Assembly: GCF_900141825.1 (NCBI RefSeq)
Contig: NZ_FQYQ01000016.1
Coordinates: 1 to 64,000, forward strand
Reading direction: 5' to 3'
Length of the DNA stretch: 64,000 nucleotides
Source: Pseudobutyrivibrio xylanivorans DSM 14809
Lineage (GTDB): Bacteria > Bacillota > Clostridia > Lachnospirales > Lachnospiraceae
Program-made: the position numbers and the translations under genes
Shown: one piece after another, positions 1-64,000 of the stretch
Layout: the number at the start of each line of letters is the position of its first letter
Position numbering within the stretch: position 1 is the first letter of the stretch
Notes under the pieces: generated by a model
Told to the model about the DNA's origin: nothing
The model's database searches: none
Seen by the model: the letters and a program-made list of their open reading frames with translations, nothing else

Positions 1-2
1 CA

Positions 3-239
3 CTAATCTATCGGGGTGTCAAGGAAGCAATAGCTGATTATGATAACAAAACTTCTTATCCCGGTCAAAACAGCTATGAATGTGAACTGGCGTTGACGGA
101 GAATTATTATTTCGACGCACCGGAATCATTTCCATGGAAAGGGATGTTTGAAAATCAAAAAGCTTATTGGGAGACACATGATATAGAGGGTGCGCTGAGC
201 TTGTTTTGGCAAGTTCATGAGTACATAAAAAAGAAGTAG
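3..239 (+). CDS. 3' end of an unrecognised gene (partial)
   Basis: An open frame enters from the left edge and ends at a TAG at 237-239, giving the last 78 residues of a protein. It is rich in aromatic and acidic residues (for example ENYYFDAPESFPWKGMF) and ends in a lysine tail. I do not recognise the family. Codon use looks natural in this frame, while the opposite-strand reading over the same bases looks like noise. It is transcribed rightwards, opposite to the acetyltransferase that follows, and is followed by a hairpin terminator and then the first repeat cluster. It could be cargo of the repeat-bounded region or simply the chromosomal flank. Confidence 0.6.
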   Translation, partial: LIYRGVKEAIADYDNKTSYPGQNSYECELALTENYYFDAPESFPWKGMFENQKAYWETHDIEGALSLFWQVHEYIKKK

Positions 240-318
240 ACTGCATTTCTATCAGTTAGATGAGGCAAATGAAAAACTAACAACTTCAAGTTTGTCTCTA
301 GCTAAATAAATATATTAT

Positions 319-343
319 AAGGAGCTATACAGCTCCTTTATTT
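319..343 (+). terminator. Hairpin terminator after the partial left-edge gene
   Basis: A perfect 8-bp stem, AAGGAGCT / AGCTCCTT, with the 4-nt loop ATAC, is followed by TATTTAT. It lies 80 nt beyond the stop codon of the left-edge gene. The A/T-rich flank on both sides could let it work in both directions. Confidence 0.6.
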
Positions 344-353
344 ATAACTATTA

Positions 354-445
354 TTTCTAGTACTAAATGCAATAGAACAATATATTTTGCTTTTACCTCT
401 GAAAATTTGCATTAAGTATTGGAATTTTGCATTTACAAAAAAAAG
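354..445. repeat. Repeat cluster 1: one reverse and three forward 19-bp copies
   Basis: Four copies of the 19-bp motif with consensus TTGCATTWAGTTCTGGAAA. One is on the minus strand (354-372), then after exactly 14 nt come three forward copies at 387, 407 and 427, with a 20-bp period. The second copy reads TTGCATTAAGTATTGGAAT; the third keeps only the TTGCATTTA half. The cluster is the left arm of a large imperfect inverted repeat whose right arm is 578-669. Confidence 0.75.
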
Positions 446-577
446 TTACGCTATATGTATATTATAAGTATTTTCGTTTTAAATTGCAATATCTATCGTT
501 TAAACAGATATTTATCCGATAGAATGATATTAAATAAAACCACCCTCTTTTAGCTCATTTTTCGATTTATGCCGTAA
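446..577. other. Non-coding centre of the first repeat unit
   Basis: This 132-bp, very A/T-rich stretch lies between the two inverted repeat clusters. I see no credible gene in it. It holds two small dyads, AATATCT/AGATATT (11-nt spacer) and CTATCG/CGATAG, around 487-522. Together with both clusters it makes up most of the gene-free interval 240-706. Confidence 0.5.
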
Positions 578-669
578 ATTTTTAATGTAAATGCAAACTT
601 CTAATATTTAATGCAAAAATCCAGAAGTTAATGCAAGCTTTTCAGGAGCTTTGCACTTACCTCTGGATT
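578..669. repeat. Repeat cluster 2: three reverse and one forward 19-bp copies
   Basis: This is a mirror image of cluster 1. Three minus-strand copies end at 596, 616 and 636 (again a 20-bp period), then a 14-nt gap, then a forward copy at 651-669 (TTGCACTTACCTCTGGATT). The innermost pair alone forms an imperfect palindrome at 620-667, with 14 of 17 arm bases matching. The GNAT gene starts 38 bp to the right. Confidence 0.75.
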
Positions 670-706
670 ATCATTTTAAAAATAGATTTCAGTAAACTAG
701 AATTTA

Positions 707-1183
707 TCAGCACTCCAATTGCAGATATTGTGACAACATGCCATCATCTTCAAATTCTTCCATAACGACAAAACCATTCTTTTCCAATACTTTAATGGAA
801 GCCTGATTATGAGCAAAGGTAAAGGCGCCAATAGTTTTGACATGGTACAAAGCGCAAATACTCTGAATAAATTTTTTTACTGCTGTAGTAGCTATGCCCT
901 TATTCCAGTATTCAAGTTCAAAAATGCAAAAACTGAGCATGCAATTTGGTTCATCATCCATATCAATACAATAGCACCAAACATCACCTACATATTTACC
1001 ATCAACATACACCGTTTGGCCGAAGCTTTGTGCATCTGGCAGTAAAGTTTGTTCGTAATCGGCTAATGCCTCTTCAACTGTTTTTGCCTTTTGAGGTAAT
1101 ACCTGCTTGATTTCCGGTCTGTTTGCCTTTTCAAAATAAGTTTTTACAGAATCAGCAGTTCTTTTTTCCAATGTGATATTCAT
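707..1183 (-). CDS. GNAT-family N-acetyltransferase
   Basis: 158 residues with a GNAT fold of the RimJ/RimL type: a YWNKGIATTAVKKF segment near residue 95 corresponds to the acetyl-CoA binding motif A, and the C-terminal NQASIKVLEKNGFVV matches the usual motif B. The acceptor substrate cannot be told from sequence. The gene is full length for the family. It lies alone, opposite in direction to both neighbouring genes, and repeat units stand on each side of it. No good Shine-Dalgarno sequence precedes the ATG (only GAGTTGAAG), unlike most genes here, which fits a transferred or cassette-like gene. Confidence 0.85.
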   Translation of the reverse strand: MNITLEKRTADSVKTYFEKANRPEIKQVLPQKAKTVEEALADYEQTLLPDAQSFGQTVYVDGKYVGDVWCYCIDMDDEPNCMLSFCIFELEYWNKGIATTAVKKFIQSICALYHVKTIGAFTFAHNQASIKVLEKNGFVVMEEFEDDGMLSQYLQLEC

Positions 1184-1226
1184 ACTTCAACTCGTCAAAT
1201 CTCGATTTTCTATTAATTATTAATTA

Positions 1227-1287
1227 TTTTTAATAATAAACGCAAACTAGTGTAATTTATATATTTTCTTGCATTTACTCTTGGAAA
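1227..1287. repeat. Repeat cluster 3: reverse/forward pair left of the IS element
   Basis: A clear forward copy, TTGCATTTACTCTTGGAAA, lies at 1269-1287. A weaker minus-strand copy ends at 1245 (ACGCAA core). They are separated by 23 nt rather than the 14 nt seen elsewhere. Arm match is about 11 of 16. With the cluster at 2706-2765 it forms a second palindromic unit, now split by the IS30 element. Confidence 0.55.
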
Positions 1288-1316
1288 TAATACACATAAT
1301 ACAATATAATGTAGCT

Positions 1317-2715
1317 GTTCTGCAAGTCGATTACCGATTTCTGGAGGTAATCAAAATGAAAAATAAACATCTTACTTTTGAAGAAAGAATTGTTATTGAA
1401 GAACAATTAAATAAAGGAGTTTCTGTACATAAAATAGCTGAAAGATTAGATAGACCTGACTCTTCCGTTGTAAGAGAAATTAAGCGAAATCGCTACATTT
1501 TTCATACTGCACAAAAGGAACATTGCGATTTCAAGTATGAAAGGGCTTGTCCAGTAGAAAACCTTTGTAATGGTACTCGGAAGTGTTTTCGTATGCGCTG
1601 TAATGACTGCGAGGAATATTGTAATGCTAATCATTGTTATAACTACACTCCATACATCTGCCCTAAATTGAAAAAATCGCCATTTGTCTGCAATGGATGC
1701 TCTGAGAATCCATGCCGGCAAGGAGCTCATTCCCCAAAATTTAAATACAATGCACGAAGAGCTCAAATAGTTTATGAGGACAAACTAAAGGAATCAAGAG
1801 AAGGTATTACGCTGTCCAGTGAAGAAATGGAAAAGCTTGATAACCTCGTCTCTCCTCTTCTCTTACAAGGTCAATCTTTGAAAAACATAATTAACAATCA
1901 TAAAGATGAAATCCCCGTTTCTGAAAGTTCATTATATCAGTATGTTGATCGCTGTTATTTCACAGCAAGAAACCTTGATATGCCAAGGAAAGTACGTTTT
2001 AAGCCTAGATACAAGCATGATAAACGTGCCCAAAGTCTTCAAGAATTTGCTATAAGAAGAACCTACAAAGACTTCCAGGAGTTCATCAAAAAATATCCTG
2101 ACGTGAATATATGGGAGCTTGATACTGTAATCGGTATAAATGGTGGATATAGTTTACTGACTATGCTTCATAGGAAATCTACGTTTATGATAGCGGTCCT
2201 TTTAAAAGAACATACTCAAGAAGCAGTTATTGAAGCACTTAATGATATCTGCGAATCTATTGGAATTGAGGAGTTTCAGCGATTATTTCAGGTAATACTA
2301 ACAGATAGAGGCACGGAATTCAGCAATCCTCTTGCAATTGAATGTGACAGATATGGAGAAATCAAAACAAAACTCTTTTATTGTGATCCTTATTGTTCTT
2401 GGCAAAAGGGAATGCTGGAGCGAAATCATGAATACATTAGACAGGTTTTGCCGAAAGGAAGAAGCTTTAATGACCTCTCCCAGTCCGACATTCATCTTCT
2501 GATGAACCACATCAATAATTATCCAAGAGCAAGCTTAAATAGCGTATCGCCATACGATTTAGCTAAGCTTATGCTTGGAGATAATTTTCTTAAGGCTATG
2601 AAATCGGAACGCATCCTGCCAGATGACGTGATTTTAAAGCCTTATCTGATGAGGAAACCATTTGATAATAAGTAAAATCATCACGTAAAGTATAACACAC
2701 ATCGATTTGCAGAAC
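1317..2715 (+). mobile_element. IS30-family insertion sequence
   Basis: The ends are a 15-bp inverted repeat: GTTCTGCAAGTCGAT at 1317-1331 and its complement ATCGATTTGCAGAAC at 2701-2715, with 14 of 15 bases matching. They enclose one intact transposase gene, so the element is about 1.4 kb and probably complete. No clear target-site duplication is visible (flanks GCT and TTA). The right end joins the half-site TTAATGCAA, so that IS bases and flanking bases together make a near-perfect copy of the local 19-bp repeat. Confidence 0.75.
1356..2675 (+). CDS. IS30-family transposase
   Basis: 439 residues. The N-terminus is the IS30 helix-turn-helix (LTFEERIVIEEQLNKG at 6-21, then a DRPDSSVVREIKRNR stretch). 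Residues 57-120 form a cysteine-rich, zinc-ribbon-like insert seen in the larger clostridial members. The integrase-like catalytic core follows, with a DDE triad visible as D256 (WELDTV), D317 (ILTDRGTEF) and E355 (GMLERNHEY). I chose the ATG at 1356 because GGAGG lies 8 nt upstream; a longer frame from a TTG at 1269 would start outside the inverted repeat. The frame is undamaged, so the element may still be active. Confidence 0.92.
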   Translation: MKNKHLTFEERIVIEEQLNKGVSVHKIAERLDRPDSSVVREIKRNRYIFHTAQKEHCDFKYERACPVENLCNGTRKCFRMRCNDCEEYCNANHCYNYTPYICPKLKKSPFVCNGCSENPCRQGAHSPKFKYNARRAQIVYEDKLKESREGITLSSEEMEKLDNLVSPLLLQGQSLKNIINNHKDEIPVSESSLYQYVDRCYFTARNLDMPRKVRFKPRYKHDKRAQSLQEFAIRRTYKDFQEFIKKYPDVNIWELDTVIGINGGYSLLTMLHRKSTFMIAVLLKEHTQEAVIEALNDICESIGIEEFQRLFQVILTDRGTEFSNPLAIECDRYGEIKTKLFYCDPYCSWQKGMLERNHEYIRQVLPKGRSFNDLSQSDIHLLMNHINNYPRASLNSVSPYDLAKLMLGDNFLKAMKSERILPDDVILKPYLMRKPFDNK

Positions 2716-2765
2716 TTAATGCAATATTTGTAAATACGTTGGCATTTAGCATTAAGTCCTGGAAA
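2706..2765. repeat. Repeat cluster 4: palindrome at the right end of the IS
   Basis: A minus-strand copy, TTGCATTAAGTTCTGCAAA (2706-2724), matches the consensus at all but one base. It faces a forward copy at about 2747-2765 (TAGCATTAAGTCCTGGAAA). The arms CAGAACTTAATGC and GCATTAAGTCCTG pair at 12 of 13 positions. The outer part of the left copy is contributed by the IS terminal repeat. Confidence 0.65.
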
Positions 2766-2858
2766 CCTTGTGTTAAAGGCCTTTTTGGCATGTCGTTTTT
2801 TAATGACAGAGCTTTAAAAATCACATATAATTAGGGATGTCAAGCGAACTAAATAAAA
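2766..2858. other. Spacer between repeat cluster 4 and the recombinase region
   Basis: An A/T-rich stretch with no credible gene and no repeat copy. It belongs to the 309-bp gap between the transposase stop and the recombinase start; the rest of that gap holds cluster 4, a minus-strand terminator-like hairpin and the convergent repeat pair. Confidence 0.4.
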
Positions 2859-2889
2859 AAGAGCTACTGCATAATTTGCAGTAACTCTT
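2851..2889 (-). terminator. Minus-strand hairpin terminator upstream of the recombinase gene
   Basis: A 13-bp stem with one mismatch (AAGAGCTACTGCA at 2859-2871, TGCAGTAACTCTT at 2877-2889) and a 5-nt loop. The T-run lies only on the minus-strand 3' side, as the complement of AAATAAAAAA at 2851-2860. It would stop leftward transcripts coming from the recombinase promoter region. No gene is annotated there on that strand. Confidence 0.55.
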
Positions 2890-2914
2890 AGAAAATCAAG
2901 CTTTATTCAAAAGT

Positions 2915-2953
2915 TTGCATTTAGTTCTAAAAGTGACGATAGGGCTAAATGCT
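2915..2953. repeat. Convergent repeat pair in the recombinase promoter region
   Basis: A forward copy, TTGCATTTAGTTCTAAAAG (2915-2933), and a minus-strand copy whose core is CTAAATGCT (ending at 2953) face each other across the region where the promoter of the downstream recombinase must lie. A candidate -10, TAAAAT, starts at 2956. The arrangement suggests a recombinase-bound or autoregulatory site; that role is inferred. Confidence 0.55.
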
Positions 2954-2984
2954 TTTAAAATCAAAGTTTGGGAGAATTTTTATT

Positions 2985-4049
2985 ATGGGAAAAGACTCTG
3001 CTTTCTATAAGGATAAATCAAAAAATCAAAAATTAAAATTACGTGATCTTGAATCTCAGCTTCCAAAGCCAGCTCAGGATTATATTAAATCTAAAGAACA
3101 AAATGCTCAACCTAGTTCTCTTATTTCATATTGTTATGATCTACTTACATTTTTTCGATTTTTAGAGGATCAAAACCCTACTATTACAGGTAAAGACATC
3201 AAAAAAATTGATTATGAGCTCTTAGATAAAATCACTCCAGATGATATTGAGGAATACAAACGTTACCTTGAACTTAATACTGTAGGTGAACAACATGAAA
3301 ACGGTAAAAAGGCTATTGCGCGTAAATTATCTCCATTAAGAGGCATGTATAAGTATCTTATGGTTCGTGAATACGTTAAAAATGATCCAACACAGCTTGT
3401 AGAATTGCCCAAAATTAAAAAGGATAAAAATATTATCCGTATGAACAATTATGAGGTTCAGGCCATTTTAGACGCTATAGACAACGGAAATGCCTTTACA
3501 TCTGAAAGACAAAGAAAATACAATCAAAAGACTCGATGCCGTGATTTAGCCATATTAACACTTATGTTAAATACTGGAATTCGTGTCAGTGAATGTAATG
3601 GCTTGGATTTAAACGATGTTGATTTTAATGTTAATTCTTTAACAATCGTTCGTAAGGGTGGCGGACAGGATATAATCTACTTCAATGATGAAGTTTCTCA
3701 GGTTTTACAGGATTATGTCAATGGGGAACGTGAATATATTAATCCAATAGATGGTCATGAGACTGCACTCTTCTATTCATTACAAGGCAGAAGAATAAGT
3801 GTAGATGCAATAGAAAATCTTGTTAAGAAATACGCTAAAATGGTAGTTCCTAACAAGAAAATTACACCACATAAGCTTCGTAGTACTTATGGTACTGCTC
3901 TCTATCGCGAAACAGGCGATATTCGCCTTGTAGCTGATGTTTTAGGTCACGAGAACATAAATACTACTATCGATTATTACGCTGCCATAGAGGATGAACA
4001 CAAGCGTCAGGCGCGTAATGCTGTGGATTTTAGAAGAAAAGATAATTAG
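2985..4049 (+). CDS. XerS-like tyrosine recombinase
   Basis: 354 residues. An N-terminal SAM-like DNA-binding domain (about 20-145) precedes a catalytic domain (about 150-350). The active-site set is complete: R200 (GIRVSE), K224 (VRKGG), H296 and R299 (HKLRS), H322 (GHENINTT) and Y331 (TIDYYA). The length and the stretch before GIRVSE are like XerS, which acts alone in chromosome dimer resolution in some Firmicutes, rather than XerC/XerD. I chose the ATG at 2985 for its GGGAG 9 nt upstream; a start at 2949 lacks a ribosome site. Its stop overlaps the rluD stop by 4 bp. The 19-bp repeats lie just upstream, so it is the obvious candidate to act on them. A phage-type integrase is the alternative. 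Confidence 0.85.
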   Translation: MGKDSAFYKDKSKNQKLKLRDLESQLPKPAQDYIKSKEQNAQPSSLISYCYDLLTFFRFLEDQNPTITGKDIKKIDYELLDKITPDDIEEYKRYLELNTVGEQHENGKKAIARKLSPLRGMYKYLMVREYVKNDPTQLVELPKIKKDKNIIRMNNYEVQAILDAIDNGNAFTSERQRKYNQKTRCRDLAILTLMLNTGIRVSECNGLDLNDVDFNVNSLTIVRKGGGQDIIYFNDEVSQVLQDYVNGEREYINPIDGHETALFYSLQGRRISVDAIENLVKKYAKMVVPNKKITPHKLRSTYGTALYRETGDIRLVADVLGHENINTTIDYYAAIEDEHKRQARNAVDFRRKDN

Positions 4050-4960
4050 GTCATTTTACGATATTTTGCTAATAAATCTTCAAAATATGTAGGTAAAGGA
4101 GCATTTACTTCCACGTATTCGCCTGTGGTAGGCTGAATGAATCCTAAGGTCTGTGCGTGGAGTGTTTGTCCTTCTAAACCTTTAACAGGCTTTCCGTATA
4201 CATCGTCACCTAAAAGTGGATGGCCAATATGTGCCATATGAACACGGATTTGATGTGTACGGCCTGTTTCTAACTTAAACTGTACATAGGAATATCCTTT
4301 AAACTGCTCTAAAACGGTGAAATGAGTGATTGCTTCTCTCCCATTATTTACTACCGCCATCTTTTTCCTATCTTTTGGATTTCGGCCAATAGGAGCGTTT
4401 ACAGTGCCATCTTCTTCTTTAAAATTTCCAATGACAATTCCTTTATATATTCTATTAACAGAATGAACTTTTATTTGAGCGGCAATGTCATTATGAGCCT
4501 TGTCGTTCTTACAGATTAACAGTGAGCCGGTGGTATTCATATCAATTCTATGGACAATACCTGGTCTGATTTCACCATTAATACCAGACAAGGAATTCTT
4601 GCAATGATACATAAGTGCATTTACAAGTGTTCCTGAGTAATGTCCAGGAGCTGGGTGAACCACCATTCCTTTTGGTTTATTTACGACGATTACATCAGTA
4701 TCCTCATATAAAATTTCAATAGGGATATCCTCAGGAAGGATATCTATTTCTTTTACAGGTTCAATGCTCACGATGATTTCATCGCCAAGTTTTGTCTGGT
4801 ATTTAGATTTAACCGGTTTTCCATTCACTAAAACAAAGCCATTATCAATTGCTTTTTGATAATAGCTTCGTGATTTTTCAGGAAGATTTTCGGCAAGATA
4901 TTTATCTATACGAATATTTTCTTCTGATGGTTCTTCAATTATGATTGTGATTTCATCCAT
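4046..4960 (-). CDS. rluD: RluA/RluD-family 23S rRNA pseudouridine synthase
   Basis: 304 residues. An N-terminal S4 RNA-binding domain (about 15-65) is followed by the pseudouridine synthase domain. The catalytic motif reads HRIDMNTTG at 137-145 with the nucleophile D140; the family usually has HRLDKDTSG. Members of this family isomerise uridines in 23S rRNA, RluD in the helix 69 loop; exact positions cannot be assigned from sequence. It lies 1 bp downstream of lspA, a common Firmicutes pairing, and is the last gene of a run with aroB and lspA. Confidence 0.9.
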   Translation of the reverse strand: MDEITIIIEEPSEENIRIDKYLAENLPEKSRSYYQKAIDNGFVLVNGKPVKSKYQTKLGDEIIVSIEPVKEIDILPEDIPIEILYEDTDVIVVNKPKGMVVHPAPGHYSGTLVNALMYHCKNSLSGINGEIRPGIVHRIDMNTTGSLLICKNDKAHNDIAAQIKVHSVNRIYKGIVIGNFKEEDGTVNAPIGRNPKDRKKMAVVNNGREAITHFTVLEQFKGYSYVQFKLETGRTHQIRVHMAHIGHPLLGDDVYGKPVKGLEGQTLHAQTLGFIQPTTGEYVEVNAPLPTYFEDLLAKYRKMT

Positions 4961-4961
4961 A

Positions 4962-5480
4962 TTATTTAAATAATAAGCGTTGCTTAATCTCCTCTAAATC
5001 TTCGTCCTTGTAATAGAATAATATAACAAGAAATAAAGCGATAACACTGCAGGTAACATAAATGTCAGCAATGTTAAATACTGGGAAATTAATCAATGAA
5101 AAATATATAAAATCAACTACATAGTTATTGGTTATGCGATCAATATAATTTCCAATGGCACCTGCAATAACAAATATTATTATATAGTTTAAAAGTGTAT
5201 ACTTCTTGTTCTGTGGCAATCTAATTAATACAAAAGCTAAAAAGACTAATAATATTGGAGTTATTATTGCAAATAAAAGCTGTTTTCCTTCTAAAAGAGA
5301 AAAAGCTGCTCCAGTATTTTCCAGATAATGGAGCTGTAAAACACCTGGAATAAGAATAATATCACCTTCAACTAAATGGTTTACAGCAAGAGATTTTGTA
5401 TACTGATCAAGTAATATAAACATGACAATCAAAATAACGCTATAAATAATGGATGTGATTTTTTTTACTTTATAAAACAT
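4962..5480 (-). CDS. lspA: Lipoprotein signal peptidase (signal peptidase II)
   Basis: 172 residues with four hydrophobic segments. The aspartic protease residues are visible as D123 (VVDFI) and D139 (FNIAD). It cleaves signal peptides of diacylated prolipoproteins at the membrane; likely clients here include the dacA and DUF3048 lipoproteins. Its ATG overlaps the aroB stop (TAATG), which suggests translational coupling. Confidence 0.95.
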   Translation of the reverse strand: MFYKVKKITSIIYSVILIVMFILLDQYTKSLAVNHLVEGDIILIPGVLQLHYLENTGAAFSLLEGKQLLFAIITPILLVFLAFVLIRLPQNKKYTLLNYIIIFVIAGAIGNYIDRITNNYVVDFIYFSLINFPVFNIADIYVTCSVIALFLVILFYYKDEDLEEIKQRLLFK

Positions 5481-6568
5481 TAAACTAACACCTGATCTAT
5501 TGCTTCAAGCAAGTCCTCATCTGTGAAATCTAAACATGAAGCTGCTTCCCCAATAGCCTTTAAAATTGTAAATTTGATTTTTGTACCAGTCATTTTTTTG
5601 TCGGACTTAGAGGCTGCCAAAATATCTGATGCAGCAAGTCCGCTTACATTAACTGGAATATTGTAAAGCTTTAAGCTGTTGATTATATCCTTATGTTCGT
5701 CCTCGGTGATATGTCCAAGTTTCATTGATAGGTAAGATGCACATACCATACCAATGCCAACACATTGACCATGACCTAAAGAAAAATTACAAAGCTTTTC
5801 TATGGCATGGCCTAAAGTATGGCCAAAATTAAGATATGCTCTAATTCCTTTTTCAGTTGGATCGATTTCTACTACATGTCTTTTTATGTCGCAATTTTTC
5901 TTAACCATATAAGCAAGAGCATCATAATCTTTGGCTTCAATTTTATCTTTGTTATCCTTTAGCCATTGATAAAAGTCTTTGTCAGCTATAAGCCCATGCT
6001 TTATAACTTCGCCCATACCGCAGGCAAAATTATCATCATCCAGTGTATTCAGTGTGCCAATATTCATGTAGACCATTTTAGGCATTTTGAATGCACCAAC
6101 CATATTTTTATATTGATTAAAGTCAACACCTGTTTTTCCTCCTACAGAACTATCTACTTGAGATAATAAAGTGGTAGGAACCTGGATGAAATCGATGCCG
6201 CGAAGAAATGTTGCTGCAGCGAAACCTGTCAAATCGCCTACAACTCCTCCACCTAATGCAATAAGCAGAGAGCTTCGGGTAAATTTTTTCATTATAAGGT
6301 GTTCGTAAAGAAGACTTACTGTATTAAGGTTTTTAGATGCTTCTCCTGCTTCAAAACTAAAGGAACATACATTATCACTTAAGGTCTTACATATTTCTAC
6401 TAGTTCTGCTAAATAAAGATTAGCAACATTAGAATCAGAAACAATACAAATATTATCGTATTGTTTGTTTAAATCTGATTTAAATACTGTTGCGAAATCA
6501 GTAAAATCAGGACGAAAATGAATGTTGTAGCAAGGTTTATTCTCGTATTTAACATTTAAGCATTCCAT
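5480..6568 (-). CDS. aroB: 3-dehydroquinate synthase
   Basis: 362 residues, normal length. It converts DAHP to 3-dehydroquinate, step two of the shikimate pathway. Visible signatures are the GGGVVGDLTGFAAATFLRG nucleotide and metal-site region and the FGHTLGHAIE motif carrying zinc ligands. It lies downstream of the sepF terminator and heads the aroB-lspA-rluD run; a GGAG lies just before the ATG. No other aromatic amino acid gene is nearby. Confidence 0.95.
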   Translation of the reverse strand: MECLNVKYENKPCYNIHFRPDFTDFATVFKSDLNKQYDNICIVSDSNVANLYLAELVEICKTLSDNVCSFSFEAGEASKNLNTVSLLYEHLIMKKFTRSSLLIALGGGVVGDLTGFAAATFLRGIDFIQVPTTLLSQVDSSVGGKTGVDFNQYKNMVGAFKMPKMVYMNIGTLNTLDDDNFACGMGEVIKHGLIADKDFYQWLKDNKDKIEAKDYDALAYMVKKNCDIKRHVVEIDPTEKGIRAYLNFGHTLGHAIEKLCNFSLGHGQCVGIGMVCASYLSMKLGHITEDEHKDIINSLKLYNIPVNVSGLAASDILAASKSDKKMTGTKIKFTILKAIGEAASCLDFTDEDLLEAIDQVLV

Positions 6569-6592
6569 ATAATTCTAGTCTCCTTCGTTGGT

Positions 6593-6623
6593 ATAAAAAA
6601 AGCACCAGATAATCTCTGGTGCT
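6593..6623 (-). terminator. Terminator of the sepF transcript
   Basis: A perfect 9-bp stem, AGCACCAGA / TCTGGTGCT, with the loop TAATC. A long T-run follows on the minus strand. It separates the sepF group from aroB. Confidence 0.85.
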
Positions 6624-6628
6624 AAAAT

Positions 6629-7141
6629 TTAAAATCCTGTCTGAATCCCTGTAAAGTCAAAGGCATCAACGATTCCTGCTAAATCACCAGATAGCTCAAC
6701 TCCTGCAGGTGTGATAATGAAGATATAATCTTCAATACGCTGTAAATTACCATCAATAGCGTAGCAGGTTCCGCAAGTGAAATCTATAATACGCTGTGCA
6801 ACTCCTAAATCTAATCCCTTCATGTTAAGAAGGACTGTACGATCAGCTAAAAGTGTTTCTGAAATCTCACGTGCATCTTCAAATGAAGATGGCTTAATAA
6901 CACAAACCTCCATAACAGCTCCTTTCCCTTTGTTTCTCATTGGTGTAATCTTTGGCGCTGGTTTAGAAGCTCTAGTCTCCTTGTCAGAAGGCTTGTTCAA
7001 AACTGGACGCTTTTCCTCATCATCTTTTTTTGAAAACTTGTTGAAGAAAGACTCTTTCTCTTCTTCTTCGTAAAGTTCTTCGTCCTCATAGTCATCATAG
7101 TCATCACTAAGATGCATTGCATCAAGCATTCTTTCAAACAT
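6629..7141 (-). CDS. sepF: Cell division protein SepF
   Basis: 170 residues. A short amphipathic N-terminus (MFERMLDAMHL) would bind membrane. A very acidic linker with runs of D and E follows, and then the SepF core from about residue 80 (VCVIKPSSFEDAREISETLL onward). SepF polymerises and anchors FtsZ to the membrane during septation. It sits directly downstream of yggS, the usual Firmicutes ylmE-ylmF arrangement, although ylmG, ylmH and divIVA do not follow. Confidence 0.93.
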   Translation of the reverse strand: MFERMLDAMHLSDDYDDYEDEELYEEEEKESFFNKFSKKDDEEKRPVLNKPSDKETRASKPAPKITPMRNKGKGAVMEVCVIKPSSFEDAREISETLLADRTVLLNMKGLDLGVAQRIIDFTCGTCYAIDGNLQRIEDYIFIITPAGVELSGDLAGIVDAFDFTGIQTGF

Positions 7142-7156
7142 AACATTACTCCTATT

Positions 7157-7861
7157 TTAGATATTATAATTTCTCTCTCCAAAAATTGCTGTGCCCACGC
7201 GAACATGGGTTGCACCTTCTTCTATGGCAACTTCAAAATCATTAGTCATTCCCATAGATAAAATTCTCATATCTACATTATCGATGTTTTTACTAGCGAT
7301 GTCAACCGATAAATCCTTTATTTTGTGAAAAATCGCCCTATTTTCTTCAGGAACCACAACATTTGGTGCTATTGTCATTAAACCCATTATATGAACAGCA
7401 TCTAGATGCGCAATTTCCTCACATAACTGGGCTGTTTCTTCTAATTTAACACCAAACTTTGTTGCTTCGTTTGCAGCGTTTACTTCAATAAGGATAGGTA
7501 CTACTACACCCTTCTTTTTAGCTTGAATGTTAATTTCTTCTGCAAGTCTGTAACTATCTACAGAATGGATTAGTTTTACCTGATCTACAATATATTTAAC
7601 CTTATTTCTCTGGAGATGACCAATGAGATGCCATTCGATGTCATTAGGCATTTCAGGAATCTTACTTGTAAGCTCCTGAACCTTGTTTTCCCCAAAGCTT
7701 CTAATGCCGCAATCATATATTACCTGTAAATCCTCTACAGGCTTTGTTTTACTTACGGCAATAAGTGTAACATCATCACGATTTCTGCCAGCTCTTTCAC
7801 ATGCATCTGCCACGCGCTTTTCTACATTAGTTAAATTCTCTTTTAATTCATCCACTCTCAT
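7157..7861 (-). CDS. YggS/YlmE-family PLP-binding protein
   Basis: 234 residues with an alanine-racemase-like barrel and no catalytic second domain. The PLP lysine lies in LIAVSKTKPVEDL near residue 38. Members help keep pyridoxal phosphate and amino acid pools balanced rather than catalysing a known reaction. The gene lies between the HlyD-like gene and sepF with short gaps, so all three probably share a transcript. Confidence 0.93.
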   Translation of the reverse strand: MRVDELKENLTNVEKRVADACERAGRNRDDVTLIAVSKTKPVEDLQVIYDCGIRSFGENKVQELTSKIPEMPNDIEWHLIGHLQRNKVKYIVDQVKLIHSVDSYRLAEEINIQAKKKGVVVPILIEVNAANEATKFGVKLEETAQLCEEIAHLDAVHIMGLMTIAPNVVVPEENRAIFHKIKDLSVDIASKNIDNVDMRILSMGMTNDFEVAIEEGATHVRVGTAIFGERNYNI

Positions 7862-7878
7862 TTTAACACCTCGATATA

Positions 7879-9264
7879 TTAATTTATGATTGAATTTTCC
7901 TCAACCTCATTACCCTGTAATACTATATGGTCATACATGGATATACCATAATTGGTACCTGTTTTTATTATTGAGTAATCATTATTCTGGTACAATATTT
8001 CAATTTGTTTAAAAACAGCATAGCCTTTGTTAACGTTATATACACCCTTTAACTTACCCATATCTGATCCAACAACATAGGTTTCATTTGAATTTGGTTT
8101 ACAAAGAGTATCGCCTCTTGATAAAACTTCATTATCTACATAATAATAATCATCTGCTTCATAATAAATGGTTGGACTGACATATTCGCTTGAATCTTCA
8201 GTCTTTCTAAGGAATCCTGTCTCATCATCATTACTACCACGCATCTCATAGGATTTAGGTATGGTATAGAATGATTTCTCAACAATTGAAGAATTAGGTA
8301 TCTTTAGCCCAGAAATATTATTGTTTATTAGCTTGATATGGACATATCTGCTCTCTGCATAACGATCCATGGAATCATCCAATGAAAGGATCAAATAATA
8401 TTTCCCAGCTTTCTCACTAAACGAAAGGGAAGTCCATGTTTCATTCTCATCCTCAAGAAATTTAATTTTGATATAAGATTCGCCTTGCAACGAGTCATAT
8501 AAATCTTTATCTACTTCACAAATAAGATTCCAGTGATCTGAAGTTATTAATTTATATACTGGCTGGCCCGCTACAATTGATTCCTGTGATTTTAGATTCG
8601 TAACTGCATATTTTGACATATCAAAAGAGTCAGATATAAATGAATCAATAGTTAAATCCTCAAGACCATCGATAGAATACACGATAAGTCCTGGTTGTGG
8701 ACTGGAATATATATTAAAAGTACCGCTGGCAATTGCTGATTGGACAGAATCATTCATTGCCTCCATGGCAGATACAGTATAAAGTTGCTGTACCTGTGAT
8801 TCTAATTCATTTTTAAATGAATATAGCTTATTGAAAGCGATATTGGAATAATCGAATGAATAAGTTGAAATGTTGTTTTGAAGCTTTAGATAATCATCTT
8901 CATCAAGGCTTACATCTATGCTTTGAGATGAACTTTTTAATGAGGATAGGATTTCTCCTGATAAATCTAACGCATATACCTGAGATTTTGAACCAACTTT
9001 AGTATAATTCTCTGCCAAATATAAAATATCACCATTTGAATCTGCATTTATTATCTGTTCTTGGCGTATTGCTAAGGCATTATATTCTAAGTTCGAAGAA
9101 ATGGAACCCTGAGAAACCTCATAAACAGTGATATTAGCTTCAGTAATATATGTTAGTAAATGAAATACCATATAGATAAACATTACACCGATAGTAACAA
9201 AGCCAATGGATATATGGTATTGTTTAGGATATTTAATTATCTTCTCATCTTTCTTTTTGCGCAT
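7879..9264 (-). CDS. HlyD-like membrane protein of the division cluster
   Basis: 461 residues. A charged N-terminus, one membrane segment (about 17-39) and a long extracytoplasmic part. The first outside region (TVYEVSQGSISSNLEYNALA) looks like the barrel-sandwich start of HlyD-type adaptor proteins. No transporter partner is encoded nearby. Proteins of this type upstream of yggS-sepF recur in Clostridia, which points to a role in division or the envelope rather than efflux. This is context-based inference. Confidence 0.7.
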   Translation of the reverse strand: MRKKKDEKIIKYPKQYHISIGFVTIGVMFIYMVFHLLTYITEANITVYEVSQGSISSNLEYNALAIRQEQIINADSNGDILYLAENYTKVGSKSQVYALDLSGEILSSLKSSSQSIDVSLDEDDYLKLQNNISTYSFDYSNIAFNKLYSFKNELESQVQQLYTVSAMEAMNDSVQSAIASGTFNIYSSPQPGLIVYSIDGLEDLTIDSFISDSFDMSKYAVTNLKSQESIVAGQPVYKLITSDHWNLICEVDKDLYDSLQGESYIKIKFLEDENETWTSLSFSEKAGKYYLILSLDDSMDRYAESRYVHIKLINNNISGLKIPNSSIVEKSFYTIPKSYEMRGSNDDETGFLRKTEDSSEYVSPTIYYEADDYYYVDNEVLSRGDTLCKPNSNETYVVGSDMGKLKGVYNVNKGYAVFKQIEILYQNNDYSIIKTGTNYGISMYDHIVLQGNEVEENSIIN

Positions 9265-9289
9265 GTATTTATAAAATACTCCTAAAACA

Positions 9290-9316
9290 TATTAAAAGGG
9301 CACGTCACCGTGCCCC
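9290..9316 (-). terminator. Terminator between the P-loop gene and the HlyD-like gene
   Basis: A 7-bp stem, GGGCACG / CGTGCCC, with a TCAC loop. On the minus strand it is followed by TTTTAAT; on the plus strand by ATTATTTTT. It lies just after the stop of the P-loop gene. Confidence 0.65.
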
Positions 9317-9329
9317 ATTATTTTTGATA

Positions 9330-9752
9330 TTATAAAGATATAACTATCTTGCCTTTAGCATTCTCAGGTAAATCCTTTTCATTTCTACTAACTGACAAAA
9401 CAAATTTAACATCAAACATGTTGCAAATCTTATCAAGCTTATTAAGGGCATCTGTAATACCTTCATTTGTGTCAATATTTGATACTGTAAGGAAACTGTC
9501 TAAGAAGACCTCTTGAATATCAGAGTTCTGAGATAAAACACCACTTAAGAAACCTAAAAATTCATCAGAAGAATCGATTGGATAATCTCCCATGTTAATC
9601 AAACGAATCTTTGAATCGAGCTCATACATATGCTTTGTATTCTTGTCAATGTAAACAATGGAACCATCCACTTTTTGGATGTCACTGTTTACCTTATCAA
9701 GTAAATACTTTGTCTTGCCCTTGCCCTTCTCGCCTGAAATAATCTCCACCAT
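9330..9752 (-). CDS. Small P-loop NTPase of unknown function
   Basis: 140 residues. A Walker A motif opens the protein (GEKGKGKTK, residues 7-15), and a hydrophobic strand ending in LDS (EVFLDSFL) may be Walker B. The fold looks like a minimal ATPase without extra domains. I cannot name the family. It is monocistronic: a terminator follows, and upstream lie a very good ribosome site (GGGAGG) and an A/T-rich promoter-like region containing the dyad GCTTTAAAGC. Confidence 0.6.
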   Translation of the reverse strand: MVEIISGEKGKGKTKYLLDKVNSDIQKVDGSIVYIDKNTKHMYELDSKIRLINMGDYPIDSSDEFLGFLSGVLSQNSDIQEVFLDSFLTVSNIDTNEGITDALNKLDKICNMFDVKFVLSVSRNEKDLPENAKGKIVISL

Positions 9753-9946
9753 GTCAAAATACCTCCCTTATAGTTATATATTTATAGTGCTTTAAAGCGT
9801 TCAAAAGCAACTATTTTTTTGTTATATACATTCTAACATAAAGTGTAGAAAACCTAAATAACAAAAACTATATTTGTTTAAAAAATATACTTATAAGGGA
9901 ACAAATGTATAGAATAATTGCACTTAACGGTCTGAAATTTCAGAAA

Positions 9947-10936
9947 TTATATACAATAATTGCTGAGTATCTCATTCATTAATAAATACAAATTACTTCT
10001 ACAATCAGCATTAAACACTATAGAGATGATTTTATCATTCTCTTCGTTCTCTGATAAAAGTACCAAGCAGTATCCTGCAGCACCGGTAGTTCCAGTTTTT
10101 CCACCTAAAATAGTGAAGCCAGCTGGCTTTTTTATTTTTCCAGACTGATATTGATTTGTAGTGGTCCAGTCAACTGTTTTTGCATTACCACCGCTTGTGT
10201 ATTTAGCAGTGTATGTAGTCGCTGTGAATATTTCATAAAAGTCTGAATTTTGTATTGCTGCATTTAATATCAAATACATGTCATATACAGTTGTGTAATG
10301 ATTCTCATCATGTAAACCATTAGGAGTTATAAAATGTGAATTTGTAGCTCCAAGAGATTTTGCCGTTTCATTCATAAGTTCAGCAAAAGACTCTGTATCC
10401 CCCTTTAGTCCTTCCGCTATTGTTATAGCAGCATCATTTCCTGAGCGTAGCATCAATCCATATAATAAATCTCTTAATGATATTACATCCCCTTCTTTTA
10501 GATTAATAACAGAGGAATCACTTGCCTGTTTAACCGCATTAGCACTAACAGTGTAATAATCATCTAAATTTCCATACATGCAAGCAATGTAAGCTGTAAG
10601 TATTTTGGTAGTAGACGCAGGATATAACTTTTCGTGTATTGATTGGGCGTATACTGTAGATTGATCGGTTATATTAAAAGCTCCTGCTCCAGAAGCAACT
10701 TGTGAATCTACAGCAGAAGTTCCTAAATCATCTGAATTAGCTACACATAAATTCTTTGCAAATAATTCTACATCAGATGTAGCACCATTCTGAGTTAAAC
10801 CATACTCAAATGATGAATCGTAAAGCTTGTAGCTTGTTACATCCTCCTGCTCTTTTCCACAGGCAGATAAAGAAATAGACAATGATGCTATAAGCAGACA
10901 AGAAATTAATTTATTTATACATCTCACGCCACTCAA
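9947..10936 (-). CDS. D-alanyl-D-alanine carboxypeptidase lipoprotein (peptidase S11)
   Basis: 329 residues. A signal peptide ends in a lipobox (LSAC, Cys26). All three penicillin-binding motifs are present: STTK at 108-111, SGN at 165-167 and KTG at 280-282. It trims the terminal D-Ala of peptidoglycan stem peptides on the outer face of the membrane. The start is unusual: the frame opens at a TTG (10936) inside the end of mgsA, only 3 nt after a GGAG; an in-frame GTG at 10927 is the alternative. It is last in the mre-rodA gene run. Confidence 0.9.
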   Translation of the reverse strand: MSGVRCINKLISCLLIASLSISLSACGKEQEDVTSYKLYDSSFEYGLTQNGATSDVELFAKNLCVANSDDLGTSAVDSQVASGAGAFNITDQSTVYAQSIHEKLYPASTTKILTAYIACMYGNLDDYYTVSANAVKQASDSSVINLKEGDVISLRDLLYGLMLRSGNDAAITIAEGLKGDTESFAELMNETAKSLGATNSHFITPNGLHDENHYTTVYDMYLILNAAIQNSDFYEIFTATTYTAKYTSGGNAKTVDWTTTNQYQSGKIKKPAGFTILGGKTGTTGAAGYCLVLLSENEENDKIISIVFNADCRSNLYLLMNEILSNYCI

Positions 10937-11306
10937 GGTCTCCTCTATCTAATGACTTTATAAGTAGCTCCGCTGTTGCCAGATTTGTGGCCAGTGGAAT
11001 GTTATGTGCATCACAAAGCCTTACAATACTATTTACATCAGGCTCATGGGATTTCACAGTAAGAGGATCTCTAAGGAAGATAACCAAGTCGATTTCATTC
11101 TGTTCAATCTGTGCGCCTAATTGCTGAGTACCACCAAGATGTCCAGCAAGATATTTATGAACCGAAAGATTTGTTACCTCCTCTACCAGTCTGCCAGTAG
11201 TTCCTGTGGCAAAAATTTCATTTTTGCTAAGAATTCCTCTGTAAGCTATACAAAAGTTCTGCATAAGCTTCTTTTTGGAATCATGAGCTACTAATCCAAT
11301 GTTCAT
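10911..11306 (-). CDS. mgsA: Methylglyoxal synthase
   Basis: 131 residues. It converts dihydroxyacetone phosphate to methylglyoxal and phosphate. Family signatures: VAHDSKK at the N-terminus, the phosphate-binding TGTTG loop near residue 54, GGTQQLGAQI, and LVIFLRDPL with the catalytic Asp. The gene follows rodA without a gap and overlaps the carboxypeptidase. Its place after rodA is conserved in many Clostridia. Confidence 0.95.
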   Translation of the reverse strand: MNIGLVAHDSKKKLMQNFCIAYRGILSKNEIFATGTTGRLVEEVTNLSVHKYLAGHLGGTQQLGAQIEQNEIDLVIFLRDPLTVKSHEPDVNSIVRLCDAHNIPLATNLATAELLIKSLDRGDLEWREMYK

Positions 11307-12422
11307 TTAAAATAGCCTCCCGTTATTATTTTTTGATTGGATGCCAACATTTAAAACAATACCTATTCCGAAATACACTGTAACCAGTGATGTAAGACCA
11401 TAGCTTACAAAAGGAAGAGGCAAACCGGTATTTGGCATCAAACCGGTGACTACGCAAATGTTTACAAAGCTTTGGAAACCAATAAGTGTGGCCATACCTA
11501 CACAAATTAGTTTTCCAGATACATCCTTTGCTCTTTTTGCGATAAGTAGAATTTCTATTGTGATAAAGAATATCAAAAGTATAACTAAAGCCGAACCAAC
11601 AAATCCTAACTCTTCTCCCGCTACAGCAAAGATAAAATCTGTATGTGGTTCAGAAATGTAATTACCATTCTTAACAGAATCGAATGAATCATTGCCAAGA
11701 CCTTTTCCTAAAAGCTGGCCTGAACCAATCGCCATGATAGAATTCTGCTGCTGATAAGCACCCTGAGGATATTTCTCAGGCTTAAGCCATGCGAGAATAC
11801 GACCACCCTGATACTCTTTTAATATAGTTTGACCGTCCTGCACAACCAGTAAAAGGAGAATGATAATTGATGGGACCGTAACACCAAAAACGACTGCTAC
11901 AATTTTATAACTTAATCCCACTACAAACATCATAACACAAATTATCATCATTGTGACTATAGTAGTGGATAAATCTGGCTCTTTTTCTATTAAAAATAAC
12001 GGAAAAGCAGATAAAAGTATGGTTAAACCAAGAATTTTAGGCTTATTTATGTCTTCTTCATGAATCATTAAAAACCATGAAAAAAATAAAATTAAAAGAA
12101 TTTTACCTAATTCGGAAGGTTGGAAACGAACTCCTACTTCTATCCATCTCTTAGCACCGCCTGCTTCATCACCAAATAAAAGAACGGCAATAAGCAAGGC
12201 AATTACAAAACCATAAAAAATCCAATGGAAATGCAGAATAAAATCATAATCTATAAGAGTCATTATACCCATTACAATGACGCCAAGAATCATACCTATA
12301 ATCTGCTTTTGCTGGTTTGACTCATTGGCACTACCGATAACAAATATACCGATAATTGTAAGGGTAATGACTGCTAATATTAATTTAATATCAAGATTTT
12401 TAAATCTATAATTGTGAAACAT
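11307..12422 (-). CDS. rodA: Rod-shape glycosyltransferase RodA (SEDS family)
   Basis: 371 residues, about ten membrane segments. The SEDS signature appears near the C-terminus (GLMPNTGLPLPFVSYG). RodA polymerises lipid II in the elongasome together with a class B PBP. Neighbouring mreBCD and PBP2 genes favour RodA over FtsW or SpoVE. It abuts minC with no gap; minD and minE, usual at this point, are absent. Confidence 0.92.
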   Translation of the reverse strand: MFHNYRFKNLDIKLILAVITLTIIGIFVIGSANESNQQKQIIGMILGVIVMGIMTLIDYDFILHFHWIFYGFVIALLIAVLLFGDEAGGAKRWIEVGVRFQPSELGKILLILFFSWFLMIHEEDINKPKILGLTILLSAFPLFLIEKEPDLSTTIVTMMIICVMMFVVGLSYKIVAVVFGVTVPSIIILLLLVVQDGQTILKEYQGGRILAWLKPEKYPQGAYQQQNSIMAIGSGQLLGKGLGNDSFDSVKNGNYISEPHTDFIFAVAGEELGFVGSALVILLIFFITIEILLIAKRAKDVSGKLICVGMATLIGFQSFVNICVVTGLMPNTGLPLPFVSYGLTSLVTVYFGIGIVLNVGIQSKNNNGRLF

Positions 12423-13103
12423 TTATTTTATCCTTTTTAATAATCCACTGCTAAGCGGTTCTGCCAAAAGCTCATGATTCCATACGGAAATACCAATTGG
12501 CTCTTCTTTTGAGCGTCTTACTCTAAGTGACCATTTTTCCTGAAGCTTAATCTCTCCAGTTACAGTTCCTATTTGAATGCTTTTAGAATTAAGCTCACCG
12601 GCTACAATATAGCATCCAGTATTATCTGGGTATCCTGCGTGGCAGCTACCATCAAGGCTGCCTAATACAATGATATTCCCCTTAGCTCTAACACTTGCTT
12701 TTGATTTTACATCACCAAGAATTATGAGACTGGAATCAGAAGTCAGTTCATCCTGTTTAATGACACTACCTCTGATTATCTTGGCATTCTCGAAAATCTC
12801 GTCTGTGTAGAATCTATCAATCTCTCCTAACATACGAGTATCTTTATATTGGTTATTCTCGTTAAGAAGAATGATTTTTATTTTTGAGTTAAGCTCTATT
12901 GCTTGAATAATCACAAGACCTTCTTCATTGGAGATTTCACGACCAAAGGTCTCAAGTATCATTGAAGTCTCGCCGAAGAAATCCGCAGACTTTGCAAATT
13001 TTTCGCAGATGGCTCTCACCAAATCTTCAAAAGGAATTGTGGCATCAAGCTGTAACGATAAGCCATATTTATTACTTTTTAATACTACAGGATCGTTACT
13101 CAA
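12423..13103 (-). CDS. minC: Septum site-determining protein MinC
   Basis: 226 residues. The N-terminal FtsZ-binding domain (about 1-100) is followed by the beta-helical C-terminal domain (about 105-205), with its repeated hydrophobic rungs (SLIILGDVKSKASVRAKGNI, IIVLGSLDGSCHAGYP). MinC blocks FtsZ assembly and normally needs MinD for membrane targeting. Neither minD nor minE follows. The C-terminal end is slightly extended. Confidence 0.92.
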   Translation of the reverse strand: MSNDPVVLKSNKYGLSLQLDATIPFEDLVRAICEKFAKSADFFGETSMILETFGREISNEEGLVIIQAIELNSKIKIILLNENNQYKDTRMLGEIDRFYTDEIFENAKIIRGSVIKQDELTSDSSLIILGDVKSKASVRAKGNIIVLGSLDGSCHAGYPDNTGCYIVAGELNSKSIQIGTVTGEIKLQEKWSLRVRRSKEEPIGISVWNHELLAEPLSSGLLKRIK

Positions 13104-13133
13104 AACGTACCTCCTTGAATATTATTCAATGAT

Positions 13134-15983
13134 TTAATCAGTAAATTCATTTCCTGAATTAGATACTGCATTTGCCTCACCATTAAGCAAATCTTCTGTA
13201 GAAGAAACACCGAAATAATAAGACATAATATCCTTAGAAACAGCAGCTGCATTATGTGATGTATAACCGTAGGCAATACGTGTTGCAATTGCTATTTCTG
13301 GATTGTCATATGGAGCAAAGCCTATAAATAAAGCGTGGTTAGGTCTGCTCTTAACCTGCTGTGCAGTACCAGTTTTACCTGCAACTGGCACAGAGAAATT
13401 GTTAAATGATGAAAGGGATTCTGTAACCATTTTCATACCATAATGGATTGCATCCCACTGTCCTGCATTTAGAACATCAATCTGATTTCTTAAGCTAGGA
13501 CTGTAGCTTTCTACAACATTACCCTCTGAATCACGTACACTATCTAATAAAGTAAGGTTATATACATTTCCTCTGCTGGCAATTGCAGTAGCATATCTGG
13601 CTAAACCAACAGTTGTAAAGTTATTATCTGACTGTCCAATGGCTGCCATGACAGGATATTCTGTTGCAATATGAGGGGAATTCTCCTCTATCTCAACTCC
13701 TGTGGTCTCATCAAGACCATACAAAGAAGCATATTTTGTAATCTTTTCAATACCAGTAACATCATCATAAGCGCCGTCGCCACCTGATAATCTCCAACCC
13801 ACCTCATAGAAGAAGTAGTTACAAGAATCTCTAATGGCTTCAGATACATTGATGCTGCCGTGGTTACTTGGATAAATCCAACATTTAGGTTTATTAGAAA
13901 CCTTTGTGTACTGACCAAGATCCACAATTTCTGTAGAAGTTGTGATAACATTCTCAGCCAAACCAGCTGTTGAGCTTACAATCTTAAATGTTGAACCAGG
14001 TGCTGTTCTCTGCTGTGTGGCGTAATTGTAAAGCGGATTAGCAGCACTGTTAGTAAGGTAAGCGTAGTAATCAGAATCTACAGAGTTTGCAAGACGGTTG
14101 TTATCATATCCAGGATAAGTAACCATAGCCAATACTTCGCCTGTTTTAGCATCCAAAATAACTGTAGAACCTGAGCATGGATCCAAAGCTAACTGACCTG
14201 GTGTAAGCTCAAGATTTTTAATTTTTGAGAGCATAAATTCATAAGAAGATATTCTTCCACTTGTAAGCATTGCATAAGTTTCTGCATCTTCTTTTAATAT
14301 GCCCTGGTCATAGAGAATAATACAAAGTTGTGTGCCAGAAATACCGTCATCTAATAAAAGATATTTATAAATTAGATTCTGGAATGACTTATCTTTAGCA
14401 AGAAACTCCAGTGTATAGTCGATTAAGTCATTGTATAACTCTTCTGTATCGGCATATTTTGCTTCACTTTCGTATTTTGTAATATCTATCCAGTTTTGTT
14501 CGATTGCATATAACAGATATTTGTTAACTGCCATACTCTCTGATGTCCAGTTTTCCTGAACCTCTGAAGAGGTATCAATAGCTGAAGAATCAAAGATTCC
14601 AAGGCTCTTAAGCTTTGTAACGATGTATGTTGAATATGCCTGATATTCGTCAGGTAACTCATTGTAAACCACCTCGTTATTAACGTTTAGCTGTGACTTA
14701 AGAGTGGCAATAACTTCTTTTTCTTTTACTTTATATGCTGCTAAAACAGCTTTTTCTGTATCTGACGCATTTTCATCTTCGAAAGCTGTAGTATCAATTA
14801 TTCCGTTAGAAATCAATGAATTATATACATCATAAATTGGAACAACTACATCGGAAGAAGATGCGTGTTCAGATGCGTGATACTGCTTAATATTTGCAAT
14901 CTTTGAATACAAGATACCGGCTATCTCCTGCTCCAAAAGGGTGTATGTAGCCTTCTGTAACTCCATATCTATAGAAAGATAAACATCATTTCCAGATACG
15001 GCAGCCTTATATTCGCCTTCTGCAATTGTGTTACCAACGCTGTCTACAAAAAGAGTTTCAGAACCCTTCGTTCCAGAAAGGTAATCATCCATGTATTTTT
15101 CAATACCAGACTTACCTACAATATCTGTAGCTTCAACTGAGTCGTCTTTAGCAGATCTGGTTTTGTATTCGTCAGTAGAAATCTGTCCAGTATAGCCGAT
15201 AATATGGGCAAAATACTCACTGTTTGCATAACGTCTGAGAGATTTTTGCTCAATAGCCACACCTGTAAGCTCGTTAACATTTTCCTCGATAAAAGCAACA
15301 GAGTTTTCGGATACATCAGAAGCGATAACAGTCGAAATATATTTCTGGTATGAATTTTGGCCCATATTATAGCGAACCACCATTATTTCATATCTGAGCT
15401 TTTTATCGAATTCGTCAGAAATATTGTATACTCTTTCGCCCTGAAGGTAATTTATAATCTCATCTGCTGTTGCGTTAGCTTCATCAATACCAAGTTTCTC
15501 GTTGTATTCCAAATCATCTACACTTGTTTTTCCGAAAACATCAGCTCTGAATCGCTGAAGTGCACTTCCAGAATACATGAATTGGAATGAACCAGATGAA
15601 TCTATAAAAATAGGGAAATTGTTATCGATGTCATCACCATTAGACTCCAGTTTAGTAATGATTTGTGCAATTTCAGAATTTAGGGACTGACTTTTTTCCT
15701 TTTTGCTGGAATAAGAACCGTTATCCTGAATTGTAACAGCATAAACAAGTTCGTTATATGCTAAAAGGTTTCCGTTACGATCGTAAATATTACCTCTTGT
15801 AGCTGGAATAGTCTCGGTTTTTTCAAGCTTCAAATTATAGTTGTCCTGATATTCGCTACCATTGATAATCTGCAAATAAAAAAGACGTGAAATAAGGACA
15901 GCAGCAAAGATACCCATTACTACTGAAATCACGCGAATACGTGAAGAAAATGCATTTACAAAAAAGTCCTTAATAATTTCCAA
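13134..15983 (-). CDS. mrdA: Penicillin-binding protein 2, elongation transpeptidase (enlarged)
   Basis: 949 residues against about 600-720 for most PBP2 proteins. One N-terminal membrane segment, a dimerisation domain with the RGNIYDRNG motif near residue 60, then the transpeptidase domain. Active-site motifs: STFK with S664 and K667, SCN with S720, and KTG with K870. The extra length is an insertion of roughly 280 residues (about 345-630) rich in charged residues between the dimerisation and catalytic parts. It crosslinks side-wall peptidoglycan with RodA. It overlaps mreD by 14 bp. Confidence 0.93.
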   Translation of the reverse strand: MEIIKDFFVNAFSSRIRVISVVMGIFAAVLISRLFYLQIINGSEYQDNYNLKLEKTETIPATRGNIYDRNGNLLAYNELVYAVTIQDNGSYSSKKEKSQSLNSEIAQIITKLESNGDDIDNNFPIFIDSSGSFQFMYSGSALQRFRADVFGKTSVDDLEYNEKLGIDEANATADEIINYLQGERVYNISDEFDKKLRYEIMVVRYNMGQNSYQKYISTVIASDVSENSVAFIEENVNELTGVAIEQKSLRRYANSEYFAHIIGYTGQISTDEYKTRSAKDDSVEATDIVGKSGIEKYMDDYLSGTKGSETLFVDSVGNTIAEGEYKAAVSGNDVYLSIDMELQKATYTLLEQEIAGILYSKIANIKQYHASEHASSSDVVVPIYDVYNSLISNGIIDTTAFEDENASDTEKAVLAAYKVKEKEVIATLKSQLNVNNEVVYNELPDEYQAYSTYIVTKLKSLGIFDSSAIDTSSEVQENWTSESMAVNKYLLYAIEQNWIDITKYESEAKYADTEELYNDLIDYTLEFLAKDKSFQNLIYKYLLLDDGISGTQLCIILYDQGILKEDAETYAMLTSGRISSYEFMLSKIKNLELTPGQLALDPCSGSTVILDAKTGEVLAMVTYPGYDNNRLANSVDSDYYAYLTNSAANPLYNYATQQRTAPGSTFKIVSSTAGLAENVITTSTEIVDLGQYTKVSNKPKCWIYPSNHGSINVSEAIRDSCNYFFYEVGWRLSGGDGAYDDVTGIEKITKYASLYGLDETTGVEIEENSPHIATEYPVMAAIGQSDNNFTTVGLARYATAIASRGNVYNLTLLDSVRDSEGNVVESYSPSLRNQIDVLNAGQWDAIHYGMKMVTESLSSFNNFSVPVAGKTGTAQQVKSRPNHALFIGFAPYDNPEIAIATRIAYGYTSHNAAAVSKDIMSYYFGVSSTEDLLNGEANAVSNSGNEFTD

Positions 15984-16515
15984 TTCTATCAGAACCTTTC
16001 TTTTCTAATTTTTCTAGCCAGTTATTAATGTATAAAATAATGTAATAAACAAAAATAGACACAAGTAATGTATAAACAACCTCAGGTAAAATAAGATTCA
16101 TTAAATAAAAAGAAAAATTATACTGAGATTTGATAGCATATAGTGCTAAATAAGAAAAAACTCCGTAAATAAAATCACTGGTGCCAATAAGAATTAATGG
16201 CAGCTTTAAGTCGTCTCCGAAAAACTGCTTCTTGAACAGACCATTTAAAAGGCCAATATACATATAAACAAGAGCGTAAAATCCAAACAAAGTACCAGAA
16301 AAAATATCTAACAGTAGACCTGTAAAGAAACCTACTGTAATACCGTGGCGTCTACCCTTCATAAAACCATAGGTAGCAACAACACAAATCAATATATTAG
16401 GAGTAACTCCTGCAAGTCTGTAACGAGAAAAAATACTTGTTTGAAGTAAAAAACAAACATATATGATAAGTGCTATAACCAATATTTTCTTTAAATATTG
16501 TTTGAATTTACTCAC
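15970..16515 (-). CDS. mreD: Rod shape-determining protein MreD
   Basis: 181 residues, five or six hydrophobic segments, family-typical length. It is an elongasome membrane component linking MreC to the synthesis machinery. Sequence identity is weak, as usual for MreD, so the call rests on size, topology and position between mreC (8-bp overlap) and PBP2. Confidence 0.9.
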   Translation of the reverse strand: MSKFKQYLKKILVIALIIYVCFLLQTSIFSRYRLAGVTPNILICVVATYGFMKGRRHGITVGFFTGLLLDIFSGTLFGFYALVYMYIGLLNGLFKKQFFGDDLKLPLILIGTSDFIYGVFSYLALYAIKSQYNFSFYLMNLILPEVVYTLLVSIFVYYIILYINNWLEKLEKKGSDRIGNY

Positions 16516-17371
16516 TCTTATAGGACTCCTTTAGCTGCTTAATAACTAATACCTCTGATAAATGTTTAAAATCAACTACCGGAGTAATTGTTCCAGATTT
16601 CGAAAGATCATTTTCGTCCTTGTTGACCTCTGAAACATATCCAATAAGAAGACCTGGAACATATTTATCAGAAATATTTGAGGTGACAACAATATCACCG
16701 ATTGCAACCTTATCTTCACTATCATCTAAATTAGAAAAAGTAATAAGGTTGTTTAATGTCATTTTTTCAAGAGAACCAGAAACGATACAATTGTCCTCTG
16801 TTGAAGAAATCGTAGCACTGACATTTGCAGTGTCATCGATAATTGCTCTTACAACAGCATATGAATCGCCTACAGAGGAAACAATTCCTACTAATCCTCC
16901 GTCAGCTATAACGTTCATATTTACTTTGATACCGTCATTTGTACCCTTGTCTATTGTGAAGGTGTTAAACCAATTTGATGTGCCTTTTCCAATGATACGA
17001 GCACCAGTGGTGTCGTAATCATAGTAGCTTTGATCCAGCTCATACAATTTTTGAAGCTCATCAAGTTCACCAAGCTTCAATTCCATGTTGCTGATTCTGG
17101 CATTTAATTCTTCTACTTCTGCCTGCAAAGCTTCATTTTCAGCTACAAGTTCTTTTCTTGTTTTGGTGTCTGCAGAAGAAATAGCTATGGTGCTACCGAT
17201 ATAATCGATACCCTTTTGCATAGGAATGAAAATATGGTTAGCAATAGATTCAAGTGGACCACCTGTAAAACCTGTAGAATAGCTAAAGAATAAAAGCATT
17301 ACACAAATAATAGATAATATTGTAAGCAAATATTTACTTGGAATACCACCACTTGCTTTTCTTTGTCTCAT
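16508..17371 (-). CDS. mreC: Rod shape-determining protein MreC
   Basis: 287 residues. One N-terminal membrane segment (about 12-30), a coiled coil (about 70-115, ENEALQAEVEELNARISNME) and the paired beta-barrel domain (about 120-280, with GTSNWFNTFTIDKGTNDGI and GLVGIVSSV). It scaffolds PBP2 and RodA outside the membrane. It is 12 bp downstream of mreB. Confidence 0.95.
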   Translation of the reverse strand: MRQRKASGGIPSKYLLTILSIICVMLLFFSYSTGFTGGPLESIANHIFIPMQKGIDYIGSTIAISSADTKTRKELVAENEALQAEVEELNARISNMELKLGELDELQKLYELDQSYYDYDTTGARIIGKGTSNWFNTFTIDKGTNDGIKVNMNVIADGGLVGIVSSVGDSYAVVRAIIDDTANVSATISSTEDNCIVSGSLEKMTLNNLITFSNLDDSEDKVAIGDIVVTSNISDKYVPGLLIGYVSEVNKDENDLSKSGTITPVVDFKHLSEVLVIKQLKESYKSE

Positions 17372-17383
17372 AGTACCTCTATA

Positions 17384-18397
17384 TTATTTGAAAATTCTTG
17401 TCTTCATGCTATATCCGTACTGCTTGTACTTTGAATCAGTAAGAACCTGACCAAGACCACGTACACATGACTCCTGAGGCTCCTCAATAGCATTTACCTT
17501 AATATTTGTAACCTCTGAAAATAAATCTGTAAGCTGATGAAGCTGAGATGTACCGCCAGTGAGATAGATACCTGAATGAACGATATCCTTTGCAAGCTCT
17601 GGTGGAACCTTCTCAAGAATAAGCTTAACATTTGTGCAGAAGCTCTCTAAATCATTCTTGATAGCGTTGTAAATAACATCACTCTCAATTTCCATTTCAA
17701 TAGGAAGACCGCTGACAACGTCACGACCAACTACTGTAAGCTTCTCTCCTCTTCCTCCAAGAGCAGAACCTATTTCCTCCTTGAGCTGCTTTGCTGTCTT
17801 CTGCCCAATAACAAGATTGTAGTTTCTCTTAAGGTGAGTAACGATTGATTCGTCAATCTGATTTCCACCAAATGGAAGAAGCTCAGATAAAACCAAACCT
17901 CCAAGAGAAATAACAGAAATCTCTGTTGTATCAGCACCTAAGTCAACAACCATAACACCTGTTGGCTCAGAAACATCAAGTCCCATACCGATTGCGCACG
18001 CAATTGGCTTCTCGCAAACCTTAATTGAATGAGGTTTTGTCTTTGACTTACTAAATAAATCAGAAAAAGCCTTCTTTTCTACCTCTGTAATATCTGTTGG
18101 AACTGCTACTACAATATCAGAACCCTTGATTTTACCTTTAAGATCTTTTTCAAGAACCTCGAAAAGCATTGTCTGCATATTATCGAAATCAGCAATAACA
18201 CCTGAAACAATTGGGAATGAAACCTCAATGATATCTGGTGCCTTTTCATACATAGAATAAGCACTATCTCCGTATGAATACATCTGATTTTTGTTAACTA
18301 TAGCAATAGTATTTTTAATGTTTAAAATTTGACTGTTAGAACCACTGAAAATCTTAAGATTCTGTGTTCCTATATCAATACCGAATGAACCTGGCAT
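17384..18397 (-). CDS. mreB: Rod shape-determining protein MreB (actin homologue)
   Basis: 337 residues. Actin-fold signatures: GIDIGTQNLKI (phosphate 1) at residue 5, VMVVDLGADTTEISV (phosphate 2) near 148 and GIYLTGGTSQL (adenosine site) near 288. It forms membrane filaments that direct side-wall synthesis. It is the first gene of the shape cluster, and the upstream gap of 49 bp carries a strong GGAGG. The phosphate 1 loop has GTQN rather than the common GTAN. Confidence 0.93.
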   Translation of the reverse strand: MPGSFGIDIGTQNLKIFSGSNSQILNIKNTIAIVNKNQMYSYGDSAYSMYEKAPDIIEVSFPIVSGVIADFDNMQTMLFEVLEKDLKGKIKGSDIVVAVPTDITEVEKKAFSDLFSKSKTKPHSIKVCEKPIACAIGMGLDVSEPTGVMVVDLGADTTEISVISLGGLVLSELLPFGGNQIDESIVTHLKRNYNLVIGQKTAKQLKEEIGSALGGRGEKLTVVGRDVVSGLPIEMEIESDVIYNAIKNDLESFCTNVKLILEKVPPELAKDIVHSGIYLTGGTSQLHQLTDLFSEVTNIKVNAIEEPQESCVRGLGQVLTDSKYKQYGYSMKTRIFK

Positions 18398-18446
18398 AAC
18401 TTTCCTCCAAAAATATTTTAGTAAAAATCCATAATCACTAAAAATT

Positions 18447-19733
18447 TTAGCACAGTTGAGTAGGGTTCACAAGGTTACCATCTACAAGTTTTTGAAGTGA
18501 TTTAAGGATTCCGAGCTTGGCATGATTCCATGTTAAACCACCCTGGAAAAAGGCTGTATATGGTGCTCTAAGTGGTCCATCTGCAGAAAGTTCAATAGAT
18601 GAACCCTGTACGAATGCTCCTGCTGCCATAATAACCTGGCTGTCGTATCCTGGCATATCCCAAGGCTCTGGAGTAACGTATGAATCTACAGGTGCTGCCG
18701 CCTGAATTCCCTCGCAGAAAGCGATAAGACCTTCTGGCTTGTTAAATGTAACTGCCTGAATAATGTCGTATCTTGGCTCTGTTGCATTTGGAATGCAAAG
18801 GTATCCAAGCTTCTCGTATACATTTGCTGCAAAAATAGCGCCTTTTAATGCTCCTGCTACCACTGTTGGAGCAAGGAAAAATCCCTGATAGAAAGACTGC
18901 ATGATTCCAAGTGAAGCGCCAACCTCCTTTCCAAGGCCTGGGCTTGTAAGTCTATGGGCAGCATTTTCTACGCATGCCTTTGTACCAACAATATAACCGC
19001 CGATTGGAGCAAGACCGCCACCTGGATTCTTAATGAGAGAACCAACGCACATATCAGCTCCTACCTCTGTAGGCTCAATCTTCTCAACAAACTCACCATA
19101 GCAATTATCTACCATGCAGACGATGTCTGGCTTAATTCCCTTGATAAATGAGATAAGCTCTCCAATTGCCTCTACTGAAAGTGTAGGACGATTTGCATAT
19201 CCCTTTGAACGCTGAATAGTAACAAGCTTTGTGCGTTCGTTAATGGCTGCCTTAATACCGTCAAAATCGAATCCGCCATCCTCAAGTAAATCAACCTGTG
19301 CGTATGTGATTCCATATTCAGCAAGAGAACCATTTGAAGGACGAATACCGATAACTTCTTCCAATGTGTCATATGGCTTACCTACTGGAGATAAAAGCTC
19401 ATCACCAGGACGTAAGTTACTCATGAGAGCAAGTGCAAGTGCGTGTGTACCACATGTAATCTGTGGACGAACAAGAGCATCCTCTGTCTTGAAAACTGAA
19501 GCGTATACTTTTTCAAGTGTATCTCTTCCTACATCATCGTAGCCATAACCTGTAGATGTGTTAAAGCACTCTGCAGCAACTCTGTGCTCCTGCATTGCCT
19601 TAATAACCTTTAACTGATTGTACTCTGCCACTTCATCAATCTCGTTGAAGCGGGCTTCCAAATCCTTAATTACAGAAGCACCGTAATTGTAAACTTCATT
19701 TGAAATTCCAAATTCTTTATAAATATTTAACAC
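18447..19733 (-). CDS. Methionine gamma-lyase family PLP enzyme (YnbB-like)
   Basis: 428 residues, fold-type I PLP enzyme of the group once called aluminium resistance proteins. Visible: NTSTGYGYDDVGRDTLE near the N-terminus, QITCGTHALALAL, and the likely PLP lysine in SLIKNPGGGLAP. The in vivo reaction is not established for this family. Directly downstream of miaA (1 bp apart), which matches its frequent position after hfq/miaA genes in Firmicutes. Confidence 0.88.
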   Translation of the reverse strand: MLNIYKEFGISNEVYNYGASVIKDLEARFNEIDEVAEYNQLKVIKAMQEHRVAAECFNTSTGYGYDDVGRDTLEKVYASVFKTEDALVRPQITCGTHALALALMSNLRPGDELLSPVGKPYDTLEEVIGIRPSNGSLAEYGITYAQVDLLEDGGFDFDGIKAAINERTKLVTIQRSKGYANRPTLSVEAIGELISFIKGIKPDIVCMVDNCYGEFVEKIEPTEVGADMCVGSLIKNPGGGLAPIGGYIVGTKACVENAAHRLTSPGLGKEVGASLGIMQSFYQGFFLAPTVVAGALKGAIFAANVYEKLGYLCIPNATEPRYDIIQAVTFNKPEGLIAFCEGIQAAAPVDSYVTPEPWDMPGYDSQVIMAAGAFVQGSSIELSADGPLRAPYTAFFQGGLTWNHAKLGILKSLQKLVDGNLVNPTQLC

Positions 19734-19734
19734 C

Positions 19735-20673
19735 TTATATAATTCCTTTCTCTTTTAAGGTTTGTAAAATTTTATCTAAAAGCTGTTGTTCTGTTTTTAG
19801 TTCTGTTTTATCCAGCCAGACAACTTCTTTTTCTCGTCTAAACCATGTGAGCTGTCGTTTCGCATAGTTTCTAGAGTTCTTTTTTATTAATTCAAGAGCG
19901 TCATTTAAAGGCATTTCTCCATTAAGGCTAGCAATAATTTCTTTATAGCCAATTCCATCCATGGAAGTCATGCCCGGCTTGCAGCCCTCTTCAAGAAGTG
20001 ATTTAACTTCTTCTATGAGACCAGCTTCAGCCATCTTATCAACTCTCAAATCTATGCGATTATACAACAATTCCCTATCATCATTTAATACAAAATATGC
20101 GAAATTATAAGGGCTAATTCTGTCTCTTTCACGCTTGTTATGTACTGAGAATTGTTCTCCGGTCTGTTTAAAATATTCCAGAGCGCGTATTACGCGTTTT
20201 CTGTTGTTGGCAGGAATTGATTCTGCTGAATCTGGATCCACCTGTCTAAGCTTTTCAAAAAGGGCTTCGTTGCCATTCTCATCAGCGTATTTTTCAAGAG
20301 AATCTCTGTATTCCTGATCAATTTCCTGGTCTGTAAACTGAATGTCATATAAAATCGCCTGAATATAAAAGCCTGTGCCACCACAGATAATTGGAATCTT
20401 TCCCTTTGCATAGATTTCATCCATTGCTTCAAGAACCATTTCCTTAAAACGAACTACATGAAAATCTTCCTGTGGCTCGATAACATCAATAAGATGATGG
20501 GTAACACCATCCATTTCATCAGGCATAATTTTCGCAGTACCTATGTCCATTCTTTTGTATACCTGCATGCAGTCAGCAGAAATAATCTCGCCGTTTATAG
20601 CCTTGGCGAGATTAATTGAAAGTGAAGTTTTACCAACTGCTGTTGGACCAGTGAGTACTACTAAATTTTTCAT
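19735..20673 (-). CDS. miaA: tRNA dimethylallyltransferase
   Basis: 312 residues. It transfers a dimethylallyl group to A37 of tRNAs reading UNN codons. Walker A is LTGPTAVGKTSLSI at the N-terminus; the DCMQVYKRMDIGTAK segment is the conserved substrate-binding region, and IICGGTGFYIQA follows. It forms a tight unit with mutL (the two meet at 20673) and mutS upstream, as in many Firmicutes. Confidence 0.96.
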   Translation of the reverse strand: MKNLVVLTGPTAVGKTSLSINLAKAINGEIISADCMQVYKRMDIGTAKIMPDEMDGVTHHLIDVIEPQEDFHVVRFKEMVLEAMDEIYAKGKIPIICGGTGFYIQAILYDIQFTDQEIDQEYRDSLEKYADENGNEALFEKLRQVDPDSAESIPANNRKRVIRALEYFKQTGEQFSVHNKRERDRISPYNFAYFVLNDDRELLYNRIDLRVDKMAEAGLIEEVKSLLEEGCKPGMTSMDGIGYKEIIASLNGEMPLNDALELIKKNSRNYAKRQLTWFRREKEVVWLDKTELKTEQQLLDKILQTLKEKGII

Positions 20674-22556
20674 TAAATTATCCTTTTAAACTTTTTACTT
20701 AACTCATATTCAGAGAAAGAAATCATGGTCGGTCTTCCGTGAGGACAATGATATGGATTCTCTAAATCTAATAATTCGTTAATTAGTGTCTTGATTTCTG
20801 GAATAGAAAGTCTGTTGTTGCCTTTGACGGCAGCCTTACAAGACATAGAAGCGACCTTTTCAATAATCATGTCAAATGAATCGCTTGCTTTATATGACTG
20901 GCAGTCTGCTAAAACCTCAAGAAAAAATGCCTTAGGATCAAGATTTAAAAGGTTACCTGGGATAGCATTAATAGCAAGCTCGTTACCACCGAAGGATTCT
21001 ACTCTGTAACCCAGTTTTTCAAATGCTTCTCTGTAATTTTCAAAGAGTAATACATCCTGTGGTGAAAGTGAAACAATTACAGGTGGACTTATCATCTGAG
21101 AAGTCATCTCATTATTCTTCAGGCGAGCCATTGTTTTCTCAAAGAGAACCTTTTCATGAGCAGCATGCTGGTCGATTATATACATATTCTTGTCGTATTC
21201 TACAATCCAATAGGTATCGAATATCTGACCAATAATCTTATGTTCTTTAACAGCTTCTTTGTTTAGAAAACTAATCTGCTCATATTTTTCTCCGCCTCTG
21301 TTCTTCTCAGCAAACTTCTTTTCATAAGGAGTATCACTGTGAATCTGAGCTGTAATAGACTGCTTTATTTTTTCCAATCTATCTCTTTCAAAAGGCTCTG
21401 GAGTCTTCACAGGTTTTGGCGGTGGAATAATCTCTGGCTCCGATAAAGTCATTGAAGATGTCGTAGTGTATTCAGGTGATGGTTCAACCTGAGCTTTATA
21501 TACCGGTTGCTGAATTATAGGCTGCGGCTTTACTACAGGCTCATCTATATGTGTCTCCAAAACATCTTCTCTTTTACGAAGACGCTGATTAACAATCTTT
21601 GTAAGAAGCTCACAAATCTGGGATTCATTTTCAAAACGAACTTCCTGCTTTGTAGGATGTACATTTACATCTACAGCTGAATCCGTAAATGCGATATTGA
21701 TTACGAAAAATGGATACTGGTGCCCCATTAAAAATCCGTAGTAACCTTCTTCGCATGCACGTGATAAATTATTGCTTTTGATATATCTTTGATTTACAAA
21801 GAAATGCTCGAAAGCTCTGTTTCCTCTTGCAATAATGGACTGGCCAATAAAGCCGTTAATCGAGACTTTATCGTCACTATAATCTATATCCAAAACGTTT
21901 GATGCTATCTGACGACCATAAATCTGATAGATGGTATCAGATAATGAACCGTTGCCGGATGTCATGAGTTTTTCTTTTCCGTTAAGAAGAAACTTAAATG
22001 AAATCTCTGGATGTGAAAGCGCAAGATGCTCAACAACGTCAAACACATAGCTTCCTTCAGTACTCCCTGATTTCAAAAACTTCTTTCTGGCAGGAGTATT
22101 GTAAAACAGCTGTCTTACAATAAATGTAGTGCCATCAGGAGCGCCAATATCTGTAAGTGAAATCTCCTTTGCCCCCTCTATAATATAGCTGGCACCAAGA
22201 AGTGAATCCTTTGTCTTTGTAATAAGCTCCACCTTTGAAACAGCTGAGATACTGGAAAGTGCTTCACCTCTAAAACCAAGGGAACGCACATTATCCAAAT
22301 CTACTGCAGATGAAATCTTTGATGTGGAATGGCGAAGGAATGCAATTTGTATCTGGTCCTTATCGATTCCAGATCCGTTATCGGTTATACGAAGATACTC
22401 TATTCCACCGCCCTTGATTTCTACAGAAATGGCAGTGGCACCTGCATCGATACTGTTTTCAATAAGCTCTTTTGCAACAGAAGCAGGACGCTCCACCACC
22501 TCACCGGCAGCAATCTTATCAATTGTTTCCTGACTAAGTAAATTAATTTTTCCCAT
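20673..22556 (-). CDS. mutL: DNA mismatch repair protein MutL (endonuclease type)
   Basis: 627 residues. The N-terminal GHKL ATPase (IAAGEVVERPASV, DNGSGI, FRGEALSS) is followed by a proline-rich linker (about 345-430) and a C-terminal dimerisation domain. The metal-dependent nicking motif DQHAAHE with a following E is present, and CPHGRPT closes the site. So this MutL should nick the new strand itself, as in organisms lacking MutH. It touches mutS at 22556. Confidence 0.96.
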   Translation of the reverse strand: MGKINLLSQETIDKIAAGEVVERPASVAKELIENSIDAGATAISVEIKGGGIEYLRITDNGSGIDKDQIQIAFLRHSTSKISSAVDLDNVRSLGFRGEALSSISAVSKVELITKTKDSLLGASYIIEGAKEISLTDIGAPDGTTFIVRQLFYNTPARKKFLKSGSTEGSYVFDVVEHLALSHPEISFKFLLNGKEKLMTSGNGSLSDTIYQIYGRQIASNVLDIDYSDDKVSINGFIGQSIIARGNRAFEHFFVNQRYIKSNNLSRACEEGYYGFLMGHQYPFFVINIAFTDSAVDVNVHPTKQEVRFENESQICELLTKIVNQRLRKREDVLETHIDEPVVKPQPIIQQPVYKAQVEPSPEYTTTSSMTLSEPEIIPPPKPVKTPEPFERDRLEKIKQSITAQIHSDTPYEKKFAEKNRGGEKYEQISFLNKEAVKEHKIIGQIFDTYWIVEYDKNMYIIDQHAAHEKVLFEKTMARLKNNEMTSQMISPPVIVSLSPQDVLLFENYREAFEKLGYRVESFGGNELAINAIPGNLLNLDPKAFFLEVLADCQSYKASDSFDMIIEKVASMSCKAAVKGNNRLSIPEIKTLINELLDLENPYHCPHGRPTMISFSEYELSKKFKRII

Positions 22557-25165
22557 TATTCATTAACCTTATTGTGAAACTCAAATAATATGTTCATGGC
22601 TTCAAGTGGAGTGATTTTTGTAACATCAAGCTCTCTTAAACCTGCGATTATTTCAGCTTCGTTTTCTGAAATGGTTACCCCTTCAAGAGATTTTAACTTC
22701 TCTTCTACCTGCTCCCTGATGGAAATTCTATCGGCAACAGCCGCTATATCATTCTCATTTAAAGAATTAACTATTGTTCTTGCTCGGCTAAGTACTTCCT
22801 CTGGAAGGCCGGCAAGTCTAGCTACCTGAATACCGTAGCTCTGGTCTGCACCGCCAGGAATAATCTTTCTAAGGAAAATAATATCCTCACCAAGTTCCTG
22901 CACGGCAATACAGTAATTGTGCACACCTTTTATCTGACCCTCAAGCTCAGTAAGCTCATGGTAATGAGTAGCAAAAAGTGTCTTGGCGCCAATCGTATAT
23001 GCGATATGTTCTACAACTGCCCATGCAATTGAAAGACCATCGTATGTAGATGTGCCTCGTCCAATCTCATCTAAAATCAAAAGAGATTTATTAGTGGCAT
23101 TATGAAGAATATTTGCTACTTCATTCATCTCTACCATGAATGTAGACTGGCCAGTAGATAAATCATCGCTGGCACCTACACGGGTAAAGATACGATCAAC
23201 AACACCGATTCTGGCCTCAGATGCGGGAACAAAACTTCCTATCTGAGCCATAAGAACAATAAGAGCCACCTGACGCATGTAGGTAGATTTACCAGCCATG
23301 TTTGGACCGGTAATAATTGCAATTGTTCTGGAATCCAAATCAAGTTCACAATCATTTGAAATGAATTGATCTGCATTAATCATCTGCTCAACAACAGGAT
23401 GACGTCCATCTTTGATATCAATGATGCCACGATTATCAATCACTGGTCGAACGTAATGATTCTTCTCTGCAACTACTGCCATAGAAATAATGGCATCTAA
23501 AAGAGCGATAGCCTTTGCAGTAATCTGAATTCTGTCCACGTTTGAAGCGATGGTATCTCTGACTGTTTTGAAGAACTCGTACTCGATTGTGTTGAGACGG
23601 TCTTCTGCACCTAAAATACTGTCTTCAAGCTCCTTTAATTCTGGAGTGTAGTATCTTTCTGCATTTGCAAGGGTCTGCTTTCTTATGTAGTAATCAGGAA
23701 CTAAATCCTTATATGAATTGGTAACCTCAAGATAGAATCCGAATACCTTGTTAAACTTTATCTTGAGATTTTTGATACCAGTTTTATCTCTTTCCTTCGC
23801 CTCTAAATCAGCAAGCCACTGCTTTCCATCTACCTTTGCAGCACGAAGTCTGTCTACTTCTTCATTAAAACCGGCTTTGATGATGTCACCGTCTCTAGAT
23901 GAAATAGGTGGCTCATCATCAATCGCTGAATCAATAAGCTCGAATAAATCTTTCATGTCATCAATGTTTGAATTGGTATCATCCAAAAGATGACAATGGA
24001 AGCCAGAAAGTAAAGTCTTTATTGGTGTAAGCATTCCAATAGACTGCTTGAAAGCTATCAAATCACGTGGATTAGCTGACTGATAAGTTATCTTTGTGAT
24101 AAGACGTTCTAAATCATAAACTGAAGAAAGATATTCTCTCAGCTCTTCTCTATCGATAAGAGATTCATTGATCTCTGAAATAGCGTCCTGACGCTTTATA
24201 ATTTCATCAACTGATACCAGAGGCTGCTCGATAAAGCTTTTAAGCTGTCTTGCACCCATAGCTGTCTTTGTCTTGTCTAAAACCCAAAGAAGTGAGCCGC
24301 GCTTTTGCTTGTCGCGCATGGTTTCTGTAAGCTCTAAGTTCCTTCTTGTTGAATTATCAAGAAGCATGTATTTTCCATCTGTGTATGGAGTGATATGTGT
24401 AAGGTGAGCAAGCTCTGACTTTTGTGTTTCTTTTAGATAACTGAGCAGTGCGCCTGCGGCTATTCGACCATACTGAAAATCCATTAATCCCAGTCCCTCT
24501 AAGGAATGGGCATGGAAATGATTTAATAATTCTCTTGTGGAAAGTGTATCGTCATAGAATGATTCATCCAACTGGGATAAAGCACTTTCGATTTTTTGTG
24601 AAACTTCAGTAATATCAATCCCTGATTCAAAAATGGATTTTGAATAAATAATCTCAGCAGGATTGAATTTATAAAGCTCGTCTATCAGTTTTCGTATGCT
24701 GTCTACTTCTGTAAGGTAAAAATCAGCTGTTGAAATATCGCAGGAACTAACACCAAAAATACCTCTGTTATAGAAGATGGACATAATATAATTATTACTG
24801 CCCTCATCAAGAGCCATTTGGTCAATGTTTGTTCCAGGTGTAACAACTCGGATTACTTCTCTTTTTACAAGACCTTTTGCTTCCTTTGGATCTTCGACCT
24901 GCTCACAAATGGCTACCTTATAACCACGGCTAACAAGTCTGTTTATATATGAATCTGCAGCGTGAAATGGAACACCACACATAGGTGCACGCTCTTCCAT
25001 ACCGCATGATTTACCTGTAAGTGTTAACTCTAATTCTCTTGAGGCTGTTTTAGCATCCTCAAAAAACATCTCATAAAAATCACCTAATCGGTAAAATAAG
25101 ATACAATCTTCATATTCTGCTTTAGTCTTAAGATACTCCTGCATCATTGGAGTGTATTCTGCCAC
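22556..25165 (-). CDS. mutS: DNA mismatch repair protein MutS
   Basis: 869 residues, normal MutS1 length. The N-terminal mismatch-recognition loop reads DFYEMF, after LGDFYEMFFEDA near residue 30. Walker A is GPNMAGKSTYMRQ and the ABC region continues with DEIGRGTSTYDG. It recognises mispairs and recruits MutL. It heads the mutS-mutL-miaA-YnbB-like run. Confidence 0.97.
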   Translation of the reverse strand: MAEYTPMMQEYLKTKAEYEDCILFYRLGDFYEMFFEDAKTASRELELTLTGKSCGMEERAPMCGVPFHAADSYINRLVSRGYKVAICEQVEDPKEAKGLVKREVIRVVTPGTNIDQMALDEGSNNYIMSIFYNRGIFGVSSCDISTADFYLTEVDSIRKLIDELYKFNPAEIIYSKSIFESGIDITEVSQKIESALSQLDESFYDDTLSTRELLNHFHAHSLEGLGLMDFQYGRIAAGALLSYLKETQKSELAHLTHITPYTDGKYMLLDNSTRRNLELTETMRDKQKRGSLLWVLDKTKTAMGARQLKSFIEQPLVSVDEIIKRQDAISEINESLIDREELREYLSSVYDLERLITKITYQSANPRDLIAFKQSIGMLTPIKTLLSGFHCHLLDDTNSNIDDMKDLFELIDSAIDDEPPISSRDGDIIKAGFNEEVDRLRAAKVDGKQWLADLEAKERDKTGIKNLKIKFNKVFGFYLEVTNSYKDLVPDYYIRKQTLANAERYYTPELKELEDSILGAEDRLNTIEYEFFKTVRDTIASNVDRIQITAKAIALLDAIISMAVVAEKNHYVRPVIDNRGIIDIKDGRHPVVEQMINADQFISNDCELDLDSRTIAIITGPNMAGKSTYMRQVALIVLMAQIGSFVPASEARIGVVDRIFTRVGASDDLSTGQSTFMVEMNEVANILHNATNKSLLILDEIGRGTSTYDGLSIAWAVVEHIAYTIGAKTLFATHYHELTELEGQIKGVHNYCIAVQELGEDIIFLRKIIPGGADQSYGIQVARLAGLPEEVLSRARTIVNSLNENDIAAVADRISIREQVEEKLKSLEGVTISENEAEIIAGLRELDVTKITPLEAMNILFEFHNKVNE

Positions 25166-25187
25166 TATTTATTCCCACCTTATTCTA

Positions 25188-26768
25188 TTAATTCTGATTT
25201 GCTATCACTGCTTCAGCCACCTTAAGTCCATCCATGGCTGCTGATGTGATACCGCCTGCAAATCCAGCTCCTTCTCCACAAGGATATAATCCTCTGATGT
25301 TGGATTGGAACTGCTCATCTCTATTAATTCTTACTGGTGAGGAGGTTCGACTCTCAACACCGGAAAGAATAGCATCATATCTATCGAATCCCTTTATTTT
25401 AGTACCAAAATGACCCATTGCGTCAATAATAGATTGGTTAATTTCCTGAGAAAATATCTCAGAAAGAAGTCCAAAGGCTGTTTTTCCTTTTGTTTCTGAA
25501 GAAAAATCGCCATATGCATTCGATAAACGATTATCTTTGAAATCTCCGTAAAGCTGCTGTGGAATTAATCCTCCAGCAATGCTAAAGGCTTTACCCTCTA
25601 TCTGTCGCTGGAATTCAATTCCTGCAAGTGGATTACTTTTATCAAATTCTGTTGCTCCAACTGAAACGACAATGGCACTGTTAGCATTATGGCTGTCTCG
25701 CTTTGAATAACTCATTCCATTAACTACCAAACGGTTTTCTTCGGAAGAAGAATTTACAACAAAGCCACCTGGACACATACAGAATGAATATACACCACGT
25801 CCATTTTCAAGATTATGAGCAAGCTTATATGGAGCAGGCTCAAGCTTGTTAAACTGTGGCCCGTACATAGTCTCGGAAATCATTGCTTGAGGATGCTCAA
25901 TTCTAAATCCAACAGCAAAATCCTTTGCTTCCATATCAAAACCAAGCTCATAAAGTGTTTTAAAGGTGTCTCTGGCACTATGTCCAATTGCAAGTACTAC
26001 TGAATCGCTGTAATAGGTCTCGCCCTTTGAAATAACACCTTTTATTTTATTATCTTCGATTACAAAACTATCTACCTGAGAATCGAAATGGAATTCTCCG
26101 CCAAGGCTGATAATCTCGTTTCGCATATTAGCAATAACTTGCTTTAAAATATCCGTACCTATGTGTGGTTTGCCGTCGTATAAAATATTAGAAGGAGCAC
26201 CAAACTTAACAAAGGTTTCTAATACAAATTTATTTCTTCCTAGCTTGTCGTTAACAAGAGTGTTGAGCTTTCCGTCTGAAAAAGTTCCTGCACCACCCTC
26301 TCCAAATTGAACATTTGAAGCTGTATTTAAAACGCCGGTCTCCCAGAACTTTAAGATATCCTTTGTTCTGTCATCAACCTTTTTACCACGTTCAAAAACT
26401 ATAGGATTCATATTGTTTATCGCAAATACGTAGGCAGCAAAAAGACCTGCTGGACCAGCACCAACAACAATAGGTCTTGTAGAAGTATTATTTGCTGATG
26501 GAATAGAATATACCTTTGGTTTATATGTATTTACGTTATTATCTTTAGTGCATTTTTTTAAGACCTTAGACTCCAACACTTTATCTAAGGTAACCGCAAC
26601 AGAATAAACGAAAAACAAATCAGGCTTTTTTCTTGCGTCAATTGAACGCTTTAAAATCTGATAGTCTCTAATGTCCTTTTCATTTACTCTAAGCTTCTTT
26701 GCAATTCCACTAATTATTTGTTTTTCATTTGCTGAAATATCAAGCTTCAGCTGGTCAATTTTAATCAT
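25188..26768 (-). CDS. FAD-dependent oxidoreductase (COG2509-like)
   Basis: 526 residues. An N-terminal alpha/beta domain of about 90 residues precedes the dinucleotide-binding motif VVGAGPAGLFAAYVFA. Further FAD motifs are GEGGAGTFSDGKL and a C-terminal GEGAGFAGGITSAAMDG. The substrate is unknown; such genes are common and uncharacterised in Clostridia. It is followed by mutS and preceded by a second, unrelated FAD protein (1 bp gap). Confidence 0.82.
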   Translation of the reverse strand: MIKIDQLKLDISANEKQIISGIAKKLRVNEKDIRDYQILKRSIDARKKPDLFFVYSVAVTLDKVLESKVLKKCTKDNNVNTYKPKVYSIPSANNTSTRPIVVGAGPAGLFAAYVFAINNMNPIVFERGKKVDDRTKDILKFWETGVLNTASNVQFGEGGAGTFSDGKLNTLVNDKLGRNKFVLETFVKFGAPSNILYDGKPHIGTDILKQVIANMRNEIISLGGEFHFDSQVDSFVIEDNKIKGVISKGETYYSDSVVLAIGHSARDTFKTLYELGFDMEAKDFAVGFRIEHPQAMISETMYGPQFNKLEPAPYKLAHNLENGRGVYSFCMCPGGFVVNSSSEENRLVVNGMSYSKRDSHNANSAIVVSVGATEFDKSNPLAGIEFQRQIEGKAFSIAGGLIPQQLYGDFKDNRLSNAYGDFSSETKGKTAFGLLSEIFSQEINQSIIDAMGHFGTKIKGFDRYDAILSGVESRTSSPVRINRDEQFQSNIRGLYPCGEGAGFAGGITSAAMDGLKVAEAVIANQN

Positions 26769-27980
26769 TTACACCTCTTTAATAATGGCCTTTGCAGCTT
26801 TTGAAGCTGAAAGGTAAGCCCATGTAAGATTATAACCACCACAAATACCATCTACATCAAGTACCTCGCCGGTAAAGTAAAGCCCCTTACAATTTTTGGA
26901 TTCCATTGTGTCTAATTCTATTCCATCCAAATCAACTCCGCCGGCTGTTACCTGAGAATTATCAAATCCCTTTGTACCTTCTAAGGAAATTGAAAAATGT
27001 TTGAAGTAATATACAAGATTATCCATGTCCTCATCATCAAGCTTTGAAACAACTGTATCTCCATATATTCGGGCATAGCTCACAACAGTCTGAATGACCT
27101 TTTCATTTGAAAGACCGTTTAAAGCAGCTAAAATAGTAGCATTCTCATTATGTTTAAATCTATTTTTTAGCTCGTCTTTAAGTTCTTCATCAGTCATAAA
27201 ATAAATGAAATCTATAGAGATATTAGAAAGCTTTTTATCAAGCTCATCGAAACCTATATAACGGCTGATGCACATAACAGGATAACCTGAAATACCGTCC
27301 TTATTAAACTGAATCTCACCTTCACAGGATGCATTCTGGTATGAAACCATACCTAGTGCTCTTACACCAGCCAAATCTTTAAGACAGATATCCGTTGAAA
27401 CCACACCAACTAATGCTGGCGCAAGCTTAGTAACCTTCATCTTAAATTTTGTAGCCATCTTATATCCAAATTTAGATGAACCAAGTGTTGCAGCTGAAAG
27501 TCCACCTGAAGATACGCAAACCTTTTTTGCCTTCAAAACATTTCTGTGTGTGGTAACTGTAAAAACATCATTTTTTGAAATGTCAGTGACACGATTATCT
27601 AAAAATACATCTATTCCAAGGGCATTTATTTCATTTTCCAATGCATCTCTTACAGTCTTAGCCTGGTTTGTAATTGGATAATAGTACCCATCAAAATCTC
27701 TTTCGATAATACCAAGCTCTCTAAGAAATGATATTAAATCCAAGTGTTTATCTTCGATAAATGAAAGATCATGTTGGCTATAGTAGTACTCTTCGCCCAT
27801 GCGATTATTTGTAAAATTGCATCTACCATTACCTGTTGAAAGAATACGTCTGCCAACCACCCTGTTAAGTTCTGCTAAACAGACCAAAAGACCTGCTCTT
27901 GCAAGCTTAATTGCAAGAACAAGTCCAGAAAATCCAGCACCAACTATACAGACATCGTAAAGCTTTTCGTTGTTATCCAT
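26769..27980 (-). CDS. BaiN/HI0933-family NAD(P)/FAD oxidoreductase
   Basis: 403 residues. The N-terminal FAD motif is VCIVGAGFSGLVLAIKLARAG; then GNGRCNFTN, a signature of the HI0933 group, and the C-terminal GGYNLTWAYLSASKAA with GEVLDVDGICGG before it. Some members (BaiN) reduce bile acid intermediates, but most are uncharacterised, so no substrate should be read into the name. Probably co-transcribed with the flippase upstream (4 bp). Confidence 0.85.
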   Translation of the reverse strand: MDNNEKLYDVCIVGAGFSGLVLAIKLARAGLLVCLAELNRVVGRRILSTGNGRCNFTNNRMGEEYYYSQHDLSFIEDKHLDLISFLRELGIIERDFDGYYYPITNQAKTVRDALENEINALGIDVFLDNRVTDISKNDVFTVTTHRNVLKAKKVCVSSGGLSAATLGSSKFGYKMATKFKMKVTKLAPALVGVVSTDICLKDLAGVRALGMVSYQNASCEGEIQFNKDGISGYPVMCISRYIGFDELDKKLSNISIDFIYFMTDEELKDELKNRFKHNENATILAALNGLSNEKVIQTVVSYARIYGDTVVSKLDDEDMDNLVYYFKHFSISLEGTKGFDNSQVTAGGVDLDGIELDTMESKNCKGLYFTGEVLDVDGICGGYNLTWAYLSASKAAKAIIKEV

Positions 27981-27984
27981 AAGT

Positions 27985-29667
27985 TTACCTCAATAAATGT
28001 AAGCTATAAGCAATACTACAAAGCTTAGTTCCACCTGGGAATTTCATTAATGTTTCCTCATCCACGCCCTTAAATAAAAGCATAGAAACAAAGTATACAA
28101 TTACACCTGCAATTATAGAAACCACACATGCAACAAAGTTTGCTACATTTGAAGATGCATTAAGTGAAACCAAACCATAAAGAAGTCTGTATACCAGGTA
28201 TACTATTACACCCATAAGAGCACTTGCTTCTAAAGGTGCAAGAAATACTTTTTTGATATCAATTCTGGCTCCAGAATACTTAAGTACTGCTGATTGATTA
28301 AGGAAGCACATAAGAAGTGCATAAAACGCATTTGCGATAATTACAGCGTAAATGTGTAAGTCGAATACTTCCATTAACAAGAACAAAAATGCCACATGAG
28401 CAACTAGTGCTATAAGTGCATTTTTAACTGGAATGGTCATCTTATCTAATCCTTGTAATATACCATTTGAAAGTGTAGACAAAGAATAGAAGATAATCGA
28501 ACATCCACCAATCATCAGCATAAGTCCAGATGATTTTTCTGTATCGTTAAATAATAGCTGCATAATTGGTGAAGCTAGTACCATCATACCAACACAACAT
28601 GGAAATGCGATAACCATTACAAAACGATTAGCCATATTTATCTGCTTTTTTACAAGAGCATCATCATTTGAATGGAATGCCGCTGTAAGACTTGGAACTG
28701 TAGATGCCGCCATAGCAGATGCAATAGCTAAAGGTACATTTATAAGTACCTTATACTGACCAGTAAATACACCCCAACTCTCACTAATTGCATTAGCATC
28801 ATGTCCTTGATAAAGTGCGAAGTTCTTAAATATACCCTGATCAATAATTGAGCTAATATTGTAAACCGTTGTACTTAAAAGCACAGGTATTATTGTCAAA
28901 ATTAATGCGGACATAATCTCGTTATATCCTTCTGAATTACGATGTTTATCTTTCTGCATCATCTTTTTAAAGACTTTTTTAAAAGCGAAATAGATAAACA
29001 TAACAAATATTAAAGCGAAAGCTGCACCTGTAGACGTGCCAAGTGTTCCTCCGGCTGCACCATATGCCGCAGCATAGCCTTTAACATTTCCTAAAACACC
29101 GCCAACTTTCTTTCCATAACTAAATAGAATATTTGCTGCCACAACAGAGACTATCGCATTTACGATTTGCTCTCCTATCTGTGAAATAGCACTTGGAATC
29201 ATTGTGCCAAGCCCCTGAAAAAAGCCCCTGAATACACCGAGTATAGCAACTACTAAAAGTGTAGGCGCAAGCACCTTTAATGCTATTGCAGAAAGTGGTG
29301 TCTTTAAAAGTGAACCTGTGAAAAATTCAGCCCCAAAGAATACTATCAATGAAGCACTACCACCGGTTATAAACGCAAAAAGAAGGGCTCCGTGCAAAAC
29401 CTTGTTTGCGTCCTTTACGTGCCCTTTAGCCATTCTTGCTGATACCAATTTTGAAACTGCAAGAGGTATGCTGTAAGAAGATATAAGCAATATTATGTTA
29501 TAAATTTCATAAGCGGTACCATAGTAATCATTACCTGTTTTACCAATAGTAGCCGTAAGTGGGACTCTGTAAATGAGTCCCACAATACGGCTGATAATTG
29601 ATGCCATAGCAAGGATTGACCCCTGCATCAGGAATTTGGTATCGCTACGTTTGTTTCTCGTAGTCAT
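27985..29667 (-). CDS. MATE/MOP-type flippase, SpoVB/MurJ-like
   Basis: 560 residues and about 14 membrane segments. Belongs to the polysaccharide biosynthesis (SpoVB/YtgP/MurJ) group of lipid-linked sugar flippases; the N-terminal ASIISRIVGLIYRVPL is typical. Its likely role is flipping lipid II or another undecaprenyl-linked precursor. Whether it is the vital lipid II flippase of this organism cannot be settled here. Confidence 0.85.
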   Translation of the reverse strand: MTTRNKRSDTKFLMQGSILAMASIISRIVGLIYRVPLTATIGKTGNDYYGTAYEIYNIILLISSYSIPLAVSKLVSARMAKGHVKDANKVLHGALLFAFITGGSASLIVFFGAEFFTGSLLKTPLSAIALKVLAPTLLVVAILGVFRGFFQGLGTMIPSAISQIGEQIVNAIVSVVAANILFSYGKKVGGVLGNVKGYAAAYGAAGGTLGTSTGAAFALIFVMFIYFAFKKVFKKMMQKDKHRNSEGYNEIMSALILTIIPVLLSTTVYNISSIIDQGIFKNFALYQGHDANAISESWGVFTGQYKVLINVPLAIASAMAASTVPSLTAAFHSNDDALVKKQINMANRFVMVIAFPCCVGMMVLASPIMQLLFNDTEKSSGLMLMIGGCSIIFYSLSTLSNGILQGLDKMTIPVKNALIALVAHVAFLFLLMEVFDLHIYAVIIANAFYALLMCFLNQSAVLKYSGARIDIKKVFLAPLEASALMGVIVYLVYRLLYGLVSLNASSNVANFVACVVSIIAGVIVYFVSMLLFKGVDEETLMKFPGGTKLCSIAYSLHLLR

Positions 29668-29674
29668 ATATTAA

Positions 29675-30814
29675 TTATTTTGCCTTACTAAAATCGTTTT
29701 TGTCTGCGTAGAATACATTCTCGTCGCTGTAATCATGCTGGCAAGCCTGAATCCAGGTTGTACCAATGTTTAACTGGATTTCCTCACCAGTAGCTAAGTC
29801 ATAGTAATGAGTGATATCGCTATCGCCATCCTTTGACCACGCGATGTCAATCATCTTTCCATTTGTGATGTACTTACCTGTACCTGTGTTGTATGAAAGT
29901 AAGTATCCAAGATACTCAGACCCCTGATAAATCCACCATGCAACATCTTCAATAATGATGTTTTTAGCTGTGAGCTGCTTACCAGTTGTAGCATCTACCT
30001 GCTTCTGGTTGAACTCATATCTGTAGTATAAACCATCATCCTCGTTATAAATCCAATAAGGTTTATTTGTGTAGTAGTACATCTGAATAGCCTGACAATC
30101 CTGACCATTTTCAAGGTTGTTACCATTCTGGGCAAATTTGAAATGTGGTTCGTAGTTTGCAGGTAATGTCATATCATACTTCATCTTTTCAAGACCAATT
30201 CCGATACCATCAGAGTTAGTGTATAAAGTATGCTCACTCTTACCAGTTCTGTATGTTGCAGCGCTACCCTTCTTTCCTTCAAGCTTAAGTGCGTTAAGGT
30301 TCTGAACAAGGCCACCATCGATAAGCTCAAATGCTGCTGGGTTACCACCTGCATGCATATAAACTGCATCATACTCACTTGCAAAATATACATAATAAGG
30401 TCTTGCACTACGAACGTTACCAATCTGTTCAAGGCCAGTATAGTCGTCAAAGATTGCCATCATACGAGTGATTCCACCTTCAACAACACATTCGTAAATT
30501 ACACCTGCATTTCCGATACCATATTGAGGTAAACAAGCCTTTGTGTTTTCAATCATTACTGCGACTGGACGCTGTCTTCCATATTTTGGATCAACCCATT
30601 CGCCATTAAGGTAGCTTCGAACTCTTCCGTCCTCTGATACCTGATCCCAAAATGCTGCTGATTCATCAAGAACCTCAACATTTTCCTGTTCCTCCGCAAC
30701 TGTTGCTGTATCTTCAACATCAGCAGCAGGAATTTCTTCATCTTTCTTACCACATGCTACTAAAGACATAGCCATAGTAAGAATAAGCATTGCAGATACT
30801 ACTCTTTTCTTCAT
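29675..30814 (-). CDS. DUF3048 domain lipoprotein (YerB-like)
   Basis: 379 residues. A lipoprotein signal peptide with LVAC (Cys21), an acidic linker, then the two-part DUF3048 region (RPVAVMIENTKACLPQYG; GNVRSARPYYV; CQAIQMYY near the C-terminal half). The function of the family is unknown. It faces outward at the membrane. It sits 8 bp before the flippase, so an envelope role is plausible but inferred. Confidence 0.88.
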   Translation of the reverse strand: MKKRVVSAMLILTMAMSLVACGKKDEEIPAADVEDTATVAEEQENVEVLDESAAFWDQVSEDGRVRSYLNGEWVDPKYGRQRPVAVMIENTKACLPQYGIGNAGVIYECVVEGGITRMMAIFDDYTGLEQIGNVRSARPYYVYFASEYDAVYMHAGGNPAAFELIDGGLVQNLNALKLEGKKGSAATYRTGKSEHTLYTNSDGIGIGLEKMKYDMTLPANYEPHFKFAQNGNNLENGQDCQAIQMYYYTNKPYWIYNEDDGLYYRYEFNQKQVDATTGKQLTAKNIIIEDVAWWIYQGSEYLGYLLSYNTGTGKYITNGKMIDIAWSKDGDSDITHYYDLATGEEIQLNIGTTWIQACQHDYSDENVFYADKNDFSKAK

Positions 30815-30833
30815 AGATTAGTGTCTCCTTTTC

Positions 30834-31331
30834 TTAGTTTCGAGATATTTTAAGTATATCCAAAATCTCTCTTTGTTTTTCTTCCATAACAGCCGCGTCT
30901 GCCTCTGTCATGTGATCAAACCCAAATAAATGTAACATACTATGGGCTATAAGAAAAGCGTACTCACGGAGCACGGAATGACCGTATTCTTCAGCCTGCG
31001 ATAAGATTCTAGGTACTGAAAGAACTATATCTCCAAGAATAACTTCTCCTGTCTCAGGATTAAATAAGTCATCATCGTTTTCGATGTCATCAAAAACGCC
31101 TGGCTCCGAATATTCAATCATTGGAAATGAAAGAACATCTGTAGGAGCGTCTATATTACGAAATTCTTTATTAATAGCTTGAATTCCGTCATTATCAGTA
31201 ATTGTAATACTAATTTCTGCTTCGTATGGAAAATCAAGATGTTCGATAGCTGTGTTAACAACATCCTTTGCAATTTTCTCATAATCAAAATCGAAATTAA
31301 AATCACATTCAGTTTCAATAAAAATTGTCAT
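30834..31331 (-). CDS. ybeY: rRNA maturation endoribonuclease YbeY
   Basis: 165 residues. The zinc site is HSMLHLFGFDH, the H-x3-H-x5-H motif. YbeY takes part in 16S rRNA 3'-end maturation and ribosome quality control. Its start overlaps the stop of the upstream gene (ATGA), which keeps the phoH-pgpH-ybeY order known from Firmicutes. Confidence 0.95.
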   Translation of the reverse strand: MTIFIETECDFNFDFDYEKIAKDVVNTAIEHLDFPYEAEISITITDNDGIQAINKEFRNIDAPTDVLSFPMIEYSEPGVFDDIENDDDLFNPETGEVILGDIVLSVPRILSQAEEYGHSVLREYAFLIAHSMLHLFGFDHMTEADAAVMEEKQREILDILKISRN

Positions 31332-32521
31332 GCTAAAATGTCCTCGTTAGCTAAAATATTTCTAATAACCAAAAACTGATTCATAGAAAGAGTTGAATTA
31401 TCGTAAAAACCTTTCTGTGATAACTCATTGATTGTTTGGTAAATAACCATATTTTGATTCCAGGTGCTGCTCATTGCATCTTTATCAAATAGTTCTACCT
31501 TAGTAACTACTGAATCTACCATATGTACTATGGCGGATTCTTTTGTGCTAGGTAAATAAATGATTCCTCCGTATTCAGCTAGAATCTGAATTACATCACT
31601 TGGAAAGCAATAGTCATTAGCAATTTTGAGAGCGTTATCTATCATTGGTTCGCCCTCTATTTTACCAAGTCTGTAGTAAAATCCGCCGCAAGCGGCTAAC
31701 TCTGAATTGGCATTAATAGCTTCAGCACACTTACGAGATAAAATGGATACTCTGCTGGCATGCTGATACTCGATAAATGAAAAATTTCTTATATCCTGAA
31801 CCAGTGTGTAATCCTGACTAAGAAACATTTCGTAATTATTATGTTGTGAATTATCTACGTAGGTTTTGAATAATGGTACCAATGCAACCGTAAAAGCACT
31901 TGCAACAAAACCATCAACTAAACCGAAGAATAGAATCGATAGAGATAATTCCAAATAATTAAAGTAGTAAAAAATAATGGAAACAACTGTGGTGACAGCA
32001 AATATAAGTATTAAGATATATAGTCTTTCAAGGCCTTCTTTTTCTTTGAAAAGCTGAGCAAACACATTTCCGAAGGCAACTAATGTAACGTAACACAATA
32101 CTATAAAAATACTATAATCCAAACAAATTGACGTTACTATTACTAAATAAAGACTTAATACATTTGATAAACTGTCATCAAACACTGTTTTACAAACAAT
32201 AGGTAACAATATGAATGGAGCAAAAAAATCGGGTGAAAATAGCGCACACAGAAATGTAATAATCCATGTGAGCAAAATTACAAAAGTAATTTTCCCATAT
32301 GTTATATAGTTAAACTCTGGAAGAGCTCCTTCTAATCTTTTTCTGATAAGAAGTAAAACAAATAACAAGAAGAAGCATACATTAATTCCCATTATGCAGA
32401 TAAATTTATCTATAAGCACGGCATTTAATAAGCACAATACCGTATTTGCAATAATGAAAATCAATGCCATTCCAATGGTGTATCCAATCCTAATTGAAGA
32501 GAACCTATTGGTGTGTTTCAT
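31328..32521 (-). CDS. PgpH-like membrane protein with a degraded HD domain
   Basis: 397 residues. About ten hydrophobic segments (roughly 12-215) are followed by a domain clearly related to the HD domain of the c-di-AMP phosphodiesterase PgpH: HASRVSILSRKCAEAINANS (H254 kept) and PSTKESAIVHMVDSVV (D336 kept). The metal-binding HD pair is replaced by R284-L285 (YYRLGK instead of YYHDIGK), and the usual EHHG is EYGG. The long extracellular domain of PgpH (about 700 residues in total) is missing. Its place between phoH and ybeY confirms the homology. Probably not a c-di-AMP hydrolase; it may be a sensor or scaffold. Confidence 0.8.
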   Translation of the reverse strand: MKHTNRFSSIRIGYTIGMALIFIIANTVLCLLNAVLIDKFICIMGINVCFFLLFVLLLIRKRLEGALPEFNYITYGKITFVILLTWIITFLCALFSPDFFAPFILLPIVCKTVFDDSLSNVLSLYLVIVTSICLDYSIFIVLCYVTLVAFGNVFAQLFKEKEGLERLYILILIFAVTTVVSIIFYYFNYLELSLSILFFGLVDGFVASAFTVALVPLFKTYVDNSQHNNYEMFLSQDYTLVQDIRNFSFIEYQHASRVSILSRKCAEAINANSELAACGGFYYRLGKIEGEPMIDNALKIANDYCFPSDVIQILAEYGGIIYLPSTKESAIVHMVDSVVTKVELFDKDAMSSTWNQNMVIYQTINELSQKGFYDNSTLSMNQFLVIRNILANEDILA

Positions 32522-32532
32522 TATTCTACCCT

Positions 32533-33519
32533 TTATTTTGCCCTTTTATTTTTACTTTCTAGTTTTTTCTCGTGTGTTTCATATGCATTAACAATCTTTT
32601 GTACAAGAGGATGTCTTACAACGTCCTTTGAATCCAATGTACAAATCTTAATATCATCAATGTTTTTTAGAACCTTCATGGCGTCATCGAGACCAGATTT
32701 TTGACCGTTAGGTAAATCCTTCTGGGTCTGATCTCCTGTGATAACTGCTTTAGAACCAAAACCAATTCTTGTAAGGAACATCTTCATCTGAGCAGGTGTT
32801 GTATTCTGCGCTTCATCAAGGATAATGAAAGAATTATCAAGAGTTCTACCTCGCATGTATGCAAGAGGCGCAACCTCTATAAGACCCTTTTCCATATTTC
32901 GCTGGAATGCCTCAGCACCCATTATTTGGTAGAGCGCATCGTATAATGGTCTTAGATAAGGATCAACCTTACTCTGGAGATCACCTGGAAGAAATCCAAG
33001 CTTCTCTCCTGCCTCTATAGCTGGACGAGTAAGAATAATTCTTGATACTTCCTCATTTTTAAAAGCAGTAATCGCTTTGGCCATGGCAAGATACGTTTTA
33101 CCAGTTCCTGCTGGTCCTACACCAAAAACAATCATATTATTGCTAATGGCATCTACATATTTCTTTTGACCAAGTGTCTTAGGCGCTACAGGCTTACCTG
33201 TGGTGGTATGACAAATGATCTCACCTCTTGCCTCTGACACATCGTGACTTTCTATTTTTTCTTTTTCAATAGACATAACGTAATTTACATCCTGTGCTGT
33301 AATAATATTCCCTTTTTCTGACAGAGCAAGAAGCTCATCAATAATGATTTTACCGTGCTCTACTCTTTCTCTGTTACCAATAAGTTTGATGGCATCATCT
33401 CTCAAAATAAAAGAGATATTCATGCCGTTTTCAATTGACTTAATATTTCTGTCAAACTGACCAAATATATTATCTATATGGTCAGAGGGAATACTGATAT
33501 TTAAAGTAAATTCATCCAT
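32533..33519 (-). CDS. PhoH-family ATPase (PhoH-like, YqfG neighbour)
   Basis: 328 residues. An N-terminal KH-like region (about 1-95) and the PhoH ATPase domain with Walker A GPAGTGKTYLA and Walker B FIILDEAQN. It is a predicted ATPase tied to RNA metabolism; its exact role is open. It heads the conserved phoH-pgpH-ybeY order. Confidence 0.93.
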   Translation of the reverse strand: MDEFTLNISIPSDHIDNIFGQFDRNIKSIENGMNISFILRDDAIKLIGNRERVEHGKIIIDELLALSEKGNIITAQDVNYVMSIEKEKIESHDVSEARGEIICHTTTGKPVAPKTLGQKKYVDAISNNMIVFGVGPAGTGKTYLAMAKAITAFKNEEVSRIILTRPAIEAGEKLGFLPGDLQSKVDPYLRPLYDALYQIMGAEAFQRNMEKGLIEVAPLAYMRGRTLDNSFIILDEAQNTTPAQMKMFLTRIGFGSKAVITGDQTQKDLPNGQKSGLDDAMKVLKNIDDIKICTLDSKDVVRHPLVQKIVNAYETHEKKLESKNKRAK

Positions 33520-33520
33520 A

Positions 33521-34825
33521 TTATTCTACAATATCAATAATCAAATCCATGTGATTGCACTTCTCAGGAGAGATTACTGTTGCGTTTCTAATCATCTCTT
33601 CTGCATGTGCAATTTTAGCCTGATCATTTGCATGAATATAGCAAATAGGCTCACCTTTTTTGATTTCGTCTCCAACCTTTTTATTTAATACAATACCAAC
33701 AGCCATATCGATAACATCATCAAATGTTTCGCGGCCACCACCAAGTGACATTGAAGCAAGACCAATAGCCTCAGCCTTAATAGCATGAACATAACCATCT
33801 GTCTCTGCGTTTACAGGTACGATATGTGAAGCTGGCTTAAATTTCTTTGTGTCTTTTGCGAATGAAGAATCACCGCCTTGGGCGTCGATAAACTCAACAA
33901 ATTTATCAAAGGCCTTACCTGATGCGATAGCTTCCTTCATGAGTTCTTTAGCCTTAGTTTTATCTGTCTCGATTCCTGAGAATACAATCATCTGAGAACC
34001 AAGCTCATATACTACAGTCATTAAATCTTCTGGACCATTGCCATTTAATGCTTCAATAGCCTCAATAACCTCTAAATCATTACCAACTGCAAAGCCTAAA
34101 GGTTCATCCATGTTTGTAAGTACAGCGGCAATCTTCTTGTTAGCTCTCTTTCCGATATCTACCATTGACTTTGCAAGCTCAAGAGCAGACTCCTTATTTT
34201 TCATAAATGCACCGTCACCTACAGTTACATCCAAAACGATAGCATCTGTGCCGGCTGCAAGCTTCTTAGACATAATAGAACCAGTGATAAGTGAAATCTC
34301 ATCAACAGTAGCAGTAACGTCTCTAAGGGCATAAAGCTTTTTATCAGCTGGAGCCAAATTCTTAGACTGACCTGTAACTGCTATTTTAATGCTATTTACC
34401 TGTTTGATGAACTGCTCATCTGCAAGCTCAGCATTAAATCCAGGAAAAGCTTCAAGCTTATCAATAGTACCACCAGTATGACCAAGTCCTCGACCGCTCA
34501 TTTTTGCTACAGGAACACCTATAGATGCAATAATAGGACCTAATACAAGTGTAACCTTGTCTCCTACACCACCTGTAGAATGTTTATCAATTTTAACGCC
34601 ATCAATTGAAGATAAATCAAGTATATCTCCAGAATCACGCATGGCCATAGTAAGGTCATAACGTTCTCTTACATTCATACCATTGAAATAAATTGCCATT
34701 AAAAGAGCTGAAATCTGGTAATCTGGGATTTCTCCCTTTGTGTATCCATCAATAATATGATAAATCTCTTCTGTTGAGAGCTCCTGCCCAAGTTTTTTCT
34801 TTTCAATTAAATCGTACATTCTCAT
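33521..34825 (-). CDS. pdp: Pyrimidine-nucleoside phosphorylase
   Basis: 434 residues. The family signature includes SGRGLGHTGGTIDKLE near residue 110 and KHSTGGVGDKVTLVLG near 82. It cleaves uridine or thymidine with phosphate to base and (deoxy)ribose 1-phosphate. Firmicutes members usually take both substrates, so pdp is preferred over deoA. It lies 1 bp before phoH and 19 bp after rlmH. Confidence 0.93.
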   Translation of the reverse strand: MRMYDLIEKKKLGQELSTEEIYHIIDGYTKGEIPDYQISALLMAIYFNGMNVRERYDLTMAMRDSGDILDLSSIDGVKIDKHSTGGVGDKVTLVLGPIIASIGVPVAKMSGRGLGHTGGTIDKLEAFPGFNAELADEQFIKQVNSIKIAVTGQSKNLAPADKKLYALRDVTATVDEISLITGSIMSKKLAAGTDAIVLDVTVGDGAFMKNKESALELAKSMVDIGKRANKKIAAVLTNMDEPLGFAVGNDLEVIEAIEALNGNGPEDLMTVVYELGSQMIVFSGIETDKTKAKELMKEAIASGKAFDKFVEFIDAQGGDSSFAKDTKKFKPASHIVPVNAETDGYVHAIKAEAIGLASMSLGGGRETFDDVIDMAVGIVLNKKVGDEIKKGEPICYIHANDQAKIAHAEEMIRNATVISPEKCNHMDLIIDIVE

Positions 34826-34844
34826 AGAAAAATACCTCTATTCT

Positions 34845-35324
34845 TTATTTATGATAAGGCTCGTTTTTCATAATACGCATAGCCCTATAAATTTGCTCTG
34901 ATAAAATAACTCTCATTAGCTGGTGTGGGAAAGTCATTTTAGAAAATGATATTTGAAAATCTGATCTCTTAAGTACATTATCAGAAAGTCCCAATGAACC
35001 GCCAATGACAAAAACAAGCGAGCTTTTACCTTGTATGCCTAAATCCTCGATAAATTTAGAAAAAGCAACAGAATCCATCTGCTTTCCCAGGATAGCCAAG
35101 GCTATAACATAATCTCTTTCATTTATATGTTTTAAAAGCCTTTCCCCCTCTTTATCTTTTACTATGTCAATTTCTGTGTCGGATGCGTTCTCAGATGTTT
35201 TCTCATCAGGCACCTCTGTAACAGTAACTGAACAGTATTTGGAAAGACGTTTTACATATTCATCTATAGCGTCTCTATAGAACTTTTCTTTGATTTTTCC
35301 CACGCAAAGAATTTTTACATTCAT
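34845..35324 (-). CDS. rlmH: 23S rRNA (pseudouridine1915-N3)-methyltransferase RlmH
   Basis: 159 residues, the normal length. SPOUT knot signature: FVIGGSLGLSDNVLKRSD and a C-terminal LRVILSEQIYRAM-type segment (here LMRVILSEQIYRAMRI). It methylates pseudouridine 1915 in helix 69, the region that RluD-type enzymes modify first; an rluD homologue is present at 4-5 kb. No Shine-Dalgarno sequence precedes the ATG, and a good promoter ends 7 nt upstream, so the mRNA may be leaderless. Confidence 0.95.
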   Translation of the reverse strand: MNVKILCVGKIKEKFYRDAIDEYVKRLSKYCSVTVTEVPDEKTSENASDTEIDIVKDKEGERLLKHINERDYVIALAILGKQMDSVAFSKFIEDLGIQGKSSLVFVIGGSLGLSDNVLKRSDFQISFSKMTFPHQLMRVILSEQIYRAMRIMKNEPYHK

Positions 35325-35331
35325 GCATTAT

Positions 35332-35360
35332 ATTTTAGAACATTTAGTAGGATTTAACAA
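35332..35360 (-). promoter_or_regulatory. Promoter of rlmH
   Basis: On the minus strand, -35 TTGTTA (35355-35360), a 17-nt spacer and -10 TAAAAT (35332-35337). Only 7 nt separate the -10 from the rlmH ATG, so the start of transcription would fall at or next to the start codon. Confidence 0.6.
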
Positions 35361-35400
35361 TAGAATCACATAGATTTAGTGGTTTATATAAACTATAGAT

Positions 35401-35436
35401 AAAATAAAAAGGCACGCCTGCGGTGACGTGCCTTTT
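35401..35436 (-). terminator. Terminator before rlmH
   Basis: A 10-bp stem, AAAAGGCACG / CGTGCCTTTT, around a 10-nt loop. A-rich sequence flanks both sides, so it could act in both directions. It ends the transcript of the zinc-ribbon/TPR gene. Confidence 0.75.
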
Positions 35437-35545
35437 AAAAGGGAGAATAATGTTATGAAAAATGTATCTCTAAATGAGATAGGCTTATAATACTAATAAA
35501 TTATGTACAAATAAAGTGTTAAATGTGAAAATATTGTGAACAATA

Positions 35546-36703
35546 TCAAGGATTATAAATATAATCCCCACGATATAAAGGACTGTTGTTTCCTTTACTA
35601 TCGATAATTACCACAGAAAGAACACTAGCCCCTTTTAATATAGGGAAAGGCTCTGTGTATAATATACCTAGCTGACTTGGATCTGTACCATCCCAAGTAT
35701 AATAAGCTTTACATCCATCAGGCACTGTAATAGTAATATACTCCTGCTGAGTATATGTGCCAGCCTTAGGGCTAACTTCTGGTGTATTAAGAGTAGCATA
35801 AACAATATTATATGTTTCGCTCACTACTTCGGAATACTCGCCAGATGAACTCAGCGATACGGCTTTCACTTCCGTAACTCCCTCTTCAAGTTTAATTGTC
35901 TTTGAAAAAAGCTTTCCAGATGTTGTTGGATTCTTGCCGTCTAAAGTATAGAAAATTTGATCATCTCCACTACTAGTTAAAACAAGATAAACATCTTCAT
36001 CATAATCACCGCCTAAATCACTAAATTCAGGTGGTGAAACGACGTAACCATCAAATAAAGCTAATATCTCCTGATTTGGAGCCTTGCTTTGGAGCTTGTA
36101 AATACTGTCAACATCTCCTAACTCAGAATATGAATCTAAAAGGTAACTGTATATCTTTTTATTAGCGCTATCCTGCTCTAAAGCGATTGTAAGATATTCT
36201 ATCGCTTTATCGTATTCCTTTACTTTGTAATACATTCTTCCAAGGCCATATACCGCCTCGAAAGAAGTATTATCTATTTCATATGCTTCACTATAATATC
36301 CTAAAGCCTTCGCATATTGAGAATCACTCTCAGCTTTAATAGCACTATTCATAACATTATCATAAGAGTGACTTCCTAATAATGGAATTATGATAATAAG
36401 ACCTAATACTACAATACCAAGAAATACTAAAAGCTTAATAAAAAAATCTTTATTTCTGCTTAAAGCACTAGGACTTTCAATTTTCTTATCGGTTTGCTGT
36501 TGCTTATTATTTTCAACTGCAATTGGTTTATAAACACCTGTAGCAAATCGATTATTCTTAGCCTTATCCTTGTCTTCAACAACTCTTGAAAGAAGCTCTT
36601 CTTCTACTACATCGTAATTTGGCACAAGCTGAATAGACTCCCCACATTTTGGGCAGTATAAAAATCCTGATTCAATTTCAGCTCCGCATTTTTTACAATT
36701 CAT
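35546..36703 (-). CDS. Zinc-ribbon, TPR and chitobiase-C-domain membrane protein
   Basis: 385 residues. A zinc ribbon with C3, C6, C17 and C20, a linker, one membrane segment (about 88-110), TPR-like helices (about 120-205, YYSEAYEIDNTSFEAVYGLG), and two immunoglobulin-like repeats of the chitobiase C-terminal type (about 225-300 and 310-380; DGKNPTTSG and DGTDPSQLG). The ribbon should be cytoplasmic and the rest outside. Function unknown; 1 bp after fhs. Confidence 0.75.
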   Translation of the reverse strand: MNCKKCGAEIESGFLYCPKCGESIQLVPNYDVVEEELLSRVVEDKDKAKNNRFATGVYKPIAVENNKQQQTDKKIESPSALSRNKDFFIKLLVFLGIVVLGLIIIIPLLGSHSYDNVMNSAIKAESDSQYAKALGYYSEAYEIDNTSFEAVYGLGRMYYKVKEYDKAIEYLTIALEQDSANKKIYSYLLDSYSELGDVDSIYKLQSKAPNQEILALFDGYVVSPPEFSDLGGDYDEDVYLVLTSSGDDQIFYTLDGKNPTTSGKLFSKTIKLEEGVTEVKAVSLSSSGEYSEVVSETYNIVYATLNTPEVSPKAGTYTQQEYITITVPDGCKAYYTWDGTDPSQLGILYTEPFPILKGASVLSVVIIDSKGNNSPLYRGDYIYNP

Positions 36704-36704
36704 A

Positions 36705-38375
36705 TTAGAAAAGTCCTGTAATTACTCCGTCGTCTGTAACGTCTATATTATTAGCAGCTGGCTGTTTTGGAAGTCCTGGCATAGTCATTATACTACCAGT
36801 TACTGCTACAACAAAACCTGCGCCTGCAGAAGCATATACTTCTCTTACGTTAACGTTAAAGCCTTCTGGTCTGCCAAGTTTTGTCTGATCATCTGAAAGA
36901 GAATATTGTGTCTTAGCCATACACACAGGGAAATCTCCCATGCCAAGCTCTTCGATTCTCTTAAGTTCTTTTTCAGCAGCTGGAGAATATGTAACATCAT
37001 CTGCTCCATAAATCTCTGTAGCAACTGTTTTGATTTTATCTTTAAGTGATAAAGAATCTTCGTAAAGTGGCTTGAAGTTGCTTTCTTTATTCTCAAGAAC
37101 ATAAAGAACCTTCTTCGCAAGCTCAACGCCGCCTTCTCCACCTTTTTCCCAAACTTCAGAAAGAGCAAATTCGCAGCCTCTTTCCTGACAGAAGTCACGA
37201 ACGAAATCTGTTTCAGCTTGAGTATCTGTAACAAAAGAATTAAGTGTAACTACTACAGGTACACCGTACTTCTGTAAGTTTTCAATGTGCTTTTCAAGGT
37301 TAACAATACCTTTCTTTAAAGCATCGAGATTTTCAGTAGTAAGCTCTGCTTTAGGAACGCCACCGTTATATTTAAGGGCACGAACTGTAGCAACAAGGAC
37401 TACTGCATCTGGCTTAAGACCAGCCATTCTACATTTAATATCAAAGAATTTCTCTGCGCCAAGATCGGCACCGAATCCAGCCTCAGTAATTGTGATATCA
37501 GCAAGCTTCATCGAAGCCTTTGTAGCACGAACTGAGTTACATCCATGTGCAATATTTGCAAATGGTCCACCATGAACAATAGCTGGTGTATGCTCAAGTG
37601 TCTGAATAAGGTTTGGCTTAAGGGCATCTTTGAGAAGTGCTGCCATGGCACCAGTTGCCTGTAAATCATCAGCTGTAACTGGCTTGCCATCGAAGGAATA
37701 TGCTACGATGATTCTTCCAAGTCTTTTCTTTAAATCGTGCATATCGTCAGCAAGACAAAGGATAGCCATGATTTCTGATGCAACAGTAATAACGAAATGA
37801 TCTTCACGAACCATTCCATCCATTTTTGATCCCAAACCTACAACTATATTTCTAAGAGCTCTGTCATTCATGTCAAGACATCTCTTCCACACTATTTGAC
37901 GTGGGTCAATTCCAAGAGTATTACCCTGCTGAATGTGATTATCAAGCATTGCTGCAAGTAAATTATTAGCAGATGTAATAGCATGGAAATCTCCAGTAAA
38001 ATGAAGATTTAAATCCTCCATAGGAACTACCTGGGCATATCCGCCACCTGCAGCACCACCTTTGATACCAAAACATGGACCTAACGATGGTTCTCTAAGA
38101 GCAAGGCAGGCTTTCTTTCCAAGAACGCCCATGGCCTGACCAAGACCAACTGATGTAGTGGTTTTTCCTTCACCAGCTGGTGTAGGATTGATAGCTGTTA
38201 CAAGAACAAGCTTACCGTTCTTGTTGCTTTCAATTTTGCTTAACAGTTCATCTGAGAATTTTGCTTTATACTTGCCGTAAAGCTCAAGGTCATCCTCCTG
38301 AATATTTAAGGATGAAGCAACCTCCTTAATGTGAACCATCTTTGCTTCCTGTGCGATTTGAATGTCTGACTTCAT
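36705..38375 (-). CDS. fhs: Formate-tetrahydrofolate ligase
   Basis: 556 residues. The nucleotide-binding loop is [19 protein letters not shown], followed by [19 protein letters not shown]. It makes 10-formyl-THF from formate, THF and ATP, feeding purine synthesis and the methyl branch of acetogenesis. No other folate or Wood-Ljungdahl gene is nearby, so a general C1 role is more likely. Confidence 0.97.
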
Positions 38376-38391
38376 TTACAAACTCCCTTTA

Positions 38392-41118
38392 CTATGCATT
38401 TATTAGTTCTTCAAACTCTGATATTGCCATACGAATCTCTCTAGGCTTAGTACCCATTTCCGGACCAACTACACCGGCTTCTGCCAATTGATCCATAATG
38501 CGGGCTGCTCTGTTAAAGCCTATCCTGAAATTTCTTTGCAGGTAGCCAATTGAGCCCTTTTGATTTTCTATAACAAGACGTCCAGCCTCGGCAAATAACG
38601 GATCTCTTGAATTATCCGGTTCGCCAGAAATACTTACTGAGCCTGAACTTGTCTCAGAGTTTTGAATTTGAGCTTCTATTTCTGAATTATCTTCTGCAGG
38701 ATCGTTGTTGTTCTTGAGGAAATCAACAACGGCACTGACTTCATCATCACTTACAAATGCTCCCTGAATTCTAACTGGTTTAGATAGATTCTGAGGATAA
38801 TAAAGCATATCACCATTACCCAGCAAGTCTTCCGCACCATTCATATCAAGAATAACACGGGAATCATTTCCACTGGATACAGAAAAGGCAATTCTGGATG
38901 GAACGTTTGCCTTAATCAAACCTGTAATAACATTTACAGTAGGTTTTTGAGTAGCAATAATCAAATGGATACCTGCAGCACGGGCAAGCTGTGCCAGACG
39001 TACAATAGAATCTTCTACGTCAGCAGCTGCAACCATCATAAGATCAGCAACCTCATCGAGGATTATTACTATCTTAGGCATTTTATCTCGTCTGTTTTCA
39101 GGAACTTCATCAGGTAATGAATTGGTTTCAACCTTTTCATTAAAGCCCTCGATATTTCTAACTCCTGCCATAGCAAGGAGCTCATATCGATCTGTCATCT
39201 CTTTTACAGCCCAATGTAATGCTCCTGCGGCCTTTTTAGGGTCTGTAATAACAGGCAGTAACAAATGTGGAATGCCATTATATACAGAGAGCTCTACCAT
39301 TTTTGGGTCAACCATAATCATCTTTACATCATCTGGGCTTGCATGATAAAGCATACTCATAATAATTGTATTTATACATACTGATTTTCCGGAACCTGTA
39401 GCACCGGCAATAAGCAAGTGAGGCATCTTCTCAATATTGCCAACTATTACACTTCCTGCAATATCTTTACCTACGCAGAATGAAATCTTTGATTTGGCAT
39501 TTTTAAAGTCCTTGGATGAAACAAGCTCTTTAAATCCAACCATTGATTTAACTTTGTTAGGTACCTCAATACCAATAGCTGATTTGCCAGGAATTGGCGC
39601 TTCAATACGTACGTCCGTGACAGCAAGGCTAAGCTTGATATCATCAGCAAGATTTACAACCTTTGAAACTCTTGTGCCCACTGCTATTTCCAGCTCATAT
39701 CTGGTAACAGATGGTCCCAATGTAACTTCGGTAACTTTTGCTTGAACGCCAAAGCTTCCCAAAGCTGTCTCCAGCTTATTGGCCATCTCAGTAAGATACT
39801 CTTTTGAATCGCCTCCATTCTTCTTAGCATCTTTAAGAAGAGTAAGTGGAGGATATCTATATGGCTTCTTAGGTTTCTTTTTATCCTCATCAATTGAGGC
39901 TCTTAAGCTCTCTGAAGAATTTTCAATTTCGTCTGCGCTTGCAACAGAGGCTTTTGTACGACGTACAGGCTCTGCTTCCTGCTCCGGTCTAAGGTTAGTA
40001 GCCTCCTGTTCAGCTTCCATAAGAGCAGCCCCCTTAAAGGAAATACCTCTCTTTTTAGGCTCACCTGGATTGTTAAGCGGAACGTCCTCTGGGATAACCT
40101 CCTGTACAACAGGTTCATTTTCTTTAAAGGCGTGAGCGCTCTTAGAACGTTTGTCTCCAGCCTTTAGGCGATGTCTGCTGGTCTTAGTGATTTCCATATC
40201 TTCTTCGCCAGCTGCAAGATTAAACCTTATCTCATTGACACCATCTGCACCCATTGCAGCTTCTGTGTAGTCTGGCATAAGTGTAGTGTTTGATGTTACA
40301 CCTGAAAACCTTCTGTCTCGACGATTTCCTTCAGTCTGCTTCATCTGCTGAAGCTCGGCTTCTTTATCCTGTTGGATTTTATCTATAATTGCTTTTCTAT
40401 CGTTATTAAATCGCGTCTGATTAGCTTCTCTTTCCATGAGCTGGCGCTCTCTTCGAATCCTGCGCTTTTCAGCCGCTCTGTCCGCATGATATCTTGACGA
40501 CTGCTGTACTCTGTCGAAGGCAAAACGTTCAATAATAATAATGGTACATACAATCATTGCTATAAGAACTATTAGATATGCACCAAACAGGCCGAAACTA
40601 TCATTAATACCAAAAACAATACTTCCCCCAATTAATCCGCCGCCATAATGCTTTTCTTTAGCATAATAAAAGGCGTCGATAGGTCGTAATATATTTTGTC
40701 CATTAAGTATTAATTCTATGAAAGCACTGATAAACAAAAGCAAAACAAAACCAGCAATTACTTTTGCAATTGCCACTTTATTACCATAATTTGAAATTAT
40801 AAAAAATGCTGAAAAAGCAACCATGAAAGGTAGGATATACTGAATAATGCCAAAAACACCGAAAAGGAAATCGGCAACAGCATTACCAGCAACTCCACCA
40901 AGTCCAAAATTACTTATACAAAGCAAAATACAAAGTGCTATAGAAGACCATAAAATAATCTCCTTGGAAGAATCCTCAAAAAATGGATCTTCAAATTCTA
41001 CTTCATCTTTTGCTTTTCTAGTAGTCTTTTTCTTGATAGAAGCTCTTTTAGATGAGCTCCCAGTCCTTGATCTAGTATTAGATTTTTTTCTAGAATTATT
41101 CTTCCCTTTTACTGCCAA
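38392..41118 (-). CDS. ftsK: DNA translocase FtsK/SpoIIIE
   Basis: 908 residues. A basic N-terminus, four to five membrane segments (about 50-200), a charged linker (about 205-410), the RecA-like motor (Walker A GATGSGKSVCIN, Walker B IVIILDEVADLMM) and a C-terminal winged-helix gamma domain (after about 840; SIGYLQRNFRIGFNRAARIMDQL). It pumps chromosomal DNA through the closing septum and, in dimer resolution, works with Xer recombinases such as the one at 3-4 kb. Confidence 0.95.
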   Translation of the reverse strand: MAVKGKNNSRKKSNTRSRTGSSSKRASIKKKTTRKAKDEVEFEDPFFEDSSKEIILWSSIALCILLCISNFGLGGVAGNAVADFLFGVFGIIQYILPFMVAFSAFFIISNYGNKVAIAKVIAGFVLLLFISAFIELILNGQNILRPIDAFYYAKEKHYGGGLIGGSIVFGINDSFGLFGAYLIVLIAMIVCTIIIIERFAFDRVQQSSRYHADRAAEKRRIRRERQLMEREANQTRFNNDRKAIIDKIQQDKEAELQQMKQTEGNRRDRRFSGVTSNTTLMPDYTEAAMGADGVNEIRFNLAAGEEDMEITKTSRHRLKAGDKRSKSAHAFKENEPVVQEVIPEDVPLNNPGEPKKRGISFKGAALMEAEQEATNLRPEQEAEPVRRTKASVASADEIENSSESLRASIDEDKKKPKKPYRYPPLTLLKDAKKNGGDSKEYLTEMANKLETALGSFGVQAKVTEVTLGPSVTRYELEIAVGTRVSKVVNLADDIKLSLAVTDVRIEAPIPGKSAIGIEVPNKVKSMVGFKELVSSKDFKNAKSKISFCVGKDIAGSVIVGNIEKMPHLLIAGATGSGKSVCINTIIMSMLYHASPDDVKMIMVDPKMVELSVYNGIPHLLLPVITDPKKAAGALHWAVKEMTDRYELLAMAGVRNIEGFNEKVETNSLPDEVPENRRDKMPKIVIILDEVADLMMVAAADVEDSIVRLAQLARAAGIHLIIATQKPTVNVITGLIKANVPSRIAFSVSSGNDSRVILDMNGAEDLLGNGDMLYYPQNLSKPVRIQGAFVSDDEVSAVVDFLKNNNDPAEDNSEIEAQIQNSETSSGSVSISGEPDNSRDPLFAEAGRLVIENQKGSIGYLQRNFRIGFNRAARIMDQLAEAGVVGPEMGTKPREIRMAISEFEELINA

Positions 41119-41152
41119 ATTAAAACCTCATCCAATTATTCTTCAAATCACC

Positions 41153-41183
41153 AAAAAGAGAATAGATTTACTATTCTCTTTTT
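41153..41183 (-). terminator. Terminator after glgA
   Basis: A perfect 13-bp stem, AAAAAGAGAATAG / CTATTCTCTTTTT, with the loop ATTTA. Because the stem itself begins and ends in A and T runs it should work in both directions. It separates glgA from ftsK. Confidence 0.85.
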
Positions 41184-41196
41184 TAGATTTTATTTA

Positions 41197-42645
41197 TCAA
41201 CCAATAAGATAGTTGTAAATATTTTCGTATTTTTCCTTTTGTACGGACCAAGAATAATTTTTGTTCATACCACGCTCAATCATTTTATTCCACTGAGCTT
41301 TTTTATCAAAGAATACAAATTTACTGTAGTTAACAGTGTTAAGAAGTTCATCTCCATTGTAATTAGCAAAAGAGAAGCCGTCTCCTGTCTTCATGTATTC
41401 ATTGTATGCTTCTACTGTATCTTTTAAACCACCTGTCTCACGAACAATTGGTACAGTTCCATATCTGAAAGAAATTAGCTGTGTTAATCCGCAAGGCTCG
41501 AACCTTGATGGCATCAAAAATGCATCAGCGGCAGCATAAAGTCTGTGTGCCATCGCATCATCATAGCTTATGTTAGCTGAAATCTTCTCAGGATACTTCC
41601 ATGCATAATGTCTAAACATGTTTTCATATTTAGATTCACCAGTACCAATAACTACTAACTGTGTGAAATCATCTACGATTCCTTCGATACAGTAATTAAT
41701 AAGATCAAGCCCCTTTTGATCGGTAAGTCTTGAAATAAGACCAATCATGTACTTCTTAGGATCAACATCCAAGCCCAACTCTTGCTGAAGCTTAGTCTTA
41801 TTAATCTTTTTATTCTTTCTAAATGTAGTAACATCGTAATTTTTATAAATCTTAGAATCTGTAGCAGGATTATATACACCATTATCGATTCCATTTACGA
41901 TACCCTGCATATCATAATGACGTGCTCTAAGAAGGCCATCTAATCCTTCACCGTAATATGGTGTCTGGATTTCATCACAATAGTTTGATGATACTGTAGT
42001 TATATAGTCTGCGTATACCAATCCACCCTTAAGCATATTTCCGCATTTTTTATATTCCAACTTATCTGGAGTAAATAAATCAATAGGAAGACCAGAGATA
42101 CCAGAAACAGTCTTAGTATCCCACATACCCTGAAACTTAAGGTTATGAATAGTCATAACAGATTTCATACCCCAGAAGAACTGATCTCCCTGGAAATCTG
42201 TCTTCAAATATACTGGAATGAATCCAGTCTGCCAGTCATGGCAATGAATAAGATTAGGCTGATATCCAATAAGTGGAAGCATTGAAAGAACAGCCTTATC
42301 AAAGAAAATAAACTTTTCAAGGTCCCATCTATCCTCTGAATAAGGATAGAAACAATCAAAATAATCATGATTGTCTATAAAGTAAAAAGTAACACCATCT
42401 AATTCATACTCAAAAACACCAACATATTTTGTGCCAACAAGTGGACCCATATTCATTTGAAAACTAGTAAGGTATCTGAAATCCTTTTTATACTTTTCAG
42501 GAATGAATGTATAGTATGGTAAAACCACTCTGACATCAAAATAATCCTTACAAAATTCCTTTGGCAGTGCACCACAAACGTCAGCCAAACCTCCGGTCTT
42601 TACAAATGGTACGCATTCACTAGACGCAAATAAAATTTTGTTCAT
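41197..42645 (-). CDS. glgA: Glycogen synthase (ADP-glucose type)
   Basis: 482 residues, GT5 family. KTGGLADVCGALPK near the N-terminus is the ADP-glucose-binding motif; SRFEPCGLTQLISFRYG near residue 378 holds the catalytic Glu. It extends alpha-1,4-glucan chains. No glgB, glgC or glgP is adjacent. Downstream of yebC with no terminator between them. Confidence 0.95.
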   Translation of the reverse strand: MNKILFASSECVPFVKTGGLADVCGALPKEFCKDYFDVRVVLPYYTFIPEKYKKDFRYLTSFQMNMGPLVGTKYVGVFEYELDGVTFYFIDNHDYFDCFYPYSEDRWDLEKFIFFDKAVLSMLPLIGYQPNLIHCHDWQTGFIPVYLKTDFQGDQFFWGMKSVMTIHNLKFQGMWDTKTVSGISGLPIDLFTPDKLEYKKCGNMLKGGLVYADYITTVSSNYCDEIQTPYYGEGLDGLLRARHYDMQGIVNGIDNGVYNPATDSKIYKNYDVTTFRKNKKINKTKLQQELGLDVDPKKYMIGLISRLTDQKGLDLINYCIEGIVDDFTQLVVIGTGESKYENMFRHYAWKYPEKISANISYDDAMAHRLYAAADAFLMPSRFEPCGLTQLISFRYGTVPIVRETGGLKDTVEAYNEYMKTGDGFSFANYNGDELLNTVNYSKFVFFDKKAQWNKMIERGMNKNYSWSVQKEKYENIYNYLIG

Positions 42646-42672
42646 GTTATTAACCCCGCAACTTATATTTAA

Positions 42673-43401
42673 TTATTCATCCCAGTTATGATATACGTTC
42701 TGTACATCATCATCTTCATCAAGAAGATCAAGAATCTTGTTGATCTTATATAAATCCTGCTCATCTGTAAGCTCAACATATGTCTGAGGAATCATTGTAA
42801 CCTCAGCGTCAGCCATAGGAATATTTTCAGCCTCAAGAGCTTCTCTTACCTTAGAAAAATCCTCTGGAGTTGTGTAGATTTCAAAACAATCTTCTTCCTC
42901 TGAGAAATCCTCTGCACCGGCATCAAGAGCAACCATCATTAAATCATCAGCTTCCATAGAGCACTCTTCCTTAGAAACGATAATCTGTCCTCTATTATCA
43001 AACATAAATGACACGCAACCAGGAGTACCGATGCTTCCACCACCCTTAGTAAATGCGTTACGTACATTAGCCGCTGTACGGTTACGGTTATCTGTAAGAC
43101 AGTCTACGATAATAGCTGTACCATTAGGACCGTATCCTTCATAAGTAACTGACTCATAGTTTACAGCGTCAGCATTACCAGCAGCCTTCTTAATACCACT
43201 TTCGATTGTAGCATTAGGAACGTTGTTAGCCTTTGCCTTTGCAATAACATCACGAAGCTTTGAATTATTATTAGGATCTGGACCGCCTTCCTTAACTGCT
43301 ACGGCAATCTCACGACCGATAATTGTAAAAATCTTACCCTTTGCAGCATCATTCTTTTCTTTTTTGTGCTTAATATTAGCAAATTTTGAATGTCCTGACA
43401 T
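42673..43401 (-). CDS. YebC/PmpR-family protein
   Basis: 242 residues from the start chosen here: [18 protein letters not shown] is the universal N-terminus, with AGAGG 9 nt upstream. A frame extended by 12 residues to 43437 has no support. Members bind DNA as transcription regulators or, in recent work on some homologues, help ribosomes through difficult sequences. It is followed by glgA. Confidence 0.92.
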
Positions 43402-43461
43402 ATATCTATATACCTCTTTTCTTATTTTAAATCTCAAAAAATTATATCAAATAACAATGTG

Positions 43462-44346
43462 TTATTCAATGTGGCTTTTACGACGAACATACACTTGACC
43501 GATAACCTTTTCTGATACATTTTTTACATAATATGTAAAATTATTGTCCTCTAATTTGAAATTTGAGCCGTCTTCTGGAATTTTTCCTAACAGAGAAATT
43601 AAATATCCATTAAGAGTCTCATAATCCTCTGAAAGATTCATTCCAAGGATTTCTTCTACTTCTTCCAAAGTGGTGCTTCCATCCATCATAAATGAATCGG
43701 CAGTACGCACCTCAATGGAAGCCTCTTCCTCATCATGCTCATCCTCTATATTTCCAACAATTTCTTCCAATATATCCTCAAGGGATAAAATTCCTGACAC
43801 CTGTCCGTATTCATCCATAACGATGACCATGTGACGTTTTTTAGTTTGCATTTTGGCAAACAAGGTGTTTATACCGTGTGTTTCTGGTACAAATTCAGCA
43901 ACAGACATTAAATCCTGAAGATCTTTAATCTTTACATTATCTACATCCTTATCGAAGTAAGTAAGAATGTCTTTGATATGTAAGATGCCAATAATATTAT
44001 CTAAATCCTCCAAATACACAGGATATCGGCTCATATTGTTATCATTGATAAATGAAATTGCCTCTCTTAAGGTAAGTTCACCATCAATAGCAACTATATT
44101 TTTGCGATGAGTCATGATATCTTTAACATCTGTGTCAGAAAATTCAAAGATATTCTGAATCATAGCAGCTTCTGAAGCCAAAATGTTACCATCTTCATGC
44201 CCCTCGTTTACAAGGGATATAACATCTTCTTCTGTAACATTCTCCTGCTTAGATTTACGATATAAAATAATAATTGCTATTAACTCGACTATAACAAGAA
44301 TAGCTAGAATAATTATAAAAACATAGGGATTCGCCCCGTCTTCCAT
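43462..44346 (-). CDS. CBS-domain/CorC-like membrane protein
   Basis: 294 residues. A single N-terminal membrane segment (about 8-28), a linker, a CBS pair (about 75-205; DIMTHRKNIVAIDG, MSRYPVYLEDLDNIIG, VIVMDEYGQVSGILSLEDIL) and a C-terminal CorC/HlyC domain (about 215-290). The multi-span DUF21 domain of full transporters is missing; one segment replaces it. A role in magnesium or cobalt handling is family-level inference. Confidence 0.85.
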   Translation of the reverse strand: MEDGANPYVFIIILAILVIVELIAIIILYRKSKQENVTEEDVISLVNEGHEDGNILASEAAMIQNIFEFSDTDVKDIMTHRKNIVAIDGELTLREAISFINDNNMSRYPVYLEDLDNIIGILHIKDILTYFDKDVDNVKIKDLQDLMSVAEFVPETHGINTLFAKMQTKKRHMVIVMDEYGQVSGILSLEDILEEIVGNIEDEHDEEEASIEVRTADSFMMDGSTTLEEVEEILGMNLSEDYETLNGYLISLLGKIPEDGSNFKLEDNNFTYYVKNVSEKVIGQVYVRRKSHIE

Positions 44347-44406
44347 TAGGTTCTCCTTTCAAAAACTATAATTTCCATGTCTAATATTTTACCATAACAG
44401 TAAAAA

Positions 44407-44436
44407 AAAGACTAAACTTTATATAGCTTAGTCTTT
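44407..44436 (-). terminator. Terminator after the coiled-coil gene
   Basis: A 9-bp stem, AAAGACTAA / TTAGTCTTT, with a 12-nt loop that can pair a little further. A run of T follows on the minus strand. It lies 13 bp beyond the coiled-coil gene. Confidence 0.7.
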
Positions 44437-44448
44437 AAAATTCATAGA

Positions 44449-45210
44449 TTATTCAGATTCGTCTGAACTGTTCTCTGTTTGCGCCTCTTCAGACTCTTTT
44501 GTCTCTTTTGAAACCGCATCAAGATCAATTTCCTCTAAATCTACTTTAGATAAATCGGCAGCCTCTTCCTCTGAAGATTTTTTTGTATGACCATCTGAAA
44601 TCTTATCATCAGCTATACCGATATAAAAATCTCCGTTTTGCATATCAAAAAGGTTTAAAACCTCCATGCCGAAAACATCATGCATGTAGGAATAAATCTC
44701 TTTATTGTTAATCTCACGATTATGTTTTCTAATAACATTTTTCTTGAGCTGAACTCTGATATCTTTAATCCAGTTGGTGATTTCTTCGGCTTCAGTAGAG
44801 TTAGTTCTAAGCTTATCGTAACAATAATCCATTGTCGCCATCATAAGCTCTCTATTAACCTCATCTGTCTGAGCTGGTAACTCTTTCTGCTCGTCCTCAG
44901 CGGCAGCGATTCTCTCATTGCACTCCTCTAAAAGTCTTTTGTCATCATCAAGTTTCTTTGAAACTAAATCTGACGTACCTTCCATATTTTCCATTACAGA
45001 AGCCATAAGACTTTCTTTGACCTTCTTTAAATCTTTTAGTTCCTTCTTAAGCTCTGCATCTCTTTTGAGAAGCTCATTTTCCTTATTCTCAAGCTCTTTT
45101 ACATCTTCAGGTTTGCCACCTAAAGCGAAAAGTCTGTGCCATTTTTGATCCAGAATAAGCATAGGAACCTTGATTTTAGCGATTGCATTTTGAAAATCAT
45201 GTTCTGCCAT
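44449..45210 (-). CDS. Coiled-coil protein of unknown function
   Basis: 253 residues, soluble. A globular start (KIKVPMLILDQKWHRLF) is followed by a long charged coiled coil (about 35-125), a mixed region (about 130-200, with NREINNKEIYSYMHDVFG) and an acidic, Ser/Glu-rich tail. I do not recognise a family. It is 13 bp downstream of rex and probably under the same Rex-controlled promoter, which might tie it to redox state. Confidence 0.65.
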   Translation of the reverse strand: MAEHDFQNAIAKIKVPMLILDQKWHRLFALGGKPEDVKELENKENELLKRDAELKKELKDLKKVKESLMASVMENMEGTSDLVSKKLDDDKRLLEECNERIAAAEDEQKELPAQTDEVNRELMMATMDYCYDKLRTNSTEAEEITNWIKDIRVQLKKNVIRKHNREINNKEIYSYMHDVFGMEVLNLFDMQNGDFYIGIADDKISDGHTKKSSEEEAADLSKVDLEEIDLDAVSKETKESEEAQTENSSDESE

Positions 45211-45222
45211 AAAATCACCTAC

Positions 45223-45849
45223 TTATTTTTGCTTGGTAATATTATATGAAAGCTGCATTAAACTGTCTGAAAGATGTACGTTTTCAATAACAACATCTGG
45301 GATATCATCTAAATCAACATGTGCAAAGTTCCAAATAGCATGTACGCCAAGTGAAACAAGCTTTAATGCTGTTGATTTTGCATTAGCCTTTGGAAGTGTG
45401 AGGGCTGCAATTTCAACATCATTATTCTTAATAAAGTCTGGTAATTCATCGAGCATTTGGATAGGTAAATCTCTTACCATTTTGCCCTTTAATTCTGGGT
45501 TGGTATCAAATAGACCAATAATCTTAAAACCAACTCTTTCAAACTTAACATAACCAGCAATAGCCTGACCAAGATTACCAGCGCCAATAACAATAACATT
45601 ATGGGTCTCATTCACACCAAGGATATTGCCAATTTCATCATGAAGATAAGCTACATTGTAGCCATACCCCTGCTGGCCAAAGCCGCCGAAATTATTCAAA
45701 TCCTGTCTTATTTGAGATGCCGTAACGTGCATACGCTTGCTTAAATCGTTTGAAGAAATGCGTTCAACACCATCATCAAGAAGTTCTCCTAAGTATCTGT
45801 AGTATCTAGGAAGTCTCCTGATTACTGCCTGCGAAATCTGTTTGTCCAA
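45223..45849 (-). CDS. rex: Redox-sensing transcriptional repressor Rex
   Basis: 208 residues. An N-terminal winged helix (about 1-80; ISSNDLSKRMHVTASQIRQD) is followed by a Rossmann NAD(H) domain (VIVIGAGNLGQAIAGY near 88). It senses the NADH/NAD+ ratio and represses fermentation genes. The start is TTG at 45849, chosen because AGGAGG lies 8 nt upstream and the conserved region begins at once. A Rex box covers its -35 region. Confidence 0.96.
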   Translation of the reverse strand: MDKQISQAVIRRLPRYYRYLGELLDDGVERISSNDLSKRMHVTASQIRQDLNNFGGFGQQGYGYNVAYLHDEIGNILGVNETHNVIVIGAGNLGQAIAGYVKFERVGFKIIGLFDTNPELKGKMVRDLPIQMLDELPDFIKNNDVEIAALTLPKANAKSTALKLVSLGVHAIWNFAHVDLDDIPDVVIENVHLSDSLMQLSYNITKQK

Positions 45850-45879
45850 AATAAACGCCTCCTAAAAATTGTTACTTTC

Positions 45880-45908
45880 ATTATAGAATCAGGAAAAAAG
45901 TTTGTCAA
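45880..45908 (-). promoter_or_regulatory. Promoter of rex
   Basis: On the minus strand, perfect -35 TTGACA (45903-45908), a 17-nt spacer and perfect -10 TATAAT (45880-45885). The strongest sigma-A type promoter seen in the window. Confidence 0.85.
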
Positions 45909-45919
45909 CAAATTAACAA
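45902..45919. promoter_or_regulatory. Rex operator
   Basis: TTGTCAACAAATTAACAA matches the Rex consensus TTGTTAA-N4-TTAACAA at 13 of 14 fixed positions. It overlaps the rex -35 box, so bound Rex would block RNA polymerase: negative autoregulation. The match is direct; the regulation is inferred. Confidence 0.8.
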
Positions 45920-45927
45920 TTTCAACA

Positions 45928-47847
45928 TTATAAACTACTAATTTCTTCCCACTGCTGATATAAGCTATCAAGTTTGTCGTTTATTTTGTTCTGTTTTGCT
46001 GTAAGTTCATTTAATTTAGCAGAGTTTGTCATGTTTTCCGGCTTGAGGAACTCTTCGTCAATAGCTGTCTTCTCTGCTTCTAACGACTCTATCTCTTGTT
46101 CAATCTTTAAGATTCGATTCTGAAGCTTTCTCTTCTCAGCTTCGATTCTCTTTTGCTCTTTGAAATCAAGCTTTGCTGCTGTTGCTTCTTGATTTGCACC
46201 TGAGCTTTGGGCCGCGCCAGATGAAGAAGCACTTCCAAATAGCTGCTCTTTTTTAGCAATATAATCATCGTAATTTCCAAGATACTTTGTTAACACGCCA
46301 TTTGAAAGCTCTAAAATGGTATTTGCAGTCTTATTTACAAAGTATCTATCATGACTTACATATAAAAGAGTACCATCATATTCATTCAGAGCCTCTTCAA
46401 GCATCTGCTTTGAATCCATGTCCAAGTGGTTTGTAGGCTCATCGAGAATAAGGAGATTTGACTTTGAAAGCATAAGCTTAGCAAGAGAAACTCTTCCTCT
46501 TTCACCACCGGATAAGTCGCTGATTCGCTTGAAAACGTCATCCTCAGTGAACATAAAGGCAGCAAGTGTATTTCTTACCTTTGTCTCAGTAAGGAAAGGA
46601 TAAGCATCATGGAGCTCACTGAAAATAGTATTTGATTCTGTAAGTCCCTGCTGTTCCTGATCGTAGTAGCCTACAGTTACATTTGCACCAAAACGAATCT
46701 CACCTGATTCAAAATCAGTAAGTCCATTAATACATTTTAAAATTGTAGTTTTTCCAGTACCATTGTCTCCTAAAATAGCAATTCGATCCCCCTTATGAAC
46801 ATCGAAGGATAAATCTGTAAAGATATTTTTGTCGTCATAAGATTTGGTTACATGTGAAAAATCAAGAACATCCTTACCGCTTTCTTTTTCAATTTCAAGA
46901 GTAAGACGCATTTTTGGTAAATCCTTATCTGGTGCGTCCATTACATCCATTTTATCAAGAAGCTTTTTTCGGCTTTCTGCTCTTTTAATTGATTTTTCTC
47001 TGTTATATGACTGGAGCTTTTCAATTACAGCCTTTTGATGCTCTATCTCTTTTTGCTGCTTTTCATAAGCATTTTCATATGAAATCTGAGCAAGCTCCTT
47101 CTGTGCTACAAATGAAGAATAGTTTCCAGTATATACGCTTGTTCTTCCATAAGATAAATCAACCACATGATCGGCAATCTTATCAAGAAAATATCTATCA
47201 TGAGCAACGATTACAACAGCACCCTTATAAGAAGCCAGATATCCTTCCAACCACATGATAGAATTTAGATCAAGATGGTTAATAGGCTCATCTAACAGCA
47301 ATAAATCAGGAGCAGAAGCAAGAAGTCGTCCTAAGCTTACTCTTGTTTTTTGACCACCTGAAAGTTCATTCATGCTTTTTGATAGTTCATCACCCTCAAA
47401 TCCAAGGCCCTTTAAAATTCCGACAGCTTCTGAACGAAATGTGTATCCACCCTTTAAATCAAATTGATGCTGGAGCTTGTGGTAGTTTTCCATAAAGGCT
47501 TCCATTTCAGAATGAGCTATCTCACTCATCTGCTGTTCCATTTCAGCCAAATGCCTTTCCATTGAAAGCAAATCTTCTCGTGCACTAAGTACAGTATCAA
47601 GAATATTACTGCCAAAGGAATCCTCCTGATACTGGGCCAAATACCCCATTGTAGCATCCTTTTTGAGTGTAACTTCACCATCATCTGCTGGAAGATCTCC
47701 AATGATAATTTTAAGAAGTGTAGACTTACCTGTACCGTTATTGCCTACAATAGCCACCTTTGAACCTTCATCAACAGTAAATGTGGCGTCTTTTATTATG
47801 GAATCCTCTCCAAAGGATTTATATATATGTGAAACATTTAATAACAT
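45928..47847 (-). CDS. ABC-F family ATPase (YdiF/Uup-like)
   Basis: 639 residues from the start chosen here (ATG at 47847 with AAGGA 7 nt upstream). Two ABC domains with no membrane part: Walker A GNNGTGKSTLL and GDNGTGKTTIL, signatures LSGGQKTRVSLG and LSGGERGRVSLA, an interdomain linker, and a C-terminal coiled coil (about 560-639). ABC-F proteins act on the ribosome, some as antibiotic protectors. This looks like a housekeeping member. The pnp terminator ends right at its ribosome site. Confidence 0.9.
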   Translation of the reverse strand: MLLNVSHIYKSFGEDSIIKDATFTVDEGSKVAIVGNNGTGKSTLLKIIIGDLPADDGEVTLKKDATMGYLAQYQEDSFGSNILDTVLSAREDLLSMERHLAEMEQQMSEIAHSEMEAFMENYHKLQHQFDLKGGYTFRSEAVGILKGLGFEGDELSKSMNELSGGQKTRVSLGRLLASAPDLLLLDEPINHLDLNSIMWLEGYLASYKGAVVIVAHDRYFLDKIADHVVDLSYGRTSVYTGNYSSFVAQKELAQISYENAYEKQQKEIEHQKAVIEKLQSYNREKSIKRAESRKKLLDKMDVMDAPDKDLPKMRLTLEIEKESGKDVLDFSHVTKSYDDKNIFTDLSFDVHKGDRIAILGDNGTGKTTILKCINGLTDFESGEIRFGANVTVGYYDQEQQGLTESNTIFSELHDAYPFLTETKVRNTLAAFMFTEDDVFKRISDLSGGERGRVSLAKLMLSKSNLLILDEPTNHLDMDSKQMLEEALNEYDGTLLYVSHDRYFVNKTANTILELSNGVLTKYLGNYDDYIAKKEQLFGSASSSGAAQSSGANQEATAAKLDFKEQKRIEAEKRKLQNRILKIEQEIESLEAEKTAIDEEFLKPENMTNSAKLNELTAKQNKINDKLDSLYQQWEEISSL

Positions 47848-47859
47848 AATATTTTCCTT

Positions 47860-47889
47860 AAAAAAAGCGCCCGACAAAATGCCAGGCGC
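47860..47889 (-). terminator. Terminator between pnp and the ABC-F gene
   Basis: A 9-bp stem (two G-U pairs) at 47867-47889, loop ATTTT, followed by seven T on the minus strand (complement of 47860-47866). The T-run merges with the Shine-Dalgarno sequence of the ABC-F gene, so the hairpin could also act as an attenuator for it. Confidence 0.8.
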
Positions 47890-47905
47890 ATTTAATTCTA
47901 GTTAA

Positions 47906-49987
47906 TTACTGAACATCCTTAATAGAGAAGCTGATACGTCCCATCTTGTCCTTGCCAAGGCATACAACCTTAACAGTATCGCCAAGAGTAAGAACATCTT
48001 CTACTCTATCAATTCTCTCCTTAGCAATTTTAGAAATGTGAACCATTCCTTCTTTGCCTGGAGCAAACTCGATGAATGCACCGAATTCCTTGATGCTGAC
48101 AACCTTACCTGTAAGAATCTGATCCTTCTCGAAATCAGTAGTAATGATTTCAATCATTCTCTTAGCCTCGTCCATCTTTGTAGCATCTGTACCGCAAATA
48201 GAAACGTTGCCCTCATCTGTAATATCAATCTTAACATCGCATCTTGCAATGATTTCGTTGATTGTCTTTCCACGCTGTCCAACAACATCACCAATCTTCT
48301 CTGGGTCGATAGAAAGCTGAATAATCTTTGGAGCGTACTCGCCAACCTGTGGACGTGGCTCTGCAATAGCCTTGCTCATGCAGTTGTCCATAATGAAGAA
48401 TCTAGCTTCACGACAACGAGCGATAGCACCTTCAACGATTGGACGTGTAAGACCGTGAATCTTAATATCCATCTGGATAGCTGTGATACCTTCCTTAGTA
48501 CCAGTAACCTTGAAGTCCATATCTCCGAAGAAGTCCTCAAGACCCTGAATATCTGTAAGAAGTACAAAATCGTCATCTGTATCGCCTGTAACAAGACCAC
48601 AAGAGATACCAGCTACCATAGCCTTAATTGGAACACCAGCAGCCATAAGTGACATACAAGATGCACATGTAGAAGCCATTGATGTAGAACCGTTTGACTC
48701 AAATGTCTCAGATACGGCACGGATTGCATATGGGAACTCCTCTGGTGTAGGAAGTACAGGAAGAAGTGCTCTCTCTGCAAGTGCACCGTGGCCAATCTCA
48801 CGACGTCCTGGTCCTCTAGAAGGCTTTGTCTCACCTACTGAGTATGCTGGAAAATTGTAGTGGTGCATATATCGCTTCTCTGTAACAAATGCATCTAAGC
48901 CATCAATCTTCTGTGCCTCTGAAAGAGGTGCAAGTGTTACAACGTCACAAATCTGTGTCTGACCACGTGTGAACATTGAAGAACCATGAACACGTGGAAT
49001 AATATCAACCTCAGCTGCAAGTGGACGAATCTGATCAAGCTGACGTCCGTCTGGACGCTTGTGATCCTTAAGAATCATCTTGCGAACTGTCTTCTTCTCA
49101 TACTGGTAAATAGCCTCACCAAGAACTGCGAGCCATTCCTCGTTCTCTGCAAAAGCTTCCTCGAGACGCTCTGTAATCTGACGGATATTTTCCTCACGAA
49201 CCTGCTTTTCATCAGTGAATACAGCCTCTTCCATTTCTGCTGGAGGAACGATTTCTTTCATCTTAGCAAAGAGTTCCTCTGGAATAGCACATGATGTGTA
49301 CTCATGCTTTGGCTTACCACACTCTTTAACCATTTCATCGATGAAATTAATGATTGTCTGGTTAACATCGTGGCACTTATAGATAGCCTCAATCATCTTA
49401 GCTTCTGGGATGATGTTAGCACCAGCCTCAATCATGATAACCTTTTCCCTAGTAGAAGCAACTGTAAGCTTAAGGTCGCCCTTATCCCACTGCTCCTGTG
49501 AAGGGTTAACGATTAATTCACCATCAATCATACCCATCTGTGTCATAGCACAAGGGCCATCAAATGGGATATCTGAAATACATGTTGAAATAGCAGCACC
49601 AAGCATAGCAACAAGCTCTGGACGGCACTGTGGATCAACAGCCATAACCATATTGTTAAGTGTAACGTCGTTACGGTAATCCTTAGGGAAAAGTGGACGC
49701 ATAGGTCTATCAATAACACGAGATGTAAGAACTGCATTCTCAGATGCCTTTCCTTCTCTCTTATTAAATCCACCTGGGATCTTACCTACTGCGTATGTCT
49801 TCTCTTCGAACTCTACTGAGAGTGGGAAGAAATCAATGCCATCACGTGGCTTATCAGATGCTGTAGCAGTTGAAAGAACTGTTGTATCACCATACTGAAT
49901 AAAAGCTGCTCCATTAGCCTGAGCTGCAACTCTGCCGATATCTACACGAAGTGTTCTACCAGCTAAATCCATTGTAAATGTCTTCAT
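47906..49987 (-). CDS. pnp: Polyribonucleotide nucleotidyltransferase (PNPase)
   Basis: 693 residues. Two RNase PH domains with an alpha-helical part between them, then KH (about 555-615, IGDVVGQRGKTINEI) and S1 (about 620-690, GKVVSIKEFGAFIEF). The protein degrades RNA 3' to 5' with phosphate and is a degradosome component. It follows rpsO, the standard order; a structured leader precedes it. Confidence 0.97.
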   Translation of the reverse strand: MKTFTMDLAGRTLRVDIGRVAAQANGAAFIQYGDTTVLSTATASDKPRDGIDFFPLSVEFEEKTYAVGKIPGGFNKREGKASENAVLTSRVIDRPMRPLFPKDYRNDVTLNNMVMAVDPQCRPELVAMLGAAISTCISDIPFDGPCAMTQMGMIDGELIVNPSQEQWDKGDLKLTVASTREKVIMIEAGANIIPEAKMIEAIYKCHDVNQTIINFIDEMVKECGKPKHEYTSCAIPEELFAKMKEIVPPAEMEEAVFTDEKQVREENIRQITERLEEAFAENEEWLAVLGEAIYQYEKKTVRKMILKDHKRPDGRQLDQIRPLAAEVDIIPRVHGSSMFTRGQTQICDVVTLAPLSEAQKIDGLDAFVTEKRYMHHYNFPAYSVGETKPSRGPGRREIGHGALAERALLPVLPTPEEFPYAIRAVSETFESNGSTSMASTCASCMSLMAAGVPIKAMVAGISCGLVTGDTDDDFVLLTDIQGLEDFFGDMDFKVTGTKEGITAIQMDIKIHGLTRPIVEGAIARCREARFFIMDNCMSKAIAEPRPQVGEYAPKIIQLSIDPEKIGDVVGQRGKTINEIIARCDVKIDITDEGNVSICGTDATKMDEAKRMIEIITTDFEKDQILTGKVVSIKEFGAFIEFAPGKEGMVHISKIAKERIDRVEDVLTLGDTVKVVCLGKDKMGRISFSIKDVQ

Positions 49988-50023
49988 GGTTTTCTCCTTA
50001 TAAACTTAAATTATATTAAGCTC

Positions 50024-50115
50024 TAACCCGAAACTACTGAAAATGAAGCGAACATCTGGAACCTTTGACTTATAAAAAGTCTTTCGCTAACAAATTCAGT
50101 GGCTTCGGATTGGGC
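50024..50115 (-). ncRNA. Structured leader of pnp
   Basis: Between the rpsO terminator and pnp the minus strand can fold into one long interrupted hairpin. Outer pairing joins CCGAA/TTCGG and ACTGAA/TTCAGT, then CGAA/TTCG, and a small inner hairpin GACTT/AAGTC tops it. In enteric bacteria a long pnp leader stem is cut by RNase III and mediates autoregulation; a similar role here is inferred. Confidence 0.5.
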
Positions 50116-50131
50116 TCGAAAACTAAATCAT

Positions 50132-50161
50132 AGAAAAATGAGCGGAGAATACACTCCGCTC
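50132..50161 (-). terminator. Terminator of rpsO
   Basis: A perfect 8-bp stem, GAGCGGAG / CTCCGCTC, with the 6-nt loop and TTTTTCTA on the minus strand after it. It starts 8 bp beyond the rpsO stop. Confidence 0.85.
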
Positions 50162-50168
50162 GTATAGA

Positions 50169-50435
50169 TTACTTTCTTAAGCCAAGACGCTCAATAATTG
50201 AACGATATCTCTCAATGTCTGTGTTCTTAAGGTATGCAAGAAGGTTTCTTCTCTTACCAACCATCTTCATCATACCACGACGTGAATGGTGATCACCTGG
50301 GTTAGCCTTAAGGTGCTCTGTAAGCTCTGAAATACGAGCTGTAAGAACTGCAATCTGAACCTCTGGAGAACCTGTGTCACCAGCTGTTCTAGCGTACTCA
50401 TTGATAATAGCCTGCTTCTTTTCTTTTGTAATCAT
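50169..50435 (-). CDS. rpsO: 30S ribosomal protein S15
   Basis: 88 residues, family-typical. The core [17 protein letters not shown] and [19 protein letters not shown] are the 16S rRNA-binding parts. S15 binds the central domain of 16S rRNA early in assembly. An AGGAGG precedes the ATG. It is followed by pnp but a strong terminator lies between them. Confidence 0.98.
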
Positions 50436-50527
50436 TTTACTACCTCCTAATAAAACTATAAATATGCCGCAACTAAGGCAAAGGTCGGAGTGTCCAAAAC
50501 CTGAGTTACAGTAAATCGTACTTTAGT
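50436..50527 (-). ncRNA. Candidate S15 autoregulatory leader
   Basis: About 90 nt between the promoter and rpsO contain complementary segments (GGTTTTGGACACTCCGACC and GCCTTAGTTGCGGC) able to form stems just before the ribosome site. S15 represses its own mRNA in several phyla through unrelated leader folds. Whether this leader belongs to a known class could not be tested. Confidence 0.4.
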
Positions 50528-50556
50528 ATAATAGCACAGCCCTTGTAATATGTAAA
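50528..50556 (-). promoter_or_regulatory. Promoter of rpsO
   Basis: On the minus strand, -35 TTTACA (50551-50556), 17-nt spacer, -10 TATTAT (50528-50533). About 90 nt of leader follow. Confidence 0.75.
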
Positions 50557-50586
50557 CACAGAAAATATTTAGAAGATGTGCTTATT

Positions 50587-51210
50587 TTACAACTTAATCA
50601 AATCCTGTATCGCATATTCGCACACATTGCCTAATTTGCCACTGTTTATAAAAATGGTGGTAAAATCATAATTTATAGCAAAATAAACATTTCCATCTTC
50701 GCTGTCGTTATTAATAGAAATAATTATGGTATCTCCCGCAGAATCCTGGATAGTAAAAGTTTTTGAATTCTGATCCAGACCATAATCTTCTCCGTTTGCG
50801 TCTTCAATATATTCAACACAGTGGATATCACAGAGATAATTTAATATTTTATCAACTCTATCCTGATTAATTTCTATATCGGGATCATCTGGATAAACCC
50901 ATTTTCCATCTTCTTTTTCAAAGCCTAATATAATTCCGTTAGAATCAGGGAAAGAAAAACTGTACACCTCATCTTTTTCCATATATATGATTTGATCACC
51001 CTTATCCTTGTCGGTGCTCTTTTTATCAAGTTTCTCAGCGTGTGATGTTTCAACAGTAACAGGATCTTCATCAGGATTAATTAGTCCTAATGGTGGATTT
51101 TTAGAATTAACCTGGTAAATCCTATAAATAATGCCCAAAAAGCAAATTATAAGCAGCGCCAAAATCAATAAAGCTATTTTAAATTTCTTAGATTTAAAAA
51201 ACGCCTCCAT
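50587..51210 (-). CDS. DUF4340-like membrane-anchored protein
   Basis: 207 residues. An N-terminal membrane anchor (about 10-28) and an extracytoplasmic part with KEDGKWVYPDDPDIEINQDRVDKIL and YGLDQNSKTFTIQD, features of DUF4340 repeats. The function is unknown. It lies between purA (upstream, with a terminator) and rpsO and has its own ribosome site (AGGAGGGG). Confidence 0.75.
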   Translation of the reverse strand: MEAFFKSKKFKIALLILALLIICFLGIIYRIYQVNSKNPPLGLINPDEDPVTVETSHAEKLDKKSTDKDKGDQIIYMEKDEVYSFSFPDSNGIILGFEKEDGKWVYPDDPDIEINQDRVDKILNYLCDIHCVEYIEDANGEDYGLDQNSKTFTIQDSAGDTIIISINNDSEDGNVYFAINYDFTTIFINSGKLGNVCEYAIQDLIKL

Positions 51211-51239
51211 AACTCTAACCCCTCCTAAATAAAAACAAA

Positions 51240-51275
51240 AAAATTGCTTTACAACTAATATTGTAAAGCAATTTT
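51240..51275 (-). terminator. Terminator of purA
   Basis: A perfect 15-bp stem, AAAATTGCTTTACAA / TTGTAAAGCAATTTT, with a 6-nt loop and more T on the minus strand after it. It begins 6 bp beyond the purA stop. Confidence 0.9.
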
Positions 51276-51281
51276 GAATGA

Positions 51282-52556
51282 TTATCTATAAATAATATCG
51301 TCTCTGCTAGGACCGTTTGAAATCATTGTGATAGGGAAACCAATTTCCTTCTCGATAAATTCAATGTAAGTACGGCAATTTTCAGGTAAATCTTCGTACT
51401 TTTTAATTCCTCGAATATCGCATTTCCAGCCAGGAAGTGTTTTAAGAACTGGCTTTGCTTTTTCAAGCTTAGATGTAACAGGGAAATCTGTTGTAACCTC
51501 TCCATCGATTTCATAACCAACACAAACTGGAATTTCATCAAGATATCCGAGTACATCAACTACTGTGAAAGCTACATCTGTTGTACCCTGCATTCTGCAA
51601 CCGTACTTAGAAGCAACACAGTCGAACCAACCCATACGACGTGGACGACCTGTAGTGGCACCGAACTCACCACCATCTCCTCCGCGACGTCTAAGCTCAT
51701 CAGCCTCATCTCCAAAGATTTCTGAAACAAACGCGCCTGCACCAACAGCTGAAGAGTAAGCTTTGCATACAGTAACAACCTGCTTAAGCTCCTGGGCTGG
51801 AATACCAGCACCGATGCATCCGTAAGGAGCAAGTGTTGATGAAGATGTAACCATTGGGTAGATACCATGGTCTGGATCCTTAAGTGTTCCAAGCTGACCT
51901 TCAAGAAGGATTGTCTTATTTTCTTTAAGTGCATTCCAAAGGAAAGCAGATGTATCGCAAACATATGGTGCAATCATATCTCTATATTCATGGAGAGTAT
52001 CAAGAAGCTCTTCTGGTGTAAGAAGTGGTTTGTGATACAAATGCTCTAAAAGCACATTCTTCTGGTCGCATGTACGAACTACTTTTTCTTTTAAAAGATC
52101 CTCATCGAAAAGCTCCTGTACCTGGTAACCAATCTTTGCGTACTTATCTGAATAGAATGGAGCAATACCGCTCTTTGTTGAACCGAAGGATGCTTTTCCA
52201 AGACGTTCCTCTTCATATTGATCAAAGAGAATGTGATATGGCATTACGATCTGGGCTCTGTCTGATACCAAAATCTTTGGTGCAGGTACTCCCTTCTCAA
52301 CAATTGAGTTGATTTCGTTAATAAGGATTGGAATATTAAGAGCTACACCATTACCAATAATGCTGGTAGTGTGACCATAAAATACTCCAGAAGGTAATGT
52401 GTGAAGAGCAAATTTACCGTAATTATTTACGATAGTATGTCCAGCGTTAGCTCCTCCCTGAAAACGAACAATAATGTCAGCATTTGCAGCCATCATGTCA
52501 GTAATCTTGCCTTTTCCTTCGTCGCCCCAATTGGCGCCTACAACTGCTTTTACCAT
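51282..52556 (-). CDS. purA: Adenylosuccinate synthase
   Basis: 424 residues. The GTP loop is GANWGDEGKGKI, and the IMP-site segment QGGANAGHTIV follows. First committed step from IMP to AMP (GTP and aspartate dependent). Transcribed after the DegV gene with 27 bp between them. No purine riboswitch is seen upstream. Confidence 0.97.
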   Translation of the reverse strand: MVKAVVGANWGDEGKGKITDMMAANADIIVRFQGGANAGHTIVNNYGKFALHTLPSGVFYGHTTSIIGNGVALNIPILINEINSIVEKGVPAPKILVSDRAQIVMPYHILFDQYEEERLGKASFGSTKSGIAPFYSDKYAKIGYQVQELFDEDLLKEKVVRTCDQKNVLLEHLYHKPLLTPEELLDTLHEYRDMIAPYVCDTSAFLWNALKENKTILLEGQLGTLKDPDHGIYPMVTSSSTLAPYGCIGAGIPAQELKQVVTVCKAYSSAVGAGAFVSEIFGDEADELRRRGGDGGEFGATTGRPRRMGWFDCVASKYGCRMQGTTDVAFTVVDVLGYLDEIPVCVGYEIDGEVTTDFPVTSKLEKAKPVLKTLPGWKCDIRGIKKYEDLPENCRTYIEFIEKEIGFPITMISNGPSRDDIIYR

Positions 52557-52583
52557 AACAATCCTCCTAAAATATTACCTATA

Positions 52584-53456
52584 TTATTCTATATCAATCA
52601 ATTTCTTGGTAACTGTACAAGCTAATGCGCCTGGTCCTATATGACAAGAAACTGATAATGATAACGGATCTATCCAAATATTTTTAACAGGAAATTCTCG
52701 TAATAATTCTTCTCTGAATTTCTCAGCTGCTTCTTCATTCTGAGTATGTGCTACAGATATTACAACATCATCAAAATTGTCTGTATGAAGGACATCTTTC
52801 ATATCCTTTTTTAATGCTTCTATCATAGTCTGCTTTGCAGCCTTCATAGTACGAGCCATGCTGTACTTATCAAGCTTCTCACCATAGATAGAAAGTACAG
52901 GTTTAATCTTAAGCAATGAGCCAATGGCTGCTACTGCAGGAGTAAGTCTTCCGCCCTTCTTTAAATACTCAAGGGTGTCTACTGTAATATAGATAGTAGA
53001 TGCAGCCTTGATCCCCATAAGAGCATCACAGATTTCCTGAGCACTCTTGCCCATATCAGCAAGCTTCTTTGCTTCTAAAGCAGAAAGCTTCTGTGTAACT
53101 GATATACGCTGATTATCTACTACAACAACTCTTCCATCATAATCATCTGAAAGCATCTTTGCTGTAGCACAAGATGATGAAAGACCTGAAGACATAGGAA
53201 TGTAAACAAGCTCATCGTACTCTTCGAGAATCTTGTCCCAGCTATCCATAAGATTACCAGTGATAGGCATCGATGTAGTAATCTCTCCACCCTGTGTAAG
53301 CTTCTGATAGAACTCATCCTGAGTTAAATCAATGTCCTCATAATACAATTGTCCATCAATATAAAAAGGCATTGGCTCAACGAAGATTCCTAATCTCTTA
53401 GACTCCTCCTGAGTAATGCCACTATTGCTATCTGTAAGTATTGCTACTTTACTCAT
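52584..53456 (-). CDS. DegV-family fatty acid-binding protein
   Basis: 290 residues. Two-domain DegV fold. TTSMPITG near residue 57 carries the usual lipid-head-binding Ser, and the N-terminal ILTDSNSGI is typical. Related proteins present fatty acids to the FakA kinase; no fakA is nearby. Confidence 0.9.
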   Translation of the reverse strand: MSKVAILTDSNSGITQEESKRLGIFVEPMPFYIDGQLYYEDIDLTQDEFYQKLTQGGEITTSMPITGNLMDSWDKILEEYDELVYIPMSSGLSSSCATAKMLSDDYDGRVVVVDNQRISVTQKLSALEAKKLADMGKSAQEICDALMGIKAASTIYITVDTLEYLKKGGRLTPAVAAIGSLLKIKPVLSIYGEKLDKYSMARTMKAAKQTMIEALKKDMKDVLHTDNFDDVVISVAHTQNEEAAEKFREELLREFPVKNIWIDPLSLSVSCHIGPGALACTVTKKLIDIE

Positions 53457-53481
53457 AATTCACCTCAAAATATGATTTGCT

Positions 53482-53525
53482 CTAAAATAAAAGCACCGCT
53501 GATTATGATACCATAACCAGCGGTG
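53482..53525 (-). terminator. Terminator of groESL
   Basis: An 8-bp GC-rich stem, CACCGCTG / CAGCGGTG (53494-53501 and 53518-53525), extended by ATTATG/CATAAC-type pairing toward the loop, with TTTTATTTT on the minus strand after it. Confidence 0.85.
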
Positions 53526-53547
53526 AAAGTGAACCAATTTATCTAAA

Positions 53548-55188
<1,641 letters not shown>

Positions 55189-55217
55189 CTACCTCTTTTC
55201 CTAGTGTATTAATTTTA

Positions 55218-55502
55218 TTATTCTACAACAGCTAAAATATCATTCTGACGAACGATAATGTACTCTTCGCCTTCAAGTTTAACCTCTGTACCTGCATACT
55301 TAGAATATATAACTTTCTGGCCTTCTTTTACCTGCATTGTAACTTCCTTACCATCTACAACCCCACCTGGACCAACAGCTATTACAAGAGCCTCCTGTGG
55401 CTTCTCCTGTGCTGCTGACGCAAGAATAATTCCTGATTTTGTAGTCTCCTCTGCCTCGCACTGCTTTAAAACAACACGATCTGTTAATGGAACCAATTTC
55501 AT
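55218..55502 (-). CDS. groES: Co-chaperonin GroES
   Basis: 94 residues. The N-terminal LVPLTDRVVLKQ and mobile loop EETTKSGIILASAAQEKP are typical. Caps the GroEL cage. First gene of the operon, with GGAGG before the ATG. Confidence 0.98.
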   Translation of the reverse strand: MKLVPLTDRVVLKQCEAEETTKSGIILASAAQEKPQEALVIAVGPGGVVDGKEVTMQVKEGQKVIYSKYAGTEVKLEGEEYIIVRQNDILAVVE

Positions 55503-55540
55503 TTTATATTACCTCCTAAAATAATAATCTCAAATTTTTG

Positions 55541-55567
55541 TTAGCACTCTATACGCCCGAGTGCTAA
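55541..55567. promoter_or_regulatory. CIRCE operator of groESL
   Basis: A perfect inverted repeat TTAGCACTC-N9-GAGTGCTAA, the HrcA binding site. It lies between the promoter and groES, inside the 5' leader. HrcA itself is not encoded in the window. Confidence 0.97.
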
Positions 55568-55578
55568 CTACAAAAAGT

Positions 55579-55607
55579 ATAATAGGATTCTATTGAAAAA
55601 CTTTCAA
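55579..55607 (-). promoter_or_regulatory. Promoter of groESL
   Basis: On the minus strand, -35 TTGAAA (55602-55607), 17-nt spacer, -10 TATTAT (55579-55584). CIRCE begins about 12 nt downstream. Confidence 0.8.
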
Positions 55608-55643
55608 CTAAATCCGAATGAAGATTTTCAACAGAATCCTATT
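55581..55643 (-). terminator. Large inverted repeat overlapping the groESL promoter
   Basis: Two 19-nt arms, AATAGGATTCTATTGAAAA (55581-55599) and TTTTCAACAGAATCCTATT (55625-55643), pair at 18 of 19 positions around a 25-nt loop. It lies after the upstream Mbeg1-like gene, so it may be its terminator, but the 3' arm contains most of the groESL promoter. A T-run on the 3' side is short. Confidence 0.55.
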
Positions 55644-55679
55644 AAAAGCTCATTTTTTCTCTTATTTTCTCATTTTTTC

Positions 55680-56807
55680 TTACTTTTGCATTTTTGGAAG
55701 CTTGGAAAGTACCGTATTTTTAAGAGTATCTCCACCTACAGCCATTAAATGCTTTAGGACCTCCATTACTATAGCCTGATTTTCGGGATCCAATGCCTGT
55801 ATTTCCTTGGTAACAATTGCAATAGACTTAACCTTATTTCCTGTAATATGAGACATTTTTGTAGCCCCTGAGTTAGACAAAAGCTCAAAGAATACATCGC
55901 CAAAGGCTTCTCTGGTTTCATAATCAAACTTTTTTGTCCACTCTTTCATTATTTCATCAATCATTACAGACGAATTGGCCACTGAATCTACTTTTATAAA
56001 TCTATTACAAACAACTTGCCAGCTAAACAAATCATGCTGATTTATGCCCCTTGTATTTGATGAAACTATAGAAACTTTTGCCTTTGTATACATCATCATT
56101 CCAATAATAGATTCGTTTGGAATATATTTATGTACGCGTTTAATAACAGATTTGTATTCTGGTGTTTTAAGAATCTCTGGAATAAATCCAGGACCATCAT
56201 TATTGAAAATCTCAATAATATTATCTTTAATGTGTGATTTACAAAATGCTGCACCATACAAGGCAAAGCTTCCACCTTTAGAATGGCCACCGATACGAAG
56301 AGGCTTCATTGTGCGTGCAAAATTTTTATTCAAATATTCTACTGCTTTAAGCTGACCTCCAGTACCTGGGGAAAAACTCATATTGAAATCTTCTTTCCAT
56401 CCAACCAAAGAATCATCCGTCCCTCTAAAAGCCACATATATTGTGCCATCTGGAAGGTAAAAGGTACAAACTGCAAACTGACTCTGATCTTCGTTATCTA
56501 CTTCATTTACAAAACCTGAAAGCTTAGTGCCTCCAAATCTTTTTGAGTGAGCCATCTTCTTTAGCAAAAAAGGTGCATTCTTGGTCACGGATGTTCTAGC
56601 TGACATTTCTTTTTCTGAATTCTTTGAAAAGAATGTATCACACACATCCTCAATTGAGATTTTATCTTTTAGCCCTGGTCCAGGCACGATGTCATCAAAA
56701 GCCGAATATACCAATTCACATAAAACAGCATTATCAACCTCATTAAATGGATCGATATCAAAAGGTACATCACCACGCCAAACCAGATAGTCTTCAATGT
56801 TAGCCAT
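55680..56807 (-). CDS. Mbeg1-like (DUF2974) alpha/beta hydrolase
   Basis: 375 residues. The alpha/beta-hydrolase nucleophile elbow is GGHSKGG near residue 170, preceded by VAFRGTDDSLVGWKEDF. The substrate is unknown; no signal peptide is seen, so it is likely cytoplasmic. The gene follows the HdeD-like membrane protein gene by 8 bp. Confidence 0.85.
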   Translation of the reverse strand: MANIEDYLVWRGDVPFDIDPFNEVDNAVLCELVYSAFDDIVPGPGLKDKISIEDVCDTFFSKNSEKEMSARTSVTKNAPFLLKKMAHSKRFGGTKLSGFVNEVDNEDQSQFAVCTFYLPDGTIYVAFRGTDDSLVGWKEDFNMSFSPGTGGQLKAVEYLNKNFARTMKPLRIGGHSKGGSFALYGAAFCKSHIKDNIIEIFNNDGPGFIPEILKTPEYKSVIKRVHKYIPNESIIGMMMYTKAKVSIVSSNTRGINQHDLFSWQVVCNRFIKVDSVANSSVMIDEIMKEWTKKFDYETREAFGDVFFELLSNSGATKMSHITGNKVKSIAIVTKEIQALDPENQAIVMEVLKHLMAVGGDTLKNTVLSKLPKMQK

Positions 56808-56815
56808 AATTGATT

Positions 56816-57535
56816 TTAGTCCTCAAACAATGAATCTGATCCTTTGCCATCATAAACATCATCAAAATAGTTATCTTGAACTTCTTCTTCAAAAATAGAA
56901 TCATCTAAGGATGAATCCGCATCCTCCATTATACGAGAGTAATTTCTATTAGAATCTTTTTTGTGATCATGTAATCCTATTGCCATAAGCAATAGTGAAA
57001 ATAAAGATAATGCCCCTACAGCTATTAAGTACGAACAAGTAATTACATTTCTCTCAAAGAACTTCTGTGGAATCATAAGGAAATAAATACTTGCACCTAT
57101 AGTAACTAATCCAAAAATAAGACTTAAGAACCATACACCGCGTTGAATATGGAACAAAGCAAATGACTGCTGAAGCATAACTGCGCCTAAAATAACACCT
57201 ATCAAACATACTAAAGCATCAATAAAAGCAGAAATATAATTTGCCTGAAAGATTGAAACAGCACCAATGATTACAAGAATAACGCCCATGGTAAAGCCAT
57301 AGTTTGATATCTTTATATATTCATGGTTAAAAAAGTATTTGATCATGTACCAAGCACCAAAGCAAATAAATAAAATTCCAATGGCAAGAACAGAAAACGA
57401 ATATGCTATTTTTGATATTAGGTTTGCATCTAAAACCAAAAGGCAAATTCCCAATGCCAAATAAACAAGAGATGCAACAATGTGTGCAACCAGTGCCACT
57501 TTTGAATCCTTAATTTCTTCAATATTTCTAGCCAT
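56816..57535 (-). CDS. HdeD/DUF308-like membrane protein
   Basis: 239 residues from the start chosen here (ATG at 57535 preceded by GGAGGAGGG, 5 nt away); a frame reaching 57571 would overlap the CPBP gene. About six membrane segments fill residues 15-185; the tail is acidic and soluble. The pattern of short paired helices resembles DUF308. Function unknown. Confidence 0.7.
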   Translation of the reverse strand: MARNIEEIKDSKVALVAHIVASLVYLALGICLLVLDANLISKIAYSFSVLAIGILFICFGAWYMIKYFFNHEYIKISNYGFTMGVILVIIGAVSIFQANYISAFIDALVCLIGVILGAVMLQQSFALFHIQRGVWFLSLIFGLVTIGASIYFLMIPQKFFERNVITCSYLIAVGALSLFSLLLMAIGLHDHKKDSNRNYSRIMEDADSSLDDSIFEEEVQDNYFDDVYDGKGSDSLFED

Positions 57536-57551
57536 TATTACCCTCCTCCAG

Positions 57552-58190
57552 CTAACTGAATAATATTGCAATAAGATTGATTAGGCCATGAGCTAAAAAG
57601 CACATCCAAAGCCGTTTGTTTTTTACATACATAAAGCATAATGCCAAACCGACAACTATTGCATATATGAATTGTACTATATTATTATGGATAATTCCAA
57701 AACAAATTGTAGATAAAAAGACAGCTTGTATAGGTCCGTACCATAAACATAACTGTCCTGTTATAATACCTCGAAGCAAAAGCTCTTCCAGCACAGGAAT
57801 AACTATTGCATTACAAAGGATTTTTATAAATATACTACCGTCTGTAAGTGTATTACTTGCTTTTGTAAAATTTGTGGAAATTTCAATTAAACCGCTATGG
57901 GTGAGAATTATATTTGTAATAACACCTATAGCCACAACTGCAATAATCCAAATAAAATCAGTAATCAATTCTTTTTTATTAAATTTTTTAGGAATAATCT
58001 TCGGAACACCTTTGTAAATAATATACATTGGTACCAAACAAAATAATGCTGCAATAAGCAGGCACATAAGCCTGCCAATTTTTGCAGCATATAAATCCAT
58101 CAATAAAGAACTCCCAAGCTGATAGACAATAAAATACACCAAGAATGGGTAAACTATTTGTATTACTCGATTTGTCCTAATTTGATTCAA
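57552..58190 (-). CDS. CPBP-family intramembrane metalloprotease
   Basis: 212 residues, about seven or eight membrane segments. The active-site motifs are all present: EELLLRG, FGIIH and HGLIN. Family members include CAAX prenyl-type endopeptidases and bacteriocin immunity proteins; the target here is unknown. Overlaps the HAD gene by 14 bp. Confidence 0.87.
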   Translation of the reverse strand: MNQIRTNRVIQIVYPFLVYFIVYQLGSSLLMDLYAAKIGRLMCLLIAALFCLVPMYIIYKGVPKIIPKKFNKKELITDFIWIIAVVAIGVITNIILTHSGLIEISTNFTKASNTLTDGSIFIKILCNAIVIPVLEELLLRGIITGQLCLWYGPIQAVFLSTICFGIIHNNIVQFIYAIVVGLALCFMYVKNKRLWMCFLAHGLINLIAILFS

Positions 58191-58830
58191 TGTAATCTAA
58201 CACCTCACCTGGATAATCAAAGACTTCTAAAGCACCATGTTCAAGCATCTCTTCGCGGGAACCAAAACCCCATGAAACGCCAATGCAATCAATACCGGCA
58301 GCTTCAGCTCCGTCTACATCAAACTTTGTATCTCCAATAAGTATAGTTTCATCTTTTAAATGCCATGGAGCTCTTCTAAAACAAAGATCAATTACCTGCT
58401 CCTTTGTATTAATTTTAGCATCTAAAGTAGCACCACAAATTTCTGTAAAATACTTTGCAACGCCTAAGTATTCAAGAATCTTTTTAGCAGTAGGCTCTGG
58501 CTTTGAAGTACAGACAAAAAGGCAATACCCTCTTTTGACAAGGGCAGCTAAGAGTTCTTCTACGCCTTCAAAAAGGTCTACATTCAAGCAACCATTTTCT
58601 GCATCATAATAATGTCTATATGTAGCAACTGCATCTTTAAAGTCTTCATCCTTAATTCCTAAATAATTAGGAAAAGAATAAGTAAATGGAGGTCCTACGC
58701 ATTTACGAAGTGTCCCATAATCAGGAATATCGTATCCATATTTGGTAAGTGTTATCCTAAGCCCTTCAATGATACTTGGTGCAGAATCTATCAAAGTGCC
58801 ATCTAAATCAAAATAAATATTTTTTATCAC
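58177..58830 (-). CDS. HAD-family phosphatase (Gph-like)
   Basis: 217 residues. Motif I is FDLDGTLID, and motifs III and IV are the K of SKPEPT and GDTKFDVDGAEAAGI. A helical cap (about 15-80) resembles phosphoglycolate phosphatase. The physiological substrate cannot be given. Its start overlaps the topoisomerase gene stop by 4 bp. Confidence 0.87.
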   Translation of the reverse strand: MIKNIYFDLDGTLIDSAPSIIEGLRITLTKYGYDIPDYGTLRKCVGPPFTYSFPNYLGIKDEDFKDAVATYRHYYDAENGCLNVDLFEGVEELLAALVKRGYCLFVCTSKPEPTAKKILEYLGVAKYFTEICGATLDAKINTKEQVIDLCFRRAPWHLKDETILIGDTKFDVDGAEAAGIDCIGVSWGFGSREEMLEHGALEVFDYPGEVLDYIESN

Positions 58831-61067
58831 TTCTTAACCCCTTTAGTATCACGACTTCCAATATGAAGTCTGTTGAGAGCAACATCTTTATCTTTTACCT
58901 TAACCTCTTTTGTCTCACCCTCGGATAAAACATAAATATTTGTAAGCTCATCGCCTTTTGCAAGCTTAATACCGCGAACACCAGCGGCTGTCTTTTTCTT
59001 TTCAGGAATTGTATCTCCTTCGATTCTTAAGAACATATCCTTTGCTGACTGCATAACTACAGTATCACCAGGATTAATAATCTGAACGCAAATAACCTCA
59101 TCCTTATCATTTAACTTTGTAGCAGCAATTGTCTTTCTAGAAACATCAAATTCACTACCATCTACAAGCTTGATCATCGCCTGCTTTGTACCAAAGATAA
59201 GCTTATTTTTAATAATGTTTTCCATTGAATCTGCAAAGATTAGATTTTCTTTGGTAAGGTCAATCTTTGAACCCTTCTCAGCGGTATCAATTGGTTGTCC
59301 CTTATCTCTAAATTTACCAAATGGAAGGCTTAATACTTTTATTGCATGCATGTCGCCCTTTTCAGTAAACAGACAAATCTTATCTATGTTCTTGCAGAAT
59401 ACAATTTTCTTCGATTCGATTTCTGCAGCCTCTTTATTTCGCTCAAATGTAGGCATGTCCACTACACGGGCATAAGCAAATCTATCGATAAGGACAGCCA
59501 CATCTATAACCTCAATTGGCTTCTCTTCTACAACAGCTTCCTCTACATTGTCGATAACTGTACGACGGTCTCTAGCATACTCTTTTCTAATAGCCTGAAG
59601 ATCCTTGATAATAACCTTTGCCATCTCAGCACGAGAACCAAGAATCTTAGTGTAACGGGCAATTTTGTCCATTGTCTCGGCATAATCACCACGCAAAGCT
59701 TCGATTTCCAAGCCAATTAATCTATGAAGTCTCATATCAAGGATAGCCTGTGCCTGTTTTTCTGTGAAATGAAGCTGCTCAGCATCAGCCTTTGATTTCT
59801 GTGACTTAAACTTAATTCCTGCAGTGATTCCATCTACAAGACAAGCCTTAGCCTGCTTAACGTCCTTTGAACCACGAAGAATCTCAATAATTAAATCGAT
59901 AACATCACATGCCTTAATGAGACCTTCCTGAATCTCTTTCTTCTCCTGCTCTTTGCCAAGAAGATGAGTGTACTTTCTAGTGCAAAGCTCATACTGGAAA
60001 TCAACGTGATGCTTGATAATTGGAACAATGCCAAGTGTCTCTGGCTTGCCATCAGCAACTGCTAGCATATTAACGCCAAATGTATCCTCAAGACGTGTCT
60101 TCTTATAGAGAAGATTGAGAACATTCTGAGCATCAGCACCTTTTCTGAGCTCAATAACGATTCTCATCTGCTCTCCCTTAGACTGGTTCGAAATATCGGC
60201 AATGTCATTAGTTTTCTTTGTCTCAACAAGACTACAGATATCATTTAAGAACTTACCGATATTTGCACCAATCATCGGATAAGGAATCTCAGTAATAACA
60301 ATTTGTTCCTTACCGCCCTTAATCTTTTCGATTTCAGCCTTGCCGCGAATCTTAATTTTACCTACACCAGTAGAGTAAATTTCAAGCAAATCATCTTTAT
60401 TTGTTACGATACCGCCTGTTGGAAAATCTGGACCAGGAATAATTTCCATCATTTCAGCAGTGCTGATATCAGGATTTTTCATGTACGCAATTACACCATC
60501 AACAACCTCACCAAGATTATGCTGAGGAATAGATGTAACCATACCTACTGCAATACCATCAGATCCATTAATGAGTAGATTTGGTACACGAACAGGAAGA
60601 ACTTCAGGCTCCTTTTCTGTCTCATCATAGTTAGGAATAAAATCTACTACATTTTTATCAAGGTCACCTAGGTAAACTTCCTGGGCAACCTTTGCCAAAC
60701 GAGCCTCTGTGTATCGCATGGCTGCGGCTCCATCACCTTCGATTGAACCAAAGTTACCATGACCATCCACAAGTGGAAGACTTTTTTTGAAATCCTGGCT
60801 CATTACAACCAACGCTTCATAAATTGAGCTGTCACCATGTGGATGATATTTACCCATTGTATCACCAACGATACGAGCAGATTTTTTGTATGGTTTATTA
60901 TAATCAACCTTCAACTCATACATATCGTAAAGTGTACGACGCTGTACAGGCTTAAGACCATCTCTTACATCTGGTACTGCACGGGCAAGTATTACAGACA
61001 TAGAATAGTCAATGAAGGATTTTTGCATTATCTCTGAATATTCAGTTCTAATAATTTCTTGTGCCAT
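58827..61067 (-). CDS. parC: Type IIA topoisomerase subunit A, topoisomerase IV-like
   Basis: 746 residues. The catalytic tyrosine is Y119 in MRYTEARL, and the quinolone region reads HPHGDSSIYEAL with S80 and E84, the same numbering as E. coli ParC. The C-terminal beta-propeller is present, but the GyrA box is missing (KFRDKGQPIDTAEKG in the matching area). Shorter than GyrA (about 820 or more). Clostridia often keep a gyrase pair near dnaA and a second such pair elsewhere; there is no dnaA or recF here. Gyrase remains possible. Confidence 0.8.
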   Translation of the reverse strand: MAQEIIRTEYSEIMQKSFIDYSMSVILARAVPDVRDGLKPVQRRTLYDMYELKVDYNKPYKKSARIVGDTMGKYHPHGDSSIYEALVVMSQDFKKSLPLVDGHGNFGSIEGDGAAAMRYTEARLAKVAQEVYLGDLDKNVVDFIPNYDETEKEPEVLPVRVPNLLINGSDGIAVGMVTSIPQHNLGEVVDGVIAYMKNPDISTAEMMEIIPGPDFPTGGIVTNKDDLLEIYSTGVGKIKIRGKAEIEKIKGGKEQIVITEIPYPMIGANIGKFLNDICSLVETKKTNDIADISNQSKGEQMRIVIELRKGADAQNVLNLLYKKTRLEDTFGVNMLAVADGKPETLGIVPIIKHHVDFQYELCTRKYTHLLGKEQEKKEIQEGLIKACDVIDLIIEILRGSKDVKQAKACLVDGITAGIKFKSQKSKADAEQLHFTEKQAQAILDMRLHRLIGLEIEALRGDYAETMDKIARYTKILGSRAEMAKVIIKDLQAIRKEYARDRRTVIDNVEEAVVEEKPIEVIDVAVLIDRFAYARVVDMPTFERNKEAAEIESKKIVFCKNIDKICLFTEKGDMHAIKVLSLPFGKFRDKGQPIDTAEKGSKIDLTKENLIFADSMENIIKNKLIFGTKQAMIKLVDGSEFDVSRKTIAATKLNDKDEVICVQIINPGDTVVMQSAKDMFLRIEGDTIPEKKKTAAGVRGIKLAKGDELTNIYVLSEGETKEVKVKDKDVALNRLHIGSRDTKGVKK

Positions 61068-61099
61068 TAAATATTTATCCTTTCAAATCATTACCGGAA

Positions 61100-63025
61100 T
61101 TAAACATCCAGTTCTGCTTCCTTAGCATGTTTGTAAATAAACTGCTTACGAGGTGAAACATCACTACCCATAAGGAGCTCTGTAACCTCAGAAGCCATGA
61201 GACCATCCTCAATTTCAACAAGCTTTAGCTTACGACGTTCTGGATCAAGTGTAGTCTCCCAAAGCTGCTCAGCATCCATCTCACCAAGACCCTTGTATCT
61301 CTGAAGAGTAAATGATTTACCCTCCATTTTCTTACGATATTTTTCAAGAGCAACATCATCATAAAGATATTCCTCTTCGCCCTTTGATGGGATTGCCTTG
61401 TAGAGAGGAGGCATTGCTATATATACGTGACCTTCTCTGATAAGCTCAGGCATAAATCTATAGAAGAATGTAAGAAGAAGTGTGCTGATATGTGCACCAT
61501 CCACGTCGGCATCGGCCATGATTACGATTTTGTTGTAGCGAAGCTTTGTTATATCAAAGTCATTGCCATAGCCTTCTGAAAAACCACAGCCAAAAGCGTT
61601 AATAAGTGTCTTAATCTCTGCATTAGCAAGAACCTTATCCATTGAAGCTTTCTCAACGTTAAGAATCTTACCTCGAATAGGCATGATTGCCTGATACATA
61701 CGATTACGAGCCTTCTTTGCTGAACCACCAGCGGAATCTCCCTCTACGATAAAGATTTCGCATTTATCAGCTTCACGTGATTCGCAGTTAGCAAGCTTTC
61801 CATTCTGATCAAAAGAGAACTTCTGCTTTGTGAGAAGATTTGTCTTTGCCTTCTCTTCGGATTTACGAATCTTGGCACTCTTCTCTGCACATGAAATAAT
61901 TGCCTTTAATGTCTCTAAGTTTCTATCAAAGAATAAAACGAATTCATCCTGACATACCTTCTGAGTAGCCTTAGATGCATCTGGATTATCGAGCTTAGTC
62001 TTAGTCTGTCCTTCGAAACGTGGATCAGGATGCTTAATGCTGACTATGGCTGTAATACCGTTTCTTACATCTGCTCCTGTGAAATTAGCGTCCTTATCTT
62101 TAAGAATACCAAGTTCACGCGCATAATTATTAATAACTGTAGTAAGTACAGTCTTAAAACCTGTAATATGAGTACCACCCTCAGAATTGTAAATGTTGTT
62201 ACAGAAGCCGAGAATGTTTTCTTTGAATTCGTTGCAATACTGAAATGCTACTTCCAGCTCTACATCATCACATTTGCCCTTGAAATAAACAACATCATGG
62301 AGAGTCTCCGCTGATTTGTTAATCTCCTTAACAAATCCCTTGATTCCTTCTGGCTCATGATATGTAATATATTCAGGAGTCTCACCTCGCAAATCAGCAT
62401 AGTTAATTGTAAGACCTGGATTAAGATAAGCAGTCTCGTGAAGACGTGACTTAACCTCATCCTCCTTAAAGTATGTCTTCTCGAATATTTCAGCATCTGG
62501 GAGGAAATTAATCTTTGTTCCGTGCTTGTTTGTTTTTGACACTTTAGGAAGAAGACCATCAACAAGCTTTTCTGTAGGAACACCTCTCTCATATCTATCA
62601 TGGTGAACATAACCCTCGCGGGAAATATCTACAACCATATATTCAGATAAGGCATTTACAACAGAAGAACCAACACCATGCAAACCACCAGATGTTTTGT
62701 AAACGCTGTCATCAAACTTACCACCTGCGTGGAGTGTCGAGAAAACAAGACGTGCTGCTGGAACGCCCTTAGCGTGCATACCTACAGGAATACCACGGCC
62801 ATTATCTTCTACTGTACAGCTGCCATCCTTTTCGAGAGTAACATAAATAGTGTCACATTCTCCTGCAAGATGCTCATCAACAGAGTTGTCTACGATTTCG
62901 TATATAAGATGATTGAGACCTTTGCGGGATGTAGAACCGATATACATTCCAGGACGCTTTCTAACAGCCTCAAGTCCCTCTAAAACAGATATACTGCTTG
63001 CATCATAGGTAACTTTTTTTGCCAT
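61100..63025 (-). CDS. parE: Type IIA topoisomerase subunit B, topoisomerase IV-like
   Basis: 641 residues. GHKL ATPase motifs: YEIVDNSVDEHLAG, DNGRGIPVG, GGLHGVGSSVVNALS; Toprim: EGDSAGGSAKKARNR and DADVDGAHI; C-terminal QRYKGLGEMDAEQLWETT. This subunit drives strand passage by ATP turnover. Paired with the A subunit 32 bp downstream, whose features favour topoisomerase IV over gyrase; gyrB is the alternative name. Confidence 0.82.
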   Translation of the reverse strand: MAKKVTYDASSISVLEGLEAVRKRPGMYIGSTSRKGLNHLIYEIVDNSVDEHLAGECDTIYVTLEKDGSCTVEDNGRGIPVGMHAKGVPAARLVFSTLHAGGKFDDSVYKTSGGLHGVGSSVVNALSEYMVVDISREGYVHHDRYERGVPTEKLVDGLLPKVSKTNKHGTKINFLPDAEIFEKTYFKEDEVKSRLHETAYLNPGLTINYADLRGETPEYITYHEPEGIKGFVKEINKSAETLHDVVYFKGKCDDVELEVAFQYCNEFKENILGFCNNIYNSEGGTHITGFKTVLTTVINNYARELGILKDKDANFTGADVRNGITAIVSIKHPDPRFEGQTKTKLDNPDASKATQKVCQDEFVLFFDRNLETLKAIISCAEKSAKIRKSEEKAKTNLLTKQKFSFDQNGKLANCESREADKCEIFIVEGDSAGGSAKKARNRMYQAIMPIRGKILNVEKASMDKVLANAEIKTLINAFGCGFSEGYGNDFDITKLRYNKIVIMADADVDGAHISTLLLTFFYRFMPELIREGHVYIAMPPLYKAIPSKGEEEYLYDDVALEKYRKKMEGKSFTLQRYKGLGEMDAEQLWETTLDPERRKLKLVEIEDGLMASEVTELLMGSDVSPRKQFIYKHAKEAELDV

Positions 63026-63073
63026 AAAAAATTCTCTCTTTCAAAATAAAATCTATAAACGTCTATAAAACGT

Positions 63074-63101
63074 CTAAAAGGCGTCTGGATTTCCAGGCGC
63101 C
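63074..63101 (-). terminator. Terminator of dut
   Basis: A 9-bp stem, GGCGTCTGG / CCAGGCGCC (one G-U type mismatch), with an ATTT loop. TTTTAG follows on the minus strand. Short ACGTCTA repeats flank it at 63058-63077. Confidence 0.75.
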
Positions 63102-63114
63102 AGTTAATATCAAT

Positions 63115-63552
63115 TTAGTGTTTTCCGGTAGAACCAAAACCGCCAGCTCCACGAGCTGTATCTGAAAGCTCTGAAACCTCAGAAAATTCTACTGAAAGGA
63201 AAGGAACTACTACAAGCTGAGCAATCTTCTCTGCTGGAGTAATAACTCTCTCAATCTCTCCATCATTATGAAGAGCAACCTTAACTTCTCCCCTGTAATC
63301 TGAATCAACTACACCAACACAGTTTGCAGGACGGAGACCTTCCTTAGCTGAAAGTCCGCTACGAGCAAAAACACCTCCGAAATAACCAACTGGAATCTCC
63401 ATTGCAAGACCAGTACCAATCATCTTGGTCTCGTGTGGTGCAATTTTAACCTCCTCTGTTACATCTGCAAACAAGTCATAGCCTGCAGCATACTCTGAAC
63501 CTCTCTCTGGAAGCTTCGCAGAGTCGGTAAGCTTTGTAATATTGATATTCAT
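63115..63552 (-). CDS. dut: dUTP diphosphatase
   Basis: 145 residues, trimeric type. The five motifs are visible: AAGYDLFAD, ARSGLSAKEGLRP, GVVDSDYRGEVKVALHN, ITPAEKIAQLVVVPF and the flexible tail RGAGGFGSTGKH. It removes dUTP and makes dUMP for thymidylate. 21 bp after nrdG, so both serve dNTP supply. Confidence 0.96.
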   Translation of the reverse strand: MNINITKLTDSAKLPERGSEYAAGYDLFADVTEEVKIAPHETKMIGTGLAMEIPVGYFGGVFARSGLSAKEGLRPANCVGVVDSDYRGEVKVALHNDGEIERVITPAEKIAQLVVVPFLSVEFSEVSELSDTARGAGGFGSTGKH

Positions 63553-63573
63553 AGAAATTTAATCTCCCTTAAT

Positions 63574-63999
63574 CTAATCTACATGCAAAACAATCTGTTC
63601 TAGCTTTCTTGTCTGAGGAACATCAATAACTCGCTGATTGATACTTCCTCTCCATTTTGCCTGTAAATCTATCTTATCAATTTCAAACTCCCCGTCAACC
63701 AGAACATCCACATATTCCATAATCTCCAGAGATTTAATCTCCTCATAGGCATACCCTGTGTAAAGCCAGACGGTCTTGCCGGGAAACCTCTCCCTAATTT
63801 CCCGGGCAAGCTCCGTCACTTCCATTCGATTTCCAGGATACAATGGGTCACCTCCACTGAATGTAATTCCGGAAATATAGTCTCTGGACAATACTTCAAA
63901 TAATTCATCTTTAGCGGCCTGATCAAATTTCAAACCACCATCTGGGTCCCAAGTAATTGGATTTTGGCAATCCTTGCAATGATGGTCGCAGCCTGAAAC
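63574..63999 (-). CDS. nrdG: Anaerobic ribonucleotide reductase activase NrdG (5' end missing)
   Basis: The gene runs off the right edge; 141 C-terminal residues are present, reading in frame up to the last bases. The radical-SAM cysteine motif CDHHCKDC lies right at the edge (CxxxCxxC), followed by NPITW and the SAM-binding FSGGDPLYPGNR. It makes the glycyl radical on NrdD under anaerobic conditions, in keeping with a strict anaerobe. Confidence 0.95.
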   Translation of the reverse strand, partial: VSGCDHHCKDCQNPITWDPDGGLKFDQAAKDELFEVLSRDYISGITFSGGDPLYPGNRMEVTELAREIRERFPGKTVWLYTGYAYEEIKSLEIMEYVDVLVDGEFEIDKIDLQAKWRGSINQRVIDVPQTRKLEQIVLHVD

Positions 64000-64000
64000 C

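Follow-up and report, generated by a model that had tools for sequence, protein, structure and literature searches.

PgpH normally destroys the signal molecule c-di-AMP. In Pseudobutyrivibrio xylanivorans DSM 14809, the reverse strand of the analysed window (the whole stretch of 64,000 nucleotides, positions 1 to 64,000 of contig NZ_FQYQ01000016.1) carries a PgpH-like gene with an intact, ATG-started reading frame of 397 residues, which begins 11 nt downstream of phoH and whose 3' end overlaps the start of ybeY by 4 nt. The features of the locus are:

32533-33519, minus strand: phoH, upstream neighbour (Pfam PhoH, 329 bits)
31328-32521, minus strand: degenerate PgpH of 397 aa without the outer domain (open reading frame and translation, PDB profile match, model superposition)
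31844-32497, minus strand: membrane part, seven long helices, residues 9-226 (AlphaFold2 model, sub-threshold Pfam 7TM match)
31331-31813, minus strand: pseudo-HD domain, residues 237-397 (superposition on 4s1c_A, ligand mapping)
31760-31762, minus strand: His254, kept equivalent of H514 (ligand mapping)
31670-31675, minus strand: Tyr283-Arg284 where PgpH has its HD pair, H543-D544 (ligand mapping; invariant in 54 of 54 rows)
31568-31573, minus strand: Tyr317-Gly318 in place of H604-H605 (ligand mapping)
31514-31516, minus strand: Asp336, kept equivalent of D648 (ligand mapping)
30834-31331, minus strand: ybeY, downstream neighbour, whose start overlaps the end of the PgpH-like gene (Pfam YbeY, 158 bits; TIGR00043, 149 bits)

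The order phoH-X-ybeY, by which the sequence-only reading had recognised the gene as PgpH, holds up, since Pfam identifies the neighbouring products as PhoH and YbeY, and the second mark on which that reading relied, a PSTKESAIV...DS stretch, is present in the translation as PSTKESAIV..VDS. The two neighbours flank the PgpH-like gene in 52 of 55 named loci; two contig ends and one broken copy make up the remaining three. These loci were collected with the patterns [KR]ESAIVHM and WNQNMVI, and L062 (broken) and L094 (partial) were left out of the 54-row set used below.

The Pfam family 7TM-7TMR_HD matches residues 47-218 of the protein with 23.4 bits, below its cut-off of 29.4, and reaches E <= 0.01 in 32 of the 54 clade members. 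None of the Pfam HD families reaches this value in any of the 54, and an NCBIfam scan of the 397-residue protein for HD returned just HDIG with 13.8 bits, below the cut-off of 27.6. A match to DUF4871 (Pfam E 0.024; three of 54 members) was judged to be due to chance. When a family profile built from 21 relatives was compared with the PDB, a single sequence matched, Listeria PgpH (4s1b), with a whole-sequence E of 1.1e-6 and a best segment of 2.1e-5, a colinear second segment not being significant alone. The AlphaFold2 model computed from 54 rows (pLDDT 85, pTM 0.76) places seven helices at residues 9-32, 37-63, 74-95, 116-134, 138-160, 164-189 and 194-226, and its residues 237-397 superpose on the HD domain of PgpH (4s1c_A) with Z 18.3 and an rmsd of 1.6 over 158 aligned residues; Foldseek searches with the model gave E < 0.001 for chains of 4s1b and 4s1c only. 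Profile match and superposition together bear out the homology to PgpH that had been proposed from the letters. The outer domain is missing as had been stated, the protein having 397 residues versus frames of 687-792 aa in five full-length relatives, and the extracellular 7TMR-HDED domain (PF07697) has no match anywhere in the genome. There is no second PgpH in the genome either, PF07698 giving one match, the gene at 31328-32521. Among the 50 structural matches listed, all seven that cover the membrane part only (model residues 70-228, window 31838-32314) are S components of ECF transporters (5kbw, Z 9.1; 3p5n, 8.8; 4huq_S, 8.3; 5kc0, 5kc4, 4hzu_S and 3rlb), with Z values that are weak for a helical bundle, and Foldseek returned other membrane proteins at E > 1.

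The metal ligands named for PgpH in PMC8177086 are H514, H543, D544, H580, H604, H605 and D648. Mapped through full-length relatives, two of these seven are kept (H254 and D336), which confirms the destroyed metal site of the sequence-only reading, with five ligands gone, and corrects its details. The HD pair had been read as RL, off by one position, since the gapless alignment of ..GFYYRLGK.. on ..GYYHDIGK.. gives Y283-R284; likewise, the second histidine pair had been read as EY, whereas E316-Y317-G318-G319 on QHHG gives YG. At the H580 site the protein has Met or a gap depending on the alignment, the column being a gap across the family rows in one alignment and filled in another, with His in two of 42 other family proteins. 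Moreover, the HD domain lacks about 26 residues at one place and about 27 at another, and the distance from HD to HH is 34 residues versus the usual 60-62, that from HH to D 19 versus 45-49. The corresponding spacings of the 42 other family proteins are likewise shorter, at 11-40 and 13-24 residues; 34 of these proteins have 34 or 35 for the first, and 33 have 19 for the second. Among the five full-length relatives, three have all seven ligands and two have six, with Gln for H605, showing that not every listed ligand is strict there. Like PgpH (Lmo1466 / YqfF, the 7TMR-HD c-di-AMP phosphodiesterase), the protein has the phoH/ybeY slot, a predicted membrane part, the HD fold and equivalents of H514 and D648, whereas it differs from PgpH in having no 7TMR-HDED domain, YR for HD, YG for HH, two stretches gone and no Pfam HD match. 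It is a PgpH by descent that lacks the outer domain and most of the metal ligands by which a PgpH phosphodiesterase is recognised.

The altered residues are conserved. Y283, R284 and D336 are invariant in all 54 rows, as is H333, and H254 is replaced by Arg in ten of the 54. Because search patterns were used for collection, invariance at positions 327-334 and 354-360 is partly built in; Y283, R284, D336, Y361 and G371 lie outside both patterns, and two relatives found through phoH (L098, L145) have Gln at the H333 position. Over the 54 rows the mean majority fraction is 0.68 from residue 229 on versus 0.43 before.

The PgpH-like gene is present in 29 of 29 sampled Pseudobutyrivibrio genomes, including its own, and 27 of the copies are near full length without stops, one ends at a contig end and one is broken. 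The broken copy, from B. fibrisolvens 16/4 (L062 / L009, G010), belongs to a record titled draft and has five in-frame stops and a stretch that is out of frame; a true lesion and a sequencing error are not distinguishable there. A profile search of 250 Lachnospiraceae genomes found the gene in 53, with open frames of 322-507 aa bar two fragments. The PF07697 outer domain was above its cut-off in none of the 250 (one match lay below it), compared with 81 of 146 genomes sampled across the order. PhoH was found in 141 of 150 Lachnospiraceae genomes, and 100 of these 141 phoH places were read, of which 97 also contain ybeY and three do not. Among the 97 phoH-ybeY slots, 68 are empty (<= 313 nt), 28 hold a short PgpH relative and one holds aroB; the largest gap measures 1514 nt, leaving no room for a full-length PgpH in any of them. 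The aroB gene, encoding 3-dehydroquinate synthase, sits where the PgpH relative would otherwise be, at L115:2546-3661 (G129). The 28 slot proteins, L146 and 13 further proteins that were fetched make up the 42 family proteins mentioned above, all of which match a profile of full-length PgpH, L203, L204 and the Pseudobutyrivibrio clade, while the aroB product as a control does not. Of these, 41 are not part of that profile and L101 is, being identical to L066; as it was counted twice among 96 family rows, the number of distinct proteins is 95. In a class-wide search 79 genomes matched, 77 of them outside Lachnospiraceae, with frames of 479-522 aa in five, assigned as short by frame length alone, and of 658-786 aa in the rest. 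The question of a clade-wide loss, raised together with the original observation, can hence be answered: the loss extends through the whole genus, and other parts of the family have short relatives that are degenerate as well. The patchy absence across the family implies a role that is useful, not essential.

The constant neighbourhood could mean that the protein is a scaffold or partner of the phoH-ybeY unit, tethering PhoH or YbeY to the membrane with a pocket that is irrelevant. The flanking of the gene by phoH and ybeY in nearly all named loci and the overlap of its end with the start of ybeY would fit such a function. However, other families also have phoH next to a full-length PgpH (beside L198-L202), which points to inherited synteny; the 68 empty slots retain phoH and ybeY without the gene, and the old active site is among the invariant positions, all of which makes a scaffold unlikely.

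A tree of 69 rows, 19 of the 53 clade rows among them, was computed after removal of the five plotted ligand columns; some long branches meet in it, and the placement of single deep rows is unsure. All 62 Lachnospiraceae rows group in a single clade with a support of 100/100. Inside it, the site of the HD aspartate (D544) is K, R or H in 44 of the 45 rows of a subclade (100/97) and a gap in the remaining one, and in the 17 rows outside this subclade it is E in ten, D in five, Q in one and K in one, a distribution that requires two changes between acid and base on the tree. A nested subclade of 29 rows that includes the 397-residue protein (100/100) has the pair YR, except for YH in L098 and L133. 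The relatives form a series from HD and HE through HK, HR and HH to YR and YH, along which each residue change between a metal enzyme and a protein devoid of metal can be put to the test. None of the 95 distinct Lachnospiraceae proteins has more than five ligands, and three have five (L151, L209, L211; H..HD..H..D). Judging by their residues, these three may still be enzymes of a one-metal type. A further member, L170 (G193; 487 aa), in which a charged stretch joins the membrane and HD parts, keeps the HD pair, has Asn for the last Asp and has the lowest profile score of the 42.

Short forms also occur in other families. L203 (466 aa, G051) and L204 (523 aa, G069) are too short for the outer domain, for which the genome of L203 has no PF07697 match, and share the short form and the membrane-HD layout with the 397-residue protein. 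Unlike it, they keep six and seven of the seven ligands, respectively, with an intact HD site and full spacing, and they fall outside the Lachnospiraceae clade. By their residues, both look like active enzymes.

One might argue that the 397-residue protein, too, is still an enzyme, holding one metal through His254, His333 and Asp336, which remain, in sequence, near the old metal site, and accepting another phosphoester as substrate; a single metal can suffice for the activity of HD domains. The invariance of H333 and D336 in the 54-row set and the existence of the five-ligand relatives would agree with this. On the other hand, the HD pair is wholly gone and one of its residues has given way to Arg with its positive charge, H254 is replaced in ten of the 54 rows, likewise by Arg, and the search pattern itself accounts for part of the invariance of H333, which is Gln in L098 and L145. 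Retained catalysis is thus quite improbable.

Selection was estimated for eight Pseudobutyrivibrio gene pairs by NG86. In all eight, the pseudo-HD part has a lower dN than the membrane part. Subject to dS values mostly above 1, three failures among sixteen estimates and species shared between pairs, dN/dS amounts to 0.011-0.041 in the pseudo-HD part (six estimable pairs) and 0.047-0.087 in the membrane part (seven pairs); for L061/L071, the least saturated pair, the values are 0.015 and 0.053. The degenerate HD domain is under strong purifying selection, and in Pseudobutyrivibrio constraint is stronger on the domain of the former active site than on the membrane part. A pseudogene or an assembly error was discounted in view of this selection and of the 27 of 29 same-genus genomes with near full-length copies, and the intact frame described by the sequence-only reading stands. 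That the gene is a relict heading for loss, kept by chance or for translational coupling to ybeY, is hardly tenable, even with 68 of 97 slots lacking it and one broken copy in the genus, since the selection data contradict it and the gene is found in every genome sampled from the genus.

Because the ligands are mostly lost, the frame is intact and purifying selection is strong, the best reading is a pseudo-enzyme with a kept role, and the 397-residue protein is very probably a non-hydrolytic, functionally retained membrane pseudo-PgpH, even though the empty slots, which show the gene to be dispensable at the scale of the family, and the ability of HD domains to act with a single metal speak against this. 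We infer the inactivity of the pseudo-HD domain from its ligands. The ancestor would have been the membrane c-di-AMP phosphodiesterase PgpH, which presumably lost its extracellular domain in this lineage; two stretches within the HD domain would have disappeared in the ancestor that the Lachnospiraceae forms share, and the dinuclear metal site would have decayed afterwards, if the order of losses is read correctly. Phosphodiesterase activity would thereby have gone and a membrane-anchored regulator would have been kept, whose pseudo-HD domain most likely binds rather than cuts. The conservation of the changed active-site region in Pseudobutyrivibrio likewise suggests sensing or regulating instead of cutting.

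How the pocket of such a pseudo-PgpH might work can be proposed from the residue at the place of the HD aspartate. As this aspartate is a metal ligand in PgpH, a basic residue together with H254 and D336 could occupy the place of the metal and hold a phosphate. Arg284, in sequence register with His254 and Asp336, would in this way replace the metal ions, and the pocket could hold an anionic ligand or a partner protein without hydrolysis; the His found instead of Arg in L098 and L133 of the 29-row subclade argues against a replacement of the metal by Arg. Going by the residues, a nucleotide is a tentative candidate for the ligand, and c-di-AMP itself is a fairly unlikely one, given that the missing stretches may have been part of the c-di-AMP pocket, which weakens the case for its binding. 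The full proposal, that the Lachnospiraceae turned a dinuclear phosphodiesterase into a membrane nucleotide receptor in which a basic residue stands in for the metal charge and c-di-AMP or a related nucleotide is bound uncut, is rather doubtful. A precedent of this kind exists in c-di-GMP signalling, where degenerate phosphodiesterases of the LapD/FimX type are receptors of c-di-GMP, a membrane-bound inactive domain having turned receptor. By analogy, the 397-residue protein may work like these degenerate EAL receptors and, if so, would be their counterpart for c-di-AMP. In contrast, the LapD/FimX type has the EAL fold and known ligand binding, while the fold here is unrelated, the nucleotide would be a different one and ligand binding is only guessed.

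In a literature search by title and start of abstract, no degenerate or truncated PgpH was described among the matches listed, most subscription papers being outside this scope, and within the same scope nothing was found that links PgpH, c-di-AMP and Lachnospiraceae. Lachnospiraceae are dominant gut and rumen bacteria. In those sampled here the outer domain of PgpH is nowhere above the cut-off and some genera retain a remnant with a broken metal site, and a gene in the PgpH slot of a Lachnospiraceae genome must not be taken for a c-di-AMP phosphodiesterase.

The sequence-only reading had also asked how c-di-AMP is hydrolysed in this organism and had suggested a search for gdpP. The implied gap is not borne out, as the genome contains a GdpP of 685 aa (G000:C37, L032) with GGDEF_GdpP, DHH and DHHA1 domains at 91.5, 91.2 and 51 bits, all above the Pfam cut-offs, and DHH motifs that are intact by eye (in this genome only). 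With GdpP present, no gap in c-di-AMP breakdown is apparent after the loss of PgpH activity. One DAC-domain protein lies above the cut-off in the same genome. We infer from the sequence that GdpP breaks down c-di-AMP here. A GdpP homologue is encoded in 149 of 150 Lachnospiraceae genomes, the sole miss being a genome that is 61% complete, and if the reading as a nucleotide receptor is true, GdpP would be the remaining c-di-AMP phosphodiesterase of known type in the family. Two further DHH-domain proteins, among others, are also present in the genome.
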